Origin: Alphaproteobacteria bacterium
GTDB lineage: Bacteria; Pseudomonadota; Alphaproteobacteria; RF32; CAG-239
Assembly (NCBI GenBank): GCA_017467515.1
Contig: JAFUSU010000022.1
Location: 1 to 64,000, forward strand
Reading direction: 5' to 3'
Length of the DNA: 64,000 nucleotides
Positions 1 through 64,000 of this stretch are shown here, in pieces. How positions within the stretch are numbered: the stretch's first letter is position 1; every line of letters begins with the position of its first letter. The notes under the pieces are model-generated. The model did no database searches. It was given only the letters and a program-made list of their open reading frames with translations, and had not been told where the DNA came from. A program made the translations under genes and the position numbers.

Positions 1-154
1 GGGGAGCTTTTTTTATTTGAGGCCGATCAGGCTCTTCGAGCCTGTATTGTTTGTAAGCTCGTTCCTCGCTAACTGCACTGCGGGCACTCGTTTTGTAATG
101 TTCGCTTCGTTGCGCTGTCGCTTCTCGCTCAATAACAAAACTTCGCCCGTCGTT

Positions 155-185
155 AAAAATTGCTCATTTAAGAGCAATTTTTTTT
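155..185 (+). terminator. Rho-independent terminator-like hairpin
   Basis: A perfect 11-bp stem (AAAAATTGCTC / GAGCAATTTTT, arms 155-165 and 172-182) with a 6-base loop runs into a T tract. The A-rich 5' arm means it could work in both directions. The gene it would end lies left of the window. Confidence 0.6.
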
Positions 186-206
186 CTCCGGCGTCCGCCC
201 CATTAC

Positions 207-230
207 AGCTCCCTTTGGGGAGCTTTTTTT
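207..230 (+). terminator. Rho-independent terminator hairpin
   Basis: AGCTCCC (207-213) pairs with GGGAGCT (218-224) across a TTTG loop and is followed by seven T. The first bases of the window repeat the 3' arm of the same hairpin, so the terminator is duplicated. Confidence 0.6.
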
Positions 231-270
231 ATTTGAGGCCGATCAGGCTCTTCGAGCTGTCTTGTTTTAT

Positions 271-295
271 AAAAAAGCCTCAGACTAAGCTGAGG
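271..295 (-). terminator. Terminator for the methyltransferase/DUF1796 operon
   Basis: CCTCAG (278-283) and CTGAGG (290-295) form a stem. Read on the minus strand it is followed by six T (271-276). It lies just beyond the stop codon at 303, as expected for the end of the two-gene operon. The plus side has only a broken T run. Confidence 0.7.
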
Positions 296-302
296 TTTCT
301 TT

Positions 303-1058
303 TTAATAATTATAAATTTTCCGCTTGAGGTTTTTTTTGAACTTTTTGCTGGGAATACAACGAATTAATTTTAACATAGGCTTAAACCACCAAGGCGTTT
401 GAAGTTCATAACGGCGGAAGATTGAATCCGCAAGAACAACATTACCGATGATACTCGACATAGTTGATTTCGGTTCTATGTTAAACATATCGTAGGTGAT
501 GCGGGTAATTCCTTCAGAAATGTTTTCTTCTTGAAATCCTTTCACATCTTTGCTGTTTTCAATCACTAAAATATCAAATTGTGTCGGATTAAAATATTTG
601 TTGAGTTTTTGTTGAGATTCTTTCAGCTCGTCGGCATCTAATCTTCCATCTAAACTGTACCAAATAATTAAAGTTTTTTTAGATTTTGCCAAGCGCTGAT
701 AAAGACGCTCAATTCGTCTTTGATATTTGCTTTCAATATCGGCAAAGGATTGCTCTAAAGGAATACCTATCGGAAAATCGTGAACAAAGTAACACCCTGT
801 TTTGATATCTTTACAATACTCGCAATTCATATCTGTTTCTTCATTACTCGGGCGCTCTGTTATAACCAGACTTTCTTTATTGAGAAAATGCTCAAAATGT
901 GTCAGTAACCATTGAATTTTATCACTAAACGGGTCTAACCCTACCCAATCAAGAGGATAGGAGGCATATTGGAGTTTATTACGACGCAGGAGTACACTGC
1001 AAGCACAGGTATTACCGACTGAAAAGATTAGATCATATTTTTTCTTATTTTTTGCCAT
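303..1058 (-). CDS. DUF1796 family putative papain-like cysteine peptidase
   Basis: The N-terminus carries the block typical of DUF1796 proteins: a short strand, then an invariant-looking Cys in VGNTCACS, an Arg-rich helix and the SYPLDWVG segment. This family is predicted to have a papain-like cysteine protease fold; its substrate is not known. I start it at the ATG at 1058 (251 aa) rather than at a TTG at 1076, because AAAGGAA sits 7-8 bases upstream of that ATG. The gene follows the methyltransferase by 10 bases and is probably co-transcribed with it. The C-terminus is strongly basic. Function beyond the family assignment is unknown; such proteins also occur in surface-polysaccharide loci, but nothing here points to one. 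Confidence 0.7.
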   Translation of the reverse strand: MAKNKKKYDLIFSVGNTCACSVLLRRNKLQYASYPLDWVGLDPFSDKIQWLLTHFEHFLNKESLVITERPSNEETDMNCEYCKDIKTGCYFVHDFPIGIPLEQSFADIESKYQRRIERLYQRLAKSKKTLIIWYSLDGRLDADELKESQQKLNKYFNPTQFDILVIENSKDVKGFQEENISEGITRITYDMFNIEPKSTMSSIIGNVVLADSIFRRYELQTPWWFKPMLKLIRCIPSKKFKKNLKRKIYNY

Positions 1059-1068
1059 TTGAATTCCT

Positions 1069-1863
1069 TTAATCAAACAGGTCTTTTTTGTGTTTTTTAT
1101 CTTCTATCACATTTTCAATTCGTTTACGTGATAATGCCACATACTCTGAATTCGTGTCAATACCGACAAAACGGCGATTAAGCTTGATTGCGGCCACCCC
1201 TGTGGTCCCGCTTCCCATAAAAGGATCCAAAATCAAATCGTCCTCTTGTGTGGAAGCTGTAATGATTCTTTCCAGTAAAGCCAATGGTTTTTGGGTAGGG
1301 TGTTTACCAAAAGTTTTTTCAGCCGGCGGCGTCGTAAAAATAGACCAGACTGTCCGCATTTGCAAGCCCGGCTTTTTTATCATATCTTTCGAAAAATCAC
1401 CGTTTTTCATGGCGTCATAATTGAAATAGTGTTTAGCTTTTTTTGATTTTCGTGCCCAGAGCAAATTTTCGTGGCTGGCGGTAAAATATTTGCAAGACAG
1501 GTTAGGGCTGGCATTTGGTTTAAACCACGCAATATCGTTTAAAATATGGTAATCCAGCAACAACATTGCATAACCGCAGGATAAAATGCTGTGATAAGTT
1601 CCTGATACCCATATGGTCCCGTTTGGCTTGAGTAAACGTTTGCATAAAGTCAGCCATTGTTTATGAAATTCAAAATCTCGTTCAATACCTTTGGATTTAT
1701 CCCACTGTCCTTTATTAATTTTGATGAGCTTGCCGTTGAAACAACTGGTGCCGGTGGAAAGCATATACGGAGGATCGGCAAAAATCATATCAAACGACTC
1801 TTCGGGCAATTCGGATAGAACTTTGAAACAATCGTCATTATATAAAGTATAAGGTCTGGTCAT
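1069..1863 (-). CDS. DpnA-like adenine-specific DNA methyltransferase (beta class, orphan)
   Basis: 264 aa. Motif IV (ADPPYMLS) is near the N-terminus and the AdoMet-binding motif I (DPFMGSGTTGVAA) near the C-terminus, the order of beta-class N6-adenine methyltransferases. The segments WVSGTYHSI, PNLSCKYFTASHE and FGKHPTQKP closely resemble DpnA/DpnM2 of the DpnII system, which methylates GATC, so GATC is a reasonable guess for specificity. AAGGAA precedes the ATG. No restriction endonuclease gene lies alongside, which suggests a solitary, regulatory or anti-restriction enzyme. It lacks the C-terminal extension of CcrM. Confidence 0.88.
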   Translation of the reverse strand: MTRPYTLYNDDCFKVLSELPEESFDMIFADPPYMLSTGTSCFNGKLIKINKGQWDKSKGIERDFEFHKQWLTLCKRLLKPNGTIWVSGTYHSILSCGYAMLLLDYHILNDIAWFKPNASPNLSCKYFTASHENLLWARKSKKAKHYFNYDAMKNGDFSKDMIKKPGLQMRTVWSIFTTPPAEKTFGKHPTQKPLALLERIITASTQEDDLILDPFMGSGTTGVAAIKLNRRFVGIDTNSEYVALSRKRIENVIEDKKHKKDLFD

Positions 1864-1939
1864 AAATTAATTCCTTGTATTGTGTTTATATTATGTTTGA
1901 TTTAACAGATGTGCAAGGATGTTATTGAGTTATGGGCAT

Positions 1940-1966
1940 AAAAAAACCGCCCAGATGAGTGGGCGG
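1940..1966 (-). terminator. Intrinsic terminator of the putative structured RNA
   Basis: On the minus strand CCGCCC, an 8-base loop and GGGCGG (1966-1947) are followed by seven T (1946-1940). No coding sequence upstream on this strand explains it, so it probably ends a non-coding transcript. Confidence 0.8.
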
Positions 1967-2488
1967 GGATTAATTAGTTTGTTACTTGAGGCGGAAATAT
2001 TTTCAATATTTCTAGGCGGCGGTGCGCGAGGTGGGAAACCTTCGCTGTGCCCGGCTATTTTATTCACCTCTCTTTTTTTTGCGCCAATATCCGGATCTAA
2101 CGAGGTCGGCGGGGCGCGTTTTATGTTGAGTTAGTAGTTTGTTTGGGTTTATCTATCTAACTCAGGGCGGTCTCTTATTCTCATGTTCTTTGGTTTTTGT
2201 TGCCCCTGCTTTTTTATTTCAGCTCCGAGATGTCGGTAGCAATACACAGGGGCGGCGGCCATGTGTCAGTTCTTAATTCTTGTCGTTTTTACTGCCAAGA
2301 GAATGGAAGGACCATTTTTGTTTCTTGCTGCCATAGTTATGGTTTTAAGAAGTTAATATTTCCGGCTTTATTCAGAAGCTGCAAGCGGTACTGCCCATGT
2401 ATGGGGGTTAAGCTCGGCGCGGTTTCTGATGTTATCAACTCTCATAACGAAAGCCGGTTTTTATAATAGGCATAATGATTAATTGGTA
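1940..2488 (-). ncRNA. Putative large structured non-coding RNA (about 550 nt)
   Basis: This stretch has no credible ORF but has its own near-consensus promoter (2495-2523) and intrinsic terminator (1940-1966) on the same strand. It is visibly more GC-rich than the neighbouring intergenic DNA and full of complementary segments: 2450-2457 with 2362-2369 (8 bp); 2294-2300 with 2323-2328 enclosing 2302-2306/2312-2316; 2244-2248 with 2262-2266; 2247-2253 with 2202-2208 (7 bp), enclosing a hairpin at 2222-2240; 2127-2134 with 2157-2164 (8 bp); 2028-2033 with 2065-2070; 1995-2001 with 2005-2011. I find no match to tmRNA, RNase P, 6S or SRP RNA signatures. The length is in the range of the large ornate RNAs (ROOL, OLE, GOLLD), but I cannot show homology. 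Confidence 0.65.
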
Positions 2489-2494
2489 GAACTA

Positions 2495-2523
2495 TGTATA
2501 TCAAATTTTAAAAAGACTGTCAA
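2495..2523 (-). promoter_or_regulatory. Near-consensus sigma70 promoter for the structured RNA
   Basis: On the minus strand TTGACA (2523-2518), a 17-base spacer and TATACA (2500-2495) are followed by an AT-rich start region. It is the best match to the housekeeping consensus I noticed in the window and points at 1940-2488 rather than at any ORF. Confidence 0.75.
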
Positions 2524-2526
2524 GAC

Positions 2527-2562
2527 AAAAAATGCGATATTTGACAAAATATCGCATTTTTT
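2527..2562. terminator. Bidirectional terminator after the VirD4-like operon
   Basis: A 16-bp stem (arms 2527-2542 and 2547-2562, loop GACA) has A runs on one side and T runs on the other, so it can terminate in both directions. It lies 18 bases past the coupling-protein stop codon and also insulates the RNA promoter next to it. Confidence 0.85.
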
Positions 2563-2580
2563 TTTGTTTTTTATATGATT

Positions 2581-4863
2581 TTACTGCTGAGAAGGAGTTT
2601 CCTCTGAGTAATTTTGCTCGTATTCCTCTTCATATTCGTCTTCATATTCCGAATCGGATTCGTTTTCATCAAAATCTTCGCTATCCATTTCTTCTTCATT
2701 CGGATCATAGCTGATTCCTAATTTGGCGAGGATATCTTCATTGACATCTTCACGCTGAGCGACTATCCAATCCGGAATAAAGGGAGAGGGCGGAATTTTT
2801 GATTTAGCCAACATTTCTTTGTCCAGATAATATCTCGGAGCGTCGGCCATAATCGGACGATCAATAAAGCCTTGCATCAAAACAACCTGTTTCAGCATCG
2901 GTAAACTCAATAATTGTGTGGTGCTGATAACGGATGTTCCCTGTAATTGGTAACTGACGTTTTTCGCAAACGGGTTGGTTCCTTTTGAAAGAGTGAACCC
3001 TTCGCTCTTAGAATAAGAAGTTGTCTGAACTGTTTTATTTCCAATCATTTTAGAGAATCGCTGAGCGGTTTGCTCATTGTTTTGAGATAAAATAACTTTA
3101 CAAGCCGTTGTGGAAATAACCGTTTCAAGGTCATCTTTACCATATTTACCGGATATTTGTCCTAAGTCTTGTCCAATCAGTAAATAAGATACTTTTTGAC
3201 CACGTCCGACAGCAGGTCCTTCAATGACGGCGCGTAATTTCGGCATTGTCGGGAACTCGTCGAGAACGAACAGGGCAGGGAACGGACCCATCTTACCATC
3301 TGATTTACTGACAAAATTCGGTGTGTTTGTAATCAGATATGATGACATCAAATCAATGAACGTTGCACTGATGATGTTTAAGGCTTTTGCATCAACTTGG
3401 TTAACGGACAAATAAACGGCTATCGGTTTCCATTGTCCGGTAATCGGGTCTTTCATTCCGCGCAAGTCCTTAAAGTGAATGTCTGAAAAGCTGGTGCGGG
3501 CAACAACCGCGGAGTTCTTGAAAATACCAATACCGCCTAAACCGGTTGATAATACGGAACCGCGCTCTTTATCCGGCATTGCGCTTAATTGGCTTAATTC
3601 CGTAATGCAACGTTGTGAATAACCATATTGACGAGCTTCTTCAATTGCCGCATCAAGCAGATCACGCATCGGATCGGCCATAGCGGCCATTTGATCACCT
3701 TCTTCCAAACGGCGTTTGATATCTTCAGCCTGCTTGATTTGAGATTCAACCATCCATTCCAAAATCATCGCTAAGCAGGATTCGTGTCCAATCCACTTAT
3801 CCGGCAATAAATTCCACGTTCCGATCGGCACATAATTATCAATGGTCAACGTATTATTGCGCAAGTTTTGAATAGCGCGTGCGGCTTGAGGATCGTGCAT
3901 CTTGATATAGTAGCTTTCCAAAACTTTTTTATCTTCTTCATCAAGTTTACCCTCGTAAACACGACCGATAAAGTAGTCATTGGCTCGGGCATTTTCGCAC
4001 TTAAATACAATAAAGTGAATTAAACCATTTAAAGCGCCTCGACCGGCTTTTGACCAGTGCGGATCTGCACCACCTTTAGGATCTTCAACCAGTGTATTAC
4101 ACATGGAATCGATATACATATCACGGTCAGGCCCCGGTTCCGGCAGAGCATTCGGTGCCAACGGATTCCAACTCGGGTAGTAAATACCTTCCTTCGGGTT
4201 ATCTTCCGCACCCCAGTTAATAACAAAGACCGGACCATCTTTGGAGCGAGCGCCCGTTGTGGTAAAGCATAATTCCGGTTTCGGGTCATTTACAATCAAA
4301 CTCATACCCGGAGAATTGAAAATGGTCGGAATAACGATTCCGGCTGTTTTACCGGTTCCCGGAGGTGCACAGCACAGGGTAGATAAGGTTTCTTTTAATT
4401 TGAGCATTCTTCCTTTATAGCGTCCGACAACCATACAAAAGCCGTCAAATAACCCCATTCTTTTAATATCTTTATAGTCGGCAATACGAGCCGAACCGTG
4501 AATGTTTGATTGAAAATGGTATGGGTTTGTGCACGCCCCGATGATTAAACCGACCGGCGTGGATATAATAGGAAGTATTGGCAACCACAGACTGAGTGAA
4601 AAATCACCGTGATATGCGGAAATTTGTTTCATCCAGTTCCAATAGCGGGAAACAAGATAACCCGGATTTTCTAAGACAATCTGCATAAATTTACTGACGT
4701 CATTTAATGTGTCTTTTGAAATACCGCTTCCTAATAAATATCCTAAAGGAATTGAAATAAAACCAAGAATAACGGTAAAAACCAGCGAAATAATGATGGT
4801 TGTGACCATCCATTTGCTGGCTTTGTTATATTCTTCCCATTCTTCACCAGATCTGTCAACCAT
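2581..4863 (-). CDS. VirD4/TraG-family type IV coupling protein
   Basis: 760 aa. Two N-terminal membrane segments (about 20-45 and 90-111) precede a cytoplasmic P-loop ATPase. Walker A is APPGTGKTAG near 166-174 and Walker B is LFVLDEF at 531-537. A VNDPKPEL segment after Walker A and GQDLGQI after Walker B are typical of VirD4/TraG. Coupling proteins recruit DNA or protein substrates to a type IV secretion channel and energise their transfer. The last 45 residues are very acidic (repeated E/D with Y), a possible substrate-docking tail. It is the last gene of a four-gene operon. No VirB-like pore genes or relaxase are nearby, so either the channel is encoded elsewhere or the role has diverged. 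Confidence 0.93.
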   Translation of the reverse strand: MVDRSGEEWEEYNKASKWMVTTIIISLVFTVILGFISIPLGYLLGSGISKDTLNDVSKFMQIVLENPGYLVSRYWNWMKQISAYHGDFSLSLWLPILPIISTPVGLIIGACTNPYHFQSNIHGSARIADYKDIKRMGLFDGFCMVVGRYKGRMLKLKETLSTLCCAPPGTGKTAGIVIPTIFNSPGMSLIVNDPKPELCFTTTGARSKDGPVFVINWGAEDNPKEGIYYPSWNPLAPNALPEPGPDRDMYIDSMCNTLVEDPKGGADPHWSKAGRGALNGLIHFIVFKCENARANDYFIGRVYEGKLDEEDKKVLESYYIKMHDPQAARAIQNLRNNTLTIDNYVPIGTWNLLPDKWIGHESCLAMILEWMVESQIKQAEDIKRRLEEGDQMAAMADPMRDLLDAAIEEARQYGYSQRCITELSQLSAMPDKERGSVLSTGLGGIGIFKNSAVVARTSFSDIHFKDLRGMKDPITGQWKPIAVYLSVNQVDAKALNIISATFIDLMSSYLITNTPNFVSKSDGKMGPFPALFVLDEFPTMPKLRAVIEGPAVGRGQKVSYLLIGQDLGQISGKYGKDDLETVISTTACKVILSQNNEQTAQRFSKMIGNKTVQTTSYSKSEGFTLSKGTNPFAKNVSYQLQGTSVISTTQLLSLPMLKQVVLMQGFIDRPIMADAPRYYLDKEMLAKSKIPPSPFIPDWIVAQREDVNEDILAKLGISYDPNEEEMDSEDFDENESDSEYEDEYEEEYEQNYSEETPSQQ

Positions 4864-4878
4864 TGTATAATCCTGTCA

Positions 4879-6192
4879 CTATACTAAATTTCTAATCAGT
4901 TTTTTAATCTTTTCAAATTGTTCGATATCTATGCTGTTATCAGCTTCTTCTAACGTTTTGGCAAATAATTTTAACTCTCTTGGCATACCTCTGTCAATAC
5001 GCACAACGTTTATATTCATATTATCCCATGTTTCAAACATATCTTCGGCATTGATAATGTTTCCGTATTGAATAATGACATAAGTTGAAATTTTGAAATC
5101 AAAACCGCTCTCTTTTAATTTTTCAGACAGATATTTCTGTGCAATATCGGCTCCTCTTACGGGGGAAATACGGTGACTGCTTTCTGAAAACCATAAAGGT
5201 TCTTCATCATTAAAACGTTCTTCATCAGCGAGCCAATCTCCGGTTTCTTTATCGACAACGCAGACGCATAATTGTCCGTCAGCAACGCCGATAAAGTCTA
5301 TAAAGTTGTTCTTGATTGTCGCACTGGTAATGACTTGGTAGCCTTTTTGTTTGATAACTTCTAAACTTGAGTTTCCGAGATTTTTGGGTGTAGGAGCCTG
5401 AACCGCTGCTGATGGAATAGGATTAGGACGATTATTTTTTCGATTATCTTTTGAACGATTATTATCGTTATTTTGCTTGTTTGAACGGTCGGTTTTACGA
5501 TCATAACTCTTTGTTTCTCTATTCGTTTGCTGAGTTTCACTGTTCTCTGTTTTGGGCGCTTCTTTCGGCTTGCTTTGAATCTTATCCAAATCATCGAAAT
5601 TTAAGTCAAAATCACTTTCGTCTTCATCAAATTTGAAAAGGGCATGATCTAAGATGCTGTTGTTTTGTATAGGCGCAGCCGTCGGCATAATAATCGGTTT
5701 GACATTCGGTAATGTTCTGTTATTGGCAATAGGGGACGGTGCCGGTGTATTTTCGGCAGGCGTAGCTCTGATTGCATTTAAATCACGGGGACGAATTTCT
5801 TTGTAAGATTTTTTTCTTTTAATAACAGGCTTTTGTACGACTACTTTTTCTTGTGCCTCTTTTTCGTTTTTAAGAATGTATTTACGATATAAAGAATAAA
5901 TTTTTTGCCATATATTCTTGAGTAAAACTTCCCATTTTATTAAGCTTAAACTTGCCCAGCCGGTTAGCCATAGAGGGATAAAACTTAAAATAATCAGAAT
6001 GAAGGCCCATTCCCTTTTATCATCAATAACCCAGCCGTTCATCCATAAATCCCACAAATAGCTCCAGTGTCTGGAATCTATCAAATCAAAGTGCCAATTT
6101 GTTAATAAAATAACGCGAATTCCCTCTAAAAAGAAAACGCTCCAAATAAGGCCGACTATGACGATTCGTATAAGTGTGGTTAATGGTTTCAA
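4879..6192 (-). CDS. Membrane-anchored protein with Pro-rich linker and C-terminal domain, T4CP operon
   Basis: 437 aa, not assigned to a family. Two hydrophobic segments lie near 8-32 and 62-85. A long low-complexity part rich in P, A, N, K and D follows (about 110-285). The C-terminal domain (about 290-437) alternates strands and helices, with notable segments FIDFIGVADGQLCVCVVD and GDWLADEERFNDEEPLWFSE, then STYVIIQYGNIIN. The N-terminal membrane module resembles that of the next gene upstream (6248-6748), suggesting duplication. The gene ends 15 bases before the VirD4-like gene, so a role with the coupling protein, such as an adaptor or regulator, is likely by context only. Confidence 0.75.
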   Translation of the reverse strand: MKPLTTLIRIVIVGLIWSVFFLEGIRVILLTNWHFDLIDSRHWSYLWDLWMNGWVIDDKREWAFILIILSFIPLWLTGWASLSLIKWEVLLKNIWQKIYSLYRKYILKNEKEAQEKVVVQKPVIKRKKSYKEIRPRDLNAIRATPAENTPAPSPIANNRTLPNVKPIIMPTAAPIQNNSILDHALFKFDEDESDFDLNFDDLDKIQSKPKEAPKTENSETQQTNRETKSYDRKTDRSNKQNNDNNRSKDNRKNNRPNPIPSAAVQAPTPKNLGNSSLEVIKQKGYQVITSATIKNNFIDFIGVADGQLCVCVVDKETGDWLADEERFNDEEPLWFSESSHRISPVRGADIAQKYLSEKLKESGFDFKISTYVIIQYGNIINAEDMFETWDNMNINVVRIDRGMPRELKLFAKTLEEADNSIDIEQFEKIKKLIRNLV

Positions 6193-6247
6193 AGGTTTTT
6201 CTCCAATCTCTTATCGCTATTTTAGCAAAAACTTGTTAATTGTTTAT

Positions 6248-6748
6248 TTATTTCTTTTCCCTCAATTTGTTCGATAAATCAGAACGAATACCGGCAACAG
6301 CTTTAGGACTTCTCTCTATCTCTTCTTTTTGCTGTTTCAGTTTATTTTCAAAGTCTTGCTTAATTTCTTCGCCGACAGAAATACCTATATTATGAATTTT
6401 GATGCGAGACATCCCTTTAATATATTTATCGGCTTTGCGCTTTTGATACCATAAAATCGGCGCAATGATCAAAGCAAACAAATTTGCCTTATAAAGCTTT
6501 TTCCAACCCCATATCCATATAGGAATCAGCAAAATTAAACATAGAATGAACAGATAATCACTACCGGTGCGAATTTTTCCGCCTTGTTCCCAAAAATCGG
6601 AAATAACGCGCCAGTTGCTCCGAGATAAGTAGTTAAAACCCCATACGGATTTAAAAAGAAGTAAGGTGCCGTAGAGATAGAGATAACTCCAGAGTGCACC
6701 AACCGTTATCCATTTGATAAACCTCAACAGGTTTTTGAGAAATTTCAT
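6248..6748 (-). CDS. Small two-TM membrane protein, T4CP operon
   Basis: 166 aa of unknown function. Hydrophobic segments lie at about 10-33 and 63-85, with a Trp-rich stretch between them (SRSNWRVISDFWEQGG), followed by a basic, helical cytoplasmic tail that looks coiled-coil (about 130-166). Its pattern of L, F, W and IPIW/GW residues lines up with the N-terminus of the 4879-6192 protein, so the two seem to be paralogous anchors. Its start overlaps the stop codon of the upstream 495-aa gene by 4 bases (ATGA), implying translational coupling. Confidence 0.72.
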   Translation of the reverse strand: MKFLKNLLRFIKWITVGALWSYLYLYGTLLLFKSVWGFNYLSRSNWRVISDFWEQGGKIRTGSDYLFILCLILLIPIWIWGWKKLYKANLFALIIAPILWYQKRKADKYIKGMSRIKIHNIGISVGEEIKQDFENKLKQQKEEIERSPKAVAGIRSDLSNKLREKK

Positions 6749-8232
6749 CGTCCGCCATACCCTTTGGTTATATCTAAAGATGTTTTATGATATTCAGGAG
6801 AAAGAGGACCTTGTCCTTGAATGTTATGATAAGGATTAGTTGCAATTCCCATTTTTTTGTACATTGCATCAATTCTTGATAAAGAAGGAGCGTTTTCTTT
6901 AGCTCTTTGACTTCGATAGCTTAGTAAGGCGCCTTTGCCTTGTTCATAGGTGTTCAGACCATCGTTTAGTATAGCCATATTGCTTTGACTGCGTTGCAGA
7001 GAATCTTGCATTGTTTCCGGTTCTGTGGTTTGTATGAGTTTTTGCAACCAGTCTGTATCTTCAGTACGGACAAGATTTTCTATCAGTTCACCTTTAGAGC
7101 CTTTTTGATATATTGATGTTTCCAGATGTTCTTTTGTTGTATTTTGCGGTAAATTTCCTTCTCCGGTTAATCCCAATTCTGTCAAAAAGTTCTTTAAGTA
7201 TTTGTTATCTTTGCTTGTTTTGCCGTTTGCATCATATTTGCCTTTTGATAAATTCTTTTGAATTTGTTCTTGTGCATTATTCAATTGCTTATCAAAAGAC
7301 TCGATTGTTTTGCTCGGTTCGTTTGAAGAATGAATTTTACGAGCGATGAGCAGTGCCATTAATCTGACCTCGGCCTGATGCTCTTTTTCTGTCGGTCGTT
7401 GATAATTTTTATCATTCATACTGTTTTGGGCCTGCTTGAGGGCAGCGGCTTTTTCTGCAAGGCGGTATGCTGTCAATCTGTTGGACGCCATACTTATTGC
7501 ATCGGCGGCTTTTTTTGCAATGTATTTTTTTCTTTCTTCAAGAGAACCTAAACTGTGATATTCTCTAAATAACGGAGATTTTTTATCTTCTTCGGTTTCT
7601 GTTCCTTTATGAATGCGAGCCAGACGTGCATTATATTTATTTAAGATTTCTTCTGTTTGGGCGGCTCTGTTCTGATTGTATTGATTGTGTCGTTCATCAA
7701 GAGCAGCAACTCGTCGTGTCGTTTCATCATCACGAGGAGGTTTTTTAGTGAAAAGTTTTTTTCCGGTATATTTAATGCCTCGATATCCTAAATTTAGGGG
7801 TTTTACAATACCATATTCCCAACCGATTCCGGCGCCTTTTTGTGCAAGCCAATCTGCTCCTTTATATGTTTTCTTAAACAGCCAGTTTGCTCCGCCTAAC
7901 AGCCATTCATTGTACATGTATTTTAAAATGTCATCTTCTTTAAAGATGTCTTTGATGTCTTCATCTTCTTTAACATTATCTTTGCGTAAGTTCTTATCAG
8001 ATTTGATATCGATGCTTTTTTGCGTTTCGTCACGCTCATCTTCCAGTTTTTTACGCTCATCAGCAGGAAGGTTATCTTTTTTTAGGCGTTCGTTGATCTC
8101 AAACAGCTTTTTCCTCTCATCAGCTATAATATATTTATTTTCGCTGACTCCCATCTCAGATGTTTTTTGTGATACATTAAAATCCGGCTGAGCGGTCGGG
8201 CGTTGAGCTGATCTATTTGTTTCGTTTGCCAT
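6745..8232 (-). CDS. Large hydrophilic protein, first gene of T4CP operon
   Basis: 495 aa, unrecognised. It has no signal peptide and no clear transmembrane segment. The N-terminal 100 residues are highly charged and probably coiled-coil (repeated ERKKL and DERD). A central stretch (about 105-165) rich in W, G and K could be amphipathic. The rest is helical and polar, with several Q/N-rich stretches. AAGGAT lies 8 bases before the ATG. As the promoter-proximal gene of a coupling-protein operon it could be a secreted substrate, chaperone or scaffold, but nothing in the sequence decides this. Confidence 0.7.
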   Translation of the reverse strand: MANETNRSAQRPTAQPDFNVSQKTSEMGVSENKYIIADERKKLFEINERLKKDNLPADERKKLEDERDETQKSIDIKSDKNLRKDNVKEDEDIKDIFKEDDILKYMYNEWLLGGANWLFKKTYKGADWLAQKGAGIGWEYGIVKPLNLGYRGIKYTGKKLFTKKPPRDDETTRRVAALDERHNQYNQNRAAQTEEILNKYNARLARIHKGTETEEDKKSPLFREYHSLGSLEERKKYIAKKAADAISMASNRLTAYRLAEKAAALKQAQNSMNDKNYQRPTEKEHQAEVRLMALLIARKIHSSNEPSKTIESFDKQLNNAQEQIQKNLSKGKYDANGKTSKDNKYLKNFLTELGLTGEGNLPQNTTKEHLETSIYQKGSKGELIENLVRTEDTDWLQKLIQTTEPETMQDSLQRSQSNMAILNDGLNTYEQGKGALLSYRSQRAKENAPSLSRIDAMYKKMGIATNPYHNIQGQGPLSPEYHKTSLDITKGYGGR

Positions 8233-8263
8233 TGTTTTATCCTTAGGAACTTACTTTTGTTTT

Positions 8264-8292
8264 ATTTTAATACAAAAAAACGTTTTTGTCTA
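8264..8292 (-). promoter_or_regulatory. Probable sigma70 promoter of the T4CP operon
   Basis: On the minus strand TAGACA (8292-8287), a 17-base spacer and TAAAAT (8269-8264) match the consensus at five of six positions in each box. It lies about 30 bases before the first gene of the operon. Confidence 0.5.
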
Positions 8293-8315
8293 GTTTTTTG
8301 TTGAAAATTATCGTT

Positions 8316-9206
8316 TTAAATTTTCAGGTTTTTCAAAAACTCTCCAATTTTTTGGTTAATCCGAATACCGTCTTGGGGTTTGACTTTAATCAATCCGAAA
8401 AAGCGGTCTTTGATTTTACTGAAATCAATCGGGGCAAAGGTGGCCGGATTTTTTGTGAGGGCTTTGAAAGAGCCTTCAGGGTCTTTATTTGATAGACGAA
8501 AATAGTTATTAACCAAGCGTTCTGCATCAATCGGAAACTCTTTTTCCTTTATGGCATTAATATATTTTTTGCTTCTTTCAATGCGTTTTTGATGTTCCTC
8601 ATAGATAATTTTTTCAAGCTGTTTGCGCTCATAAGCAAGTTTTCTGACTTGATAATCTATCTCGCATCCTTCCAATTCTATCATTGTTTCCACATGAGAA
8701 ATGACCGCAAGCTGGATATTTTCATTTTCACATTTTTCAGCGTAATCAAGCAATTCATCATCGGAACTGCTGGGGCTGATAGAACTCATTTCTTTAGGAA
8801 AAAGTTGAATTAAAATGTCCCATCCTTTGAGGATATCTTTACTGACGGCATTTCCTGCTCTTTTTTTATAATGCGGATATAATTTATTTTCATTCAGATG
8901 CATACGAATCGGAGGCATATCTGCCTGTTGCGTCAGAATATTAATGGCATACATAAAGTTTTTGTAAGCCCTGAACAGAGAAAATTCATGTTCTCCCAAT
9001 CGCGGCTCGTCAGCTAATTGAGAAAGACTTGAATTATCACTCTCTGTCTGAATCTGAGCTTCTTCCTTTGCCTCATTGAGATCTTCCTTTGCCTCCTCAA
9101 TACTGTCTTCGAATTCTTTAGAAATGAATTCACTCAACATACGCTCAAAGTCATCAACATCATCGGAGCTATTTAGTAAATCATCTGTATTATTGTTCAT
9201 TGTCAT
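8316..9206 (-). CDS. Hypothetical helical protein
   Basis: About 296 aa from the ATG at 9206 (another ATG two codons on at 9200 is equally possible). The ORF is open further upstream, but that part lies inside the preceding gene. It is soluble and acidic at the N-terminus (EEAKEDLNEAKEEA, likely coiled coil), helical in the middle, and basic towards the end. I do not recognise a family. Its start overlaps the 3' end of the DUF6476-like gene by about 17 bases, so the two are probably translationally coupled. A gap of 83 bases containing a promoter separates it from the coupling-protein operon, so a link to that operon is uncertain. Confidence 0.65.
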   Translation of the reverse strand: MTMNNNTDDLLNSSDDVDDFERMLSEFISKEFEDSIEEAKEDLNEAKEEAQIQTESDNSSLSQLADEPRLGEHEFSLFRAYKNFMYAINILTQQADMPPIRMHLNENKLYPHYKKRAGNAVSKDILKGWDILIQLFPKEMSSISPSSSDDELLDYAEKCENENIQLAVISHVETMIELEGCEIDYQVRKLAYERKQLEKIIYEEHQKRIERSKKYINAIKEKEFPIDAERLVNNYFRLSNKDPEGSFKALTKNPATFAPIDFSKIKDRFFGLIKVKPQDGIRINQKIGEFLKNLKI

Positions 9207-9489
9207 TATCCCATAAAGTAATTGTTGCTGATTTTTGCAGAGTTTGCGGGTTATAAATAACAATTCTGTCAGGTTGTCCGCCATCTTTGACAACAACCGC
9301 AAGTTGATTGTCGATTTTTGTTACCGAATCTATACGGCTGCCGATTGGTTGCATTAAGCTTGTTTCTCGGTAGGACAAAGGTTCGGGACGTGCTTTTCGA
9401 TAAATGACTGTTAAAAGCATTAAGCTACCAAAAACGAGCAAAAAAGTTATAATAAAGACAATACTTTTGATTAATTTCAGTTTATCCAT
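9190..9489 (-). CDS. Small single-pass membrane protein, DUF6476-like
   Basis: 99 aa. One N-terminal membrane helix (about 8-30) is followed by a short exported domain that reads as beta strands (IDSVTKIDNQLAVVVKDGG and DRIVIYNPQT). Alphaproteobacteria commonly have a small membrane protein of this build (DUF6476) divergent from an RluA-family gene next to rpoH, which is the arrangement here. Function is unknown. The family call rests on size, topology and position. Confidence 0.62.
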   Translation of the reverse strand: MDKLKLIKSIVFIITFLLVFGSLMLLTVIYRKARPEPLSYRETSLMQPIGSRIDSVTKIDNQLAVVVKDGGQPDRIVIYNPQTLQKSATITLWDNDNEQ

Positions 9490-9587
9490 AACGGTTTGCC
9501 TCTTGCTTTTTTATAAAATTCTTCTATTCTTCTCAGCATAATCAAAATAAATTTATTTTTCGTAAAGATAACGGTTTTAAGAGATCA

Positions 9588-10565
9588 ATGGCAGAAGATG
9601 CTGAAATTATAGACCTTCCTGTAGTAGAATCAAGTTTTAACGGTTGGCGGCTTGATAAGTTTTTGGTGCGTGTATTGAATGATTTTTCAAGAGCTCGGTT
9701 GCAACAGCTTATTAAGCAAGGTTGTTTATCCAAGGGCGGACAAATTATTTCAGATACTTCGCTGAAAATTCATACCGGTGAGCAATATCAAATTATTGTT
9801 CCTCCGCCGGAAGATCCGATTCCTGAGCCTGAAAATATTCCGCTGGATATTATTTATGAAGATGATGATTTGTTGGTTGTTAATAAACCGGCAGGTATGA
9901 CGGTTCATCCGGCTCCCGGCGCTTATCACGGAACTTTGGTTCATGGCTTATTGTATCATTGTCAGGGGTGCTTGTCCGGAATCGGAGGGGTAAAGCGACC
10001 GGGAATTGTTCATAGGATAGACAAAGATACAAGCGGATTATTGGTTGTTGCCAAAAATGATGTTGCACATCAATCTCTGACGCGTCAATTTACCGTTCAT
10101 TCTATTGAAAGAACGTATCTTGCTTTTATTTACGGTGTTCTCAATCCGATGAGCGGTACTGTTGATGCACCAATCGGTCGCAGCCCGTATGATCGTAAAA
10201 AAATGGCAATTGTTTCTAAAAACGGTAAACCTGCAGTGACGCATTATCAAACACAAACGGTTTGCGGTAAAACGGCTTCATTGGTAAAATGTCATTTGGA
10301 AACGGGGCGTACCCACCAAATCAGAGTTCATCTTTCAAGTTTGGGTGGAAATTTGATTGGAGATCAGTTATATGTCAAGGCGAAAAAGTCCTTGGTGACG
10401 GGAATTTCTCAAGAATTAAAAGAGTATATCAATAATTTTCCAAGACAAGCTCTTCACGCGCAAACACTCGGATTTATTCATCCTCGAACGGATAAATTTT
10501 TACAATTTACTTCAAATTTACCTGCAGATTTGCAGGAATTATCAGATAAATTAGGCTTTAATTAA
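9588..10565 (+). CDS. rluD: RluA-family 23S rRNA pseudouridine synthase (RluD-like)
   Basis: 325 aa. An N-terminal S4 RNA-binding domain (about 18-75) precedes the catalytic domain. The motif VHRIDKDTSGLLVVAK at 141-156 carries the catalytic Asp145, and RTHQIRVH is present near the C-terminal side. RluD makes pseudouridines in helix 69 of 23S rRNA, while the sister enzyme RluC modifies other sites; motif and length favour RluD but I cannot exclude another RluA member. It is divergent from the DUF6476-like gene and 76 bases upstream of rpoH. Confidence 0.88.
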   Translation: MAEDAEIIDLPVVESSFNGWRLDKFLVRVLNDFSRARLQQLIKQGCLSKGGQIISDTSLKIHTGEQYQIIVPPPEDPIPEPENIPLDIIYEDDDLLVVNKPAGMTVHPAPGAYHGTLVHGLLYHCQGCLSGIGGVKRPGIVHRIDKDTSGLLVVAKNDVAHQSLTRQFTVHSIERTYLAFIYGVLNPMSGTVDAPIGRSPYDRKKMAIVSKNGKPAVTHYQTQTVCGKTASLVKCHLETGRTHQIRVHLSSLGGNLIGDQLYVKAKKSLVTGISQELKEYINNFPRQALHAQTLGFIHPRTDKFLQFTSNLPADLQELSDKLGFN

Positions 10566-10641
10566 AACTAATTGCTAGGTTGTGTTTGTGGATAACTAGA
10601 GCGTATTCTGGCTTCCGTCAATAACAAAAGAGGAGGCTTTA

Positions 10642-11508
10642 ATGCAAAAGGACTTCACTCTATCGGGATTTGACTTTTCGCCTGAAATTAATATGGCTCG
10701 CTATTTGCAACGCATCAGAAAGTATCCTATTTTAACATCAGAGCAAGAATATAACTTGGCCGTTCAATATCGTCAGACGCAAGATGCTGAAATTGCCAAG
10801 CAACTCATTAATTCTCATTTGCGACTTGTCGTTAAAGTTGTCGCAAAATATCGCGGTTATGGTTTGCCGATTAATGAAATGATTGCAGAGGGTAATATCG
10901 GACTGCTTTATGCCGTCAATAAATTTGAGCCGGATAAAGGGTTTCGTTTTTCAACGTATGCTTTGTGGTGGATAAAAGCATCGGTTCAAAAATATATTTT
11001 AAATTCTTGGTCTTTAGTGAAAATAGGAACAACGGCTGCTCAAAAAAAACTTTTTTTTAATCTGCGTAAAATTAAAAATAAGCTTAATTTGACGGATGAT
11101 AGAGAACTTTCTCACCACATTTTAAAGGATATCGCAGGAAGTTTAGACGTTACCGTTCAAGATGTGACGGATATGAATATGCGCTTGAAATCTCACGATG
11201 GCTCCTTAAATATTTTAATTGATTCTTCATCAGATAGCGGGAGTGAATGGATGGACTTTATATCTGATCGTCGTCCTAATCAAGAAGAAGCCTATGCGTA
11301 TTCCGAAACCTTATCCTACCGACGCCGACGTTTCAGAGAGGCTTTGGTATGTTTGAATCCTCGCGAAAAAGATATTCTATTTAAACGTCGTTTGGCAGAT
11401 AAGGCTGTGACGCTTGATGATTTAAGTAAAGTTTATGCCATCTCTAAAGAGCGTGTTCGACAAATAGAGTTGAATAGTATTCGTAAATTACGCAAGGCCA
11501 TCCTTTAA
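10642..11508 (+). CDS. rpoH: RNA polymerase heat-shock sigma factor RpoH (sigma32)
   Basis: 288 aa. Region 2 is present with FSTYALWWIKASVQKYIL (about 103-120), followed by the diagnostic RpoH box QKKLFFNLRK (134-143). Region 4 has a helix-turn-helix near the C-terminus (LDDLSKVYAISKERVRQIE). It directs transcription of chaperone and protease genes after heat or unfolded-protein stress; grpE at 44178 is a likely client. A strong AGGAGG at 10631-10636 fixes the start. The stop codon is the first base set of a 124-bp palindromic element. Confidence 0.97.
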   Translation: MQKDFTLSGFDFSPEINMARYLQRIRKYPILTSEQEYNLAVQYRQTQDAEIAKQLINSHLRLVVKVVAKYRGYGLPINEMIAEGNIGLLYAVNKFEPDKGFRFSTYALWWIKASVQKYILNSWSLVKIGTTAAQKKLFFNLRKIKNKLNLTDDRELSHHILKDIAGSLDVTVQDVTDMNMRLKSHDGSLNILIDSSSDSGSEWMDFISDRRPNQEEAYAYSETLSYRRRRFREALVCLNPREKDILFKRRLADKAVTLDDLSKVYAISKERVRQIELNSIRKLRKAIL

Positions 11509-11630
11509 AAACTCGTCTAATGGGTTATTAATACAGATTTAGCGAGCAAGAAAAATGCTCACGTACCTCTTTGTACGCTGCGCTTTTTCTTCTCTTAAAT
11601 CTTATTACTAACCTCATTATCCGAATTTTT
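11507..11630. repeat. 124-bp imperfect palindrome, copy A
   Basis: Two arms of about 60 bases pair with a few bulges around a 6-base loop (11567-11572). The outer ends are AAAAACTCG and CGAATTTTT, the loop is flanked by ACGTAC and GTACGCTGCG, and the middle includes GATTTA/TAAATC. The first base overlaps the rpoH stop codon. The element separates rpoH from the convergent ibrB and could act as a two-way terminator. It shares length, ends and loop-flanking motif with the elements at 23889 and 43765, although the arm sequences differ. Confidence 0.75.
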
Positions 11631-11640
11631 AGAAGGTAGT

Positions 11641-12162
11641 TTATGCTTCCCAACTGCGAGAAAATTCTTCATCCTTAAAGAGTGCAGCTAAGCCGGTAAT
11701 CTGTTTTAAGCGTAATACTTCATCTGCTGACATTCCTATATTTTTGCAGATCCAAGTATCGCTTTTTCCCATTTCAACTAACTCGGCAACAATATTACTC
11801 ATTAAATCAACATTGTGGCTGCCTCTGGCACGGTTATGGCGAATTGTGGAAGCCATTCTTTCCCCTAATTCTTTATCAATCGTGACAATGGGGAGCATTC
11901 CTTTTTCTCGTTCGTAAATTCGTTTACTGGTTTTCATAATGGTGTAGCGGTGAAACCCATCAACGATGATGTATTCATCGCTGTCTTTATCATAATAACA
12001 AACAACCGGTTGTGTATACCCGTCTTCCCAAATGGACAGCTCAAGTAACTTTAATTCCGGAGGGGCAACCCGGTTAGGGTTATATTCGTTAGCCTTGACT
12101 TTTTCAATAGGAACTGCTTTAACGCAGTAAACGGGACTGATAAATTCTTTATTTTGATTCAT
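11641..12162 (-). CDS. ibrB: IbrB-like ParB/Srx-fold protein
   Basis: 173 aa. It has the ParB/sulfiredoxin-like nucleotide-binding core: VPIEKVKANEYNPN, SIWEDGYTQPVV, VDGFHRY (67-73) and ASTIRHNRARG, followed by a small helical domain (CKNIGMSADEVLRLKQ). These blocks match IbrB, which in E. coli acts with IbrA to activate eib genes and is found on prophages. I start at the ATG at 12162, preceded by AAGGAA, and not at the upstream in-frame start that would lie inside ibrA. It follows ibrA by 10 bases in a three-gene operon. Confidence 0.85.
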   Translation of the reverse strand: MNQNKEFISPVYCVKAVPIEKVKANEYNPNRVAPPELKLLELSIWEDGYTQPVVCYYDKDSDEYIIVDGFHRYTIMKTSKRIYEREKGMLPIVTIDKELGERMASTIRHNRARGSHNVDLMSNIVAELVEMGKSDTWICKNIGMSADEVLRLKQITGLAALFKDEEFSRSWEA

Positions 12163-12172
12163 TGTTATTTCC

Positions 12173-13474
12173 TTACAGATTTTTATATTTTTCCATGAGT
12201 TGGTGTTCTCGTTCAGTTTGTCTTTTTGTTTGAGCAAATCCCATATGTTTACACAAATGGTCATTTTTCAGAATACAAACAGCCATACGTTTCCAAGAAG
12301 GGATATCTATGGTTGATTTAATGTCATCGGTGTCATCCGGTGTTCCTAAAAAGACGACTTGATCTTTTGTTGATCTTCTTTTTCCTTTTCCTCTGTTGCG
12401 AATTTTATAGTTACAAGCTTCAAGCTCTTTGATGGCATCATCTGCGACAACGCCTCCGTGTTTCCACCAAAATCGGATCGAGGTTTTGAATTTTTCGATA
12501 TAATTTTTTCTGATTTCATCGGGCAGAGTGGCCAGTAAAAATTTAACGTATGATCTCCATGTGTGTCCCGGCGGTAGATCAAAACGCTTGTTGCCAAGAA
12601 CTTTACTGTTACCGTAAATAGCTCCGAAATTAGCTCCCTGTACGCGAGCGACAACTTTTATCCAAGTTTGGGGATCTAAAACGCGGTATAAATTCAAATG
12701 AGCTTTAGCACTTTCGTGATAAGGACTTGCCACGCGCATCTGATGAATGGACAGACCGGCTTTGTAAAAGAGGTCATATATTTTATTGTATTCAAATCCG
12801 AACTTTCCATAGGCAATCCATATATCTTTTGTTGTCCAGTCATATAAGGGGTAAGCGTGATAAAAATTATTCCAAATTTTAGGATGCCACTTGTTTTTTG
12901 ATAAGGTGTGCTTTTGATTGGTAGCGTAGGCACGATAACGATTTAATGATTCATCAGTACGGATACCTAATAAGCAAATAGTTTTTCCGGTGTGCTGACG
13001 CGAATACCATTTGCCGAATTCCATATAAAAATCTTCTTGTGCCATTTTATATTTGTAAAAATCAAATTTATGATTTTGCAGATTGATAATAAAAGGATGT
13101 TTCGGCATAGGTCTGACCCAATCGGCCTCTTTTTGGTCATCCCATGGATACCAGTACATTTGAAAATTACTGACGGCACAGCGTGATCCCTGAGGAATAC
13201 AGACCCAATAAGGATCAATGTCATCAAGATTGTCTAAAAACATTTTTTCAACATAATCGGTTGTTGCCTGATACTGTGCCTCAAAATCCTGATGAAAAAC
13301 ACCAATCTTTTTTTGAATATTATGGCGGTGTTTGTAATCCAGAACCAGATTTAACAGTAAACCGCTATCTTTGCCTCCGGAAAAAGAAACATAAATATTT
13401 TCGAAATTATCAAAAATATATTTTAATCTTTGTTGTGTGGCTTCGTATACATTAATATCTAAATATTTTTTCAA
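12173..13474 (-). CDS. ibrA: IbrA-like PAPS-reductase/ATP-pyrophosphatase family protein (DUF3440)
   Basis: 433 aa. The N-terminal PP-loop SGGKDSG lies at 32-38, inside a PAPS-reductase fold, and a DUF3440 region follows. The N-terminus (KKYLDINVYEATQQR then IYVSFSGGKDS) is very close to the E. coli regulator IbrA. PP-loop enzymes adenylate a substrate using ATP; related enzymes handle sulfur in DNA phosphorothioation, but IbrA chemistry is not established. It starts with TTG at 13474, overlapping the upstream stop as TTGA, so translation is probably coupled. There is no in-frame ATG early enough to keep the PP-loop. Confidence 0.88.
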   Translation of the reverse strand: MKKYLDINVYEATQQRLKYIFDNFENIYVSFSGGKDSGLLLNLVLDYKHRHNIQKKIGVFHQDFEAQYQATTDYVEKMFLDNLDDIDPYWVCIPQGSRCAVSNFQMYWYPWDDQKEADWVRPMPKHPFIINLQNHKFDFYKYKMAQEDFYMEFGKWYSRQHTGKTICLLGIRTDESLNRYRAYATNQKHTLSKNKWHPKIWNNFYHAYPLYDWTTKDIWIAYGKFGFEYNKIYDLFYKAGLSIHQMRVASPYHESAKAHLNLYRVLDPQTWIKVVARVQGANFGAIYGNSKVLGNKRFDLPPGHTWRSYVKFLLATLPDEIRKNYIEKFKTSIRFWWKHGGVVADDAIKELEACNYKIRNRGKGKRRSTKDQVVFLGTPDDTDDIKSTIDIPSWKRMAVCILKNDHLCKHMGFAQTKRQTEREHQLMEKYKNL

Positions 13475-14727
13475 AGTTTCAATGCCTCTGTTCGGGTTAT
13501 TTTTTGGTATATATTAGACAGTAAAAATTCTTTATGTTCAAGAGAGTCTTTAATAAATTTTTCTAAATTTGTGTGTATCCAAAAGTCATATACATTAATT
13601 TCGGACGGTAAGCCTGTGAAAAAAAACGAATTAAGACTTTGTACTTTACAGCGATAATCAAAGGTTTGCGAGTAATATATAATATTGTGGCAAAGTTGCA
13701 TATTTAAACCGAATTTTTCAACACCGTATGTGCAAAAAAGAAAATCTGTATTGCGTTCAAAAGCTTTAATTGCCTTTTTCTTATTGGTTCTTTTACTGAG
13801 TTCAACAATGGGCAGGTCATTAAGAATTTTACTCTCTCGGATAAAATCTATCTCGTGGATGAATTTGACATAAATTAAGGCTTTTTCTTGCCTTGTATGG
13901 ATTTGTGTAATGAGTTTTTTTAAGCCAATGAGCTTATTGTATGATAATGTATATATTTTTTGAAAAGTTTGGGCTATATCCATAAAAACAATGCGGTTTT
14001 TTTTATTTAAATAATGGATTTTTTCCTCTTGGTAACTTTGTTCTTCTTGAGGTGTTAAGTCAAAAAAAAGGTCAAAATGATTGATTTTAAAAGGCTTATT
14101 AATATCGTGTCCTAAAATATATGGTTTCAGCATACCAAGAAGTTTATTTTCATCTTCCGGACGTGACCAGCGCTTCTGAATCATATAATTTTTGTATTTT
14201 GCGGGCATAAAAATATCTTTAAATTGTTTTGAGTTCATCTTAAGTATTTTGCTGTTCAGAAATTCAATTTGAGTATATAAGTCAATTAATCCCAATGTTA
14301 CGGGCGGACAGCTCAAAATAAGTTTATAAGTAAAAAAACGGCTGAGATTTAGTAATCTTTGTGTTCGCTCTGATTGGGTGTTTTTGATAACCAAGCTTTC
14401 ATCAACGATGCAAAAAGTTTTATGATTGATGATAAGATTATACAGTTCCAAATATACTTGATCGGATACGGAAATTGATTCGATGGCATAGTATAAAACA
14501 CGGTGGCGAAAACTTTGACAGTTTTTCTTGATTTCGTTTTTATATCTTAACGTATTTAAGAAATTTGCAGGTGCAATCCAAAGAAGATAATCAAAATTTG
14601 ATATTTCATATTCGGCTATTTTTAAAGAAATTTCAATTCTTTCCGGTACTGAATTAATGAACAGAATTCCTGCATTTCCTTTTGAAAATTTATGATAAAG
14701 TTTGTTTATTGTATATTTTTTTTGCAT
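13471..14727 (-). CDS. SNF2-helicase-like protein with degenerate motifs
   Basis: 418 aa. The order of elements fits a SNF2/superfamily 2 helicase: a first-domain strand LLWIAPANFL (motif Ia-like), CIVDESLVIKN in place of the DExH box of SNF2 proteins, LILSCPPVT where motif III (LTGTP) is expected, then a second domain with ALIYVKF, FLFCTYGVEKFGLNMQL (motif V-like GLN) and a motif VI position lacking the paired arginines. No Walker A (GxGKT) is visible near the N-terminus (AGILFINSVPER there instead). It may therefore not hydrolyse ATP. It is the first gene of the operon with ibrA and ibrB. It shares its upstream region with the flagellar sigma54 promoter. Confidence 0.62.
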   Translation of the reverse strand: MQKKYTINKLYHKFSKGNAGILFINSVPERIEISLKIAEYEISNFDYLLWIAPANFLNTLRYKNEIKKNCQSFRHRVLYYAIESISVSDQVYLELYNLIINHKTFCIVDESLVIKNTQSERTQRLLNLSRFFTYKLILSCPPVTLGLIDLYTQIEFLNSKILKMNSKQFKDIFMPAKYKNYMIQKRWSRPEDENKLLGMLKPYILGHDINKPFKINHFDLFFDLTPQEEQSYQEEKIHYLNKKNRIVFMDIAQTFQKIYTLSYNKLIGLKKLITQIHTRQEKALIYVKFIHEIDFIRESKILNDLPIVELSKRTNKKKAIKAFERNTDFLFCTYGVEKFGLNMQLCHNIIYYSQTFDYRCKVQSLNSFFFTGLPSEINVYDFWIHTNLEKFIKDSLEHKEFLLSNIYQKITRTEALKL

Positions 14728-14751
14728 ATTATTTTATCTTTCCGTAAAAAA

Positions 14752-14768
14752 TGGCACGTTAATTGCAT
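14752..14768 (+). promoter_or_regulatory. Sigma54 (RpoN) promoter of the flagellar operon
   Basis: TGGCACG (14752-14758), four bases and TTGCAT (14763-14768) match the -24/-12 consensus exactly, with the GG and GC dinucleotides 12 bases apart. The predicted start near 14778 lies about 20 bases before flgI. Sigma54 needs an activator ATPase such as FlbD or FleQ, as in Caulobacter flagellar genes; none is in this window. Confidence 0.88.
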
Positions 14769-14798
14769 AATAAAATGTAAGATATTGAAACAACCCTT

Positions 14799-15926
14799 AT
14801 GGATGGCACGAATATGTTAATGAAAAAGATAAATATACTTTTTTTATTTTCAATCTTAAATTTTATTGCTGCGAATAGTTTTGCCAGTTCAAGAATTAAA
14901 GATATTGCTGATTTTGAAGGTGTTAGAGAAAACCAATTGATTGGTTACGGGTTGGTTGTCGGTTTGAATGGAACGGGCGATAATATTAAATCAATTAATT
15001 TTGCCAAGGAGAGTATTATCTCTATGCTTGATAATATAGGGGTTAATGCTCGTGATGGACAACTTAAAGCTAAAAATATAGCAGCTGTTATGGTTACGGC
15101 CAGTTTGCCGGCTTTTGCCCGTCAGGGTAGTCGTATTGATGTTGTCGTCAGTGCAATGGGTGATGCTAAAAATTTACAGGGCGGTACATTGGTGGCAACG
15201 CCTTTAATCGGTGCTAACGGTGAGGTTTATGCCGTTGCTCAGGGACAAATTGCAACGTCAAGCGTGACGGCAACGGCCGGAGGTTCTTCTGTCAGTAAAG
15301 GTGTTCCGACATCGGGTCGTATTGCTAACGGAGCTATTATTGAAAATGAAATTGATTTTGATTTTGACAGTTTGGAAAAAATTACGATTGCTTTGAGAAA
15401 TCCTGATTTTACAACGGCACGCCGTGTTTCTAATGCAATCAATGCAATGCTCGGGGAAATGAGAGCTAAGGCTTTAGACCCGGCAACCGTTGAAATTGAT
15501 GTCCCTGAACAATATCAGGATAATTTGGTTGCCTTGATGACAAGTATTGAACAATTACAGGTTCAACCTGATCAAACCGCTCGTGTTGTGATTGATGAAA
15601 GTTCTGGAATTATTGTTATCGGTAAAGATGTTAAAATTAATAAATTGGCAATAGCTCAAGGTAATTTGACAATTAAAATTACAGAAGTGCCTTTTGTTTC
15701 TCAGCCTTTACCGTTTACAAACGGAGAGCCTGTTGTCGGCGCAACATCTTTGATTGATATAGATGAAAATACAGAAAGTCGTCTGAGTGTTTTGGATACC
15801 GGTGTTAATTTGCAAGAATTGGTTGACGGGTTAAACGCTCTGGGAGTGGCTCCACGCGATTTGATCAGTATCTTACAGGCAATTAAAGCAAGCGGTGCTT
15901 TACAGGCAGATATAGAGGTGATTTAA
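14799..15926 (+). CDS. flgI: Flagellar P-ring protein FlgI
   Basis: 375 aa. A signal peptide (MKKINILFLFSILNFIAA, ending near SFAS) leads into IKDIADFEGVRENQLIGYGLVVGLNGTGD, the hallmark start of mature FlgI; the C-terminus (ISILQAIKASGALQADIEVI) is also typical. FlgI forms the periplasmic ring around the flagellar rod. Three ATGs are possible (14799, 14814, 14820), none with a clear Shine-Dalgarno; the signal peptide would favour 14820, and I list the longest. It is the first gene after the sigma54 promoter and runs straight into flgJ. flgA and flgH are not adjacent. Confidence 0.96.
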   Translation: MDGTNMLMKKINILFLFSILNFIAANSFASSRIKDIADFEGVRENQLIGYGLVVGLNGTGDNIKSINFAKESIISMLDNIGVNARDGQLKAKNIAAVMVTASLPAFARQGSRIDVVVSAMGDAKNLQGGTLVATPLIGANGEVYAVAQGQIATSSVTATAGGSSVSKGVPTSGRIANGAIIENEIDFDFDSLEKITIALRNPDFTTARRVSNAINAMLGEMRAKALDPATVEIDVPEQYQDNLVALMTSIEQLQVQPDQTARVVIDESSGIIVIGKDVKINKLAIAQGNLTIKITEVPFVSQPLPFTNGEPVVGATSLIDIDENTESRLSVLDTGVNLQELVDGLNALGVAPRDLISILQAIKASGALQADIEVI

Positions 15927-15927
15927 A

Positions 15928-16278
15928 ATGTTGGGTTTGGGTAACATAGCGGATAATGCGCAAGTTCAATACAGCCTGAAAGCTCAGACTCCCGTTAAGC
16001 TTGCCGGAAATCAGACATTTAACAAAGCTGAGGCTCAAAAAGCCGCAGAGGATTTTGAAGCTTTTTTCATTACCTCAACTTTGGAATCTATGTTTGCCGG
16101 CGTTAAAACAGATGGTTTGTTCGGGGGCGGGTCTGCCGAAAAAATATATCGCTCAATGCTATTTGATGAATACGGTAAATTGATGGCTAAAAGTGGTGGT
16201 GTCGGTGTGAGTGAACAAGTAATGAACTCAATTATGGCGATGCAAGAAATGAATTCGCAAGGATATATTGCAAAGTAG
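15928..16278 (+). CDS. flgJ: Rod-binding protein FlgJ (N-terminal domain only)
   Basis: 116 aa. It contains the rod-binding domain core AAEDFEAFFITSTLESMFAG and EKIYRSMLFDEYGKLMAKSGG. The muramidase domain of enterobacterial FlgJ is absent, which is normal for alphaproteobacteria. It helps assemble the rod through the cell wall. It begins one base after the flgI stop codon and precedes the flgN-like gene by nine bases. Confidence 0.92.
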   Translation: MLGLGNIADNAQVQYSLKAQTPVKLAGNQTFNKAEAQKAAEDFEAFFITSTLESMFAGVKTDGLFGGGSAEKIYRSMLFDEYGKLMAKSGGVGVSEQVMNSIMAMQEMNSQGYIAK

Positions 16279-16287
16279 AGGTGTGAT

Positions 16288-16743
16288 ATGGAAAATGCGG
16301 TTAATACAGAAGATTTAATGCAGAAAATCAATGACTACAATGATATTATTGTTAATTTCAGTGAGGTCTTGAAACAGGAAAATCAGGCATTAAAAGAGTT
16401 TGATGTTGCTAAAGTATCTTCTTTATTTGAGCAAAAAAGTAAATTGTCTTTGGCTTATCGCTCAATGGTGGCTTTTTTCATTAAGCATCAGGAAGAATTA
16501 AAAGGTCTGAATGAGATAACAAGAGAACTTTTAAAAAAGAATTCCTTAGAATTAGAAAAGTTGTTTAAGGAAAATGATTTATTATTAAAAACCAGAATGG
16601 AAGCAAGCAGAACTGTTGTAGGTGCAATTGTTGATGCAACTAAAATGGCTGTTGAAGCTCAGGCAACTTCATACGGAGCTCGTGGAACATATGCTCCTAT
16701 CGGAAGTCGTAACAGTGCAATGGCTGTAAACAGGACGCTTTAA
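16288..16743 (+). CDS. FlgN-like flagellar export chaperone
   Basis: 151 aa, all-helical and rich in E, K and L over about 1-125, with a flexible Gly/Ser/Ala tail. FlgN chaperones keep the hook-associated proteins FlgK and FlgL soluble and deliver them to the export gate. The call is supported by size, helical profile and its place immediately before flgK and flgL; sequence conservation in this family is low, so the exact subfamily is uncertain. A good Shine-Dalgarno (AGAGG) precedes the ATG. Confidence 0.72.
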   Translation: MENAVNTEDLMQKINDYNDIIVNFSEVLKQENQALKEFDVAKVSSLFEQKSKLSLAYRSMVAFFIKHQEELKGLNEITRELLKKNSLELEKLFKENDLLLKTRMEASRTVVGAIVDATKMAVEAQATSYGARGTYAPIGSRNSAMAVNRTL

Positions 16744-16758
16744 GAGGAGGACTGAACG

Positions 16759-18939
16759 ATGGCTTTAATTACGGGATTAACGAGTGCTCTTAGCGGTATG
16801 CATGCCGCTCAAACTCAAATCAGCCTTGTCAGCAATAATTTAGCCAATGTTGATACGGAAGGATATACACGTAAAACAGTGCAACAGTTGAGCAATGTTG
16901 TTGCCGGTTTTGGTGTCGGTGTTAAGTTGGCCAATGCGGACAGAAAAGTTGATCAGAGCCTTTTAAGAAGCTATTTGACAGCAAATTCTTTAGATGGAAA
17001 TTTGGATCGTACTTATGATTATTTGAGTAAGATGGATAATCTTATCGGTTCTCCGTCAAATGGAAATTCAATTGCGACAGATGTTGCCAATATGCAGTCA
17101 AGTTTTGAAACTTTGGCGACAGATGTTACTTCCTCGGCCAATCGTTATTCTTTAGTGTCTGATGCGGCAAGTTTAGCCAGCAGATTGAATACCTTATCTA
17201 AAGAAATTCAAAGTTTAAGAGGTGATGCGGATCTGCAAATTCAAGAAATTTGTAATACAATTAATACAAAACTGGATACAATTTCGAATTTGAATAATCA
17301 GATTGTTAAATACAGAGCTCTGGGCTATGACGGGGCTGCTGATTTGGAAGATCAACGTGATGAAGCCTTAAAATCTATCAGCAATTATATTGATATATCT
17401 TATTACACAAGAGATAACGGTGAAATTGTTATTCAAACGACCGGTGGTGTTTCATTACTTGACAGAGAAGCTCATCGTCTTGAGCATTCCGCAGTTGCTC
17501 GTGCAGCAACAGATATTTCTTATGCTAATGGCAATATTAACGGAATTATGGTTGATGGTGTTGATATTACAAATACCGTTAAGAATGGTCAAATAAAAGG
17601 TTTGATTGATGTTCGTGATAACATTTTACCGTCTATGCAAACACAATTGGATGAATTAGCCGGCGTTATGAAAGATGCTTTGAATGATATTCATAACCAA
17701 GGTGTTTCTTATCCGGGGGTTGTTATCGGTTATGAAGGAACGCGCAGTTTTATCAATCCAAATGTTCAAACAGTTTCTATCAGTGGTGGTGATGTTCGTT
17801 TTTCTATTTTTGACACAGCCGGAGAGCAGGTTGCAACGGCATCATTATTAGGTGATTTGAAATTTAATAATACCAACAGAACGGTTTCTGATTTAGTGCA
17901 AACAATGCATAATTGGGTTCATCAAAATCTTCCTAATGCAAGCGTCAGCTTAAATGAAAACGGCAGAGTATCTATTGATGTTGGCGACAGCAGTTATTAT
18001 TTAACGATTATGGATACTCAAACATCTACAATCGGTAGTGCTCAAACTTCCGTAACTGTTTCTTTGGATAATAATCAAGATGATGTTGCCGATAGAAATT
18101 TTTCCGGTTTTTCATCTTTCTTGGGAATCAATGATTTATTTGTAACTTCAACTAAGGATTATATTTACGAATCAAATGTTATGGGTGCAAATTCTAATTT
18201 GGGAATTAAATCTCCGATTACATTGAATATCGCGACAACAACCTTAAATGCCGAATTGGTTTTGAGTGCCGGAGATACTTTACAAAGTATTGTTAATAAA
18301 ATTAATGATGACGATGTTCTTAAGACGGAAATTAAAGCCAGTTTAGTTCCAAACGGAAACGGATATATGTTACAGCTTGTTAATTCCAGCGGTGAGCAGA
18401 TGGAAATCAGCGAAAAGGCTCAGGTTTTACCGTCAGGAGAAACCGGAATTACAGGCTTTTTGAGCCGCATCGGATTGGGCGTATCTCATTGCAATACAGC
18501 CTCTAATATTCAAGTGAGAGAAGATATTCGTGTCAACCCGAATCTTTTGTCTGTCGGTTCTCCGGAATTTAATGTTAATACCGGTAAATATAATTTGAAT
18601 GACGGTAATAATAATGTCGCCAATAAAATGGCTAAGGTTTTTGCCGATGAACAAACTTTCGGTCAAAGCGGATCTTTGTCAAAAGTAACAACAACTTTGG
18701 CAGATTATGCATCAACGTTTGTCGGAAACATTGCAAGTCGGACCAATGCGTCCTCCACCGATAAAGAATATCAAGACGGTTTAGTTTCTTCTTTGGCAAA
18801 TAAGCAAGCTTTAAATAGCGGTGTTGATAGTGATGAAGAGCTGGCTAACCTGATTGTTTATCAGCAAAGTTATGCAGCTTGTGCTCAAGTTTGGAGCGCA
18901 ACAAGAGAGTTGGTTGATATTCTGTTTAATGCTTTATAG
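16759..18939 (+). CDS. flgK: Flagellar hook-associated protein 1 FlgK
   Basis: 726 aa. The N-terminus (SALSGMHAAQTQISLV then NNLANVDTEGYTRK) is the classic rod/hook/filament axial motif, and the C-terminal helix (NLIVYQQSYAACAQVWSATRELVDILFNAL) pairs with it in the assembled junction. FlgK joins hook to filament. It is longer than the E. coli protein (547 aa), the extra length lying in the variable, surface-facing middle. AGGAGG lies before the ATG. The next gene, flgL, follows after 10 bases. Confidence 0.95.
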   Translation: MALITGLTSALSGMHAAQTQISLVSNNLANVDTEGYTRKTVQQLSNVVAGFGVGVKLANADRKVDQSLLRSYLTANSLDGNLDRTYDYLSKMDNLIGSPSNGNSIATDVANMQSSFETLATDVTSSANRYSLVSDAASLASRLNTLSKEIQSLRGDADLQIQEICNTINTKLDTISNLNNQIVKYRALGYDGAADLEDQRDEALKSISNYIDISYYTRDNGEIVIQTTGGVSLLDREAHRLEHSAVARAATDISYANGNINGIMVDGVDITNTVKNGQIKGLIDVRDNILPSMQTQLDELAGVMKDALNDIHNQGVSYPGVVIGYEGTRSFINPNVQTVSISGGDVRFSIFDTAGEQVATASLLGDLKFNNTNRTVSDLVQTMHNWVHQNLPNASVSLNENGRVSIDVGDSSYYLTIMDTQTSTIGSAQTSVTVSLDNNQDDVADRNFSGFSSFLGINDLFVTSTKDYIYESNVMGANSNLGIKSPITLNIATTTLNAELVLSAGDTLQSIVNKINDDDVLKTEIKASLVPNGNGYMLQLVNSSGEQMEISEKAQVLPSGETGITGFLSRIGLGVSHCNTASNIQVREDIRVNPNLLSVGSPEFNVNTGKYNLNDGNNNVANKMAKVFADEQTFGQSGSLSKVTTTLADYASTFVGNIASRTNASSTDKEYQDGLVSSLANKQALNSGVDSDEELANLIVYQQSYAACAQVWSATRELVDILFNAL

Positions 18940-18949
18940 GAGATGAAAA

Positions 18950-20860
18950 ATGAGAGTTCCTACTTATGCAAATTATATGAATTTAACTTCTGCTATTGCG
19001 CAAAACAGAAGCAATGTTGATCGTTACAGTTACCAATCCGTATCCGGTTTGAAATATCAGGACTATGCCGGATATGGTATGAAGGCATATAACATCGTTT
19101 CAATGGAATCGACGCTTAATGTTACCAATACTTTTATGGAAAATAATCAGTTAGCCCAGATTTCGTTAAATGCATCAAATTTGGCAATGCAAAGTATTAC
19201 GGATGTATTATCGCAAGTCAAAACGGCTTTGAATGATGCTTATTCAACAGATTTAAGAAAAATCTCTCCGGATTATACCGGTGGGGAACTGACGTTAACC
19301 AGCGATGATATCAATACTTATTTAGGAACAAATTTAACAATTAACGGGGAAACATATACTTTTGCATCAAACGATTCTGATGCGCATAACATTAATATTG
19401 CGGGAAAATCATCAGCATCTGAAATTATGCAAGCCGTTGCTGATAAAATTTCTGCCGTAACTTATACCGGTGATAAGTTAACATTTGATTTATATGCCGT
19501 TAACGGAGAGTCAACTTTGTTGACGGATCCGACGGCAAAAGCTTCTGTTGTTACGGGGACACCTCATAAGATGTCATCAGAGCAGGCTTTGGCTTTGGAA
19601 AATTTACAAAGCATCGTTTTTTCATCAATGCAGATGATTGCAGATACATTAAATACGAATGTCGGCGGAAGTTATATTTTTGGCGGTGGTTCAAGTACTT
19701 CGCCGGTGTCCTTTAATTATGCCAGTTTGAATGAATTTCAATCTTATTATGATGGTGTGAATACAGTTTATCCGACATCAACATCTTCTGTTTTATCTCA
19801 TTTTTCGGTTAATGATGCTAAAACTGGTGTTTTAACATTTAATGCCAACGGAGAAGATAAAGGTGTTATTACGGCAACAAATACCGGTGGTTTTTTGGAA
19901 GAATCCATTAAAATGAACGCTTCTAATGTCGGAACGGTTAAATTTAATGGCGATGCTAACACGATGAAAGCGGCACAATACGGAGCATACAGCTCTTTAC
20001 ACGCAGGAGATACCATCGTTATTAACGGCAACAACAGTCAGTTATCTCCCATTGCCGGTGTTTATGTCATTAAATCCGTTTCAGAAGACGGAAGAACGGT
20101 TACTTTTGATGATACAACAAAAATTCCGGTTTCGGGTGAAACTTCTATAAATCCGGATAATGATGTTGTTGTAAATAAGACTTTTTCAAAAGGATCAGTT
20201 ATTAATCTGAATGGTTTTAACAATAATAATTTAGCTCCGACCGCAACGGTTGACGGAATCAGTTCTGACGGAACTCAATTGTATATTAAGATAGATGGGG
20301 ATCGATTACCTGACGGAATGACAACGGCAAATAATAAACAATGGTCAATTGAGGCTGAAACATATTATCATGGCGGTAGTTTGGAGTATAATCAGCGTAT
20401 TTCCGAAAGCCAGACGATTAGTTTTGACGTTAAGGCCAATGATCCTGTTTTTGAAAAAATCTTCAGAGCATTGGGGGAAGTGGCTCAAGATAATTTGGTC
20501 GACAGCACAAATCCGGCAGATGGCTCTGCTTTTGATCCGAATAGAACGTATAATCGTATTAAAGATGCAATTGACTTATTAGCCAGTGCAACGGATGGTT
20601 CCGGTGATATTTCTCAGGCGCATAATGCCAGCTTGTATTCCGTAACAGCTAAGATTAGTGCTAATTACACTATTTTGAATAAGGTTATGGAAAATCAAAA
20701 ACAAGCGGTTGCAAATTTGGAAAATAATATTGCCAATATTAAAGATGCAGATAAGGAAGAGGCCGCCGTTAAATTGTTGATGGCACAACAATCTTTAGAA
20801 GCCTCTTATTCTATCTTATCAAGTGTCTCTAAATTGTCGCTGTTGGATTATATTCGGTAA
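18950..20860 (+). CDS. flgL: Flagellar hook-associated protein 3 FlgL, enlarged
   Basis: 636 aa. The N-terminal helical part (MRVPTYANYMNLTSAIAQNRSNV...) and C-terminal flagellin-like helices (MENQKQAVANLENNIANIKDAD... SKLSLLDYIR) frame a long beta-rich middle (about 110-560). FlgL is usually 300-400 aa, so about 250-300 residues of extra, probably surface-exposed, domain are inserted. It caps the hook-filament junction. AGGAG precedes the ATG. It is the last gene of the operon in view and ends three bases from the convergent mnmA stop. No terminator hairpin is visible between them. Confidence 0.9.
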   Translation: MRVPTYANYMNLTSAIAQNRSNVDRYSYQSVSGLKYQDYAGYGMKAYNIVSMESTLNVTNTFMENNQLAQISLNASNLAMQSITDVLSQVKTALNDAYSTDLRKISPDYTGGELTLTSDDINTYLGTNLTINGETYTFASNDSDAHNINIAGKSSASEIMQAVADKISAVTYTGDKLTFDLYAVNGESTLLTDPTAKASVVTGTPHKMSSEQALALENLQSIVFSSMQMIADTLNTNVGGSYIFGGGSSTSPVSFNYASLNEFQSYYDGVNTVYPTSTSSVLSHFSVNDAKTGVLTFNANGEDKGVITATNTGGFLEESIKMNASNVGTVKFNGDANTMKAAQYGAYSSLHAGDTIVINGNNSQLSPIAGVYVIKSVSEDGRTVTFDDTTKIPVSGETSINPDNDVVVNKTFSKGSVINLNGFNNNNLAPTATVDGISSDGTQLYIKIDGDRLPDGMTTANNKQWSIEAETYYHGGSLEYNQRISESQTISFDVKANDPVFEKIFRALGEVAQDNLVDSTNPADGSAFDPNRTYNRIKDAIDLLASATDGSGDISQAHNASLYSVTAKISANYTILNKVMENQKQAVANLENNIANIKDADKEEAAVKLLMAQQSLEASYSILSSVSKLSLLDYIR

Positions 20861-20863
20861 GTC

Positions 20864-21937
20864 TTAGAAAACACTATCAATAATTCCCCCGCCAAGGATG
20901 TATTCGTTTTCGTCATATAAGACAGCGGATTGTCCGGGGGTAAGCGCTTTTTGCATATCCGCAAATTCTATTTTAAGCTCATCACCGGTGACGGTTGCTG
21001 TTGCTTCAACAGGTTTTTGAGAAGATCTGATTTTTACTAAAACTTTTTGTGCTTTAGAAAACGGTTCAGCGGAAAGCCAAGCCAAATTATGGGCAATTAA
21101 GCCTTGCTTGAAGGATTCATCGGCAAATCCGAGTATAACTTCATTCCTATCTTTATTCAAACCGATAACGTACAGAGGTTTTTCTGCGGAAATTCCCAAT
21201 CCGCGACGTTGACCGATTGTAAAATTCCAAATTCCCTGATGCTGTCCGAGAATTTTGCCGTCAGAAGTGACAAAATTACCCGTTTTAGGTTCGGCTTGGA
21301 TAATATCGTTGATATCTCCAGAGTAAAAATCTTGGCTATCCGGTTTATCGCTTACGGGGAGCCCGGCTTCTCTGGCAATATCTCTGATTTGTTGCTTATT
21401 ATAGTCCCCGAGAGGTAACATAATTTGTGAAAGTTGTTCTTGTGATAAGCGATAGATAAAGTAAGATTGGTCTTTGCTTTTATCTATTGCTGCTTGTAAT
21501 TGCCAGCGTCCGGTTGAGGCATTTTGAGATAAGCGCGCATAGTGTCCCGTTGCGAATTTGTCAAAGATAAGTCCTTGTTTTTTTGCTGTTTGCGGCAAGG
21601 CATTAAATTTAATCATTGCATTACAGCGTACGCATGGGTTAGGTGTACGTCCGTTAAGGTATTCTTGTTTAAAATTATTGAGTACGATTTTTTTATATTC
21701 TTCCGTACAATCAAAAACGTGATACTCAATACTCAGCTGTCGGCAAATGTTTCGAGCCTGTTCAATATCTTCTTCTTCGTGCGGGCTGAAACAAGCATCT
21801 TTGCCTGTATTTTTAAAAATTTGATTTTTATCCCAAATAGACATTGTTGCGGCTATTACCTGATGTCCGGCTTTTTTCAACAAATATGCCGCAGTGGCAG
21901 AATCAACTCCGCCGCTTAATCCGACTAAAATTCGCAT
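20864..21937 (-). CDS. mnmA: tRNA 2-thiouridylase MnmA, variant active site
   Basis: 357 aa. The PP-loop GLSGGVDSA is at 7-15; NPCVRCN (100-106) contains the first catalytic Cys region, and IGQRRGLGI lies in the central domain. MnmA makes 2-thiouridine at position 34 of tRNA Lys, Glu and Gln using persulfide sulfur. The second active-site Cys, expected as DSxxICF (Cys199 in E. coli), is replaced: the segment reads DSQDFYSGD with Tyr205. The first motif has two cysteines (C102 and C105), a CxxC that may bind a metal or cluster. The enzyme is otherwise full length and intact. Confidence 0.93.
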   Translation of the reverse strand: MRILVGLSGGVDSATAAYLLKKAGHQVIAATMSIWDKNQIFKNTGKDACFSPHEEEDIEQARNICRQLSIEYHVFDCTEEYKKIVLNNFKQEYLNGRTPNPCVRCNAMIKFNALPQTAKKQGLIFDKFATGHYARLSQNASTGRWQLQAAIDKSKDQSYFIYRLSQEQLSQIMLPLGDYNKQQIRDIAREAGLPVSDKPDSQDFYSGDINDIIQAEPKTGNFVTSDGKILGQHQGIWNFTIGQRRGLGISAEKPLYVIGLNKDRNEVILGFADESFKQGLIAHNLAWLSAEPFSKAQKVLVKIRSSQKPVEATATVTGDELKIEFADMQKALTPGQSAVLYDENEYILGGGIIDSVF

Positions 21938-21968
21938 TTCATTCCTCTTGGTTGTGTTATAACAAGCC

Positions 21969-22006
21969 CAAAGAAATATAAAAATTCAAAGTTTTTAATT
22001 TCTTTG
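21969..22006. promoter_or_regulatory. Inverted repeat between divergent mnmA and exporter
   Basis: CAAAGAAA (21969-21976) and TTTCTTTG (21999-22006) are perfect arms, with a further AAAAA/TTTTT pairing inside. There is no T tail. It lies in the divergent gap 21938-22126 and could be a regulator site or a leader hairpin. Nothing else in that gap is clear apart from AT-rich promoter-like boxes around 22068-22096. Confidence 0.35.
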
Positions 22007-22126
22007 ATGTGTGAGACTATATGTTGTTTTTTATGAAAAATCCAGATAATTTTTTAATATAACACTTGCAAAACATAGAGAATATGTATAAAGTCAGGTC
22101 TGATAGAAATATTATGTGGGACTGTT

Positions 22127-23890
22127 ATGTTTAAAAATCTTATTAATAAGTTTAATTCTCTTTATACTGTTCAGAATTACAGAAAAATTATGCCGTATGT
22201 TAAACCATACTGGTTTCGTGGATTGCTTTCCGTTTTAATTACTATTCCGATCGGATCTATGGATGCCGTTATTGCTTGGTCTTTGCGTCCGTATATGGAT
22301 ATTGTGATGGTAGAACAAAACACAGCTTCAACATCGTATATTCCGGTACTGATTATTGTGTTCAGTTGTTTTCAAAGTTTGTTGAATTACGCCGCGACTT
22401 ATTTAAATACGTGGTTCGGGCGTAAATTAGCCAATGATGTTAAGTATGATTTGTTCAAAAAGTTAATGCATAAAGAAGCTTCATTTTTTGATAATACATC
22501 ATCCGGTGAAGTGATGATGCGCTTTAATGCTGATGTGGATTTGGCTTGTAACGGATTGTTGGTGAATATGAAATTATTTACGACACGTCTGTTTTCTTCT
22601 TTATCTTTAATCGGTGTGCTCATCTACAATTCTTGGCAATTAGCTATCGTGGCAATCATTGTTTTATTAGGGGCTTTGTTCCCGTTAACAACGGTGCGTC
22701 GCCGGATTAAAAAGATTATGGATAAAACCATTTTCTCCGGAGCTGCCGTTATGACACATTTTAATGAAACTTTTGCCGGTAACAGAATTATTGCATCATA
22801 CAATCTTTATGATTATCAATTTCGTAAGTTTAAGGATACCTTAACCAGCGTGTTTAAGCTCGGTATTAAAATGGTGCAAAGAACGGGAATGATGTCTCCG
22901 TTGATGCATTTTGTGGTTTCTTTAGGTATTGCCATTATTATTTGGCTGGGAAGCTATTTAATTGTTACTAAGCAAATTACGCCGGGGGCATTTGTGTCCT
23001 TCATTACGGCATTGATTATGCTGTATAATCCGATTAAAAGTATCGGTAATAATTTCACCAATGTTCAAATGTCTGTTATGGCCATAGAGCGTGTCTTTTC
23101 TATTCTTGAATCTCAGCCGAAAATTCAAAATAAGAAAAATGCGAAACCTCTTGAAAAATTAAAGAAAAATATTGTTTTTAAAGATGTTGATTTTGAGTAT
23201 ATTAAAGGTCATCCGATTTTGAAAAAAATTAATTTTGAGGCAAAAATCGGTGAAACAATCGCTTTCGTCGGTAATTCCGGAGGCGGAAAGTCAACCATAG
23301 TCAGTTTGTTGCCCCGCTTTTATGACATTAAGTCCGGTTCTATTATGATTGATGGAACGGATGTGCGTGATTTAGAACTGAATTCTTTAAGAGATCACAT
23401 CGCGGTCGTATTCCAAGATAATTTCTTGTTTGCCGGTACAATTCGGGACAATATTTTATTGGGAAATGAAAATGCCACCGAGGCAGAGGTGATGCAAGCC
23501 GTTAAATCTGCTTGTTTGGAAGATTTTATCAAAAGTTTGGATAAAGGCTTGGATTCTGAAATCGGTGAGCGTGGGGTTTTGCTTTCCGGTGGACAAAAAC
23601 AGCGTATTGCCATTGCTCGTGCTTTTCTGAAAAATGCACCGATTGTTATTTTAGATGAGGCAACTTCGGCTCTGGATAATAAATCTGAAGCAATTGTTCA
23701 AAAAGCTATTAACAATTTGATGGAAGATCGTACCGTATTTGTCATAGCTCACCGTCTTTCAACAATTCGTAATGCTACCAAGATTATTGTGATTAATAAT
23801 GGTGAAGTTGTTGAAGAAGGAAATCACGAAGAATTATTGGCAAAAGAGAATGGGGCGTATGCGGCGCTCTATAAAATGCAACTCAAGTAA
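22127..23890 (+). CDS. ABC exporter (MsbA-like fused permease/ATPase)
   Basis: 587 aa. A six-helix transmembrane domain (about 20-310) is fused to an ATPase: Walker A GNSGGGKST near 385, signature LSGGQKQRIAIARA, Walker B VILDEATSALD and switch His in IAHRLST. The architecture and length fit MsbA-type homodimeric exporters of lipid A or other lipids; drug exporters look alike, so the substrate is not certain. It stands alone, divergent from mnmA. Its stop codon overlaps the start of palindrome copy C. Confidence 0.9.
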   Translation: MFKNLINKFNSLYTVQNYRKIMPYVKPYWFRGLLSVLITIPIGSMDAVIAWSLRPYMDIVMVEQNTASTSYIPVLIIVFSCFQSLLNYAATYLNTWFGRKLANDVKYDLFKKLMHKEASFFDNTSSGEVMMRFNADVDLACNGLLVNMKLFTTRLFSSLSLIGVLIYNSWQLAIVAIIVLLGALFPLTTVRRRIKKIMDKTIFSGAAVMTHFNETFAGNRIIASYNLYDYQFRKFKDTLTSVFKLGIKMVQRTGMMSPLMHFVVSLGIAIIIWLGSYLIVTKQITPGAFVSFITALIMLYNPIKSIGNNFTNVQMSVMAIERVFSILESQPKIQNKKNAKPLEKLKKNIVFKDVDFEYIKGHPILKKINFEAKIGETIAFVGNSGGGKSTIVSLLPRFYDIKSGSIMIDGTDVRDLELNSLRDHIAVVFQDNFLFAGTIRDNILLGNENATEAEVMQAVKSACLEDFIKSLDKGLDSEIGERGVLLSGGQKQRIAIARAFLKNAPIVILDEATSALDNKSEAIVQKAINNLMEDRTVFVIAHRLSTIRNATKIIVINNGEVVEEGNHEELLAKENGAYAALYKMQLK

Positions 23891-24012
23891 AAATGCGCTC
23901 TTTGTGTTTCTAGTGCAGATTTTAAATAAATTACTCGGTCATGTACGCTTGAGTACACTCCGCTTCATAATTTATTTAAAATCTTGCTATTAACAGCAAA
24001 TATCGCATTTTT
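23889..24012. repeat. 124-bp imperfect palindrome, copy C
   Basis: Arms of about 59 bases fold around the 6-base loop 23947-23952. The ends are AAAAATGCG and CGCATTTTT. An uninterrupted AGATTTTAAATAAATTA pairs with its complement, and ATGTAC/GTAC flank the loop. It starts on the stop codon of the exporter. At 24026-24052 a fragment resembling one arm of the 43779 tandem unit (GGGCGTCGTT) follows. The rest of the gap to 24138 shows nothing else. Confidence 0.78.
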
Positions 24013-24138
24013 ATAGTGGTTGAAATGGACGATTAGGGCGTCGTTCGCGCGGTAAAAAAATTCTGATTCTTTTTTTCTTGTTTAATGGACAAAAAAGTGA
24101 TATACTAAGTCTGTTAAACAATTAAAATATAAGTTATT

Positions 24139-24387
24139 ATGTTCGGATATATCTTTCTGGTCGTTTTAGGACTGGGAATAATAGGAGCTCTCATAGAGTT
24201 CTTAAAGCCCATAGCCAAAGGTCTTATTGAGATTCTTTTGATAATCGGCGGTGTGTGTTTGTGGATTTTCGGAGCCCCGCAAGCCGCTCTGATTTTGGGT
24301 ATGAACAAAATTTTGGTATATATTCTTTTCGGCATATTTGATTTTTTCATTTGTGTCGGAATATATGCTACTCTTAAAGAGGGGTAA
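24139..24387 (+). CDS. Small three-helix membrane protein, hypothetical
   Basis: 82 aa, almost entirely hydrophobic, with three membrane segments (about 2-20, 24-48 and 52-75) and charged residues only at the turns. I do not recognise it. There is no clear Shine-Dalgarno before the ATG, so expression is less certain than for neighbours. The opposite-strand frame here is a poor alternative, being very basic and without domain character. Confidence 0.5.
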   Translation: MFGYIFLVVLGLGIIGALIEFLKPIAKGLIEILLIIGGVCLWIFGAPQAALILGMNKILVYILFGIFDFFICVGIYATLKEG

Positions 24388-24417
24388 TTGCGGGTTAACT
24401 GCAGTTTCTCCTTTTTT

Positions 24418-26010
24418 TTATGCTTCAATTAAGCAGACTTTTAATCCGTCAACAGCAGAAGATATTATTCCGCCGGCGTAACCGGCTCCTTCGCCGCAAG
24501 GGTAAATTCCTTTAATATTAGATTCAAAGTTTTCATCACGACAAATGCGAATCGGTGAAGAACTTCTGGTTTCAACACCGGTCATAACAGCGTCATTATC
24601 GGCAAAGCCTTTGAGTCGTTTATTCATATCAACCAAGGCTTTAGCCAGTGTTGCGGTAATATATTCCGGAAAAAGTGTTTCTAAATTAGTCAAAGAGACA
24701 GTCGGCTTATAGCTTGGTTTGACAGATCCCAATTTTGTTGAGGCTCTTGAGCGTAAAAAATCTCCGACTAATTGTGCCGGTGCTTGATAATTTCCTCCGC
24801 CGAGTGTGAAGGCTTTTCTTTCAAGCTTTTGCTGAAAATACATTCCTTGTAAAGGGTGTTTGCCTCCGAAATCATCAGGTGTCACACCAACCAAAAGTGC
24901 CGCATTGGCATTTTCTTTATCGCGGGCAAATTCACTCATTCCGTTGGTAACAACTCCGCTTTCTTCAGAAGCAGCGGCGACGACTTGTCCGCCGGGACAC
25001 ATACAGAAAGTGTATGCTGAGCGCCCATCAGGGTAATGCACGGCCAGCTTATAATCTGCGGCACCGAGAGCAGGGTGAGCGGCATAGCGTCCGTATTGTG
25101 CCTCATTAATCATCTGTTGAGCGTGTTCTATTCTGACACCGACCGAAAAAGGTTTTTGTTCTATTTCTAAGCCACGGTCGTAAAGCATTTGAAATGTATC
25201 TCTTGCACTGTGTCCGAGAGCCAGAATAACACAGTCTGCGGTAATTTCTTCAATTTCTCCGGAGGGCATTTTAACTTTAACGGCCTGTAGATGATTGTTT
25301 TTGATTATCAGGTCAATAAGTTGGTGTTCAAAACGATATTCGCCGCCGAGTGCCGTGATTTTATGACGGATATTTTCTACCACCTTAACCAGTTTATCCG
25401 TACCGATATGCGGTTTTGCTAAATATAAAATTTCTTCAGGAGCGCCGGCTTCGGCTAATTCTTCAAGGACATAACGCATCAAAGAGGATTTTTTGATGCC
25501 GGTCATCAATTTGCCGTCAGAAAATGTGCCGGCACCGCCTTCTCCGAATTGGACATTCGAATTCGGGTTAAGTTGCCCGCTTTGCCAAAATTTAGCAACA
25601 TCTTGCTTTCGGTGCATAACATCTTTACCTCTTTCCAGCAAAATCGGAGCAAGTCCGAGTTTTGCCAGAGCTAATCCGGCAAACATTCCGGCCGGTCCCG
25701 TGCCAACAACGATCGGGCGATATTGCGGGTGGTGACGTACGGTTAATTGTGTGTCTTGTGCGTGAGAAGGCAATAATTCGCAATCTGTTTTTATTAAGGT
25801 ATCGTAAATTTCGGCTTCATTTCCATCAATTTCAATGTCAAAACTGTATACAAAGCAGACATTGGTTTTATTGCGCGCATCAATAGATTTTTTTGCAATG
25901 CGGATTGTTTTAATATTTTGCGGTGCCAATCCGGTACGTATGGCTATAATCTCTTTTAAACCGCTGATATCAACATCAAGATTAGCTTTAATGTTATTCA
26001 CCCTTATCAT
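24418..26010 (-). CDS. FAD-dependent dehydrogenase, COG2509-type
   Basis: 530 aa. An N-terminal domain of about 90 residues precedes the Rossmann motif VGTGPAGMFAGLALA (about 102-116). Further family segments are QFGEGGAGTFSDGKL and, at the C-terminus, GIYPCGEGAGYAGGIISSAVDGLK. Proteins of this group are widespread flavoproteins whose physiological substrate is unknown. It is a single gene, divergent from 26087. A short gap of about 75 bases separates the two starts. Confidence 0.88.
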   Translation of the reverse strand: MIRVNNIKANLDVDISGLKEIIAIRTGLAPQNIKTIRIAKKSIDARNKTNVCFVYSFDIEIDGNEAEIYDTLIKTDCELLPSHAQDTQLTVRHHPQYRPIVVGTGPAGMFAGLALAKLGLAPILLERGKDVMHRKQDVAKFWQSGQLNPNSNVQFGEGGAGTFSDGKLMTGIKKSSLMRYVLEELAEAGAPEEILYLAKPHIGTDKLVKVVENIRHKITALGGEYRFEHQLIDLIIKNNHLQAVKVKMPSGEIEEITADCVILALGHSARDTFQMLYDRGLEIEQKPFSVGVRIEHAQQMINEAQYGRYAAHPALGAADYKLAVHYPDGRSAYTFCMCPGGQVVAAASEESGVVTNGMSEFARDKENANAALLVGVTPDDFGGKHPLQGMYFQQKLERKAFTLGGGNYQAPAQLVGDFLRSRASTKLGSVKPSYKPTVSLTNLETLFPEYITATLAKALVDMNKRLKGFADNDAVMTGVETRSSSPIRICRDENFESNIKGIYPCGEGAGYAGGIISSAVDGLKVCLIEA

Positions 26011-26086
26011 CAGAAATCCTTTTTCCGCTTGTCAAAAAACTGTTTGCTTATTATATTCAAGGCAGAATAAATGACAAGGCAAAAAA

Positions 26087-26752
26087 ATGAGTTCAGAATA
26101 TAATATTTTTATTTTATGGAGTACGGCACGAGATAAGGATAAAGAAGTCTGTGATGAGATTTCAAAGTGCTTTGAAATGGTGAAAACTTATGAGTTAATG
26201 TGGTCTCCGCAGTTATTTACTCAGAATTTGTCTCGTTTTTACGGTAAAAAGTTGCCTTCAGCCAAAAATAAACTTAAATTGTGCGGACTGGGGAGCTTTT
26301 TAGTCCATATTGTTAAAGATAAACATCCGCAAATTATGGAAGATGGTAAGAATCTGAATATGTCATCAATGAAATATCAACTACGTTCTTTATTAGGCGG
26401 AAATTATTTACATGCCAGCGATAATCAAAAAGAGGCGGAAGAAAATTTGTATTTTTTGCTTGGCAAAAGTTTACGTCGTCTTTTAGATGAGCCGCAGCCT
26501 AAAAAAATTAAGCCTTTGTTGAAAGATATTATCGGAGCCCCCACTTGGCTTGATGAGGATCTTTTGCGTAAGGCTTTGAAACGTGTTCCCAATGCCGTTT
26601 GGGATAAAGAAAATAAAATTATAACTTGTTCTGATGTTGCTTTTGCCTGTCGGATTTTAAATGCCCGTAAGATACGGTGGACGTTGCATAAAAACAGATA
26701 TAAAATTAATATTCGCGGACGAGATGAAATTTTTAAGATTAAAAAAAATTAA
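26087..26752 (+). CDS. Hypothetical protein, 221 aa
   Basis: Not assigned. It begins YNIFILWSTARDKDKEV, continues with ELMWSPQLFTQNLSRFYGKKLP, and has FLVHIVKDKHP and a NYLHASDNQKEAEENLYFLLG block, followed by a basic C-terminal third. I have an unverified impression that the first half resembles proteins encoded in surface-polysaccharide or teichoic-acid loci, but nothing nearby supports that. It looks soluble with no signal peptide. Its stop overlaps that of the convergent gene at 26749 by 4 bases. Confidence 0.6.
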   Translation: MSSEYNIFILWSTARDKDKEVCDEISKCFEMVKTYELMWSPQLFTQNLSRFYGKKLPSAKNKLKLCGLGSFLVHIVKDKHPQIMEDGKNLNMSSMKYQLRSLLGGNYLHASDNQKEAEENLYFLLGKSLRRLLDEPQPKKIKPLLKDIIGAPTWLDEDLLRKALKRVPNAVWDKENKIITCSDVAFACRILNARKIRWTLHKNRYKINIRGRDEIFKIKKN

Positions 26753-27072
26753 ATATCTTCGTTGTTATCTTCCTCGTTGTTTGAGTGAGCAAAGAAGATT
26801 TGCCATACGCCGTGACGGTAAAGCCATAAATTTATAAAACCGAGGACGACGGAAAGAGAACCGAATAAGTAAAGCAGGTAATACCAATTTAATTCAGCTG
26901 CCGACATCATTACATCTTGACCGCTGACCTTGATCAGCCCAATTGCAACAGCGGTAACAACAAAACAGATAAAAAAAGCCAAAGTCCATACCTTTTGCAA
27001 GTGATGCTTGGGAAGGACAAGAGATGTTATCAGATAAATTAAAATTAAGCCGAAAAATAAATATAATTCCAT
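26749..27072 (-). CDS. Small three-TM membrane protein, hypothetical
   Basis: 107 aa with three hydrophobic helices (about 2-20, 28-48 and 63-85) and a polar acidic tail (NNEEDNNEDI). AAGGAGAAA precedes the ATG, so it is probably expressed. I do not recognise a family. It is convergent with the 221-aa gene and divergent from the 123-aa membrane protein. Confidence 0.65.
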   Translation of the reverse strand: MELYLFFGLILIYLITSLVLPKHHLQKVWTLAFFICFVVTAVAIGLIKVSGQDVMMSAAELNWYYLLYLFGSLSVVLGFINLWLYRHGVWQIFFAHSNNEEDNNEDI

Positions 27073-27235
27073 GGGTTTTCTCCTTTGTGAAGGATATAAT
27101 CAATCAAATCTAAATTTAAATTCGCCTTATAATAATTATACGTTTTTTGACAAAATGTAGTTGACTTTTTTGTGTGCCTTTTCTAAGCTATTGTCAGTTT
27201 TTATATATTATAAATAATTATTAAAATTTAAGAGT

Positions 27236-27607
27236 ATGGAGTACATTTTTATTAACTTAGTGATTTGTGCAGGGTATGTCCTTTTTACAGGAATTTTACG
27301 AAGCAAGTATTATGATGATATTCGGCATAAAGGGTTGGAAAAATCTTCTAGTGCTCTTTGTCTGCTTGTTCTTGTTTTGAGTATGGTGTATGCATTGTTC
27401 CTACAGGGAGAGAGTCCTGCCGTGCAGATGGTTTTCTTTGAGGTAATATATGCGTGTGAACTTGTTGCTCTGGGCTATGCTTGTTGTGTTATAAAAGAAT
27501 TGTCATTTAATTATAAAAAGCAAAAAAACATAGCTTTGGGTGTTTTGTTTTTTACCGTTTTTATAGCACTTATTCAAGCTGGAAATTTTGTGAATTATTG
27601 GTTATAA
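27236..27607 (+). CDS. Small four-TM membrane protein, hypothetical
   Basis: 123 aa with four hydrophobic segments (about 3-20, 39-57, 66-88 and 97-118). Family unknown. The ATG follows a very AT-rich leader (27073-27235) and has a weak Shine-Dalgarno (AAGAG). A strong shared terminator follows directly. Its topology resembles small DUF-type inner-membrane proteins, with no conserved residues I can interpret. Confidence 0.6.
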   Translation: MEYIFINLVICAGYVLFTGILRSKYYDDIRHKGLEKSSSALCLLVLVLSMVYALFLQGESPAVQMVFFEVIYACELVALGYACCVIKELSFNYKKQKNIALGVLFFTVFIALIQAGNFVNYWL

Positions 27608-27608
27608 G

Positions 27609-27647
27609 AACAAAACATCTCAAGATTTATTCTTGAGATGTTTTGTT
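27609..27647. terminator. Bidirectional terminator between 123-aa gene and recG
   Basis: A perfect 16-bp stem (27609-27624 with 27632-27647) has AACAAAAC/GTTTTGTT ends. It serves the convergent genes on both sides and touches the recG stop codon. Confidence 0.85.
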
Positions 27648-29728
27648 TATCCGGCCAGATACGTTTTAACGGCATCATCTTGTTCAAACAAATATAAAAG
27701 AATTTTAAGTGCTTGTCCGCGAGTCGTTTCCAATTTAGGATCTTGAGAGACAATAAGCTGAGCATCTTTATGCGCTGTCAGCATTAAATCTTTATCTGTA
27801 CTTAAATCTGCCAAATGAAAGACTTCAAAGCCCGATTGACGATTACCTAAAATTTCACCGAAACCACGCAGCTCCATATCTTTTTCGGCAATGGCAAAAC
27901 CATCTTCGGAATTTTTCATAATATTTAAACGCTCGCGAGCGGTTTCACTCAAGGGAAAACCGTAAAGTAAAATACAGGTTGAAGCCTCAAAACCACGTTT
28001 AATTCGTCCGCGGAGTTGATGAAGTTGTGCTAATCCAAATCGCTCAGCCTGCTCAATGATCATTACTGTTGCTTCCGGTACATTAACGCCGACTTCTATG
28101 ACGGTAGTGGCAACCAGAACTTTTATTTTTCCGTCTTTAAAATCGGCCATTACGGAATCTTTTTCGGCTTCTTTCATTCTGCCGTGAATTAGTCCGACAT
28201 CAGATCCGAAAATTTTTTGTAAAGTATGAAATCTCTCCTCTGCGGCGGCAAGATCTGATTTTTCGGACTCTTCAACCAGCGGACATACCCAATAGGCGCG
28301 GATGCCGCTCTCGACTTTGCGTTTAAGGGCGGCAACGACATCTTGAATTTTACTTAACGGCATCACGCGTGTATCTGTCGGTTTGCGTCCTTCAGGGGCT
28401 TTTTCTATTTTTGAATATTCCATATCGCCGTAAGCGGTTAAAATCAATGTTCTCGGAATTGGGGTGGCGGTCATAACTAAAATATCCGGCTGATTTCCTT
28501 TAGCAGACAAAGCTAAGCGTTGTTGAACGCCAAAACGGTGTTGTTCATCAACCACAATAAAGCCAAGGTCTTTGAAACTTACATTTTCCGTGAAAAGGGC
28601 GTGTGTTCCGATTAAAATTTGAAGGCGACCGTCAGCTAATTGTTCCAAAATTTCGGTGCGCTCTTTCTTTTTGGTTTTTCCTGTCAGCAAAGCGACCTTA
28701 ACACCACATTTTTCACATAGAGGGGCAATGGTTTCCTGATGTTGTTTGGCTAAAATTTCGGTTGGGGCCATAATGGCGGCTTGAGCCCCTGTTTCAACAC
28801 AGTTTAACATACTCAGCAATGCGACAATTGTTTTGCCTGACCCGACATCCCCTTGTAACAAACGTAACATTCGATAAGGTGTTACCATATCATTTTTGAT
28901 TTCTTCTAAAACTTTTTGCTGTGATGCGGTTAGTTGAAAAGGGCAGGCTTTTAAGACTTGAGCTTGCAAATGCCCATCGCCGTTAAAAATGCGTCCATTT
29001 TGTTTTTTGATCTTTTGGCGGACAAAGGCTAAGGCTAATTGATTAGCCAAGAGTTCATCATAAGCCAAGCGCCGGCGATACAGGCTGTTTACGCCGATAT
29101 CGTTTAAACATTGCGGATTATGGGTTTTGATGAGGGCTTGTTGGAAACTCGCAAAGTTATTCGTTTGTAAAAAACGCTCATCCTGCCATTCCGGTAAATT
29201 AGGAACAAGGGAAAGCGCAGCGTGTGTAAATTTCCTCATCATTTTATTGGTAATGCCGGCAGTTAGCGGATAGATCGGTTCAATACCTTTAATCGTATCT
29301 ATTTCTTCCGGATGGCCGATATAGTCCGGATGATTCATTTGTAAAGCCCCGTTAAAAACCTCTAACTTGCCACTGATAATGCGCTCGGCATTGGTGGGGA
29401 GATTTTTTTGCAAACTTTCGGGGTAAGCTTTAAAAAAAGAAAGAGTGATGTCATCCGTGCCGTCGGTGCAAATAACTTTATAAGGCTGATGTTTTGACTT
29501 GGGCGGAATGTGCTCGATAATTTTGACTTTGACGGTGACAATGCGTCCGACTTGCGCTTGAACTAAGGGAGGAGAATAGGAGCGGTCAACCACATTGTAG
29601 GGTAAATGCCACAGAATATCGATGATTTTATTGCCGCAAAGATGCCCTAAAAGGGTTTTGGCTTTTGTACCAACGCCTTTGATGTTTTCTATGCCGGCAA
29701 ACAGCGGATATAAAATTTGCGGTCTCAT
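27647..29728 (-). CDS. recG: ATP-dependent DNA helicase RecG
   Basis: 693 aa, the usual length. The N-terminal OB-fold wedge domain (about 60-150) precedes a superfamily 2 helicase: Walker A LLQGDVGSGKT, DExH-type VVDEQHRFGV, MTATPIPRTL, and the C-terminal TRG region (QLHQLRGRIKRG, FGEILGNRQSG). RecG drives fork regression and processes stalled forks and D-loops. mfd, which shares the same translocase module, lies beyond two lipoprotein genes in the opposite orientation. Confidence 0.97.
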   Translation of the reverse strand: MRPQILYPLFAGIENIKGVGTKAKTLLGHLCGNKIIDILWHLPYNVVDRSYSPPLVQAQVGRIVTVKVKIIEHIPPKSKHQPYKVICTDGTDDITLSFFKAYPESLQKNLPTNAERIISGKLEVFNGALQMNHPDYIGHPEEIDTIKGIEPIYPLTAGITNKMMRKFTHAALSLVPNLPEWQDERFLQTNNFASFQQALIKTHNPQCLNDIGVNSLYRRRLAYDELLANQLALAFVRQKIKKQNGRIFNGDGHLQAQVLKACPFQLTASQQKVLEEIKNDMVTPYRMLRLLQGDVGSGKTIVALLSMLNCVETGAQAAIMAPTEILAKQHQETIAPLCEKCGVKVALLTGKTKKKERTEILEQLADGRLQILIGTHALFTENVSFKDLGFIVVDEQHRFGVQQRLALSAKGNQPDILVMTATPIPRTLILTAYGDMEYSKIEKAPEGRKPTDTRVMPLSKIQDVVAALKRKVESGIRAYWVCPLVEESEKSDLAAAEERFHTLQKIFGSDVGLIHGRMKEAEKDSVMADFKDGKIKVLVATTVIEVGVNVPEATVMIIEQAERFGLAQLHQLRGRIKRGFEASTCILLYGFPLSETARERLNIMKNSEDGFAIAEKDMELRGFGEILGNRQSGFEVFHLADLSTDKDLMLTAHKDAQLIVSQDPKLETTRGQALKILLYLFEQDDAVKTYLAG

Positions 29729-29770
29729 AAGTTTTTTAGGAGTTACTCCTCTATTGCAATAGTTTCGATG

Positions 29771-30868
29771 TTATTCTTTTACAAGAATGTATTTAGAATC
29801 TACACATTTACGTAAATTTGCAGGATTATTGATGTGTCCGTTTCTCATCATCGTGCATTTAATAGCATTACAATCATATGATTTCAAATTTCTGATATAG
29901 TTTAGAATATTTTCTGTTTCTGGTAGATTGCCATCAACAGCATTTTCTTCATAGGCTTTAACCATTAACAATGCTAAATCATAAGTTATAACTGAAGCGT
30001 AATTCGGAAAACGTCCAAATCTTGCTTTATATCTGTTATTAAAATCTTCTGTTCCGATGGTTGTTCCGGGGAATACAATACCATCATATAATTCTTTAGC
30101 TGGTGTCATTTCTCCGCAAGTTCCCATAATATTATCATTGGTAATACCAGCTTCATGGAGTTGTTTAACGATAATATCAAATTCAGGCTTGATAGAATTA
30201 ACCAGGAAATATTCGTAGCCATTATTTAAGAACTTTCTAATAAGAAGGCGAAAATCTAAATTTCCTCTTTCAAAAGTCTCCATTTTGGCTTCAATACCCT
30301 CTTTTTCCATGGTTTTGATGAAATTGGATGCAAATTCTTCAGAAGTTGCTCTCATTTCACTGATAACGGCAACTTTTTTAATGTTATGTTTAACTAAATA
30401 TTTTACACCAACATCAATCATTTCTGGCATGGCGGCGAATTGAGTAAAACTGTATTCGCCATCACCGACTTTTTCTTCCCAAGTATTGCTCAAGTGAACA
30501 AATTTGTTCTGTTGAGCCAATGGTTTGAATATAAAACCGGCTGGAGCATAATATGTCAACATCGCATTGATTTTATCCTGATGTATGAATTTATTTGCAA
30601 TAGCAGCTGTTAAATTGCTTCTGAATTGGTCATCTTCAATTAAAACTTTGTAATTATATTTAAGATTTTGTGCTTTAGCATCTTCCATTGCCATAATCAA
30701 TGCATCTCTTGCGTACTCGCCACTCTCAGCAGAATCTCCACTTAAAGGAAAAATAGCTCCGATTTTTACCACCGGTCGAGTGTCGACTTGAGCGGTTTTA
30801 TCGGTTTCTTTATCGCCGCAGGCGGTGAGGGCGGTTGCTACCAATAAACTCAAAATCAGCTTTTTCAT
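29771..30868 (-). CDS. Branched-chain amino-acid-type ABC substrate-binding lipoprotein
   Basis: 365 aa. A lipoprotein signal (MKKLILSLLVATALTAC, lipobox LTAC) precedes a type I periplasmic-binding fold (Peripla_BP_6): VKIGAIFPLSGDSAESG at the N-terminus and KYLVKHNIKKVAVISE at the hinge region. I start at 30868, where AAAGGA lies at good distance, not at the ATG 15 bases earlier, which overlaps that Shine-Dalgarno. It is a paralogue of the next gene upstream. No permease or ATPase genes are near, so it either works with a transporter encoded elsewhere or is a sensor. Confidence 0.85.
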   Translation of the reverse strand: MKKLILSLLVATALTACGDKETDKTAQVDTRPVVKIGAIFPLSGDSAESGEYARDALIMAMEDAKAQNLKYNYKVLIEDDQFRSNLTAAIANKFIHQDKINAMLTYYAPAGFIFKPLAQQNKFVHLSNTWEEKVGDGEYSFTQFAAMPEMIDVGVKYLVKHNIKKVAVISEMRATSEEFASNFIKTMEKEGIEAKMETFERGNLDFRLLIRKFLNNGYEYFLVNSIKPEFDIIVKQLHEAGITNDNIMGTCGEMTPAKELYDGIVFPGTTIGTEDFNNRYKARFGRFPNYASVITYDLALLMVKAYEENAVDGNLPETENILNYIRNLKSYDCNAIKCTMMRNGHINNPANLRKCVDSKYILVKE

Positions 30869-30897
30869 TTTATGTCCTTTCATTTTATTACTTTTTT

Positions 30898-30993
30898 ACT
30901 GTCATCACGAGCCCTTTAGGGCGCGGTGATCACGGCTTTATTCTTCTGCCGAGATTGCCACCACTTCGTTTCACTCAATTTCGCAATGACAGT
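30898..30993. repeat. Palindromic intergenic element (TGTCAT...ATGACA type)
   Basis: ACTGTCAT (30898-30905) and ATGACAGT (30986-30993) bracket a 96-base stretch that contains the small hairpin CCCTTTAGGG. The element lies exactly between the stop codon of the upstream binding-protein gene and the leader of the downstream one. Such TGTCAT-bounded repeats are common in intergenic regions of many bacteria. Confidence 0.6.
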
Positions 30994-32103
30994 TTATTCT
31001 TCAACATCAACCAAAGTATTGTTAACGATTTTCTTTAAGGTTGCTTGAGATTGAAGGATACCGTCTTCATCTATCCATAAATCAGAGCCTGTTGCCCCGT
31101 TATAGCCCTTTACTTCGTGAAGTTTTGCAATCACATTATCTGTATTAGGAACAACTTCTCCTTCTTCTAATTTGGCGTTTTCAAAAGCCCAAATTAGCAG
31201 ATGTGCGGCGTCATATAAGTTAGCCGAACAAGATTTTGTTGTTTCATTCAGCTGAGATTTTAATTTATCTGCAAACTCACTTGTTCCACTGGCAGAATTA
31301 ACAAACCACAAGTCTTCAACTAACGGCCATGCCGAAGGATCCATCTCAAAAAATGTATCAACAGATGTTATATTGCGCTGATGAGTAACTTCTTGCAGCT
31401 GTTGTGTAAATATCTGCGAAGACGGCGGAATACCACAAAGAACGTAATAATCAGGATGTTTTGATTCCATTTTACTAATCAACATCCTGAAGTCTGTTTC
31501 TGTCGGGTTATAGTACTGAATATCCGTAAAATTGATTCCGGCCTCTTTCATAACAGGGATTGCATAGCGAGATTGCTCTTCACATCCTGCCGTATTAACC
31601 ACCATATATGCAACGTTAGTGAGGTTTTCTTTTTTTAATTTTTCAATCAATAAATTGACCTGAGATTCAAGACTGGTTGAACTGTTAAAATTGTACTTTC
31701 CTTCAGCAACATCATATCCCCAAGCACACGTCATATGAATAACTTTATTTTTATTGGCAAGAGGGTTAATAACCAGCCCTACGGGTGACCACATTGACAG
31801 CATGGCTTTAACATTTTTGATATTGATGAAATTTGTTGCATTAAGCAGCCCTTTTTTGGGTGTGGTCATATCGTCTTCAAAATAAAGATTATATTTATAC
31901 TTAGTGTCACCAAATTCTTTTAAGGCCAATTCTATCACTTTTTTATTTGTTTGTCCGGGGTCAGAAACATCTCCAGTTAAGGGCAAGGTTATTCCGATAT
32001 TAACCTCTGGTTTGGCTTCTGCATTAGCTGTTTCGTCCGCTTTTTTATTGTCGCAAGCAGTTAAGCTTAATGCTACACATAAACTCAAAATCAGCTTTTT
32101 CAT
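30994..32103 (-). CDS. ABC substrate-binding lipoprotein, paralogue
   Basis: 369 aa. The signal peptide MKKLILSLCVALSLTAC has the lipobox LTAC. The fold is Peripla_BP_6, with VNIGITLPLTGDVSDPG aligning to the start of the neighbouring protein. Ribosome-binding region and first codons are nearly identical to those of 29771-30868, indicating tandem duplication, while the mature proteins have diverged strongly and probably bind different ligands. AAAGGACAC precedes the ATG. No transporter partners are nearby. Confidence 0.85.
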   Translation of the reverse strand: MKKLILSLCVALSLTACDNKKADETANAEAKPEVNIGITLPLTGDVSDPGQTNKKVIELALKEFGDTKYKYNLYFEDDMTTPKKGLLNATNFINIKNVKAMLSMWSPVGLVINPLANKNKVIHMTCAWGYDVAEGKYNFNSSTSLESQVNLLIEKLKKENLTNVAYMVVNTAGCEEQSRYAIPVMKEAGINFTDIQYYNPTETDFRMLISKMESKHPDYYVLCGIPPSSQIFTQQLQEVTHQRNITSVDTFFEMDPSAWPLVEDLWFVNSASGTSEFADKLKSQLNETTKSCSANLYDAAHLLIWAFENAKLEEGEVVPNTDNVIAKLHEVKGYNGATGSDLWIDEDGILQSQATLKKIVNNTLVDVEE

Positions 32104-32185
32104 TTTGTGTCCTTTCTTTTATTTTTCTACCCTATCTAACTTTCCCTATCAAGGGAAAGAATATTTTGATTTTTTTTAATATTGG

Positions 32186-32366
32186 ACTCCGGTATCAAGT
32201 ACCGGAGTGACATATTGAAAATTTTGTGTCCTTTTGTTTTTTCTGTTGACATTCCGGCTTCCGAGCCGGCTAACGCAGTGAGCAAGCAACCTTTAGGTTG
32301 TCGCGCTCCATCTCCATCTTATGAGATGCTGAAACAAGTTCAGCATGACAATATAGGGGGATTTAA
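32186..32366. repeat. Cluster of palindromic repeats upstream of mfd
   Basis: ACTCCGGTA (32186-32194) and TACCGGAGT (32200-32208) form a perfect hairpin. From about 32246 to 32352 a second composite element runs from TTGACATTCCGGC to CATGACAA, with inner hairpins GGCTTCCGAGCC, CAACCTTTAGGTTG and GCTGAAACAAGTTCAGC. No gene is visible in the 330-base gap 32104-32433, and I see no convincing promoter for mfd apart from AT-rich sequence after 32370. Confidence 0.6.
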
Positions 32367-32433
32367 ATAATTTTCTTGCATTACGTTGGAATTGTATATA
32401 TTTTCTTTCTAAAAGTACAGAACAGATTTAGTT

Positions 32434-35400
32434 ATGCAAGGCGAATTTGATAAAATAAAAATGATTTCATCAGTGGCAGAGGGGTATGATGCTTTTCTGC
32501 TCGGAGATATTTATCAACAAAATTCGAAGGATTTGCTCTACATAGTCAGTGATGGTGTTACACTGGAAACAACGGCAGATTTATTGCACACGCTTTATCC
32601 TGATATAGAAATTTTGAAATTACCGGCGTGGGATACCGTTCCTTATGATCGCGTTTCTCCGAATATTGAAGTGACGGCTGAGCGCGTTCAAACACTTTGT
32701 GCATTGGCAAAAAATCCGACACCGAAAAAGCCGAGAATTATCATTGCGAGTATCGGTTCCGCTCTCCAAAAACTTCCGTTGAAAAAGATTTTTTTGAATT
32801 CTATTCGTGAAGTTAAAATAGGAAGCGAATTAAAATTTGAGGATTTTTTGCATTATGCTTCCGTGAACGGTTATGTTCGAGTAGAGCAGGTGATGGAAGC
32901 CGGTGAATATGCTGTACGAGGCGATATTTTAGATATTTTTCCGGTGGGAACGACAGAACCGCTTCGAATCGATTTGTTCGGTGATGAAGTTGAGCGTATT
33001 CGTACTTTTGATGTTTTGACACAACGAACAACCAGCGAATTGCAAAAATATACTTTTCAGGTGATGGGGGAGTTGAGTTTAGATCAAAACAGCATTAAAA
33101 CTTTTCGCAGTAAATACCGTGAGTTATTTGGTTCCGCCAGTCAATCAGATGAACTTTATGATGCCATTTCCAATGGCAAAAAATATATCGGACAGGAAAA
33201 TTGGTTGCCTTTATTTTTTGATGAGCCTTTACCGACAATATTTGACTATTTACCACAAGCTAAAATTGTCATAGGTCATCAAACAGAAGATGCCCTTAAG
33301 GCTAAAACGGATAGTATTCACGATTATTATCTCGCCAGAATGGAAGCTTTGAAAGTTAAATCAATTAATGACGCAGATACATATCGTCCGATACCGCCTG
33401 AACTTCTTTATTTGAACGAAAAACAGTTTAAGGATATTTTAGAACAACGCGGGTATCTTGAGTTGACCTCTTTAACAGTACCGGAAAATGACAGCGTTGC
33501 TTCAGCTCAAGTCGTACCGGTGATTAATTTTGCCAGCGCAAAAAATATTAATGCCGCAAAGGTTTATGAGGATTTAAAAGCTTATTTGACGGAACACAAA
33601 AAATTAAAAAGAATCATTGCCTGCTATTCACAAGGCAGTCGGGAGCGTTTGTTTTCTCTGATGAGTGAATATGGAATAACGGACTTGGCTGTGGCTGACA
33701 CATGGCAAGAGGCTTTAACCAAAGCAAACCTCAAACGTGTGGTGTTGGTGTTGATGAATCTCCCGCATGGCTTTAAGGGTGATGGCTATTTATTGATTTC
33801 CGAGCAAGATATTTTGGGCGAAAAACAAAGGCGCAAGGCTAAAAAAGTAACCTCAAAGGATTTTATTGCCGATATTTCCTCTTTGTCAGTCGGTGAGTTG
33901 GTGGTTCATATTGAACACGGTATCGGCCGATTCTTGGGGTTGGAAAATATTACAGCCGGCGGCGCTCCGCATGATTGCTTAAAGATATTATATGCTAATG
34001 ATGCAAAGTTATTTGTGCCGGTTGAAAATATAGACGTTCTTTCTCGCTATGGAATAGAAGATGATAATATTCAATTAGATACTTTAGGCAGTGCGGCATG
34101 GCAGGCTAAAAAGGCCAAGGTGAAAAATCGTATTCGGGAAATTGCTTCAAAATTGATAGCTATTGCTGCGGAACGACAATTGAAATCATCTGAAATTTTT
34201 ATTCCGGAAAGCGGAAGTTATGATGAATTTTGCGCTAAGTTTCCTTATCATGAAACAGATGATCAGCTTAATGCTATTGCCGATGTCCTAAAGGATTTAG
34301 GACAAGGTTCACCAATGGATAGGTTGGTTTGCGGTGATGTCGGTTTCGGTAAAACAGAAGTTGCTTTACGGGCGGCCTATGCGGTGGCAACTTGCGGGGC
34401 TCAAGTAGCCTTGATTGTGCCGACAACTTTACTGGCACGTCAGCATTATTATAACTTTAAACAAAGAATGGAGGGTTTTCCTCTTAATGTTAAAATGCTT
34501 TCTCGTCTGGTTACGCCGAAAGAAACGGCTTTAATTAAACAAGGGCTGGAAGATGGTTCGGTTGATATTGTAATCGGAACGCATGCATTGCTGGCAAATA
34601 ATATTAAGTTTTCCAATCTCGGATTATTGATTATTGATGAAGAGCAACATTTCGGTGTTGTTCATAAAGAAAAATTAAAATCTCTTAAGTCAGATGTTCA
34701 CGTTTTAACTTTAACGGCAACGCCAATTCCGAGGACATTACAATTATCTCTGACCGGTGTTAAGCAATTAAGTATTATCGGTACCCCACCTGTTGACAGA
34801 TTGGCCGCGCGGACGTTTGTGATGCCGTTTGATAAGGTTATGATAAAAGAAGCTATTTACCGTGAGAAATTCCGTGGCGGACAGACTTTTTTTGTTTGCC
34901 CGAGAGTATCGGATATTCGTGAGGTCGAACAGGGTTTAAGAGAGTTGGTTCCTGATATTAAAATAGCTGTCGCACATGGTCAGATGCCTGTCAAACAGCT
35001 GGAAGATGTGATGAATGATTTTGCTGACGGTAAATATGATTTGTTGCTTTCGACGACAATTATAGAATCAGGTATTGATATGCCGACGGTTAATACGATG
35101 ATTGTGCATCGAGCGGATATGTTCGGTTTGGCTCAGCTCTACCAATTGCGAGGACGTATCGGGCGCAGTAAAATCAGAGGGTACTGCTATTTTACCGTGC
35201 CAAAACAGAAAAAATTAAATCCGGTAGCAGAACGGCGATTGAATATTTTGCAGGCATTGGACAGCTTAGGTGCCGGTTTTTCTCTGGCCAGTCATGATAT
35301 GGATATCAGAGGTTCCGGTAATGTTTTGGGTGAGGAACAATCCGGACATATAAAGGAAGTCGGTATTGCTTTATATCAGCATATGTTGGAAGAAGAAATT

Positions 35401-35907
35401 GCTCGTCAGAAGGCTAATATGGGAGTTGCCGCTCAAGGAAAAGAAATGTCCGATTGGGCGCCTCAAATTACAACCGGCATTCCGATTATGATTCCGGAGA
35501 ATTACATTCGAGATTTGGGTGTACGTTTGGGGTTATACAAAAGAATCGGTGATTTGCAAGATAAAGAGGCAATTTTAGATATGAAAGAGGAACTGATAGA
35601 TCGGTTCGGTGAGATTCCTCAAGAAGTTGATAATCTTTTGAAAACAGTTGAGATTAAGCAGTTATGCCGTGTTGCCAATATTGAAAAAGTTGATGCAGGT
35701 TCAAAGGGAATTTTATTGATGTTTCATAACAATATTTTTCCAAAACCGGAAAAATTGATAGATTTTATTCAAAAACAGTTTGGGGTAATAAAAATCCGAC
35801 CGGATCAAAAGTTGTTAATCAGCGGAAATTTTGAAGACTATAAAACAAGAGTGCATATTTTGAAAACGTATGTTAAAAAATTGGTTGATTTATTAAAAAA
35901 AAATTAA
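32434..35907 (+). CDS. mfd: Transcription-repair coupling factor Mfd
   Basis: 1157 aa, full length. It has the UvrB-homology N-terminus with YDRVSPNIEVTAERV, the RNA-polymerase-interacting domain starting near DFIADISSLSVGELVVHIEHGIGRF, and a RecG-like translocase: Walker A CGDVGFGKTEVALRA, DEEQHFGV, TATPIPRTL and QLYQLRGRIGRS. The C-terminal TRCF domain is intact. Mfd removes stalled RNA polymerase at lesions and recruits UvrA. It is followed immediately by a terminator. Confidence 0.97.
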   Translation: MQGEFDKIKMISSVAEGYDAFLLGDIYQQNSKDLLYIVSDGVTLETTADLLHTLYPDIEILKLPAWDTVPYDRVSPNIEVTAERVQTLCALAKNPTPKKPRIIIASIGSALQKLPLKKIFLNSIREVKIGSELKFEDFLHYASVNGYVRVEQVMEAGEYAVRGDILDIFPVGTTEPLRIDLFGDEVERIRTFDVLTQRTTSELQKYTFQVMGELSLDQNSIKTFRSKYRELFGSASQSDELYDAISNGKKYIGQENWLPLFFDEPLPTIFDYLPQAKIVIGHQTEDALKAKTDSIHDYYLARMEALKVKSINDADTYRPIPPELLYLNEKQFKDILEQRGYLELTSLTVPENDSVASAQVVPVINFASAKNINAAKVYEDLKAYLTEHKKLKRIIACYSQGSRERLFSLMSEYGITDLAVADTWQEALTKANLKRVVLVLMNLPHGFKGDGYLLISEQDILGEKQRRKAKKVTSKDFIADISSLSVGELVVHIEHGIGRFLGLENITAGGAPHDCLKILYANDAKLFVPVENIDVLSRYGIEDDNIQLDTLGSAAWQAKKAKVKNRIREIASKLIAIAAERQLKSSEIFIPESGSYDEFCAKFPYHETDDQLNAIADVLKDLGQGSPMDRLVCGDVGFGKTEVALRAAYAVATCGAQVALIVPTTLLARQHYYNFKQRMEGFPLNVKMLSRLVTPKETALIKQGLEDGSVDIVIGTHALLANNIKFSNLGLLIIDEEQHFGVVHKEKLKSLKSDVHVLTLTATPIPRTLQLSLTGVKQLSIIGTPPVDRLAARTFVMPFDKVMIKEAIYREKFRGGQTFFVCPRVSDIREVEQGLRELVPDIKIAVAHGQMPVKQLEDVMNDFADGKYDLLLSTTIIESGIDMPTVNTMIVHRADMFGLAQLYQLRGRIGRSKIRGYCYFTVPKQKKLNPVAERRLNILQALDSLGAGFSLASHDMDIRGSGNVLGEEQSGHIKEVGIALYQHMLEEEIARQKANMGVAAQGKEMSDWAPQITTGIPIMIPENYIRDLGVRLGLYKRIGDLQDKEAILDMKEELIDRFGEIPQEVDNLLKTVEIKQLCRVANIEKVDAGSKGILLMFHNNIFPKPEKLIDFIQKQFGVIKIRPDQKLLISGNFEDYKTRVHILKTYVKKLVDLLKKN

Positions 35908-35942
35908 AAAAATCCGCTAAGATATAACTTAGCGGATTTTTT
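35906..35942. terminator. Bidirectional terminator after mfd
   Basis: AAAAAAATCCGCTAAG pairs with CTTAGCGGATTTTTT (35906-35921 with 35928-35942) around a 6-base AT loop. It serves mfd and the convergent gene ending at 35944. Confidence 0.85.
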
Positions 35943-35943
35943 A

Positions 35944-36978
35944 TTAAGGGGTATACTCAAATCCGTTATCTCCGATGACGGCACCCGAATCAAAGTCTAT
36001 GGCGTGGAAACGACCTTGATATAAAAGCTTTATGTTTCCCGTCTTTTCATCGAATTTTTTGACGGTTCCGCCAATACCGCTCTGAAATGTTAATTCAACA
36101 AAAGTATCATCGACATTTCTTTTCACACTTTGACGTGTCCGGTATAATTCTCGGTAGCCACATTGCTCATTCCATTGCAGAAGGACTTCTTGTATGCCTT
36201 CTTTAAAGATAAGATACGGCATTTTGAGAATGCGGCACTGAGGCGCATCATTTTCTGCAAGATAATCATATATACCGTAGACAGTATAACATTTATCTTG
36301 TTTGGCAATCAGAAAATCTTGAGGCTCATTTAATTTTTCTTCGGTATCTGCATCATAGATGTTCTGAGCTGCCAGAGGCGGAATAAAGGCTCCGTTCATA
36401 AAAAAGGCATCGGCTTCTAAGGCTTTGAGGCCACGAATATCCAAGATAACCATTTTGTTATCTGTTTGGGTATAAACACTTTCACAATATTTGTTCAGTC
36501 TTGTTCCCAGAGATATAATATCATCGCCGGAAATATAAACCCAATTATCATCATTTATCGGATGAAACAGGAAAGATGTTCGTTTTATCGAGCGGTAAAA
36601 ATGATAATCCGGGGTTATTTCTGCTCGGATTTGATATTCTTTGTGGTCATTCAATATGACTATTTCCTGCCGTTCTTTACCGGAATATACTCCGGCATTA
36701 TACAGATAAATTCTGTAATATTTTTTTGAGCCGTCTTTGACGACATAATAGCGATCTGCGGTGCAGATAACCATTATAAGGTCAAATATGAGCAGTGCTA
36801 TTATAAAATATCCAAAGTTTGGCTCATAGAACCAATTCGGATATTCCCTGACATACGCCCCGATAATGAGCGTTTCAAAAATCACCAGAAAGAATAGCTG
36901 GTCAATGTGGGTCAACACCCTTTTAACTGCGGAGCGCCTCAATAGTTGAGACCATCTCCAAGAATAAAAGTTTAACAT
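35944..36978 (-). CDS. Hypothetical membrane-anchored protein, 344 aa
   Basis: Unrecognised. Two hydrophobic segments near the N-terminus (about 28-45 and 56-74) are followed by a large polar domain with many aromatic residues and beta-strand character (YYRIYLYNAGVYSG, DDNWVYISGDDIISLG), ending in short repeats reminiscent of a WG/KWG beta propeller, though not clearly so. The soluble domain appears cytoplasmic or periplasmic depending on topology that I cannot determine. It is convergent with mfd and has no operon partner. Confidence 0.6.
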   Translation of the reverse strand: MLNFYSWRWSQLLRRSAVKRVLTHIDQLFFLVIFETLIIGAYVREYPNWFYEPNFGYFIIALLIFDLIMVICTADRYYVVKDGSKKYYRIYLYNAGVYSGKERQEIVILNDHKEYQIRAEITPDYHFYRSIKRTSFLFHPINDDNWVYISGDDIISLGTRLNKYCESVYTQTDNKMVILDIRGLKALEADAFFMNGAFIPPLAAQNIYDADTEEKLNEPQDFLIAKQDKCYTVYGIYDYLAENDAPQCRILKMPYLIFKEGIQEVLLQWNEQCGYRELYRTRQSVKRNVDDTFVELTFQSGIGGTVKKFDEKTGNIKLLYQGRFHAIDFDSGAVIGDNGFEYTP

Positions 36979-37077
36979 AATTTATTTGTAATTTAAGTTT
37001 ATAATAATTTTAAATTGTTGAAATAGTATGACAAAAAATATTTTTTGTCAATAAAACAAATTTAATTGTAACTCAGG

Positions 37078-37713
37078 TTAGAAAAAGAAATTCAGGTGCG
37101 GTTTTTCATTGGCAACGGAAGTTGGGGCAGAATGTCCGGAATAGAGAATTGTATTCTCAGGTAAAGCTAAGATTTTCTGTTCGATACTTTCTTTGAGACA
37201 GTTCATATTTCCCCCCGGAAAGTCTGTTCTTCCGATACTTCCTTTAAAAATAGTATCTCCGACAAAAGCCAGATTATTTTTTTCGTCATAAAAAATAACG
37301 GAATCCGAAGTATGTCCGGGGGTGTGGATAATTTTAAGCGTTACATCAGGATTTGTTTCAAGAGAAAGTGTGTCGTTTCCATTAAAATATTTGGCGTGAG
37401 GAAGAACAATATTTTTTCCGAAATAAGCAGATAGGTTGTATGCGGGATCTGTCAGATAAATTTGACTGTCGGTATGAACATAATAGGGGATAGAAAGAGC
37501 TAACTCAAGTTCTCTGACGGCTCCGATATGGTCAAAATGACCGTGTGTGAGAAGAATTTTTTCGATAACCCATTTGTTTTCCCGAATAACCTTTTCCAGT
37601 TTGACGGCTTCAGCTCCCGGATCAATCAGAAATCCGTGTTTGCTTGTTTCATCAATATAAAAATAGGCGTTGGTTTCAATACCGCCAAAAACGGGCATAG
37701 CTTGTATAATCAT
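37078..37713 (-). CDS. MBL-fold metallo-hydrolase (glyoxalase II-like)
   Basis: 211 aa. The metal motif THGHFDHIGA is at 56-65 (His57, His59, Asp61, His62). Later ligands are HTPGHTSD and GDTIFKGSIGRTDFPGG, and the C-terminus has SGHSAPTSVANEKPHL. This set is typical of YcbL/GloB2-type hydrolases acting on glutathione thioesters or similar. AGGAAGAGG precedes the ATG. It is transcribed alone, divergent from the hydrolase unit at 37921. Confidence 0.9.
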   Translation of the reverse strand: MIIQAMPVFGGIETNAYFYIDETSKHGFLIDPGAEAVKLEKVIRENKWVIEKILLTHGHFDHIGAVRELELALSIPYYVHTDSQIYLTDPAYNLSAYFGKNIVLPHAKYFNGNDTLSLETNPDVTLKIIHTPGHTSDSVIFYDEKNNLAFVGDTIFKGSIGRTDFPGGNMNCLKESIEQKILALPENTILYSGHSAPTSVANEKPHLNFFF

Positions 37714-37853
37714 TTTATTCCTCTTCCTTATTGCAAGATGTAAGGCTGAAATTTTTAATTGTCAAGGCAGATATTGATATCAGGTTGATGGGGAAATATT
37801 ATTTTTACTGAATACGGTTTTCTGATTTTTATCCCGTGCAAACAAAAAATATC

Positions 37854-37884
37854 TTGACTTAGAGTTAACTCTAATTTTTAAAAT
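37854..37884 (+). promoter_or_regulatory. MerR-type promoter with 19-bp spacer and internal operator
   Basis: TTGACT (37854-37859) and TAAAAT (37879-37884) are 19 bases apart, too far for normal sigma70 use, and the spacer holds the perfect palindrome TTAGAGTTAACTCTAA (37859-37874). This is the hallmark of promoters untwisted by MerR-family activators; the operator resembles those of AdhR/NmlR-type regulators. No merR gene lies in the window. Confidence 0.8.
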
Positions 37885-37920
37885 AGCTCTGTTCATTATA
37901 AGCAAAATATAGGAGGAATA

Positions 37921-38940
37921 ATGAAATACTTAGCTTTTCTGTTGGTTATTGTTATAGCAAGTTATGCCGGTTTTAAATATTATGATGCCACAAAATGGGA
38001 TAAGGTTTTTCCGAAAAGCGATAAAGTTGATGTGACAAAGGTTACTTTTCATAATCGGTATGGTATCAAATTGGTTGGTGATCTATATGTCCCTAAACAG
38101 AATGAAAACGTAAAATCACCGGCAATAGCCGTTTCCGGACCGTTTGGTGCCGTCAAAGAGCAGTCCTCCGGTTTATACGCTCAAGAAATGGCAGAGCGTG
38201 GTTTTATAGCATTAGCTTTTGATCCTTCTTATACAGGGGAAAGCGGCGGTCAACCTCGTCATACATCATCAACTGATATTAATACGGAAGATTTTAGTGC
38301 TGCTGTTGATTATCTTTCTAATCTGCCGAAGGTTGATGCCGATAAAATCGGTATTATAGGTATTTGCGGTTTCGGCGGTATGGGCTTAAATGCGGCGGCA
38401 CAGGATACACGTATTAAAGCAACGGTCACCTCAACGATGTATGATATGAGTCGCGTAACGGCTAATGGGTATTTTGATTCACAAGATGCAGAAGGGCGCC
38501 AAAAAATGCGTCAGGCTTTGAATGTACAACGTACTGAAGATTATAAAAACGGGTCGTATGCTCCGGCGGACGGGTTACCTGATAAATTATCAGGCGATGA
38601 ACCTCAATTCGTTCAGGATTATTTCGGTTATTATAAAACACCGCGCGGATTTCATAAACGGTCTATTAACTCAAACGGACATTGGAATAAGACCTCTCAG
38701 TTATCTTTAATGAATATGCCGATTTTAACATACAGTAATGAAATTCAAAGTGCTGTCTTAATGTTACACGGCGAGAAAGCACATAGTCGTTATTTCAGTG
38801 AAGATGTGTTTAAAAAATTGACGGGTGAAAATAAGGAACTGATGATTATTCCTGAAGCTAATCACGTTGATTTGTATGATAATAAGGGAAAAATTCCGTT
38901 TGATAAAATTGAAGAATTTTTCAAAGTAAATTTAAAATAA
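37921..38940 (+). CDS. Alpha/beta hydrolase with Cys nucleophile, membrane anchored
   Basis: 339 aa. An N-terminal hydrophobic segment (1-20) suggests export or anchoring. The nucleophile elbow reads GICGFGG with Cys149 where most alpha/beta hydrolases have Ser. Asp and His candidates are near the C-terminus (PEANHVDLYD). A Cys at this position occurs in dienelactone hydrolases. AGGAGG is at 37911-37916. It is the first gene behind the MerR-type promoter and precedes the flavodoxin-like gene by 17 bases, so it probably serves a stress or electrophile response. Confidence 0.85.
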   Translation: MKYLAFLLVIVIASYAGFKYYDATKWDKVFPKSDKVDVTKVTFHNRYGIKLVGDLYVPKQNENVKSPAIAVSGPFGAVKEQSSGLYAQEMAERGFIALAFDPSYTGESGGQPRHTSSTDINTEDFSAAVDYLSNLPKVDADKIGIIGICGFGGMGLNAAAQDTRIKATVTSTMYDMSRVTANGYFDSQDAEGRQKMRQALNVQRTEDYKNGSYAPADGLPDKLSGDEPQFVQDYFGYYKTPRGFHKRSINSNGHWNKTSQLSLMNMPILTYSNEIQSAVLMLHGEKAHSRYFSEDVFKKLTGENKELMIIPEANHVDLYDNKGKIPFDKIEEFFKVNLK

Positions 38941-38957
38941 GCGGAAAGGGGGCAATA

Positions 38958-39500
38958 ATGCCAAAAAAAGTTTTGATTATTTCATCAAGTTTGCGACAAG
39001 GTAGCAACTCAGAAATATTGGCTCGTGAAGTTGAAAAAGGTGCTCTTAATGCCGGGCATAATGTTGAATTTCTCTGTTTGAAAGATAAAAATATTCAATT
39101 TTGTCGCGGATGCCTGGCTTGCCAGAAAACACAAAAATGTGTTATCCGCGATGATATGAACGAGATGATCGGTCAAGTCAAAAATGCTGATGTTTTGGTT
39201 TTTGCAACACCCGTTTATTATTACGAAATGAGCGGTCAGATGAAAACATTTTTAGACAGGTGCAATCCTTTGTACGGTGGTGAGTATCGTTTTAGAGATG
39301 TATATTTACTGACAACTTCGTATGATGATTCTCCGGATGTCAGCGAACGTTCAACTTCGGGATTAGAGGGTTGGATTGTATGCTTTGATAAATCTCATTT
39401 AGCCGGTGTGCTGAGCGGAGGCGGGGTGAATGATCCGAAAGAAGTTTCAAATCATCGGGAACTGTTAGATAAAGCCTATCAATTAGGAAAAAATATTTAA
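38958..39500 (+). CDS. Flavodoxin-like NAD(P)H-dependent FMN reductase
   Basis: 180 aa. The FMN-binding start KVLIISSSLRQGSNSEILA and the Cys motif CRGCLACQKTQKCVIRDDM identify the NADPH-dependent FMN reductase / iron-sulfur flavoprotein group; ATPVYYYEMSGQMKTFLDR is also typical. Such proteins reduce quinones or related electrophiles. The four cysteines do not by themselves prove an Fe-S cluster. It is the second gene of the MerR-type unit and ends one base before tag. Confidence 0.87.
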   Translation: MPKKVLIISSSLRQGSNSEILAREVEKGALNAGHNVEFLCLKDKNIQFCRGCLACQKTQKCVIRDDMNEMIGQVKNADVLVFATPVYYYEMSGQMKTFLDRCNPLYGGEYRFRDVYLLTTSYDDSPDVSERSTSGLEGWIVCFDKSHLAGVLSGGGVNDPKEVSNHRELLDKAYQLGKNI

Positions 39501-39501
39501 A

Positions 39502-40122
39502 ATGGCTTGTTGCGATTGGGCTAAGACATCAGCTGTGAATGAAGCGTACCATAATGAAGAATGGGGCGTTCCGTTATATGATGATCAAAAACAATTTGAG
39601 TTTTTGATGCTGGAAGTGATGCAATGCGGTTTGAGCTGGACAATTGTGATAAATAAACGAGAGATTCTGCGTCGTTGTTTTGATCACTTTGATTATCTTA
39701 AAGTAGCATCTTACACAAATCAGGATATTGCCAGAATTATGGCAACGGAAGGAATGATCAGAAGTCAATGCAAAATAAAAGCCATTATTCATAATGCTCG
39801 TTGTTTTCAAAAGATTCGTGAAGAATTTGGCAGTTTCAGCCGCTATTTGTGGCAATGGTCAGATGGTAAAACAATTTTATATGATAAACACGATCAAGGT
39901 TATATTCCCGCTAGTAATGGTTTGTCAGACAAAATCAGCAGAGATTTAAAAAAACGCGGGTTTAAATTTTTAGGAACAGTGACAGTTTATTCGCATTTAC
40001 AAGCCTGTGGTATAATTAATGATCACGACAAACACTGTCCTCGTTATGCTTATATTAATGCCCATTTCCCGACTGTTACCAAAAGTTGTTATTTGGAAAA
40101 GCAGGTGCAATTTTTCGGTTAA
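39502..40122 (+). CDS. tag: DNA-3-methyladenine glycosylase I
   Basis: 206 aa. It starts CCDWAKTSAVNEAYHNEEWG, matching the Tag zinc site at the N-terminus, with further His and Cys in TVYSHLQACGIINDHDKHCPRY. The catalytic region LMLEVMQCGLSW corresponds to the family pattern with the active-site Glu. Tag excises 3-methyladenine from alkylated DNA. Its placement between a flavin reductase and a hydrolase suggests that the unit responds to alkylating or electrophilic stress. Confidence 0.93.
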   Translation: MACCDWAKTSAVNEAYHNEEWGVPLYDDQKQFEFLMLEVMQCGLSWTIVINKREILRRCFDHFDYLKVASYTNQDIARIMATEGMIRSQCKIKAIIHNARCFQKIREEFGSFSRYLWQWSDGKTILYDKHDQGYIPASNGLSDKISRDLKKRGFKFLGTVTVYSHLQACGIINDHDKHCPRYAYINAHFPTVTKSCYLEKQVQFFG

Positions 40123-40143
40123 TGAAAATGAGAGGATAATATA

Positions 40144-40986
40144 ATGAAACGATTGTTTTCTATTGTTTTACTGTTTATGAGTATTTTTTCACCAATTAGT
40201 GAATCCGCAGAACCCGAAAGTTTCATTACGGAAAAGCTCATTTTTGAGCATCAGGGTAAGGATTTGGTTGGTGTTTTATCTCGTCCGGAAGTTGTACAGG
40301 GACAAAAAATTCCGCTTGTGATTTTGATGCACGGTCTGGCCGCTACCAAAGAATATCCTATCATCAAAGATACAGCTGATGCTTTGGAAAATAAAGGTAT
40401 CGCAACTTTGCTTTTTGATTTTAGCGGTCACGGAGAAAGCGGTGGTCGAGATGTTGATATGACAGTCCCCCGACAAATTGAAGAAGCAAAGATATTTGCT
40501 CAATACGCTTTACAACTGGATTGGGTTTCCTCAGTCACTTTATTGGGACATTCTCAAGGCGGTTTGGTTGCCGGTTATGTGGCGGCAGAATTTGGGGCAG
40601 AATATATTCCTTATCTTGTTTTATTGTCTCCGGCCTCGGTTTTAATTGATTTTGCTCAAACAGGGACATTGTCCGGACAGTACTTCTTTGATCCGCATAA
40701 TATTCCGAATACCTTCCCTTTGAACAGTTATTTTACTATCAGTAAGTCTTATATTACCACTATGTCTGATTTACCGCCGGTTTACAAAACCGCGAAATCT
40801 TACCGAGGAAAAGTTTTATTGTTTGAGGGAAGTGCAGACGTTGTTGTGCCTCCATCTTATGTCAAAAAATATGCAGACTCTTACCCTTATTGCACTTTTG
40901 AATTCTTAGATGGAGATAATCATAGTTTTTCGGTCTATCATCAACAGGTTATTGATAAAATCGTCAATTTTGTTTTGCAAAAGTGA
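40144..40986 (+). CDS. Secreted alpha/beta hydrolase (serine type)
   Basis: 280 aa. A signal peptide (MKRLFSIVLLFMSIFSPISESA) precedes a classic fold with LMHGLAATKEYP (oxyanion region), GHSQGG with Ser137, an Asp in EGSADVVVPPSY and His in GDNHSF. This resembles serine aminopeptidase/feruloyl-esterase-like hydrolases (Hydrolase_4 group); substrate unknown. AGAGGATA precedes the ATG. It is the last gene of the unit behind the MerR-type promoter. Confidence 0.86.
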   Translation: MKRLFSIVLLFMSIFSPISESAEPESFITEKLIFEHQGKDLVGVLSRPEVVQGQKIPLVILMHGLAATKEYPIIKDTADALENKGIATLLFDFSGHGESGGRDVDMTVPRQIEEAKIFAQYALQLDWVSSVTLLGHSQGGLVAGYVAAEFGAEYIPYLVLLSPASVLIDFAQTGTLSGQYFFDPHNIPNTFPLNSYFTISKSYITTMSDLPPVYKTAKSYRGKVLLFEGSADVVVPPSYVKKYADSYPYCTFEFLDGDNHSFSVYHQQVIDKIVNFVLQK

Positions 40987-41003
40987 CGTGTTGTCCGAAA
41001 TTT

Positions 41004-42113
41004 TTAGCCTTCTTCCTGTTGAATTAAAATAGAAATACTCAGACATGCGGTAATGACTGTTGGCGTCCAGACCGCCATTATGGCAGGCAGATAGCCGTTT
41101 AAGCCAAAAGCATAAATAATCTGAGACATAAAATAAACTAAAAAGCCGACAATGATACCACTGACAATCAGGTATAAAACACCACCTTGGCGCATATTGG
41201 CCCGTAAGGCAAATACGGCAGCAACCAAGATCATCGACATTAACAAAAACGGCGAGGCTAACAAAGATAAATAGTGTAATCGATGCTTCAAAACGGAAAA
41301 TCCTGATTTCTCGTAAAATTCAATGGTTCCGGGAAGATTCCAGAAAGAAATAGCCTCAGGGTTAGCAAAAGTTTCTTTAATTCGTTTAGGCGTCAGGTGT
41401 GTTTGATATGTCAAATTGTCAAATTTTTGAGTTGATTGTCCGGGAATGTAGACCTGTGCCGATTTTAATTCCATGCGGTGTTTTTTGTTTAAGGTAGCCG
41501 CAAAAGCTTCGGTTGATTTAATGATACGTGACGTCTTATCAAGTTCTATGACACTGACTTCTCGAAGCAACAAATCTTTTTTTTCCTGCATAACCACTTT
41601 AGATTGTATAATCATAATATTTCCGTTATCTAAACTTTCTCTTGCCCATAATCCTTTGTCTGTGTATAGAACTGTGTTTACGTCCTTTACTTTGAATTTC
41701 AGATTAAGACGTTCATACTGATCATATAATTTGGCGGAAATCGGATTAATGGTAGTGATATTGATGATTCCGATTAAAAATGTAGCCGTCAGAATAGGTA
41801 CCAAAAAGCCCCAAATAGAAACACCGGCTGCTCTCATAATTACATATTCATTCGTTTTACTGATGTGCCAGAAGGTAATCATTGCGGCAATCATTATGAC
41901 AAAAGGAAAAATCATATCAAGCGTTTGCGGTAATTTGCTGATGCCCATTTTAACCAAAAACCAAAATGAAATTTCCGGCGTATAAGCAGCGCGACGCAAC
42001 AATTCTATCATTTCAAAAATAAAGATAATTCCAAGAGAGATAACCAAAACGCCTAAAAAAGTAAAAATAAGGCGCTTCATTAAATATCTTCCCAGCAAAG
42101 AATTTGGGTTCAT
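41004..42113 (-). CDS. lptG: Lipopolysaccharide export permease LptG (LptF/LptG family)
   Basis: 369 aa. It has six predicted membrane helices, three at each end, around a periplasmic beta domain (about 130-270), and starts LGRYLMKRLIFTFLGVLVISLGIIFIFEMIELLRRA as LptG usually does. It is half of the inner-membrane gate that extracts LPS with LptB. Usually lptF is directly upstream; here only one gene is present, so lptF must be elsewhere. The presence implies an LPS-bearing outer membrane. An LptF identity is less likely. Confidence 0.88.
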   Translation of the reverse strand: MNPNSLLGRYLMKRLIFTFLGVLVISLGIIFIFEMIELLRRAAYTPEISFWFLVKMGISKLPQTLDMIFPFVIMIAAMITFWHISKTNEYVIMRAAGVSIWGFLVPILTATFLIGIINITTINPISAKLYDQYERLNLKFKVKDVNTVLYTDKGLWARESLDNGNIMIIQSKVVMQEKKDLLLREVSVIELDKTSRIIKSTEAFAATLNKKHRMELKSAQVYIPGQSTQKFDNLTYQTHLTPKRIKETFANPEAISFWNLPGTIEFYEKSGFSVLKHRLHYLSLLASPFLLMSMILVAAVFALRANMRQGGVLYLIVSGIIVGFLVYFMSQIIYAFGLNGYLPAIMAVWTPTVITACLSISILIQQEEG

Positions 42114-42182
42114 TTTTTTCAGCTCTACATTTAATTATATCCGGTTCTTACTGTATTAAATTTTATTTTAATACGCAAGTTT

Positions 42183-43112
42183 TTAATCAAAATACCCCAG
42201 AGATAAATATCGTTCAACAGCAGAGGGGAGAATAACCACAATATTTTTATTTTGCATATTGGGGCGGGAGGCTATTTTGACGCAGGCACATAATGATGCC
42301 CCTGATGATATTCCAGTCGGTAAACCTTCAAGACGCGCAACGGTTTTAGCCATTTCTACGGCATCATCGGAAGGAATATCCATAATTTCGTTGACGAGTG
42401 ATTTATCAAATAAAGGCGGAATAAAACCGGCTCCGATTCCCGGAATATGGTGCGTTCCTTTAGGCTTTCCGTTTAACACAGCACTCTCTTTAGGTTCTAC
42501 GGCAACGACATATAAGTCGGGATTACAGCTCTTGAGGGTGGAAACAATGCCGCTCAGCGTCCCTCCTGTTCCGACAGCGGCAATCAAACAGTCGATATTT
42601 CCGCCGGTATCTTCCATAATTTCCATTCCTGTTGTCAGTTGATGTGCTTTAATGTTAGACGGGTTATGAAATTGGTCGGTTAAAATAACATCAGGATTCC
42701 GTTGTGCTAACATCTCTGCTTTGGCAATAGCTCCCTGCATTCCGTCAGCTGCCGGCGTGAGAATGATTTCCGCACCGAAATGCTTGATCAGCGTAATTCT
42801 TTCATTTGAAGAATTCTCAGGCATTATAATTACTAAATTGTAGCCTTTGGCAGCACAAATGGCCGACAAAGCAATTCCCGTATTTCCGGATGTCGCTTCA
42901 ACTAAAATTGTTTTAGGGGTTATTTTTCCTTCATCTTCAAGATCCTGTATAATTTGCAAGGCAACACGGTCTTTTACCGAAAATAAAGGGTTATAAAATT
43001 CACATTTGGCCAAAATATGAGCCTGAGTATCATAATGACTTTCTAATTTGTGAAGTCTGAGCAGAGGTGTATGTCCAATCATTTCGGTTATTGAGTCGTA
43101 TATTTTTCTCAT
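42183..43112 (-). CDS. cysK: Cysteine synthase (O-acetylserine sulfhydrylase)
   Basis: 309 aa. PLP-binding Lys47 lies in NPLFSVKDR, TSGNTGIALS is the substrate-binding loop, and GTGGTLSG binds the cofactor phosphate. It makes cysteine from O-acetylserine and sulfide. The related CysM is slightly shorter and uses different loop residues; CysK fits better. It is in the same orientation as lptG, with a gap of 69 bases. Confidence 0.93.
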   Translation of the reverse strand: MRKIYDSITEMIGHTPLLRLHKLESHYDTQAHILAKCEFYNPLFSVKDRVALQIIQDLEDEGKITPKTILVEATSGNTGIALSAICAAKGYNLVIIMPENSSNERITLIKHFGAEIILTPAADGMQGAIAKAEMLAQRNPDVILTDQFHNPSNIKAHQLTTGMEIMEDTGGNIDCLIAAVGTGGTLSGIVSTLKSCNPDLYVVAVEPKESAVLNGKPKGTHHIPGIGAGFIPPLFDKSLVNEIMDIPSDDAVEMAKTVARLEGLPTGISSGASLCACVKIASRPNMQNKNIVVILPSAVERYLSLGYFD

Positions 43113-43217
43113 TTATTTGCTCCGGCGATTAAAGTGTTTATAAACCGTAATTTATACTTTTATCTTTCAGTTCCTTGTTTATATTAATCTTGATAATATA
43201 AAGTTAATATTAAAGCA

Positions 43218-43790
43218 ATGAAAAAGGCAAATTTTTTATTTTTGAGTGTGGTGTTGGGCTGTTTATGCAGCCAAGAGGCTTTTGCGGCCGGACTTGATGA
43301 AATTTACCGCGATTTGGTTCGTTCGGATAATCGTGGTTATTTGCCTTTATTTGTTAAAAATCGTGAGTCCCCTAAAATTTTTGATGATGAGGATTTAGTT
43401 AATCAAATTTCTAAGCCTTTAACTTTGGAAGAACAAGCCTTGAAAGGGTTAGATGATGTTCATCTGGATAATGAACGTCAACGCCGCAGTGCAGAATTGG
43501 AAGCTGCCGAATTGCACTGGCAGAAAGTTCTTAAAAATGTTCAAGCAGGTTTTGTGTCAACGATTGAAATGGAAGAACTCAATAAGCGTGAACGTGAAAA
43601 TAACCCCCAAGCAGTTGAGGTTTTGGCTTGGATTTATGCAAAAGGGATAGGGGTCAAACCTGACCTGATTAAATCTTTTAATCTTTATAAAAAAGGGACA
43701 ACTCTGGCAATTCCTCAGGCAAAAGAGAATGCTATTAAGGTATATAAAGCGATGTCTCCTGAAGAAAAATCTCGTCTATTGGACAATTAG
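43218..43790 (+). CDS. Secreted Sel1-like repeat protein
   Basis: 190 aa. A signal peptide (KKANFLFLSVVLGCLCSQEAFA) is followed by a charged helical region. A single Sel1/TPR-type repeat is present: EVLAWIYAKGIGVKPDLIKSFNLYKKG. Such repeats mediate protein contacts in the periplasm. The last codons (RLLDN and stop) overlap the left arm of a palindromic repeat, so the C-terminus may have been shaped by insertion of that element. Confidence 0.7.
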   Translation: MKKANFLFLSVVLGCLCSQEAFAAGLDEIYRDLVRSDNRGYLPLFVKNRESPKIFDDEDLVNQISKPLTLEEQALKGLDDVHLDNERQRRSAELEAAELHWQKVLKNVQAGFVSTIEMEELNKRERENNPQAVEVLAWIYAKGIGVKPDLIKSFNLYKKGTTLAIPQAKENAIKVYKAMSPEEKSRLLDN

Positions 43791-43890
43791 GGCGTCGTTT
43801 GCGGAATGAAAGTGTCCTCACGTAGGTTTAACTACGCTGCGGTACTTTCCTCCTTAACTCCTACTTCTTATCGCAATATCCGAGATTTTT
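43765..43890. repeat. 126-bp imperfect palindrome, copy B
   Basis: The outer ends AAAAATCTCG and CGAGATTTTT are perfectly complementary. The arms then pair with mismatches up to CGTAG and CTACG around the loop GTTTAA (43826-43831), followed by the CGCTGCG motif seen in the other copies. The left arm lies inside the end of the Sel1-like gene. Length, ends and loop-flanking motif match the elements at 11507 and 23889. Confidence 0.75.
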
Positions 43891-44172
43891 GAGTGAGCCA
43901 TTGGATAATCAGGGCGTCGTTTGCGGAATGAAAGTGTCCTCACGTAGGTTTAACTACGCTGCGGTACTTTCCTCCTTAACTCCTATTTCTTATCGCAATA
44001 TCCGAGATTTTTGAGTGAGCCATTGGATAATTAGGGCGTCGTTTGCGGAATGAAAGTGTCCTCACGTAGGTTTAACTACGCTGCGGTACTTTCCTCCTTA
44101 ACTCCTACTTCTTATCGCAATATCCGAGATTTTTGAGTGAGCTATTGGATAATTAGGGCGTCGTTTGCGGAA
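43779..44172. repeat. 122-bp tandem repeat, 3.2 units
   Basis: Units start at 43779, 43901, 44023 and 44145 (TTGGAYAAT), each exactly 122 bases; the last is cut after about 28 bases. The units differ at only a few positions, so the array is recent. Each contains the palindrome core of copy B. It fills the 387-base gap before grpE; no gene is seen there. The partial unit runs into GCGGAAA...TTTTCCGC, a hairpin that could terminate grpE. Confidence 0.9.
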
Positions 44173-44177
44173 ATTTT

Positions 44178-44768
44178 TTATTTTCCGCCTTTGCTGACAA
44201 CAACCATAGCTTCTCGTAAAATTCTATCGTTAATCATATAACCGGTTTGCAATTCTGCAATAATGGTACCTGCCGGCTTTTCTTTGTCTTCTACTTCCTG
44301 AATAACCTGATGATAATTCGGATCAAAGTGGGTGCCGATAATTTCCATTTTTTGAATTCCGAACTTGTTAAATACTTTGGTTAATTCTGCCTCTGTCATT
44401 TCGACACCTTTAAGTAACCCTTCACATTCCGTTGAAGATACATCGGAAACGGATGCAATAGCTCGATGCAAATTGTCAGCCACACTCAGTAATTCTTTAG
44501 CAAAAGAGGAAACAGCGTATTTTGAATTTTTCTCAATCTCCTGAGCGCAGCGTTTTTTTGTGTTTTCGGCATCAGCATAGGCGCGTAAAAAATCATTTTT
44601 TAATTGGGCGTTTTCTGCCAGCAATGTTTGATATTTTTCAGAATGTTCAATATCATCATTTTCTTCATTTTCTTCATTTTCTTTGAAATCCTGAGCATCT
44701 TCTTCTATGTTTTGTTTTTCTTCTGTTTCTATATCTTCTGCCTCAGGATTTTTTTTAAAGTTTTTCAT
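44178..44768 (-). CDS. grpE: Nucleotide exchange factor GrpE
   Basis: 196 aa. A long acidic, coiled-coil N-terminus (about 1-60) leads to the dimer helix and the beta-wing domain with VADNLHRAIASV, LLKGVEMTEAELTKVFNKFGIQKM and FDPNYHQVIQEV. It releases ADP from DnaK. AGAGGAAC precedes the ATG. rpoH at 10642 is a likely regulator, but I cannot read a clear sigma32 promoter in the 180-base gap upstream. dnaK and hrcA are not beside it. Confidence 0.96.
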   Translation of the reverse strand: MKNFKKNPEAEDIETEEKQNIEEDAQDFKENEENEENDDIEHSEKYQTLLAENAQLKNDFLRAYADAENTKKRCAQEIEKNSKYAVSSFAKELLSVADNLHRAIASVSDVSSTECEGLLKGVEMTEAELTKVFNKFGIQKMEIIGTHFDPNYHQVIQEVEDKEKPAGTIIAELQTGYMINDRILREAMVVVSKGGK

Positions 44769-44886
44769 TTCGGTTCCTCTTTAAATCTATTTTAAACACG
44801 AGTATATATAAGGCAATTTAGTGATTAAATTTTGACAAGTCAAGAGTTGAGATATTTATTCTTTCTTTTACTATAAATTAAGATAC

Positions 44887-44915
44887 TTGGCTTTATAAAA
44901 TAATTATGGTATACT
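44887..44915 (+). promoter_or_regulatory. Sigma70 promoter of the GT5 gene
   Basis: TTGGCT (44887-44892), a 17-base spacer and TATACT (44910-44915) lie 33 bases before the ATG at 44948. Both boxes are close to consensus. Confidence 0.6.
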
Positions 44916-44947
44916 GATAAAAAAGACAGATAAGACAGAGGACGCAA

Positions 44948-46993
44948 ATGGATACAACTTCGACCACAGCAGAGCTGCATGCCGTATATAAAATGATGCC
45001 TAAGGGCTTTAATAAAAAGAAGTTCTCCGTTTCTTATCCTGTTGTTAATAATAAAAATCTTTTAGATATTCAAAATTATTCCCGTAAACAATGCTTGGGA
45101 AAAGATGCTTGGTCGGTCATAGATAAAGTAAACGGCTGGATGATTTCAGCCGAAACGGCTACCTTTATGAAATGGGGTGGTTTGGGTGTGATTGCTACGG
45201 AGTTGCCTGAGGCTTTTAATGAGGCGTATTGCCCTCAAGGAGAATGTTTAACAGTCGTTACGCCAATGTATTTAGGCTGTACAGGAAAGAAAAAAACAGA
45301 ATTTAAAAACGGTATCTATTACGGGGCGGAGCACAAAGAAGTTTCTGTTAAGAAAGTAAAAGATATTATAGTTCCTTTTGTCGGAGATCATCTGGCTTTA
45401 GTCAAATATAAAGTCGGTGTATATGTCGGACATTTCGGAAATACGGATTATATCTTTTTGAAAAATGAGCGTTTTTTTTCTATCAATACACATAAAAATA
45501 ATCCTTCGGCGCAAGATGGCTGTTATGTTATGAATGAGTTTGGCATTAATGAGGTAGAGCGGTTTGCTTTTTTCTCAAAAGCCGTTTATGCACTTATTCG
45601 CGATATTTGTTTATTGAAAATTAAAGAGATTAAAGAGCCTAACATTTTAGTGGCAAACGATTGGCATAGCGGTGCTTTGGCTGGATTAATGAAGTATTTT
45701 CCAACGGCACAGGAAGAAGCCGGTTTAATCTCGACGGTTTTGGCAGAGCGTTTGAAACATATTCCGATTGTGCATATCGCACATCATCTGGGCTATCAGG
45801 GGTGGGATTATGAAAATACATCTAAAATTCTTAATTCTCTTTATGAAAATTTGACGTCATTGGTTTTTAAGAATGCTAAAGCCATTAAAAACAGTAATCC
45901 TCGTGCAACTAATGTTTTGATTGTGAGTGACTGCTATAATCAGGCATCGAGTAATTTTCATTTGGCAGATCGCGTCGTGACGGTTTCTAAGCATTATATG
46001 GAAGAAGTATCAAAAGAATTAGGCTTTGGTTTTGATTTTCGTGATATTTTGAAAATGAGAAAAGACCATCGTAATTTTTTCGGCATTGTTAACGGATATG
46101 ATAAAAGATTAATTTCTCCGAATGCTAAAAAAATTGATGCGGTTAATAAATATTTTGAGGGTTTCAGTTTTCAGGTTTTTGATGAGAACAGTATTGGGAA
46201 AAAACTTGAAAATAAAAAAGAATTTATTCGCCTTATTTCTAAATTAGCGAAAGATAAGGAATATAAAAATAAAGTTATTCCATTGGTTGATATTTATAAA
46301 TTTGAAGATATTGAAAAATCGGTTAAAGATGCTTCCAAAGCCCCTATTTTTTGCGCGACCTCGCGTATGGTTGAGCAAAAGGGCTATGATATTGCCGCAC
46401 AAGCTCTTGTCAAAATCTATTCTAAGTATGCCAATTCGAATATAGCTCAGGAACTGCCTATTTTTATTATGGGGGGGGCCGGAAGTGATGCTAATTTCAA
46501 AATTCTAACGGATCTAAAGGATAAACTTCAAGAAATTAATCCGGCGGCGGCCAAACGTTTGTTTGTTTTTAGAGGGTATCGTGATGAATTTGCTTATGCT
46601 ATCCAACTTGCTGCTGATTTTTATTTGATGCCTTGTCGTTTTGAGCCTTGCGGTTTGACACAGATGGAGGCTATGGCAAAAGGTGCTTTGCCTGTAGCAA
46701 TGTCCACCGGTGGGCTGGTCGATACCATAGAAGATGGGGTAGATGGCTTCAGAACAGAAGTTTTCTTTACGGATAAACGTCGCGTTTATGGGGCTAATAC
46801 CATTGCCAGTCGTCTTAAAAACAATATTAATGCATATGCCGAAACACTTGAAAAAGTATTGTTGACGTTTTATGCCAATCCGAGCCAAATAGAATATATG
46901 AAGCGTAATGCCTTACGCAAAGATTTCAGTTGGTCAGTTGCAAACGGATCACTGGAAAAGTATCATAATTTATTTCATTTCGGTCATCTTTAA
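44948..46993 (+). CDS. Starch/glycogen synthase-like glycosyltransferase (GT5)
   Basis: 681 aa. The N-terminal GT5 signature reads MKWGGLGVIATELP (the usual KxGGL). The C-terminal GT-B half has ATSRMVEQKGYDI and the donor-site segment CRFEPCGLTQMEAMAKGALPVA. These enzymes transfer glucose from ADP- or UDP-glucose to an alpha-glucan. It is about 200 residues longer than bacterial GlgA (around 480 aa); the extra length lies in the N-terminal domain and between the two lobes (about 360-460). No glgB, glgC, glgP or glgX is nearby, so the pathway is incomplete in this window. Confidence 0.85.
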   Translation: MDTTSTTAELHAVYKMMPKGFNKKKFSVSYPVVNNKNLLDIQNYSRKQCLGKDAWSVIDKVNGWMISAETATFMKWGGLGVIATELPEAFNEAYCPQGECLTVVTPMYLGCTGKKKTEFKNGIYYGAEHKEVSVKKVKDIIVPFVGDHLALVKYKVGVYVGHFGNTDYIFLKNERFFSINTHKNNPSAQDGCYVMNEFGINEVERFAFFSKAVYALIRDICLLKIKEIKEPNILVANDWHSGALAGLMKYFPTAQEEAGLISTVLAERLKHIPIVHIAHHLGYQGWDYENTSKILNSLYENLTSLVFKNAKAIKNSNPRATNVLIVSDCYNQASSNFHLADRVVTVSKHYMEEVSKELGFGFDFRDILKMRKDHRNFFGIVNGYDKRLISPNAKKIDAVNKYFEGFSFQVFDENSIGKKLENKKEFIRLISKLAKDKEYKNKVIPLVDIYKFEDIEKSVKDASKAPIFCATSRMVEQKGYDIAAQALVKIYSKYANSNIAQELPIFIMGGAGSDANFKILTDLKDKLQEINPAAAKRLFVFRGYRDEFAYAIQLAADFYLMPCRFEPCGLTQMEAMAKGALPVAMSTGGLVDTIEDGVDGFRTEVFFTDKRRVYGANTIASRLKNNINAYAETLEKVLLTFYANPSQIEYMKRNALRKDFSWSVANGSLEKYHNLFHFGHL

Positions 46994-47127
46994 TTTATTC
47001 AAAAACACTTATCTATCATATTGTTCTTATATTCTTTTTTTATCTAAAAGAAGGAAAATGTTGACTTTTGTCTAAAATCTGCTACTTTGACTGCCTAAAA
47101 AGTATTATTAACTATAAAATTATTATT

Positions 47128-47859
47128 ATGAAAAAAGTACTTCTGTTTATGCAACTTATGGTCTTGATCGCCATATTGTTGCAAATGTTGTCGAGAAAAA
47201 AGCAGCAGAAAAGTCGTTCCGCAAGATCTAAGCCGTCTTCGGGATCGGGAAAAATGCCTGAGATTATTCCGCATGCGGTTGTTCATTCTTCGAAAATGGT
47301 GCCCGCGCCGATTGTATCGCCTCCCAAACGGATGCCTGAGATTATTCCGGTTTCGGTTGTTTCTAAAAAGGTAAACCCGGAAAGACCGAAAAAGCCGAAA
47401 GGGTGCTTTACGCTGGATCAATTCCGGTACATTAAGGCCGGAATGTATTGGTTAGAGGGAAATTATTTTTCTTCAAAGCCTGTTTCCGGATTTAAGGTGT
47501 TAGCGCTTGTTTTAAGTGTTGGTGCCGGAAAAATACTGGCTTGGATGCTTGAGGAGGAAACGTTGGTTTTCAACATCAACCGAAGCTATGAGGAATATGA
47601 TCCTCAGATGTTGGCGGATACCCCAAGCTATTCTCTCATAAAAAGAGCTGCGAAAGCTGAGGATTTGGCTTCTGCCAAAAACCTCTTAACTGTTTTAAGA
47701 AAACAACAAGCTCAGATTAACGCATCTGAAATAGCAGGGTTGTATTGGGAATGGAAATATGATTTACCTTATTCCCGTTGCAATATCGAAACCGGTGAAA
47801 AGCTGCCGGTTATTGATGCAGCAAAGTTTCGTTGGATTCTTGAATTACAGAAAAAATAA
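47128..47859 (+). CDS. Hypothetical single-TM protein, 243 aa
   Basis: I start at the ATG at 47128 (MKKVLLFMQLMVLIAILL, one membrane helix), not the TTG 60 bases earlier. A linker rich in K, S and P follows with a short repeat, MPEIIPHAVV and MPEIIPVSVV. The C-terminal domain (about 120-243) has a GCFTLDQFRYIKAGMYWLEG start and an IAGLYWEWKYDLPYSRCN block; not a family I know. No Shine-Dalgarno is evident. It ends directly before a strong terminator. Confidence 0.6.
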   Translation: MKKVLLFMQLMVLIAILLQMLSRKKQQKSRSARSKPSSGSGKMPEIIPHAVVHSSKMVPAPIVSPPKRMPEIIPVSVVSKKVNPERPKKPKGCFTLDQFRYIKAGMYWLEGNYFSSKPVSGFKVLALVLSVGAGKILAWMLEEETLVFNINRSYEEYDPQMLADTPSYSLIKRAAKAEDLASAKNLLTVLRKQQAQINASEIAGLYWEWKYDLPYSRCNIETGEKLPVIDAAKFRWILELQKK

Positions 47860-47888
47860 AAAAACTCCTCAAAATGAGGAGTTTTTTT
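47860..47888 (+). terminator. Rho-independent terminator
   Basis: AAAAACTCCTC (47860-47870), loop AAAAT and GAGGAGTTTTT (47876-47886) with further T. It follows the 243-aa gene by one base. Confidence 0.9.
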
Positions 47889-47957
47889 TATGAAAAATTG
47901 TTTGATTTACCCTAATTTAATCATCTCTTCTTATCTTTAAAAAAAGGAGAATCGAAA

Positions 47958-48668
47958 ATGAGACATTCACAACGAGAAAATAATCAAATCAGAAATATAG
48001 AAATTATTCCCCATTTTAATCCGTATGCGGAGGGATCTTGTTTAATTAAGTGTGGTAACACCCATGTGGTTTGTACGGCAACGGTTGAAGATAAGGTTCC
48101 CTCGTGGCTGAAAGGGCAAGAGCAGGGGTGGATTACCGCTGAATATGCCATGTTGCCGCGTGCAACAAAAACTCGTGTTCCGAGAGAAAGCAAAAAACCG
48201 TCAGGGCGATCTCAGGAAATACAGCGTTTAATCGGGCGTTCTTTGCGAGCGGCTGTTGATTTGACTAAAATGAAAGATATCTCCATATTGGTCGATTGCG
48301 ATGTTTTACAGGCGGACGGGGGAACACGGACGGCGTCAATTACCGGTGGTTTTGTTGCTGTTTCCTTAGCTGTTAAAAAACTTATGAATGATGGTATTCT
48401 TCAGGAAAATCCTATTCGAGAATACGTTGCGGCTGTTTCTTGTGATATTTATAACGGCGAAGCTATAGCCGATGTTGATTATGAGGAAGATTCCAATGCT
48501 CAGGTCGATATGAATTTTATTATGACAGAAAGTGGTAAAATTGTTGAAATTCAAGGCACTGCTGAAGGTGAACCTTTTAGCGAAGAACAATTTAATCAAA
48601 TGCTTACCTTAGCCAAACAGGCAATAAAGCAGTTGACGGCTAAACAACATCAAATTTTGGGAGAATAA
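47958..48668 (+). CDS. rph: Ribonuclease PH
   Basis: 236 aa. It contains the family pattern throughout: AEYAMLPRATKTRVPRESKKPSGRSQEIQRL-type segment near 60-90, SLRAAVDLTKM, DCDVLQADGGTRTASITGG and DVDYEEDSNAQVDMNFIM. It trims tRNA 3' ends with phosphate. AAAGGAGAA precedes the ATG. It is the first gene of rph-rdgB-nucleotidyltransferase, with one base between rph and rdgB. Confidence 0.97.
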   Translation: MRHSQRENNQIRNIEIIPHFNPYAEGSCLIKCGNTHVVCTATVEDKVPSWLKGQEQGWITAEYAMLPRATKTRVPRESKKPSGRSQEIQRLIGRSLRAAVDLTKMKDISILVDCDVLQADGGTRTASITGGFVAVSLAVKKLMNDGILQENPIREYVAAVSCDIYNGEAIADVDYEEDSNAQVDMNFIMTESGKIVEIQGTAEGEPFSEEQFNQMLTLAKQAIKQLTAKQHQILGE

Positions 48669-48669
48669 A

Positions 48670-49272
48670 ATGACAATTAAAAAAATTATTTTAGCTTCTC
48701 ATAATAAAGGAAAAATTAAGGAAATATCAGAACTTTTACAACCATATCGGATAGAAGTTGTTTCTGCCGTTGAGTTAAATCTTCCCGATGTTGAAGAAAC
48801 CGGAACGACTTTTGAAGAAAATGCCCGTTTAAAAGCTGTAGAACTGGCAAAAATATCAGGTGAATTTTGTTTGGCTGATGACAGTGGTTTATGTGTTGAT
48901 GCTTTAGGCGGGCGTCCGGGGGTATATTCGGCTCGTTACGCTCCTGAGAGAGATTTTGATAAAGGAATAGACAAACTGTTAGCAGAACTGAAAGCAACAC
49001 ATTCAGAAAATAAAAATGCCCATTTCAGCTGTGTTATTGCTTTGGCGCACCCGCATACCTTGAATTGTCAAACTTTTGAAGGTCGGGTTGATGGGATTCT
49101 TGTTGATGAAAAACGAGGTGAAAACGGTTTCGGTTATGATCCGATTTTCGTTCCCAATGAGGGAAACCACAGAACATTTGCGGAAATGAGTAATGAAGAA
49201 AAAAGCAAAATTTCTCACCGAGGACGTGCCTTAGCACAATTTATCAGGAGTCTGCAGGAATGGAACAAATAA
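48670..49272 (+). CDS. rdgB: dITP/XTP pyrophosphatase (RdgB/HAM1)
   Basis: 200 aa. ASHNKGKIKEI at the start, TGTTFEENARLKA, LADDSGLCVDALGGRPGVYSARYA and GFGYDPIFVP are the standard HAM1 motifs. It cleans deaminated purine nucleotides from the nucleotide pool. It is one base after rph and overlaps the next gene by 13 bases. The rph-rdgB pair is common in alphaproteobacteria; the hemW gene that often follows is replaced here by a nucleotidyltransferase. Confidence 0.96.
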   Translation: MTIKKIILASHNKGKIKEISELLQPYRIEVVSAVELNLPDVEETGTTFEENARLKAVELAKISGEFCLADDSGLCVDALGGRPGVYSARYAPERDFDKGIDKLLAELKATHSENKNAHFSCVIALAHPHTLNCQTFEGRVDGILVDEKRGENGFGYDPIFVPNEGNHRTFAEMSNEEKSKISHRGRALAQFIRSLQEWNK

Positions 49273-49970
49273 CTCAAGCTTTTATTTTGGCTGCCGGTCG
49301 CGGTAAAAGAATGTTACATTTAACGGATGATAAGCCTAAACCTTTGGTCAGAGTAGCCGGTAAGGCTTTAATAGACTATAATATAGATCATATCAAAGAA
49401 ACCGGTATCCGAGAATGTGTTGTTAACTTGTGCTATAAGGGAGAAATGATTAAACAACATTTGCTGTCACGAAAAGATATGAAATTTATTTTTTCGGAAG
49501 AAGATGAGGCCTTAGAAACAGGTGGCGGTATTAAAAATGCTTTACCTAAAATGAAAAGATCACCCTTTTTGGTTATAAATAGTGATGCCTTGTGGGCTGA
49601 TGAAAGAGGTTCTTCTTTGTTATCGGAAATGATAAAGGCTTGGGACGGTGATAAATATGATATGATGTTAATGTTACAGCCGATTGAATTGGCATTCGGC
49701 GTGAAGGCCAATGGGGATTATCTTTTGGTTAATCATAAACCTGTTCGTCGCCGTGATGCTGAAACAAAAGCCCCCTATTTGTATGGAGGGGTATTGATTT
49801 GCCATCCGCGTGTTTTTGATCATGAGCCGGAAGGAAAATATTGGTTGATTGATATTTTTGATCGTTTGCAACAAGCGGATCGATTAGGATATTATATCCA
49901 TACTGATAAATGGTTTCACGTTGGTGATCCTGAGGCAACTCAGATTGCCGAATCTTATTTTTCTAAGTAA
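49260..49970 (+). CDS. Sugar-1-phosphate nucleotidyltransferase (MurU-like)
   Basis: 236 aa. Nucleotide-binding LAAGRGKRM at the N-terminus, then KPKPLVRVAGKALI and VINSDALW with the metal Asp. Size and sequence fit the MurU/HddC-like nucleotidyltransferases; MurU makes UDP-MurNAc in peptidoglycan recycling and precedes addB in several alphaproteobacteria. Its 3' end overlaps the convergent HD gene by 16 bases. Confidence 0.83.
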   Translation: MEQITQAFILAAGRGKRMLHLTDDKPKPLVRVAGKALIDYNIDHIKETGIRECVVNLCYKGEMIKQHLLSRKDMKFIFSEEDEALETGGGIKNALPKMKRSPFLVINSDALWADERGSSLLSEMIKAWDGDKYDMMLMLQPIELAFGVKANGDYLLVNHKPVRRRDAETKAPYLYGGVLICHPRVFDHEPEGKYWLIDIFDRLQQADRLGYYIHTDKWFHVGDPEATQIAESYFSK

Positions 49971-50692
49971 GCGGCTTTATGCAGCATTGTTTTTGAAAAT
50001 GTTTTTGGAAAAAAAAGAATAACGGAAGTGTTTTCAGGATTGTGTTTGTGTAAATTAAACAAATCAGCAACGATTTGTTCAACGTCTATGCCGTATTTTT
50101 CATCAAAATAGTCACGCAAAGCAAAAGCTTTATCTTCATAAGACAGATTTTCAATATGATAAAAAGACTTATTTTTATCAAGACGTTGACGAATGCTTAA
50201 AATTTCTTTGCCTCGAGAAAACAGATCAGCCAATTGGATTAAGCGATCATAATCGGAATAATTAATGTGTGAAAGATATTCTTTCGTCCACTCAAAATTC
50301 TCCTGATTAAAAGTCGGATAATCACTGTGTTTGATATTTTTATCTATAAAATTATGAGTTATACAAATAGGGGCTAATTCCGGATAGCCTATCTTATTGA
50401 GATAATTGAAGCCTTCAATCGGGTGGGGCACCTTCGTAACGGTTTCATCTTTGATGCGACCGATATCATGGAGCAAACCTAAGGTGTAGGCCGTTTCAGG
50501 ATCAATGCAACCACTTGTTTTTTCGGCGATGGCTTCCGCAATTTTGGCAACGTTAAAGATATGTACACCGTGCTCAAAAATAATGCGTATATTTGAGCCG
50601 TTATGAATACGTTCCTGCAAATAACCGTTTGCAAGTTTTATAGCTTGCAAACGAGAAATTTGATGAATATAGTTAGGTGTATATATTTTCAT
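49955..50692 (-). CDS. HD-domain phosphohydrolase, hypothetical
   Basis: 245 aa. HD-superfamily residues are visible: His41 in EHGVHIFNVAKIA, His75-Asp76 in LLHDIGRI, His in PHPIEGFNYL, His in CITHNF and a later Asp in QLADLFSRG. This fits a metal-dependent phosphohydrolase resembling the HDIG group; the substrate is unknown. It is alone on its strand between the nucleotidyltransferase and addB. Confidence 0.8.
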   Translation of the reverse strand: MKIYTPNYIHQISRLQAIKLANGYLQERIHNGSNIRIIFEHGVHIFNVAKIAEAIAEKTSGCIDPETAYTLGLLHDIGRIKDETVTKVPHPIEGFNYLNKIGYPELAPICITHNFIDKNIKHSDYPTFNQENFEWTKEYLSHINYSDYDRLIQLADLFSRGKEILSIRQRLDKNKSFYHIENLSYEDKAFALRDYFDEKYGIDVEQIVADLFNLHKHNPENTSVILFFPKTFSKTMLHKAAYLEK

Positions 50693-50808
50693 TTTAACAG
50701 TCTTCTTCGAATGATTTTTTATATCATCTTTTAATTTGAAAACAATGTTTTTTTTTAGGCTGTTTATGACTTGACTTAATTTGTCTTACGATTAAAATTG
50801 AAGCCGTT

Positions 50809-53685
50809 ATGACCGTAAAAATATGTAATATTCCCATCGGTTGTGCCTTTTTGGATTGCTTGGCCGCCCGATTTTTGAAGATGTATCAGGATAAGCCTTT
50901 GGACTTAGCCGATGTATTGTTTTTGCTGCCTAATCGCCGTGCCTGCCAATCATTGACAGAGGCTTTTGTCCGACAACAAGGGCTGAAACCGACTTTGTTG
51001 CCACAAATGCAACCTCTATCCGATGTTGAAGAAGATGAACTTTTAATCAAAGGATTTGATTGGAGTCCGGAATTAAAAACATTAACGCCGGCTATCTCCC
51101 CTGTTGAAAGGCAAATGCTTTTTACAAAATTATTAATGTCTAAACCTGCCGATTACGGTATCGAAAAAATGCCGGCAGGGCAGGCAACTGCTTTGGCAAA
51201 AGAATTATCTTCTTTAATGGATATGGTTTATCAGCAACAATTATCCTTTGATAATTTGCAGAATATCGTTCCGGAAGAATACGCGGTTCATTGGCAGGAA
51301 ACGCTTAAATTTCTGAGGATTTTAACGCAATATTGGCCGTCTATTTTGCAAGATGCCGGTAAAACAGATGCCGTGCAACGTCAGAATTTGTTGTTTCAAA
51401 TGCAAATTAATTTATGGTCTGCGCTCAAACCTCGTAAAAAGATTGTCATTGCCGGTACAACAGCTCCTTTCCCGCTGATGAAAGAGCTGGTGAAAGTTGT
51501 CAGTACATTAGAGAACGGTGAAGTTATTTTATACGGTTTAGATAAATATTTACCGGACAATGATTGGCAAAAACTTGATGAAATGCATCCGCAATATGAA
51601 TTAAAAGCATTATTGGATTATTTGCAAATTGATCGATTACAGGTTGAAGATATTGAGTATTCTCAAAATCAGGAAAGAGGACAATTTATTTCAGAAGTGA
51701 TGCGACCGGCTCAAACCTCGGATCAATGGCGTCATCTTTCAGAGCATTCTTTTTCAAAATCAGCATTACAGAATCTATATTTACTGAATTGTCCGGACGC
51801 AAGAACAGAAGCATTGTCCATTTCCTTATTGATGAGAGAAGTTTTAGAGACTCCGGAAAAAACAGCGGCTTTAGTGACAACAGACAGAACGTTGGCGCGA
51901 CGTGTTGCCAGCGAATTGTCACGATGGGGAATAGAAGTTGATGATTCCGCCGGTATTCCTTTAACATTAACGCCGGTCGGTATTTTTCTCAGACAAATTT
52001 TAGATGTGATTGCACAGAATTTTTCAGCGGTTTCTATACTGTCGTTAATGAAATATCCTTTGTATACGCATCATTGTAATGCTTTTGAAATGCGTAAAGT
52101 TGTGCGACAATATGAAAAGCAGTATCTCAGAACCAAAGAGAAAACATTAACTTCAGATGTTGAAAGTGCTTTGAGAAAGGCATTATCTCCGTTAGTTTCG
52201 TTATATGAGACTCCCTCTGTTAAACTGAGTGATTTATTAAAAAAACATATAGCTGTCGCCGAGGAGTTAGCCTCAACGGATCTTAAATCCGGTGATAAAA
52301 TCTTATGGAAGGGAGAAGACGGAGAGGCTGCTGCGCGTTTTATGGCTGATATGCTGGATAAAGCAGATGTTTTAGGAAATATAGCGCCGGAAGAATATGC
52401 AGATTGGTTATCTGTGCTGATGGGCGGGGTAACCGTTCGACGTCGCTATGGTGCTCATCCTCGTTTGAAAATTTTGGGACCGATAGAGGCTCGATTGATT
52501 AAATTTGACAGAGTGATTATCGGAGAGGTTAACGAAAACAGTTGGCCGCAAACAATAAAAGCAGATCCGTGGCTATCCCGGCCGATGAAAAAAGATTTCG
52601 GTCTGCCTTTGCCTGAAAAAAATATTGGTGTTCAAGCCGGTGATTTTAGTTCTTTGCTGGCTTATGATGAAGTATTTCTAACCAGAGCCAACCGTGTTCA
52701 GGGGACGCCGATGGTTAAATCTCGTTGGCTGATGCGTTTGGAAACAGTTTTGCAGGCTGTGCATATTAAGCCGGAGCAATTAGAAGCTTCTCAATATCTC
52801 AATTGGGCAATTTATTTAGATAAAGCTCAGATTTTACAACGAATTTTACCGCCGGCGCCCAAACCTCCCGTTTCGGCACGCCCGCGTGAATTACCGGCAA
52901 CGGCGATTGAAAATTTGATGCGTGATCCGTATATTATTTTTGCAAAGTATATTTTAAAATTAAAACCGTTAGATGATTTGGATCAAGATCAGACCTTTGC
53001 CGATTATGGAAATATTGTACACGCCGTTTTAGAAGAATTTAACAATAAGTATAATAAGGCTTATCCTGTTAATGCACGGGAAGAATTGATCCGTTTGGGT
53101 GATTATTATTTTAAGGAACACCATATCTCTGCCGAACAAAAAGCGTTTTGGTGGCCTAACTTCTTAAAAACGGTTGATTGGTTGGTTGAAAAAGAAACTT
53201 TTTATCGTCAAGATGTTCTGCAAATATACAATGAAGTAAAGGGACAGTACAACTTTAATGCGCCTGCCGGAAAATTTACGGTAACGGCGAAAGCCGATCG
53301 GATAGATGTTACCAAAGATCATAAACTCAATATTATTGATTATAAAACAGGACAAGCGCGTAAGCCGAAAGAAATAGAACAATCTTATGCTCCTCAATTG
53401 CCCATTGAAGCAATTATTGCAGAAAAGGGCGGATTTACGGATGTTCCTGCAGAAAAAGTCGAAAGTTTACGCTACTGGCAATTAGGACGAAAAGAAACCG
53501 GTATTTTTGCCAATGCGGATAAAGTTTTGCAAAATACTTACGAGCGGATTGTTGAGCTGATTTCTTTGTTTGATTTTGAAGAAACCCCCTATTTGAGTAA
53601 GCCAAATCCAAAATGTGCACCAAAATATTCAGACTATACGCAATTAAGCCGATTGGATGAAATTACCTTTGGAGAAGAAGAATGA
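50809..53685 (+). CDS. addB: Double-strand break repair protein AddB
   Basis: 958 aa. The N-terminal half has a helicase-like fold with VLFLLPNRRACQSL instead of a functional Walker A, as in alphaproteobacterial AddB. The C-terminus carries a PD-(D/E)xK nuclease (LNIIDYKTGQARKP preceded by TVTAKADRID). With AddA it resects DNA ends for RecA. The stop codon overlaps the addA start (ATGA). The usual AddB-addA-trxA order is intact. Confidence 0.94.
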   Translation: MTVKICNIPIGCAFLDCLAARFLKMYQDKPLDLADVLFLLPNRRACQSLTEAFVRQQGLKPTLLPQMQPLSDVEEDELLIKGFDWSPELKTLTPAISPVERQMLFTKLLMSKPADYGIEKMPAGQATALAKELSSLMDMVYQQQLSFDNLQNIVPEEYAVHWQETLKFLRILTQYWPSILQDAGKTDAVQRQNLLFQMQINLWSALKPRKKIVIAGTTAPFPLMKELVKVVSTLENGEVILYGLDKYLPDNDWQKLDEMHPQYELKALLDYLQIDRLQVEDIEYSQNQERGQFISEVMRPAQTSDQWRHLSEHSFSKSALQNLYLLNCPDARTEALSISLLMREVLETPEKTAALVTTDRTLARRVASELSRWGIEVDDSAGIPLTLTPVGIFLRQILDVIAQNFSAVSILSLMKYPLYTHHCNAFEMRKVVRQYEKQYLRTKEKTLTSDVESALRKALSPLVSLYETPSVKLSDLLKKHIAVAEELASTDLKSGDKILWKGEDGEAAARFMADMLDKADVLGNIAPEEYADWLSVLMGGVTVRRRYGAHPRLKILGPIEARLIKFDRVIIGEVNENSWPQTIKADPWLSRPMKKDFGLPLPEKNIGVQAGDFSSLLAYDEVFLTRANRVQGTPMVKSRWLMRLETVLQAVHIKPEQLEASQYLNWAIYLDKAQILQRILPPAPKPPVSARPRELPATAIENLMRDPYIIFAKYILKLKPLDDLDQDQTFADYGNIVHAVLEEFNNKYNKAYPVNAREELIRLGDYYFKEHHISAEQKAFWWPNFLKTVDWLVEKETFYRQDVLQIYNEVKGQYNFNAPAGKFTVTAKADRIDVTKDHKLNIIDYKTGQARKPKEIEQSYAPQLPIEAIIAEKGGFTDVPAEKVESLRYWQLGRKETGIFANADKVLQNTYERIVELISLFDFEETPYLSKPNPKCAPKYSDYTQLSRLDEITFGEEE

Positions 53686-56600
53686 GTCGGGAAAGCTGCT
53701 TGAAAGAGAGAGAAATGCGCAGTCGTATGGCAACGGAACAGCAGCGTCGGGCTTCTAATCCTTTTCGATCCGTATGGGTGGAAGCCTCAGCAGGAACAGG
53801 TAAAACAAAAGTTTTATCCGATAGGGTGTTACGTTTATTACTTTCGGGTGTCGCTCCGTCAAAAATTCTTTGCTTAACTTATACAAAGGCTGCCGCGGTT
53901 GAAATGAATGATCGTATTGCGCGCAGGCTCAGCCAGTGGGCTGTCATCAATGATGAAGATTTGGATAAGCAATTACAAGTGTTGTTGGGAAAAATACCGG
54001 ATGATCAAAAAGAATATCAACGATTAACAGCTTCGGCACGGCGCCTGTTTGCAGAATTGCTTGATACACCCGGCGGAATGAAAATTCAGACGTTGCACAG
54101 TTTTTGTCAGGAAGTTTTAAAAAGATTTCCTCTGGAAGCTAAAATTTCACCTTATTTTGAAGTTATGGACGATCGTGCTAAAAATGAAATTTTAGAGCAT
54201 ATTAAAACACAAATGCTCGTTGTCGCCGAAAAAAATAAGGAGCAGGAAAGTGCTGCTGCGGTTGGGTATTTGACGTCACATATTAATGAAATTTCTTTTC
54301 CGGATTTGATGTCGGCTATTACAGAAAATGCCGGTAAAATTATTCAACTGTTCCGCTCGTATCCGAAACAGGAAGATCTTTTGAATGAATTAGCAAGGAA
54401 ATTGGACGTTAATCCCTCAGACTCGGAAGAAAGCTTAAAAAAAACGTGGTTTCAATGTCTGGATATAAATTTGCTTCGTCAGATGCTTGGGGCTTGGTTT
54501 AAGGGAAGTAAATCTGATGTCCAAAAAGCTGAAATACTGGCGCCGTTGTTGGAGCGTCCTTTTGAATTATCGGATTACGGCTGTTTGTATCATCTTTTTT
54601 TAACCTCAAAAGGGGAATTGTGTGCTCTGAAAACTTATGCCACGAAAGGGGCATTAGCTGTTTTTCCGGATTTGGCAAATGAAGCTCTGAAAATGGGTCA
54701 GAGTTTGCTCGATTTGGAAAATAAATTAACGGCCGTTCGAGTTTATGATTCAACGAAAGCTGTTATTAAGGTTGCGCAAGAACTTATCGGAGAATACCAG
54801 AAATATAAGTTTGAACACGCAAAAATGGATTATGATGATTTGATTATGCTGACGCGCCAACTGTTAGAAGATAAATCCGTGGCTGATTGGGTGCTGTTCA
54901 AATTAGATGGGGGTATTGACAATGTTTTAATAGATGAAGCTCAAGATACATCACCTCATCAATGGGCTATTATTCGCTCGTTGACACAGGAATTTTTTGA
55001 TGAAAGTCGCGGTTTGAGAACTATTTTCGTGGTGGGTGATAGAAAGCAATCTATTTACAGTTTTCAGGGGGCTGATCCGCGTGAATTTGATAAAATGCGG
55101 TCTTATTTCAGGGAAAAAGCTTCTCGTTTTGATGAAGTTAATTTAGACATTTCTTTCCGCTCTGTACCTGCCGTTATGGATTGCGTTAATACTGTTTTCA
55201 GCACGCAGAAAACAACGCAAGGTGTGTTGGCAGACGGTGAAAAAATGGCACATCTTCCGTTTCGGAGCGGGGAGGCGGGAAAAATAGAAATATGGCCGTT
55301 GGTCGAAAGAGAAAAAGATGATGAGGAGGAGGGGTGGTTACCTCCGGTTGAGCGTAAAAAGGCGGAATCGAGCAGTTCTCGTTTGGCAAAAATGATTGCA
55401 ACCCGGATTAAACAAATGGTCGGGCGAGAGGATTTGATTTCTCAAGGACGCAAAGTGTGCTATAAAGATTTTTTGATTTTGGTACAGCGTCGTAATGCTT
55501 TTGTTGATGAATTGGTCAGAGAATGTAAACAAGCCGGTGTGTCAATCGCCGGTGTTGATAAGATTAAATTATTGGAACAGGTTGCCGTTCAAGATTTGGT
55601 GGCTTTGGGTAAATTTTTGCTCTTGCCGACAGATGATTTAACTTTAGCCGTTGTCTTGAAATCTCCTTTATTCGGGTTAACTGATGATGATCTGTTTTCC
55701 TTGTGTTATCAGCGTGGTCAGGCTTCGGTCTGGACCAGATTGGGAGATAACCCGAAGTATCGTGAAATCTATCAGATTTTGCAATCTTTACTGAATAAGG
55801 CTGATTATATTCGTCCGTTTGAGTTGTATGCTTATGTTTTAGGAACTTTGGAAGGACGGAAAAACTTTGAAAAACGTATGGGGACAGAGGTCGATGACGG
55901 TATTGATGAGTTTATTAATTTAACCCTGACTTTTGAACAAGAGCATATTCCTACCTTACAAGGTTTTATCAATTGGATCGGTCAAGATGAAGTAGAGATA
56001 AAAAGAGAGCAGGAACAAAGTGATGTTGATGCTGTTCGCATTATGACCGTGCACGGTTCAAAAGGTTTGCAAGCACCGATAGTTATTTTGCCGGATACCG
56101 TACGTCAAGTGAATTCTAAAAAGAGTATGGGTATGCTTTGGGATGATATTTTTTATTATCCTCTTTGTGCCGCCGATTATGAGAAAAATTGTCTGCGTGT
56201 AAAAGCTCAAGAACACTCTGATGAAATGGATGAATATCGGCGATTGTTATATGTTGCGTTGACCAGAGCCGAGGACAGGCTTTGTATTTGCGGATATGGT
56301 CAGAAAAATAAGCCTAAAGACGATTGTTGGTATATGCTATGTACGGAGCAAATGAAATCCGTCAGTCAGGAAGACAGTGACGGTAATTTGATTTATAACA
56401 GCGCTCAAGAAATCGATGTTAAGGGTAAATCAGCAAAAATAATGCCCGAATTATTACAAGAAAATATTCCTGACTGGCTGACAGAACGTGTTGTGCCAGA
56501 ATCTCCGTTAGCTAAACCTTACACACCATCAAAACCTGATGAAACAGATGAAGATGATGCTTTATTTTCACCTTTGACGGGAGAAAATAATAATCGTTAT

Positions 56601-57062
56601 CGTCGAGGATTGGTGATTCATCGATTGTTGCAATTTTTACCGGATGTGAACAGTAAGGACAAGAGAGGGGTAATTCGCGAATTTTTGCGTCAGAATGCAA
56701 CAGATTTTTCAGAACAACAAAAACAAAAAATAGAAGAAGAAGTTTTATTCTTAGTGACAAATCCTCAATTTGCACCGCTGTTTTCAAACGCTTCTAAAGC
56801 TGAAGTTCCGCTTATGGGGGAGGTTGACGGTAAAATTATTTCAGGACAGATTGATCGATTGGTCGTTTTGGAAAAAGAAGTATGGATTGTTGATTTTAAA
56901 ACGAATCGTCCGGCGGCTCATTCTCCGCAAGAGGTTCAACAGGCATATATTAAGCAATTAGCCGCATATAAGGCTTTATTAACAAGGATATATCCTTTAC
57001 ATACGATCAAAACTTTTCTGTTATGGACGGATACCGCACAAATAATGCCGTTGTCAGTCTGA
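53682..57062 (+). CDS. addA: Double-strand break repair helicase AddA
   Basis: 1126 aa. UvrD-like helicase with Walker A VEASAGTGKTKVL near 31-43, LIDEAQDTSPHQW, VGDRKQSIYSFQGADP, VNLDISFRSVPAVM and VHGSKGLQAPIV. A C-terminal nuclease motif VWIVDFKTNR is present. It is the motor of the AddAB end-resection complex. It is translationally coupled to addB. trxA follows after 94 bases. Confidence 0.95.
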   Translation: MSRESCLKEREMRSRMATEQQRRASNPFRSVWVEASAGTGKTKVLSDRVLRLLLSGVAPSKILCLTYTKAAAVEMNDRIARRLSQWAVINDEDLDKQLQVLLGKIPDDQKEYQRLTASARRLFAELLDTPGGMKIQTLHSFCQEVLKRFPLEAKISPYFEVMDDRAKNEILEHIKTQMLVVAEKNKEQESAAAVGYLTSHINEISFPDLMSAITENAGKIIQLFRSYPKQEDLLNELARKLDVNPSDSEESLKKTWFQCLDINLLRQMLGAWFKGSKSDVQKAEILAPLLERPFELSDYGCLYHLFLTSKGELCALKTYATKGALAVFPDLANEALKMGQSLLDLENKLTAVRVYDSTKAVIKVAQELIGEYQKYKFEHAKMDYDDLIMLTRQLLEDKSVADWVLFKLDGGIDNVLIDEAQDTSPHQWAIIRSLTQEFFDESRGLRTIFVVGDRKQSIYSFQGADPREFDKMRSYFREKASRFDEVNLDISFRSVPAVMDCVNTVFSTQKTTQGVLADGEKMAHLPFRSGEAGKIEIWPLVEREKDDEEEGWLPPVERKKAESSSSRLAKMIATRIKQMVGREDLISQGRKVCYKDFLILVQRRNAFVDELVRECKQAGVSIAGVDKIKLLEQVAVQDLVALGKFLLLPTDDLTLAVVLKSPLFGLTDDDLFSLCYQRGQASVWTRLGDNPKYREIYQILQSLLNKADYIRPFELYAYVLGTLEGRKNFEKRMGTEVDDGIDEFINLTLTFEQEHIPTLQGFINWIGQDEVEIKREQEQSDVDAVRIMTVHGSKGLQAPIVILPDTVRQVNSKKSMGMLWDDIFYYPLCAADYEKNCLRVKAQEHSDEMDEYRRLLYVALTRAEDRLCICGYGQKNKPKDDCWYMLCTEQMKSVSQEDSDGNLIYNSAQEIDVKGKSAKIMPELLQENIPDWLTERVVPESPLAKPYTPSKPDETDEDDALFSPLTGENNNRYRRGLVIHRLLQFLPDVNSKDKRGVIREFLRQNATDFSEQQKQKIEEEVLFLVTNPQFAPLFSNASKAEVPLMGEVDGKIISGQIDRLVVLEKEVWIVDFKTNRPAAHSPQEVQQAYIKQLAAYKALLTRIYPLHTIKTFLLWTDTAQIMPLSV

Positions 57063-57156
57063 TTTTTATAAAATTGTACTTTAATATTTTTTTTTCTTGA
57101 TTATATTAAAAGCATCTATATGTTAATATTATGGCAGCAACAAGAAAGGGAAAGTA

Positions 57157-57471
57157 ATGAAAGCAATTTTAGATAATCAGTTTGAAAATGAAGTTTTACA
57201 ATCAAAAGGTCTGGTATTGGTTGATTTCTGGGCAGAATGGTGCGGTCCTTGCCGTCAGTTAGGCCCTGTTTTGGAAGAAGTTTCTAAAGAAATCGGTAAT
57301 AAAGTTGAAATCTGCAAGATGAATGTTGATGAAGCTCCAAATACAGCCGCTCAATATGGTATTCGCAGTATTCCGACAATGTTTTTGTTTAAGGATGGTA
57401 AACAAGTTGATACTAAAGTCGGTTTGAACTCTAAGGACAGCTTAATCAGTTGGATTTCTTCTCACGCATAA
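57157..57471 (+). CDS. trxA: Thioredoxin
   Basis: 104 aa. The redox motif WCGPC is at 28-32 in FWAEWCGPCRQL, with the cis-Pro in SIPTMFLFKDG. It is a general disulfide reductase. AAGGGAAA precedes the ATG. Following addA is the usual alphaproteobacterial location. The gene ends before a tidy terminator at 57501. Confidence 0.97.
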   Translation: MKAILDNQFENEVLQSKGLVLVDFWAEWCGPCRQLGPVLEEVSKEIGNKVEICKMNVDEAPNTAAQYGIRSIPTMFLFKDGKQVDTKVGLNSKDSLISWISSHA

Positions 57472-57500
57472 GAAGAATTTGTTTTTATGAAAAAATCTAA

Positions 57501-57527
57501 AAGAGTCGGTTGTCCGGCTCTTTTTTT
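57501..57527 (+). terminator. Terminator of trxA
   Basis: AAGAGTCGG (57501-57509) pairs with CCGGCTCTT (57514-57522, one G-T pair) across TTGT, with a following T run to 57527. Confidence 0.85.
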
Positions 57528-57533
57528 GTGCAT

Positions 57534-57567
57534 AAAAAAAGCACCGTATCTCACGATAGGGTGCTTT
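57534..57567 (-). terminator. Terminator for the 115-aa gene (minus strand)
   Basis: AAAGCACC and GGTGCTTT with an inner TATC/GATA pair form a stem. Read on the minus strand a run of T (57540-57534) follows. It is about 80 bases past the stop at 57644; the DNA between (57568-57643) shows nothing else. Confidence 0.7.
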
Positions 57568-57643
57568 CAACAGAATTAATTAAGATTGCCCGTTTATCTC
57601 TCGACAATTGTTTTAGGGCGGCAGTTAGCTCAATGAAAAAAAA

Positions 57644-57991
57644 CTATTTTTTCCGTGTGTAAAGATTCAACACGGGGTTTTTCTCATATATCATTCCTTT
57701 GTACTCGAAGCTGTTGCCGAGCGGTGTCGGTTCTTTATAGCTGTGCTCCGGCACAATTTCGCTCTTGCCGGTTACGCAGTTATAAACTGCGAGGGTTCCT
57801 TCCGGTCCGCGTTTTACAATTGCGGGGAACGGAGCACCGGCCGGCATTGAGTGCTTGTCAGACGGTTTACAGAGTGTCAGCATAGTGATAAATGCCGGAG
57901 ATGCCTGATCTTCTTTGTTACGACCAAGCAAAACGTTCAGCTTTTTACTAACGTTGTACACTTCCATTCTCTTTACATTAATTTCCTTCAT
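57644..57991 (-). CDS. Hypothetical protein, 115 aa
   Basis: Unrecognised small soluble protein, beta-rich, basic, with SPAFITMLTLCKPSD and AIVKRGPEGTLAVYNCVTG segments. There is no signal peptide or membrane segment. Start is uncertain: ATGs occur at codons 1 and 9 and neither has a strong Shine-Dalgarno. A downstream terminator and the absence of another gene make it likely to be real. Confidence 0.55.
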   Translation of the reverse strand: MKEINVKRMEVYNVSKKLNVLLGRNKEDQASPAFITMLTLCKPSDKHSMPAGAPFPAIVKRGPEGTLAVYNCVTGKSEIVPEHSYKEPTPLGNSFEYKGMIYEKNPVLNLYTRKK

Positions 57992-58120
57992 AAGCTGTAA
58001 TTTTAATTTAACAATAATTGTTTATCGGGAATAATATAAGCACAATTTGTACTTAATTGCAAGCCTTAAAATGACAAAAAATTATTTTTGTGTCTAAAAT
58101 ATTGCGGATAAGTGATTTTT

Positions 58121-58867
58121 TTAACCGAGAATCGATAAAATAAGACCGATAAATAAAGGAATCGCTAAATTATCATCAATTTCAATTTTATCTTCGTACA
58201 ATTCGGCAAGAGTCGCCGCAAAGCACGCTAAAATACCGGCATAGGTAACCGGAAGAATCGGGTTAAACACAACCATAATCAATAAAGCACTGACAAACAG
58301 AGCCGTTGTCCCTTCCAATGTTTTGTTATTGCGTAAGTGTCTTGTTCCGTAGGCTTTTCCAAACAGGGCGGCGCAGGTATCAGAAACCAGCATAATGGTT
58401 AGCGCCACAACGGCTATCGGCTTGCTGAAAAACATTGTGCAAACAATTGCCGAAAATAAAACATACATTGAACCGGTAACTTGAAAAATATTGCGATTCA
58501 GTTCTTTTTTACGTAAGGTTTTGAAAAAGATTAAACCAAAACTTTTTCTTGCCCAAGGCCATTTTTTGTAATTTCCGTATTCCAAAATGGCATCGCTTAA
58601 AAAAATGATAGATAATAAGACAATAGCTTGCCCTTCCGGTATAAAATATATTAAAGCCGGAATCCATAATGAACTCAGGTGAATCAATTTGCGATAAAAT
58701 TCTTTTTTGATGGATTTGGTCAGGCTGATATGTAAGTCATCTGATAATTTGCTGTTTAAATTTTCACGCAGGTGGCGCAAACTTTCTGCGGATCGTTTGA
58801 TTTTAATTTTAGGCTTTGTAAATTTGATGTTTTCAAAGATAGTCGCAATTTTTTGTTTGTTAATCAT
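58121..58867 (-). CDS. Diacylglycerol/polyprenol kinase family (CTP-dependent type)
   Basis: 248 aa. A basic N-terminal cytoplasmic region is followed by about six membrane helices. FYRKLIHLSSLW, SDAILEYGNYKKWPWA, LVSDTCAALFGKAYG and NKTLEGT are the landmark segments of the SEC59/DGK1/VTE5 lipid kinase group. It would phosphorylate diacylglycerol or a polyprenol. It lies 97 bases downstream of the LTA-synthase-like gene in the same direction, so it may recycle the diacylglycerol that family releases, which I infer only from position. Confidence 0.8.
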   Translation of the reverse strand: MINKQKIATIFENIKFTKPKIKIKRSAESLRHLRENLNSKLSDDLHISLTKSIKKEFYRKLIHLSSLWIPALIYFIPEGQAIVLLSIIFLSDAILEYGNYKKWPWARKSFGLIFFKTLRKKELNRNIFQVTGSMYVLFSAIVCTMFFSKPIAVVALTIMLVSDTCAALFGKAYGTRHLRNNKTLEGTTALFVSALLIMVVFNPILPVTYAGILACFAATLAELYEDKIEIDDNLAIPLFIGLILSILG

Positions 58868-58964
58868 TATCGTCTCTACCTTATTTAATTGAACAACAAG
58901 GTATTAACACCTAAAAGGGCAGTTGTAAAGATAGATTTATCAAGTACAGTTAATAAAAAACAAG

Positions 58965-60836
58965 TTATTTGTCTTTATCAATTTTCATATTGTTTTGCCA
59001 ATCGTTAGCCGTTTGATAGAAGGCAACAGCCTCCTCCAAAAGTGTTTTTTGTTCCGTATTCGTTAAATTATCCGGTTGAACAATATATTGCCTAATCGGT
59101 TTTAAAATGACGGATCCGTTTTGTTTAAGATAGCCGATTTGTTGATAATTACTGACGAATGCACGTGGTTCATACTCGGCAGATAAGGCATCTTGTCCGA
59201 AAAAATGACTTTCGTAGCTGATATCCAATAATCCGAGAACAGTCGGCAGAATATCTATTTGGCTGATCGGTTTATCAATAAGGTGAGGTGAAACAAACTG
59301 AGGTCCGTAAAACAAAGCAGGAATCAAATGTTCGCTAATATTTATTTCTTCATTTCCTGAAGAATCGGCTCCTCGATTGGCGATAAAAACAAATAATGTA
59401 TTATTAAACCACGGTTTTTCTTTTGCTTGTTCAATAAATTTTTTTATTGCGAAATCGGCATATTTAATTCCTCCGTTACGTCCGGCAATTTTTGAGGGTA
59501 AATCTATTTTTCCCTCAGGGTAGGTATACGGATGATGATTGGATAGTGTCATAGCCAGTGTTAAGAAAGGTTTTTCTGCTTTGTAAGAAAGATCGGCTTC
59601 GGTAATGATTTTATTAAATAAATCTTCATCGCAGGCTCCCCAGATGTTAGAAAAAGAAACATCATCTTTTGACCAATTTGTTTTATCTAACACTTGAAAA
59701 CCGTTCTTTTCCATAAAATAATTGGTGTTTGCCAATAAACCATATCCGCCGTATATCCATTTATTATCATACCCTTTTTCTTTGAATATTTGTCCCATAC
59801 CGTATAAATTTTCATTATCCGAGCGACGCGTAATCGGCATTCCCGGTAATGGCGGCATCGATAATGTAAGGGCTTCTATGCCGCGAATGGCTTGTGTGCC
59901 GGTAGCATAAACCTGATTAAAATATAAACTTTCCTGTGCTAATTGATTTAAAAAAGGTGTTTTTTCGGTAGAAATGAACGGGGCACTCATACTTTCCATC
60001 AAAACAATGATAATATTTGCTCTTTTTTCCGGACGGAAAGCATTAATTTGGCGAGCAATACTTTTTTTAGGGTCAATATATGTTATGTTATTGCTTTTAA
60101 ATTTTCCCTGTAAAAGAGCAATATTGGTAGCTTCCTCTCTTGTCAGATAAAAATCATCATAATTGATTTCATTTTTCCAAAAAGCATCACACAAGCTGAA
60201 AGTTCCTTGTTTGGCCAATTCATTGTTAAATCGATTATTGCTGATTTGCATATTGGCCGGATTAACGTTACGAAAGGCTAACAAACAAATAAAACAATAA
60301 ATCAAACTGTGGAACAGGCGTAAAATAATTTTTGGAGAATGGCATTGAGGCACAATATATTTGTGACAGAAATAAACGGTTATGATTGTTGCCGTTCCCA
60401 AGCCGATAATCGTCCAAACAACGGGATAATCACGAAGCAGATTAAAACCAATCTGATTGGTGTAAATTAAACTATCAACAGCGATAAAGTTAAAGGCAGA
60501 CGAAAACTTATGCCAGAAAAGAGCGGAAGCAATGATTTCTATATAGGTAAAAAAAACAAATCCGCTAAAAAACAGCGTGGTTAAAATTTTATCCGTTTTA
60601 CTTCCGACCTTTGACTGCGGAAGGAGTAACAGATAACCGACGTAAGGGAGCGCCATAAAGATAAAAGCTACACTGGTCGTTAATGATAAGACGCCGATGG
60701 TTTGAATAATCGAAGAAAAGGAAAAGTCTATTTCCTGATGGTAATAAAAAGCCAGCCCCAATTTGAGTATAAATTCACTGATAATTGCAAAAATGTAAAA
60801 AGGGACGAGGCGTCTGACCAAAAATGAATTCATCAA
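58965..60836 (-). CDS. LTA synthase/sulfatase-like membrane protein, possible pseudoenzyme
   Basis: 623 aa. Five N-terminal membrane helices (about 1-200) precede a periplasmic sulfatase-fold domain: IIIVLMESMSAPFIS (metal Glu), YATGTQAIRGIEALTLSMPPLPG and, near the C-terminal side, FVFIANRGADSSGNEE. In active homologues the nucleophile Thr is in GTRTVRG and the metal-binding pair is ADH. Here these positions read GTQAIRG and ANR, so the Thr and the Asp-His pair appear to be lost. The architecture then resembles PbgA/YejM, an inactive relative that regulates LPS. Upstream of the lipid kinase on the same strand. Confidence 0.8.
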   Translation of the reverse strand: MMNSFLVRRLVPFYIFAIISEFILKLGLAFYYHQEIDFSFSSIIQTIGVLSLTTSVAFIFMALPYVGYLLLLPQSKVGSKTDKILTTLFFSGFVFFTYIEIIASALFWHKFSSAFNFIAVDSLIYTNQIGFNLLRDYPVVWTIIGLGTATIITVYFCHKYIVPQCHSPKIILRLFHSLIYCFICLLAFRNVNPANMQISNNRFNNELAKQGTFSLCDAFWKNEINYDDFYLTREEATNIALLQGKFKSNNITYIDPKKSIARQINAFRPEKRANIIIVLMESMSAPFISTEKTPFLNQLAQESLYFNQVYATGTQAIRGIEALTLSMPPLPGMPITRRSDNENLYGMGQIFKEKGYDNKWIYGGYGLLANTNYFMEKNGFQVLDKTNWSKDDVSFSNIWGACDEDLFNKIITEADLSYKAEKPFLTLAMTLSNHHPYTYPEGKIDLPSKIAGRNGGIKYADFAIKKFIEQAKEKPWFNNTLFVFIANRGADSSGNEEINISEHLIPALFYGPQFVSPHLIDKPISQIDILPTVLGLLDISYESHFFGQDALSAEYEPRAFVSNYQQIGYLKQNGSVILKPIRQYIVQPDNLTNTEQKTLLEEAVAFYQTANDWQNNMKIDKDK

Positions 60837-60917
60837 CTATTCCTTTAAAAATTTTAATTTTTTACAGAATACACGTTTCTTTTCGAGAAGCAAGTTTTTT
60901 ATATTTTATAGACAAAT

Positions 60918-63173
60918 CTAATCAACTTTAGAGATGTAATCTTTATGCAATTTTTTGTGTCCGTAATTATCGAACATAATTTCCAGTTTGTTTCCATCGA
61001 CATTTATAATCTTTCCGTAACCGAAAGTTTCGTGATAAACACGGGTGCCGATAATTTGCCGTTGTGCGTAAGATTGTTGACTGTATGTCGGACGTGATTT
61101 ATTGGTCCATGGCTTATTTTGTTGCCGGCTACCGTAATTATTTGAGGTGTATCCTGAATAAAATTGGGTAACCTGATTACAAATTTCTATATTTTGCGGC
61201 GGTAATTCATTAATAAAGCGCGAAGGGATGTTATTTTGCCATTGTCCGTAAACACGGCGATTCATAGTCGTTAAAATATATAATTTTTGCTTTGCTCTTG
61301 TTATGGCGACATAAGCCAGCCTGCGTTCTTCTTCCAAGGCTGAGCTTCCTCCTTCATCTAAACTGCGTTGATGCGGAAATAATCCTTCTTCCCAGCCGGG
61401 GAGAAAAACAACGTCAAATTCCAAACCTTTTGCCGAATGTAGGGTAATCAGCATAACTTTATTAGTACTCAAGGCCTCATCATTATCCATAACTAGACTG
61501 ACGTGCTCTAAGAAATCAGCTAAAGTGGGATATTTTTCTTTATCCGTTAAGACGCTGATAAGCTCTTTGATATTTTCTAATCTTCCGGGCGCTTCAACTG
61601 ATGAATCGTTTTTAAGCATATCAATATAACCGGAGTCCTCCAGTACTTGCGCGGCTAAATCGTCAGGGGAAACGGCAGGCACAATTTTACGCCATTCATT
61701 AAAATTGGCAATTAATTCGCTCATCGCCGCTTTGGCTTTACCGGTTAAAGTGCCATCATTAACCATTTTTTCAACGGCCATATAAAGTGATATATGTTCA
61801 AGACGTGCCATATCATAAAATTTTTCGATGGTTTTTGCGCCAATTCCTCGTGCCGGTTTGTTGATAATCCGTTCAAAAGCTAAATCATCGTGCGGTTGTA
61901 AAATAACACGAAAGTAAGCTAAGGCATCGCGAATCTCGGCACGTTCATAAAATTTTGGTCCGCCGATGACTTGATAAGGAATTGCCTCAGCCATAAATTT
62001 TTCTTCAAACTCGCGCGTTTGGAAGGCCGTACGCACCAAAACAGCCATTTGAGCGTAATCATAATTTTGTCTGTGTAAGGTTTCAATTTCTTCAATGACA
62101 TAACGGGCTTCGTCTTCTCCGCTATATGTGCTGATAATTTTTATCGGACAATTGTCAGCTTGACGAGCAGGGCTGTTTTCGGCAACTTTCAGTGTTTTTC
62201 CCAAACGACCGTCATTGTGACTGATAAGACTTGAGGCGGCCGCCAAAATATTGGCGGTTGAGCGATAATTTCGCTCCAATCGTATGATTTGGCAGTTTTT
62301 AAAATCTTTTTCAAAACGCAGAATATTTTCTATTTCTGCGCCACGCCATGAATAAATGGATTGATCATCATCTCCGACACAACATAAATTTTTATTTTTT
62401 TGAGACAGCAAACGTAAAAATAAATATTGAGTTACATTGGTATCTTGATACTCATCAACCATAATGTAAGTAAATTTGCTTTGATAGTGTTCCAATACAT
62501 CAGCGTTTGATTGGAGAATCGTCAAAGTATCGAGCAAAATATCCCCGAAATCAACACAGTTAAGCTCAATCAGTCGTTGCTGATAGCGTTTATAAACTTC
62601 AGTCAGAATATTGCTTTTGTAGTTGTTTTCTATTTTATCAATCGTCCAACCTTTGTCTTTCCAACGTTGAATATGATCAACAATGGCTTGGGGCGGATAT
62701 TTTTTATCATCAACGCCCAGATCGGCACAGACTTGTTTAACAACACGCTTTTGATCGTCTTCTCCTAAAATGGTAAAATTAGAATTCAGACCGGCTAATT
62801 CGGCGTGAGCGCGCAAGATTTTGACGCAAATGCTGTGAAATGTTCCCAGCCAAACACTATCAACCATATCTCCGATAAGATTTTGAACGCGTTCTTTCAT
62901 TTCTCGTGCGGCACGGTTGGTAAAGGTGACAACCAGACAATTCCACGGTTGAGCTTTGTGCTGTGCAAGAATATAGGCCAAACGTGTCGTTAATACCTTT
63001 GTTTTTCCCGTTCCTGCTCCCGATAAAACCAAAACAGGTCCTTCTGTGGTTTGTACTGCAAGTCTTTGCTCCGGATTGAGCGTCTCAAGCCAAGGGAAAG
63101 ACGGTATAAGTTGTTGTGTGTTGTTGTAGATCGGTGCAGCGCTACCGTCATCTAAATCAAAAATATCATCCAT
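60918..63173 (-). CDS. uvrD: ATP-dependent DNA helicase UvrD/PcrA family
   Basis: 751 aa. Walker A VLSGAGTGKTKVLTTR, VDEYQDTN, QSIYSWRGAEIEN, LERNYRST and VMLITLHSAKGLEFD are present in order. A C-terminal tudor-like tail (RVYHETFGYGKIINVDG) is typical of UvrD/PcrA. It acts in nucleotide excision and mismatch repair. Rep is a possible alternative but lacks this tail. It stands alone, divergent from the MoxR gene at 63282. Confidence 0.93.
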   Translation of the reverse strand: MDDIFDLDDGSAAPIYNNTQQLIPSFPWLETLNPEQRLAVQTTEGPVLVLSGAGTGKTKVLTTRLAYILAQHKAQPWNCLVVTFTNRAAREMKERVQNLIGDMVDSVWLGTFHSICVKILRAHAELAGLNSNFTILGEDDQKRVVKQVCADLGVDDKKYPPQAIVDHIQRWKDKGWTIDKIENNYKSNILTEVYKRYQQRLIELNCVDFGDILLDTLTILQSNADVLEHYQSKFTYIMVDEYQDTNVTQYLFLRLLSQKNKNLCCVGDDDQSIYSWRGAEIENILRFEKDFKNCQIIRLERNYRSTANILAAASSLISHNDGRLGKTLKVAENSPARQADNCPIKIISTYSGEDEARYVIEEIETLHRQNYDYAQMAVLVRTAFQTREFEEKFMAEAIPYQVIGGPKFYERAEIRDALAYFRVILQPHDDLAFERIINKPARGIGAKTIEKFYDMARLEHISLYMAVEKMVNDGTLTGKAKAAMSELIANFNEWRKIVPAVSPDDLAAQVLEDSGYIDMLKNDSSVEAPGRLENIKELISVLTDKEKYPTLADFLEHVSLVMDNDEALSTNKVMLITLHSAKGLEFDVVFLPGWEEGLFPHQRSLDEGGSSALEEERRLAYVAITRAKQKLYILTTMNRRVYGQWQNNIPSRFINELPPQNIEICNQVTQFYSGYTSNNYGSRQQNKPWTNKSRPTYSQQSYAQRQIIGTRVYHETFGYGKIINVDGNKLEIMFDNYGHKKLHKDYISKVD

Positions 63174-63281
63174 GTTTGTTAATCTGATATACTTCTTGTT
63201 TTTTTAACCTTTGTGCAATATATATGATATAAAAGTCTTTGCAAAGATATTTTTTATATTTATGCCTAAGGGAGATTATAA

Positions 63282-64000
63282 ATGTCTGAAGTTCAAACTA
63301 AAATAGCGGCTCTTAAAAAGTATTTGGAAACACAAATTATCGGTCAGGAAGATTTAGTTAATAAATTATTGATTACAATGCTTGCTGACGGACACGTTTT
63401 AGTAGAAGGAGCTCCCGGTTTGGCTAAAACAAAAGCCGTTAAAATTTTATCCGGTTGTGTGGACGCAAGCTATAATCGTATACAATTTACACCGGATTTA
63501 TTGCCTTCTGATATTACCGGCAGTGAGATTTATGTTGCTCAAAAGGGAGAATTTTCTTTTAGGCAGGGGCCTGTATTTGCCAATTTGGTTTTGGCGGATG
63601 AAATTAACCGAGCTCCGGCTAAAGTTCAATCTGCTTTGCTTGAGGCGATGGCTGAGCGCCAAGTAAGTGTAGGTGGAAAAAAATATGCCCTTCCGCCGTT
63701 GTTTATGGTTATGGCAACCCAAAATCCGATTGAGCATGAAGGAACATATAATTTGCCGGAAGCTCAATTGGATCGTTTTCTGATGTATGTTAAAATAGGT
63801 CAGCCGGAAGCAGAAACAGAGCATAAAATTTTACATTTAATTCGCGGAGAGGATAAAAAAGTACAAGCCGATTTATTTAAACCTCTTGGTATTGATGATA
63901 TTTTAACGGCAAGGTCCGAAGTGCTTGATGTCCATATGAGTGAAGCTGTCGAAGAATATTTGGTTCAGTTGATTATAGCAACACGCCATCCCGAGAGATA
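63282..64000 (+). CDS. MoxR-family AAA+ ATPase (partial, runs off window)
   Basis: At least 239 codons, continuing beyond the window end. Walker A EGAPGLAKTKAV (about 42-53), Walker B LVLADEINRAP and the sensor MATQNPIEHEGTY are typical of MoxR ATPases, with PEAQLDRFLM following. They act as chaperones that insert metal or assemble von Willebrand-domain partners, usually encoded downstream, which the window does not show. GGGAGA precedes the ATG. Confidence 0.92.
   Translation, partial: MSEVQTKIAALKKYLETQIIGQEDLVNKLLITMLADGHVLVEGAPGLAKTKAVKILSGCVDASYNRIQFTPDLLPSDITGSEIYVAQKGEFSFRQGPVFANLVLADEINRAPAKVQSALLEAMAERQVSVGGKKYALPPLFMVMATQNPIEHEGTYNLPEAQLDRFLMYVKIGQPEAETEHKILHLIRGEDKKVQADLFKPLGIDDILTARSEVLDVHMSEAVEEYLVQLIIATRHPER

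Follow-up and report, generated by a model that had tools for sequence, protein, structure and literature searches.

In the window, by which we mean the whole 64,000-nt stretch of DNA analysed, the minus strand between a coupling-protein gene and a methyltransferase gene probably carries an independent gene of about 550 nt for a structured non-coding RNA (ncRNA). Judged from the sequence, we put the probability of this reading at roughly 0.75, and the candidate is best read as representing a new RNA family. The window opens contig C15 of a genome of 1.67 Mb (G000), and the locus is arranged as follows:

2581-4863, minus strand: virD4, encoding a VirD4/TraG-type coupling protein (Pfam PF02534, PF12696)
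2523-2495, minus strand: sigma-70-type promoter TTGACA-17-TATACA, read from the sequence (-35 hexamer 2523-2518, TATACA 2500-2495)
1940-2488, minus strand: proposed ncRNA of about 549 nt, put forward on its promoter-to-terminator span, minimum free energy (MFE) z of -4.1, homologues and no Rfam family
1966-1940, minus strand: intrinsic terminator CCGCCCACTCATCTGGGCGG plus T7 (stem 1966-1947), ending the ncRNA
1916-1888, minus strand: promoter-like site of the methyltransferase gene, TTGCAC-17-TAATAT (TTGCAT-17-TATCAT in the relatives), downstream of the ncRNA terminator
1069-1863, minus strand: gene for a DpnA-like N6/N4 DNA methyltransferase (Pfam PF01555) with no restriction partner beside it

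The preliminary description of this DNA had named a minus-strand promoter, some 550 nt without a credible open reading frame, an intrinsic terminator and an elevated G+C content, and each of these points is borne out. The promoter hexamers can be read directly, and both genomes with a homologue (G002 and G005) have TTGACG-17-TATATA at this place, so that the -35 element and the 17-nt spacing are kept while the letters of the spacer diverge. An automatic promoter scan missed this promoter because its rule accepts a second hexamer only if it ends in T. The promoter lies directly behind the end of virD4, a terminator-like hairpin with T-runs in both directions, and transcription is predicted to start near 2488. 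The terminator of the ncRNA is likewise kept in both relatives, as CCGCTCACTTCGGTGAGCGG, where the stem has changed and the loop is UUCG. The list of open reading frames contains none of at least 60 codons on the minus strand within 1940-2523; the only two frames there (71 and 89 aa) lie on the plus strand. G+C amounts to 43.8% in the ncRNA stretch versus 38% in the window and 27.6% in the adjoining spacer.

Folding of the region exceeds chance. The minus strand reaches -139.5 kcal/mol (z = -4.1 versus dinucleotide shuffles), and the homologous RNAs of G002 and G005 fold with z = -4.7 and -3.4, respectively. In the alignment of the three sequences, the consensus fold of the whole RNA has a z of -6.2 versus column-shuffled alignments, and the signal is found in a core, for which z is about -6 and none of 100 column shuffles folded as well. 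The 5' domain gave z = -2.3 with three sequences, which is not significant, and no signal with two, and the stretch from hairpin HP3 to the terminator was not significant in the alignment used. The following elements can be distinguished:

2362-2457, minus strand: 5' domain, closed by CCGGCUUU/AAAGCCGG (2457-2450 with 2369-2362), from individual folds
2081-2313, minus strand: conserved structured core of about 230 nt, from the consensus fold versus column-shuffled alignments
2169-2313, minus strand: long-range helix of the core, GGUC..AUUCUC (2313-2299) with GAGAAU..GACC (2182-2169)
2202-2253, minus strand: hairpin HP1, GCCCCUG/CAGGGGC (2253-2247 with 2208-2202), inner CCG/CGG
2128-2163, minus strand: hairpin HP2, GAGUUAG/CUAACUC with a conserved AUAAACC loop, present in all three RNAs with an almost invariant helix
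2081-2117, minus strand: hairpin HP3, GCGCC/GGCGC, base invariant, inner part variable
1988-2070, minus strand: helix P4, GAGGUG/CGCCUC (2070-2065 with 1993-1988), GACGGA/UCCGUC in the relatives

For each of the three RNAs, a separate MFE prediction yields HP1, HP2, HP3, P4 and the terminator. The long-range helix, whose arms are nearly invariant, is part of the consensus fold and of the individual folds of G002 and G005; its outer GGUC/GACC part also pairs in the fold of the G000 RNA. HP1 is hypervariable in sequence and kept as a helix, being GCCCCUG/CAGGGGC in G002 and GGGUCCUG/CAGGCCC with a bulged U in G005, with CCG/CGG (G000), ACCC/GGGU (G002) and CUUC/GAAG (G005) at its tip. The RNAs of G002 and G005 are 92% identical, yet their HP1 sequences differ strongly and are paired in both. 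P4 has two positions changed on both sides and belongs to the MFE fold of each of the three sequences. The 5' domain may be closed by UCCGC/GCGGA in the relatives, and consensus support for this domain is weak.

Formal covariation statistics are underpowered because only three homologues are available, two of them close. The covariation term of RNAalifold is slightly unfavourable on the automatic alignment of the three homologues, in which some helices are misplaced. As HP1, HP2 and P4 are among these, and P4 is not recovered in the alignment of its part, helices were compared by hand; the resulting table reflects the analyst's own choice of helices and is not blind, while the shuffle tests are blind. 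Taken together, the predicted secondary structure is conserved across the homologues, as is general for structured bacterial ncRNAs, and the structured RNA suggested earlier is upheld by a core fold far beyond column shuffles and by helices that persist although both of their sides have changed. Good scores are obtained for the plus strand as well, with z = -2.3 versus dinucleotide shuffles and z = -6.7 in the alignment shuffle test. Orientation is therefore taken from features of the minus strand, namely the conserved promoter, the terminator with its following T-run, the UUCG loop of the relatives and the few U-G pairs, which occur in the core helix and P4.

The degree of constraint can be judged against the neighbouring genes. 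Between G000 and G002 only 48-50% of the four-fold sites of virD4 and the methyltransferase gene are identical, which puts neutral sites close to saturation. Overall identity of the ncRNA is 59%; in the core, where a gap is scored as a difference, 52-70% of the columns in each 50-column block are identical, and invariant stretches, for example AGAATAAGAGACC, occur.

Homologues, whose collection from related genomes had been proposed in the preliminary description, were found by DNA search in two of the six other genomes of the genus, at the same position, and in none of 49 further relatives. In both G002 and G005 the ncRNA lies between virD4 and the same methyltransferase gene, so that the placement claimed for G000 is not only confirmed but recurs. 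A covariance model of the core (R1), run on 126 genomes of the family and 153 of the order, gave no credible copy beyond the three loci, and the ncRNA was not found in the other 150 order genomes searched. With only about 1.4 effective sequences the sensitivity of this model to very divergent copies is limited. The nine weak matches below E 0.1 among the 123 other family genomes are about the number expected by chance. Four weak matches were rejected because they lack the promoter-RNA-terminator arrangement and lie in or beside protein genes: L087 and L089 fall within protein genes read in the same direction, while L088 and L114 lie against or beside such genes. DNA patterns searched in viral contigs and 84,980 species genomes retrieved only the known loci or unrelated ones, the covariance model found no ncRNA match in viral contigs, and blastn against phages and plasmids returned short chance pieces and no convincing match. 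The relatives of the methyltransferase that occur in viral contigs are distant and come without such an RNA. The ncRNA is best read as clade-restricted, as far as these searches reach, and as accessory.

The surroundings of the locus differ between genomes. virD4 is present in 117 of 126 family genomes. In G001, G003 and G004 it is followed first by two other genes and then, in this order, by tRNA-His, a gene resembling D-Ala-D-Ala carboxypeptidases and one resembling ParA; the names come from the translations. The first two genes are replaced by the RNA and the methyltransferase gene in G002 and G005, where tRNA-His stands in the other orientation, and in G000 the methyltransferase gene is followed by a DUF1796 gene, then by repeats and the contig end. 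The slot is thus variable, and the RNA and the methyltransferase gene look like accessory cargo of a tRNA-His slot, as far as gene order can tell. The DUF1796 gene (303-1076, minus strand) encodes a papain-like cysteine peptidase, overlaps the end of the methyltransferase gene and is absent from this place in G002 and G005. A 41-nt direct repeat unit is found at 1-41 and 217-257, and the first 300 nt of the window also contain GGGGCGGACG, which resembles the end of tRNA-His. The slot of G004 holds an IS200-like gene and that of G001 an incomplete copy of the tRNA-His 3' end. Between G002 and G005 (L008/L009) four-fold identity is 94% for virD4 and 78% for the methyltransferase gene, which suggests different histories or recombination across the slot. 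Elsewhere in the window (11641-14727, minus strand), PAPS-reductase-like, ParB-like and helicase-like genes lie together between core genes; named from their translations, they possibly form an accessory or phage-type (IbrA/IbrB-like) cluster.

Several other readings of the locus have to be weighed. The RNA and the methyltransferase gene share a strand and co-occur in all three genomes, and it is conceivable that the former is a long leader, a cis-regulator or attenuator of the methyltransferase mRNA, with a conditional terminator. We regard this as improbable. The methyltransferase gene, which starts 76 bases after the ncRNA terminator in G000, has its own promoter-like site behind that terminator, in the same form in all three genomes, and the RNA is therefore probably not its leader. 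Between the two lie about 76-209 nt that are poorly related in sequence, and relatives of the methyltransferase in other genera are preceded by different sequence, in genomes without the RNA. Close relatives of the enzyme often come after a second, D12-like methyltransferase gene, as the sequence shows for those in G026, G010 and G001, and since close relatives of the enzyme occur elsewhere without the RNA, the latter is not part of the methyltransferase family as such. A decayed mobile-element remnant with old hairpins and no active gene, lying in the tRNA-His slot, would agree with the variability of that slot, with the IS200-like gene in one sister genome and with the 41-bp direct repeat at the window start. 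This explanation is very improbable, because promoter, terminator and core fold are kept despite near-saturated silent sites and decay would not keep them. The least probable reading, to which we give hardly any weight, is that the region encodes one or more small proteins. The three genomes share a frame of 22 codons (MAARNKNGPSILLAVKTTRIKN in G000, MRAKNKGHPILVTAKSTSNKN in the relatives) with compatible start, stop and 3-nt indel. Its substitutions, however, are spread evenly over the codon positions (6/7/7), 10 codons change the amino acid versus 2 that are silent, the stop codon has changed, no good Shine-Dalgarno sequence precedes it, and the letters conserved best in it fall on one arm of the core helix. 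The codon-like pattern that had been named as an argument against an RNA gene is thus not seen, and a coding reading is rejected.

The main rival concerns not the existence of the RNA but its mode of action. Many bacterial intergenic ncRNAs act as trans antisense regulators, and the A-rich stretches CUGAAAUAACAAG, AUAAACC and GCAARAAACAAA, which are conserved and unpaired, might be accessible segments that pair with mRNAs while the helices only stabilise the molecule. We consider this rather unlikely, as RNAs of this kind tend to be shorter than about 550 nt and conservation lies mostly in the compact fold. In the main reading, the RNA would be started by its own sigma-70-type promoter set against the virD4 terminator and ended by its own intrinsic terminator ahead of the methyltransferase promoter. 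Its predicted core of about 230 nt consists of the long-range helix around the hypervariable hairpin and of two further hairpins, the linkers and loops being A-rich and conserved, and outside the core there are a variable 5' domain and the P4 arm. The gene sits as accessory DNA of its clade in the variable slot that extends from the type IV secretion system (T4SS) operon to tRNA-His. As to mechanism, a folded scaffold is our preferred, if tentative, alternative, held at somewhat less than even odds. Once transcribed, the RNA may act in trans as such a stable scaffold, which would either bind a protein by means of its conserved, single-stranded A-rich stretches or assemble with itself. We infer this scaffold from the fact that selection kept the fold while the sequence of the helices changed. 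Further-reaching, and doubtful at present, is the idea that gut Alphaproteobacteria possess a new class of large ornate RNA, which is cargo of the tRNA-His slot and forms an RNA or RNA-protein particle with a novel function. To our knowledge, few bacterial ncRNAs longer than 500 nt have a conserved fold, and the functions of the known ones, OLE, ROOL and GOLLD, are still poorly understood.

Comparison with known RNAs agrees with the earlier statement that no known class is recognisable. Rfam 15 has no family that reaches its gathering score anywhere in the window, and below threshold there are only chance-level matches at the locus (up to E 10) and at the homologues (up to E 1), with ROOL, GOLLD and OLE absent from both sets. 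Like the ncRNA, tmRNA, RNase P RNA and 6S RNA are structured RNAs in these genomes, stable and of about 150-480 nt. Each of them scores significantly elsewhere, namely alphaproteobacterial tmRNA (RF01849) at G000:C9:44514-44986 with no match at the ncRNA locus, RNase P RNA (RF00010) at G000:C21:184647-185025 and 6S RNA (RF00013) at G000:C24:6992-7144, and the ncRNA is thus none of them. The tmRNA match of G000 spans 473 bases versus 335-347 in sister genomes, which suggests an insert of about 130 bases.

A length similar to that of ROOL- or OLE-class RNAs had also been pointed out; the sizes are indeed similar, the comparison is one of size, and no Rfam model matches. OLE (about 600 nt) shares the length and an elaborate fold and is described mostly from Gram-positive extremophiles and anaerobes and as a ribonucleoprotein, whereas no partner gene is known for the ncRNA. 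ROOL and GOLLD are both large, are encoded by phages or prophages and lie close to tRNA islands; ROOL, 659 nt in one studied case, stands alone near tRNA genes, GOLLD combines a conserved part with a less conserved 5' part near tRNA genes, and the function of both is unknown (PMC12286853). The ncRNA resembles ROOL in size class, stand-alone organization and proximity to a tRNA gene but differs in its alphaproteobacterial host, its far narrower distribution and the lack of a recognised phage. With GOLLD it shares the conserved part, the less conserved 5' part and the tRNA gene nearby; GOLLD, however, often exceeds 800 nt. tRNA-His does lie beside the slot in the relatives, and no phage genes are seen in the cassette. 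A homo-oligomeric complex made of RNA alone would be a further mark of membership in the ROOL, GOLLD or OLE class. Resemblance to ROOL and GOLLD is one of size and context only, and since the Rfam model test failed the ncRNA is not filed with either. Its narrow distribution limits its general weight; a further unrelated large RNA, beside a methyltransferase gene in an accessory slot of a poorly studied gut lineage, would nevertheless widen the set available for comparison.
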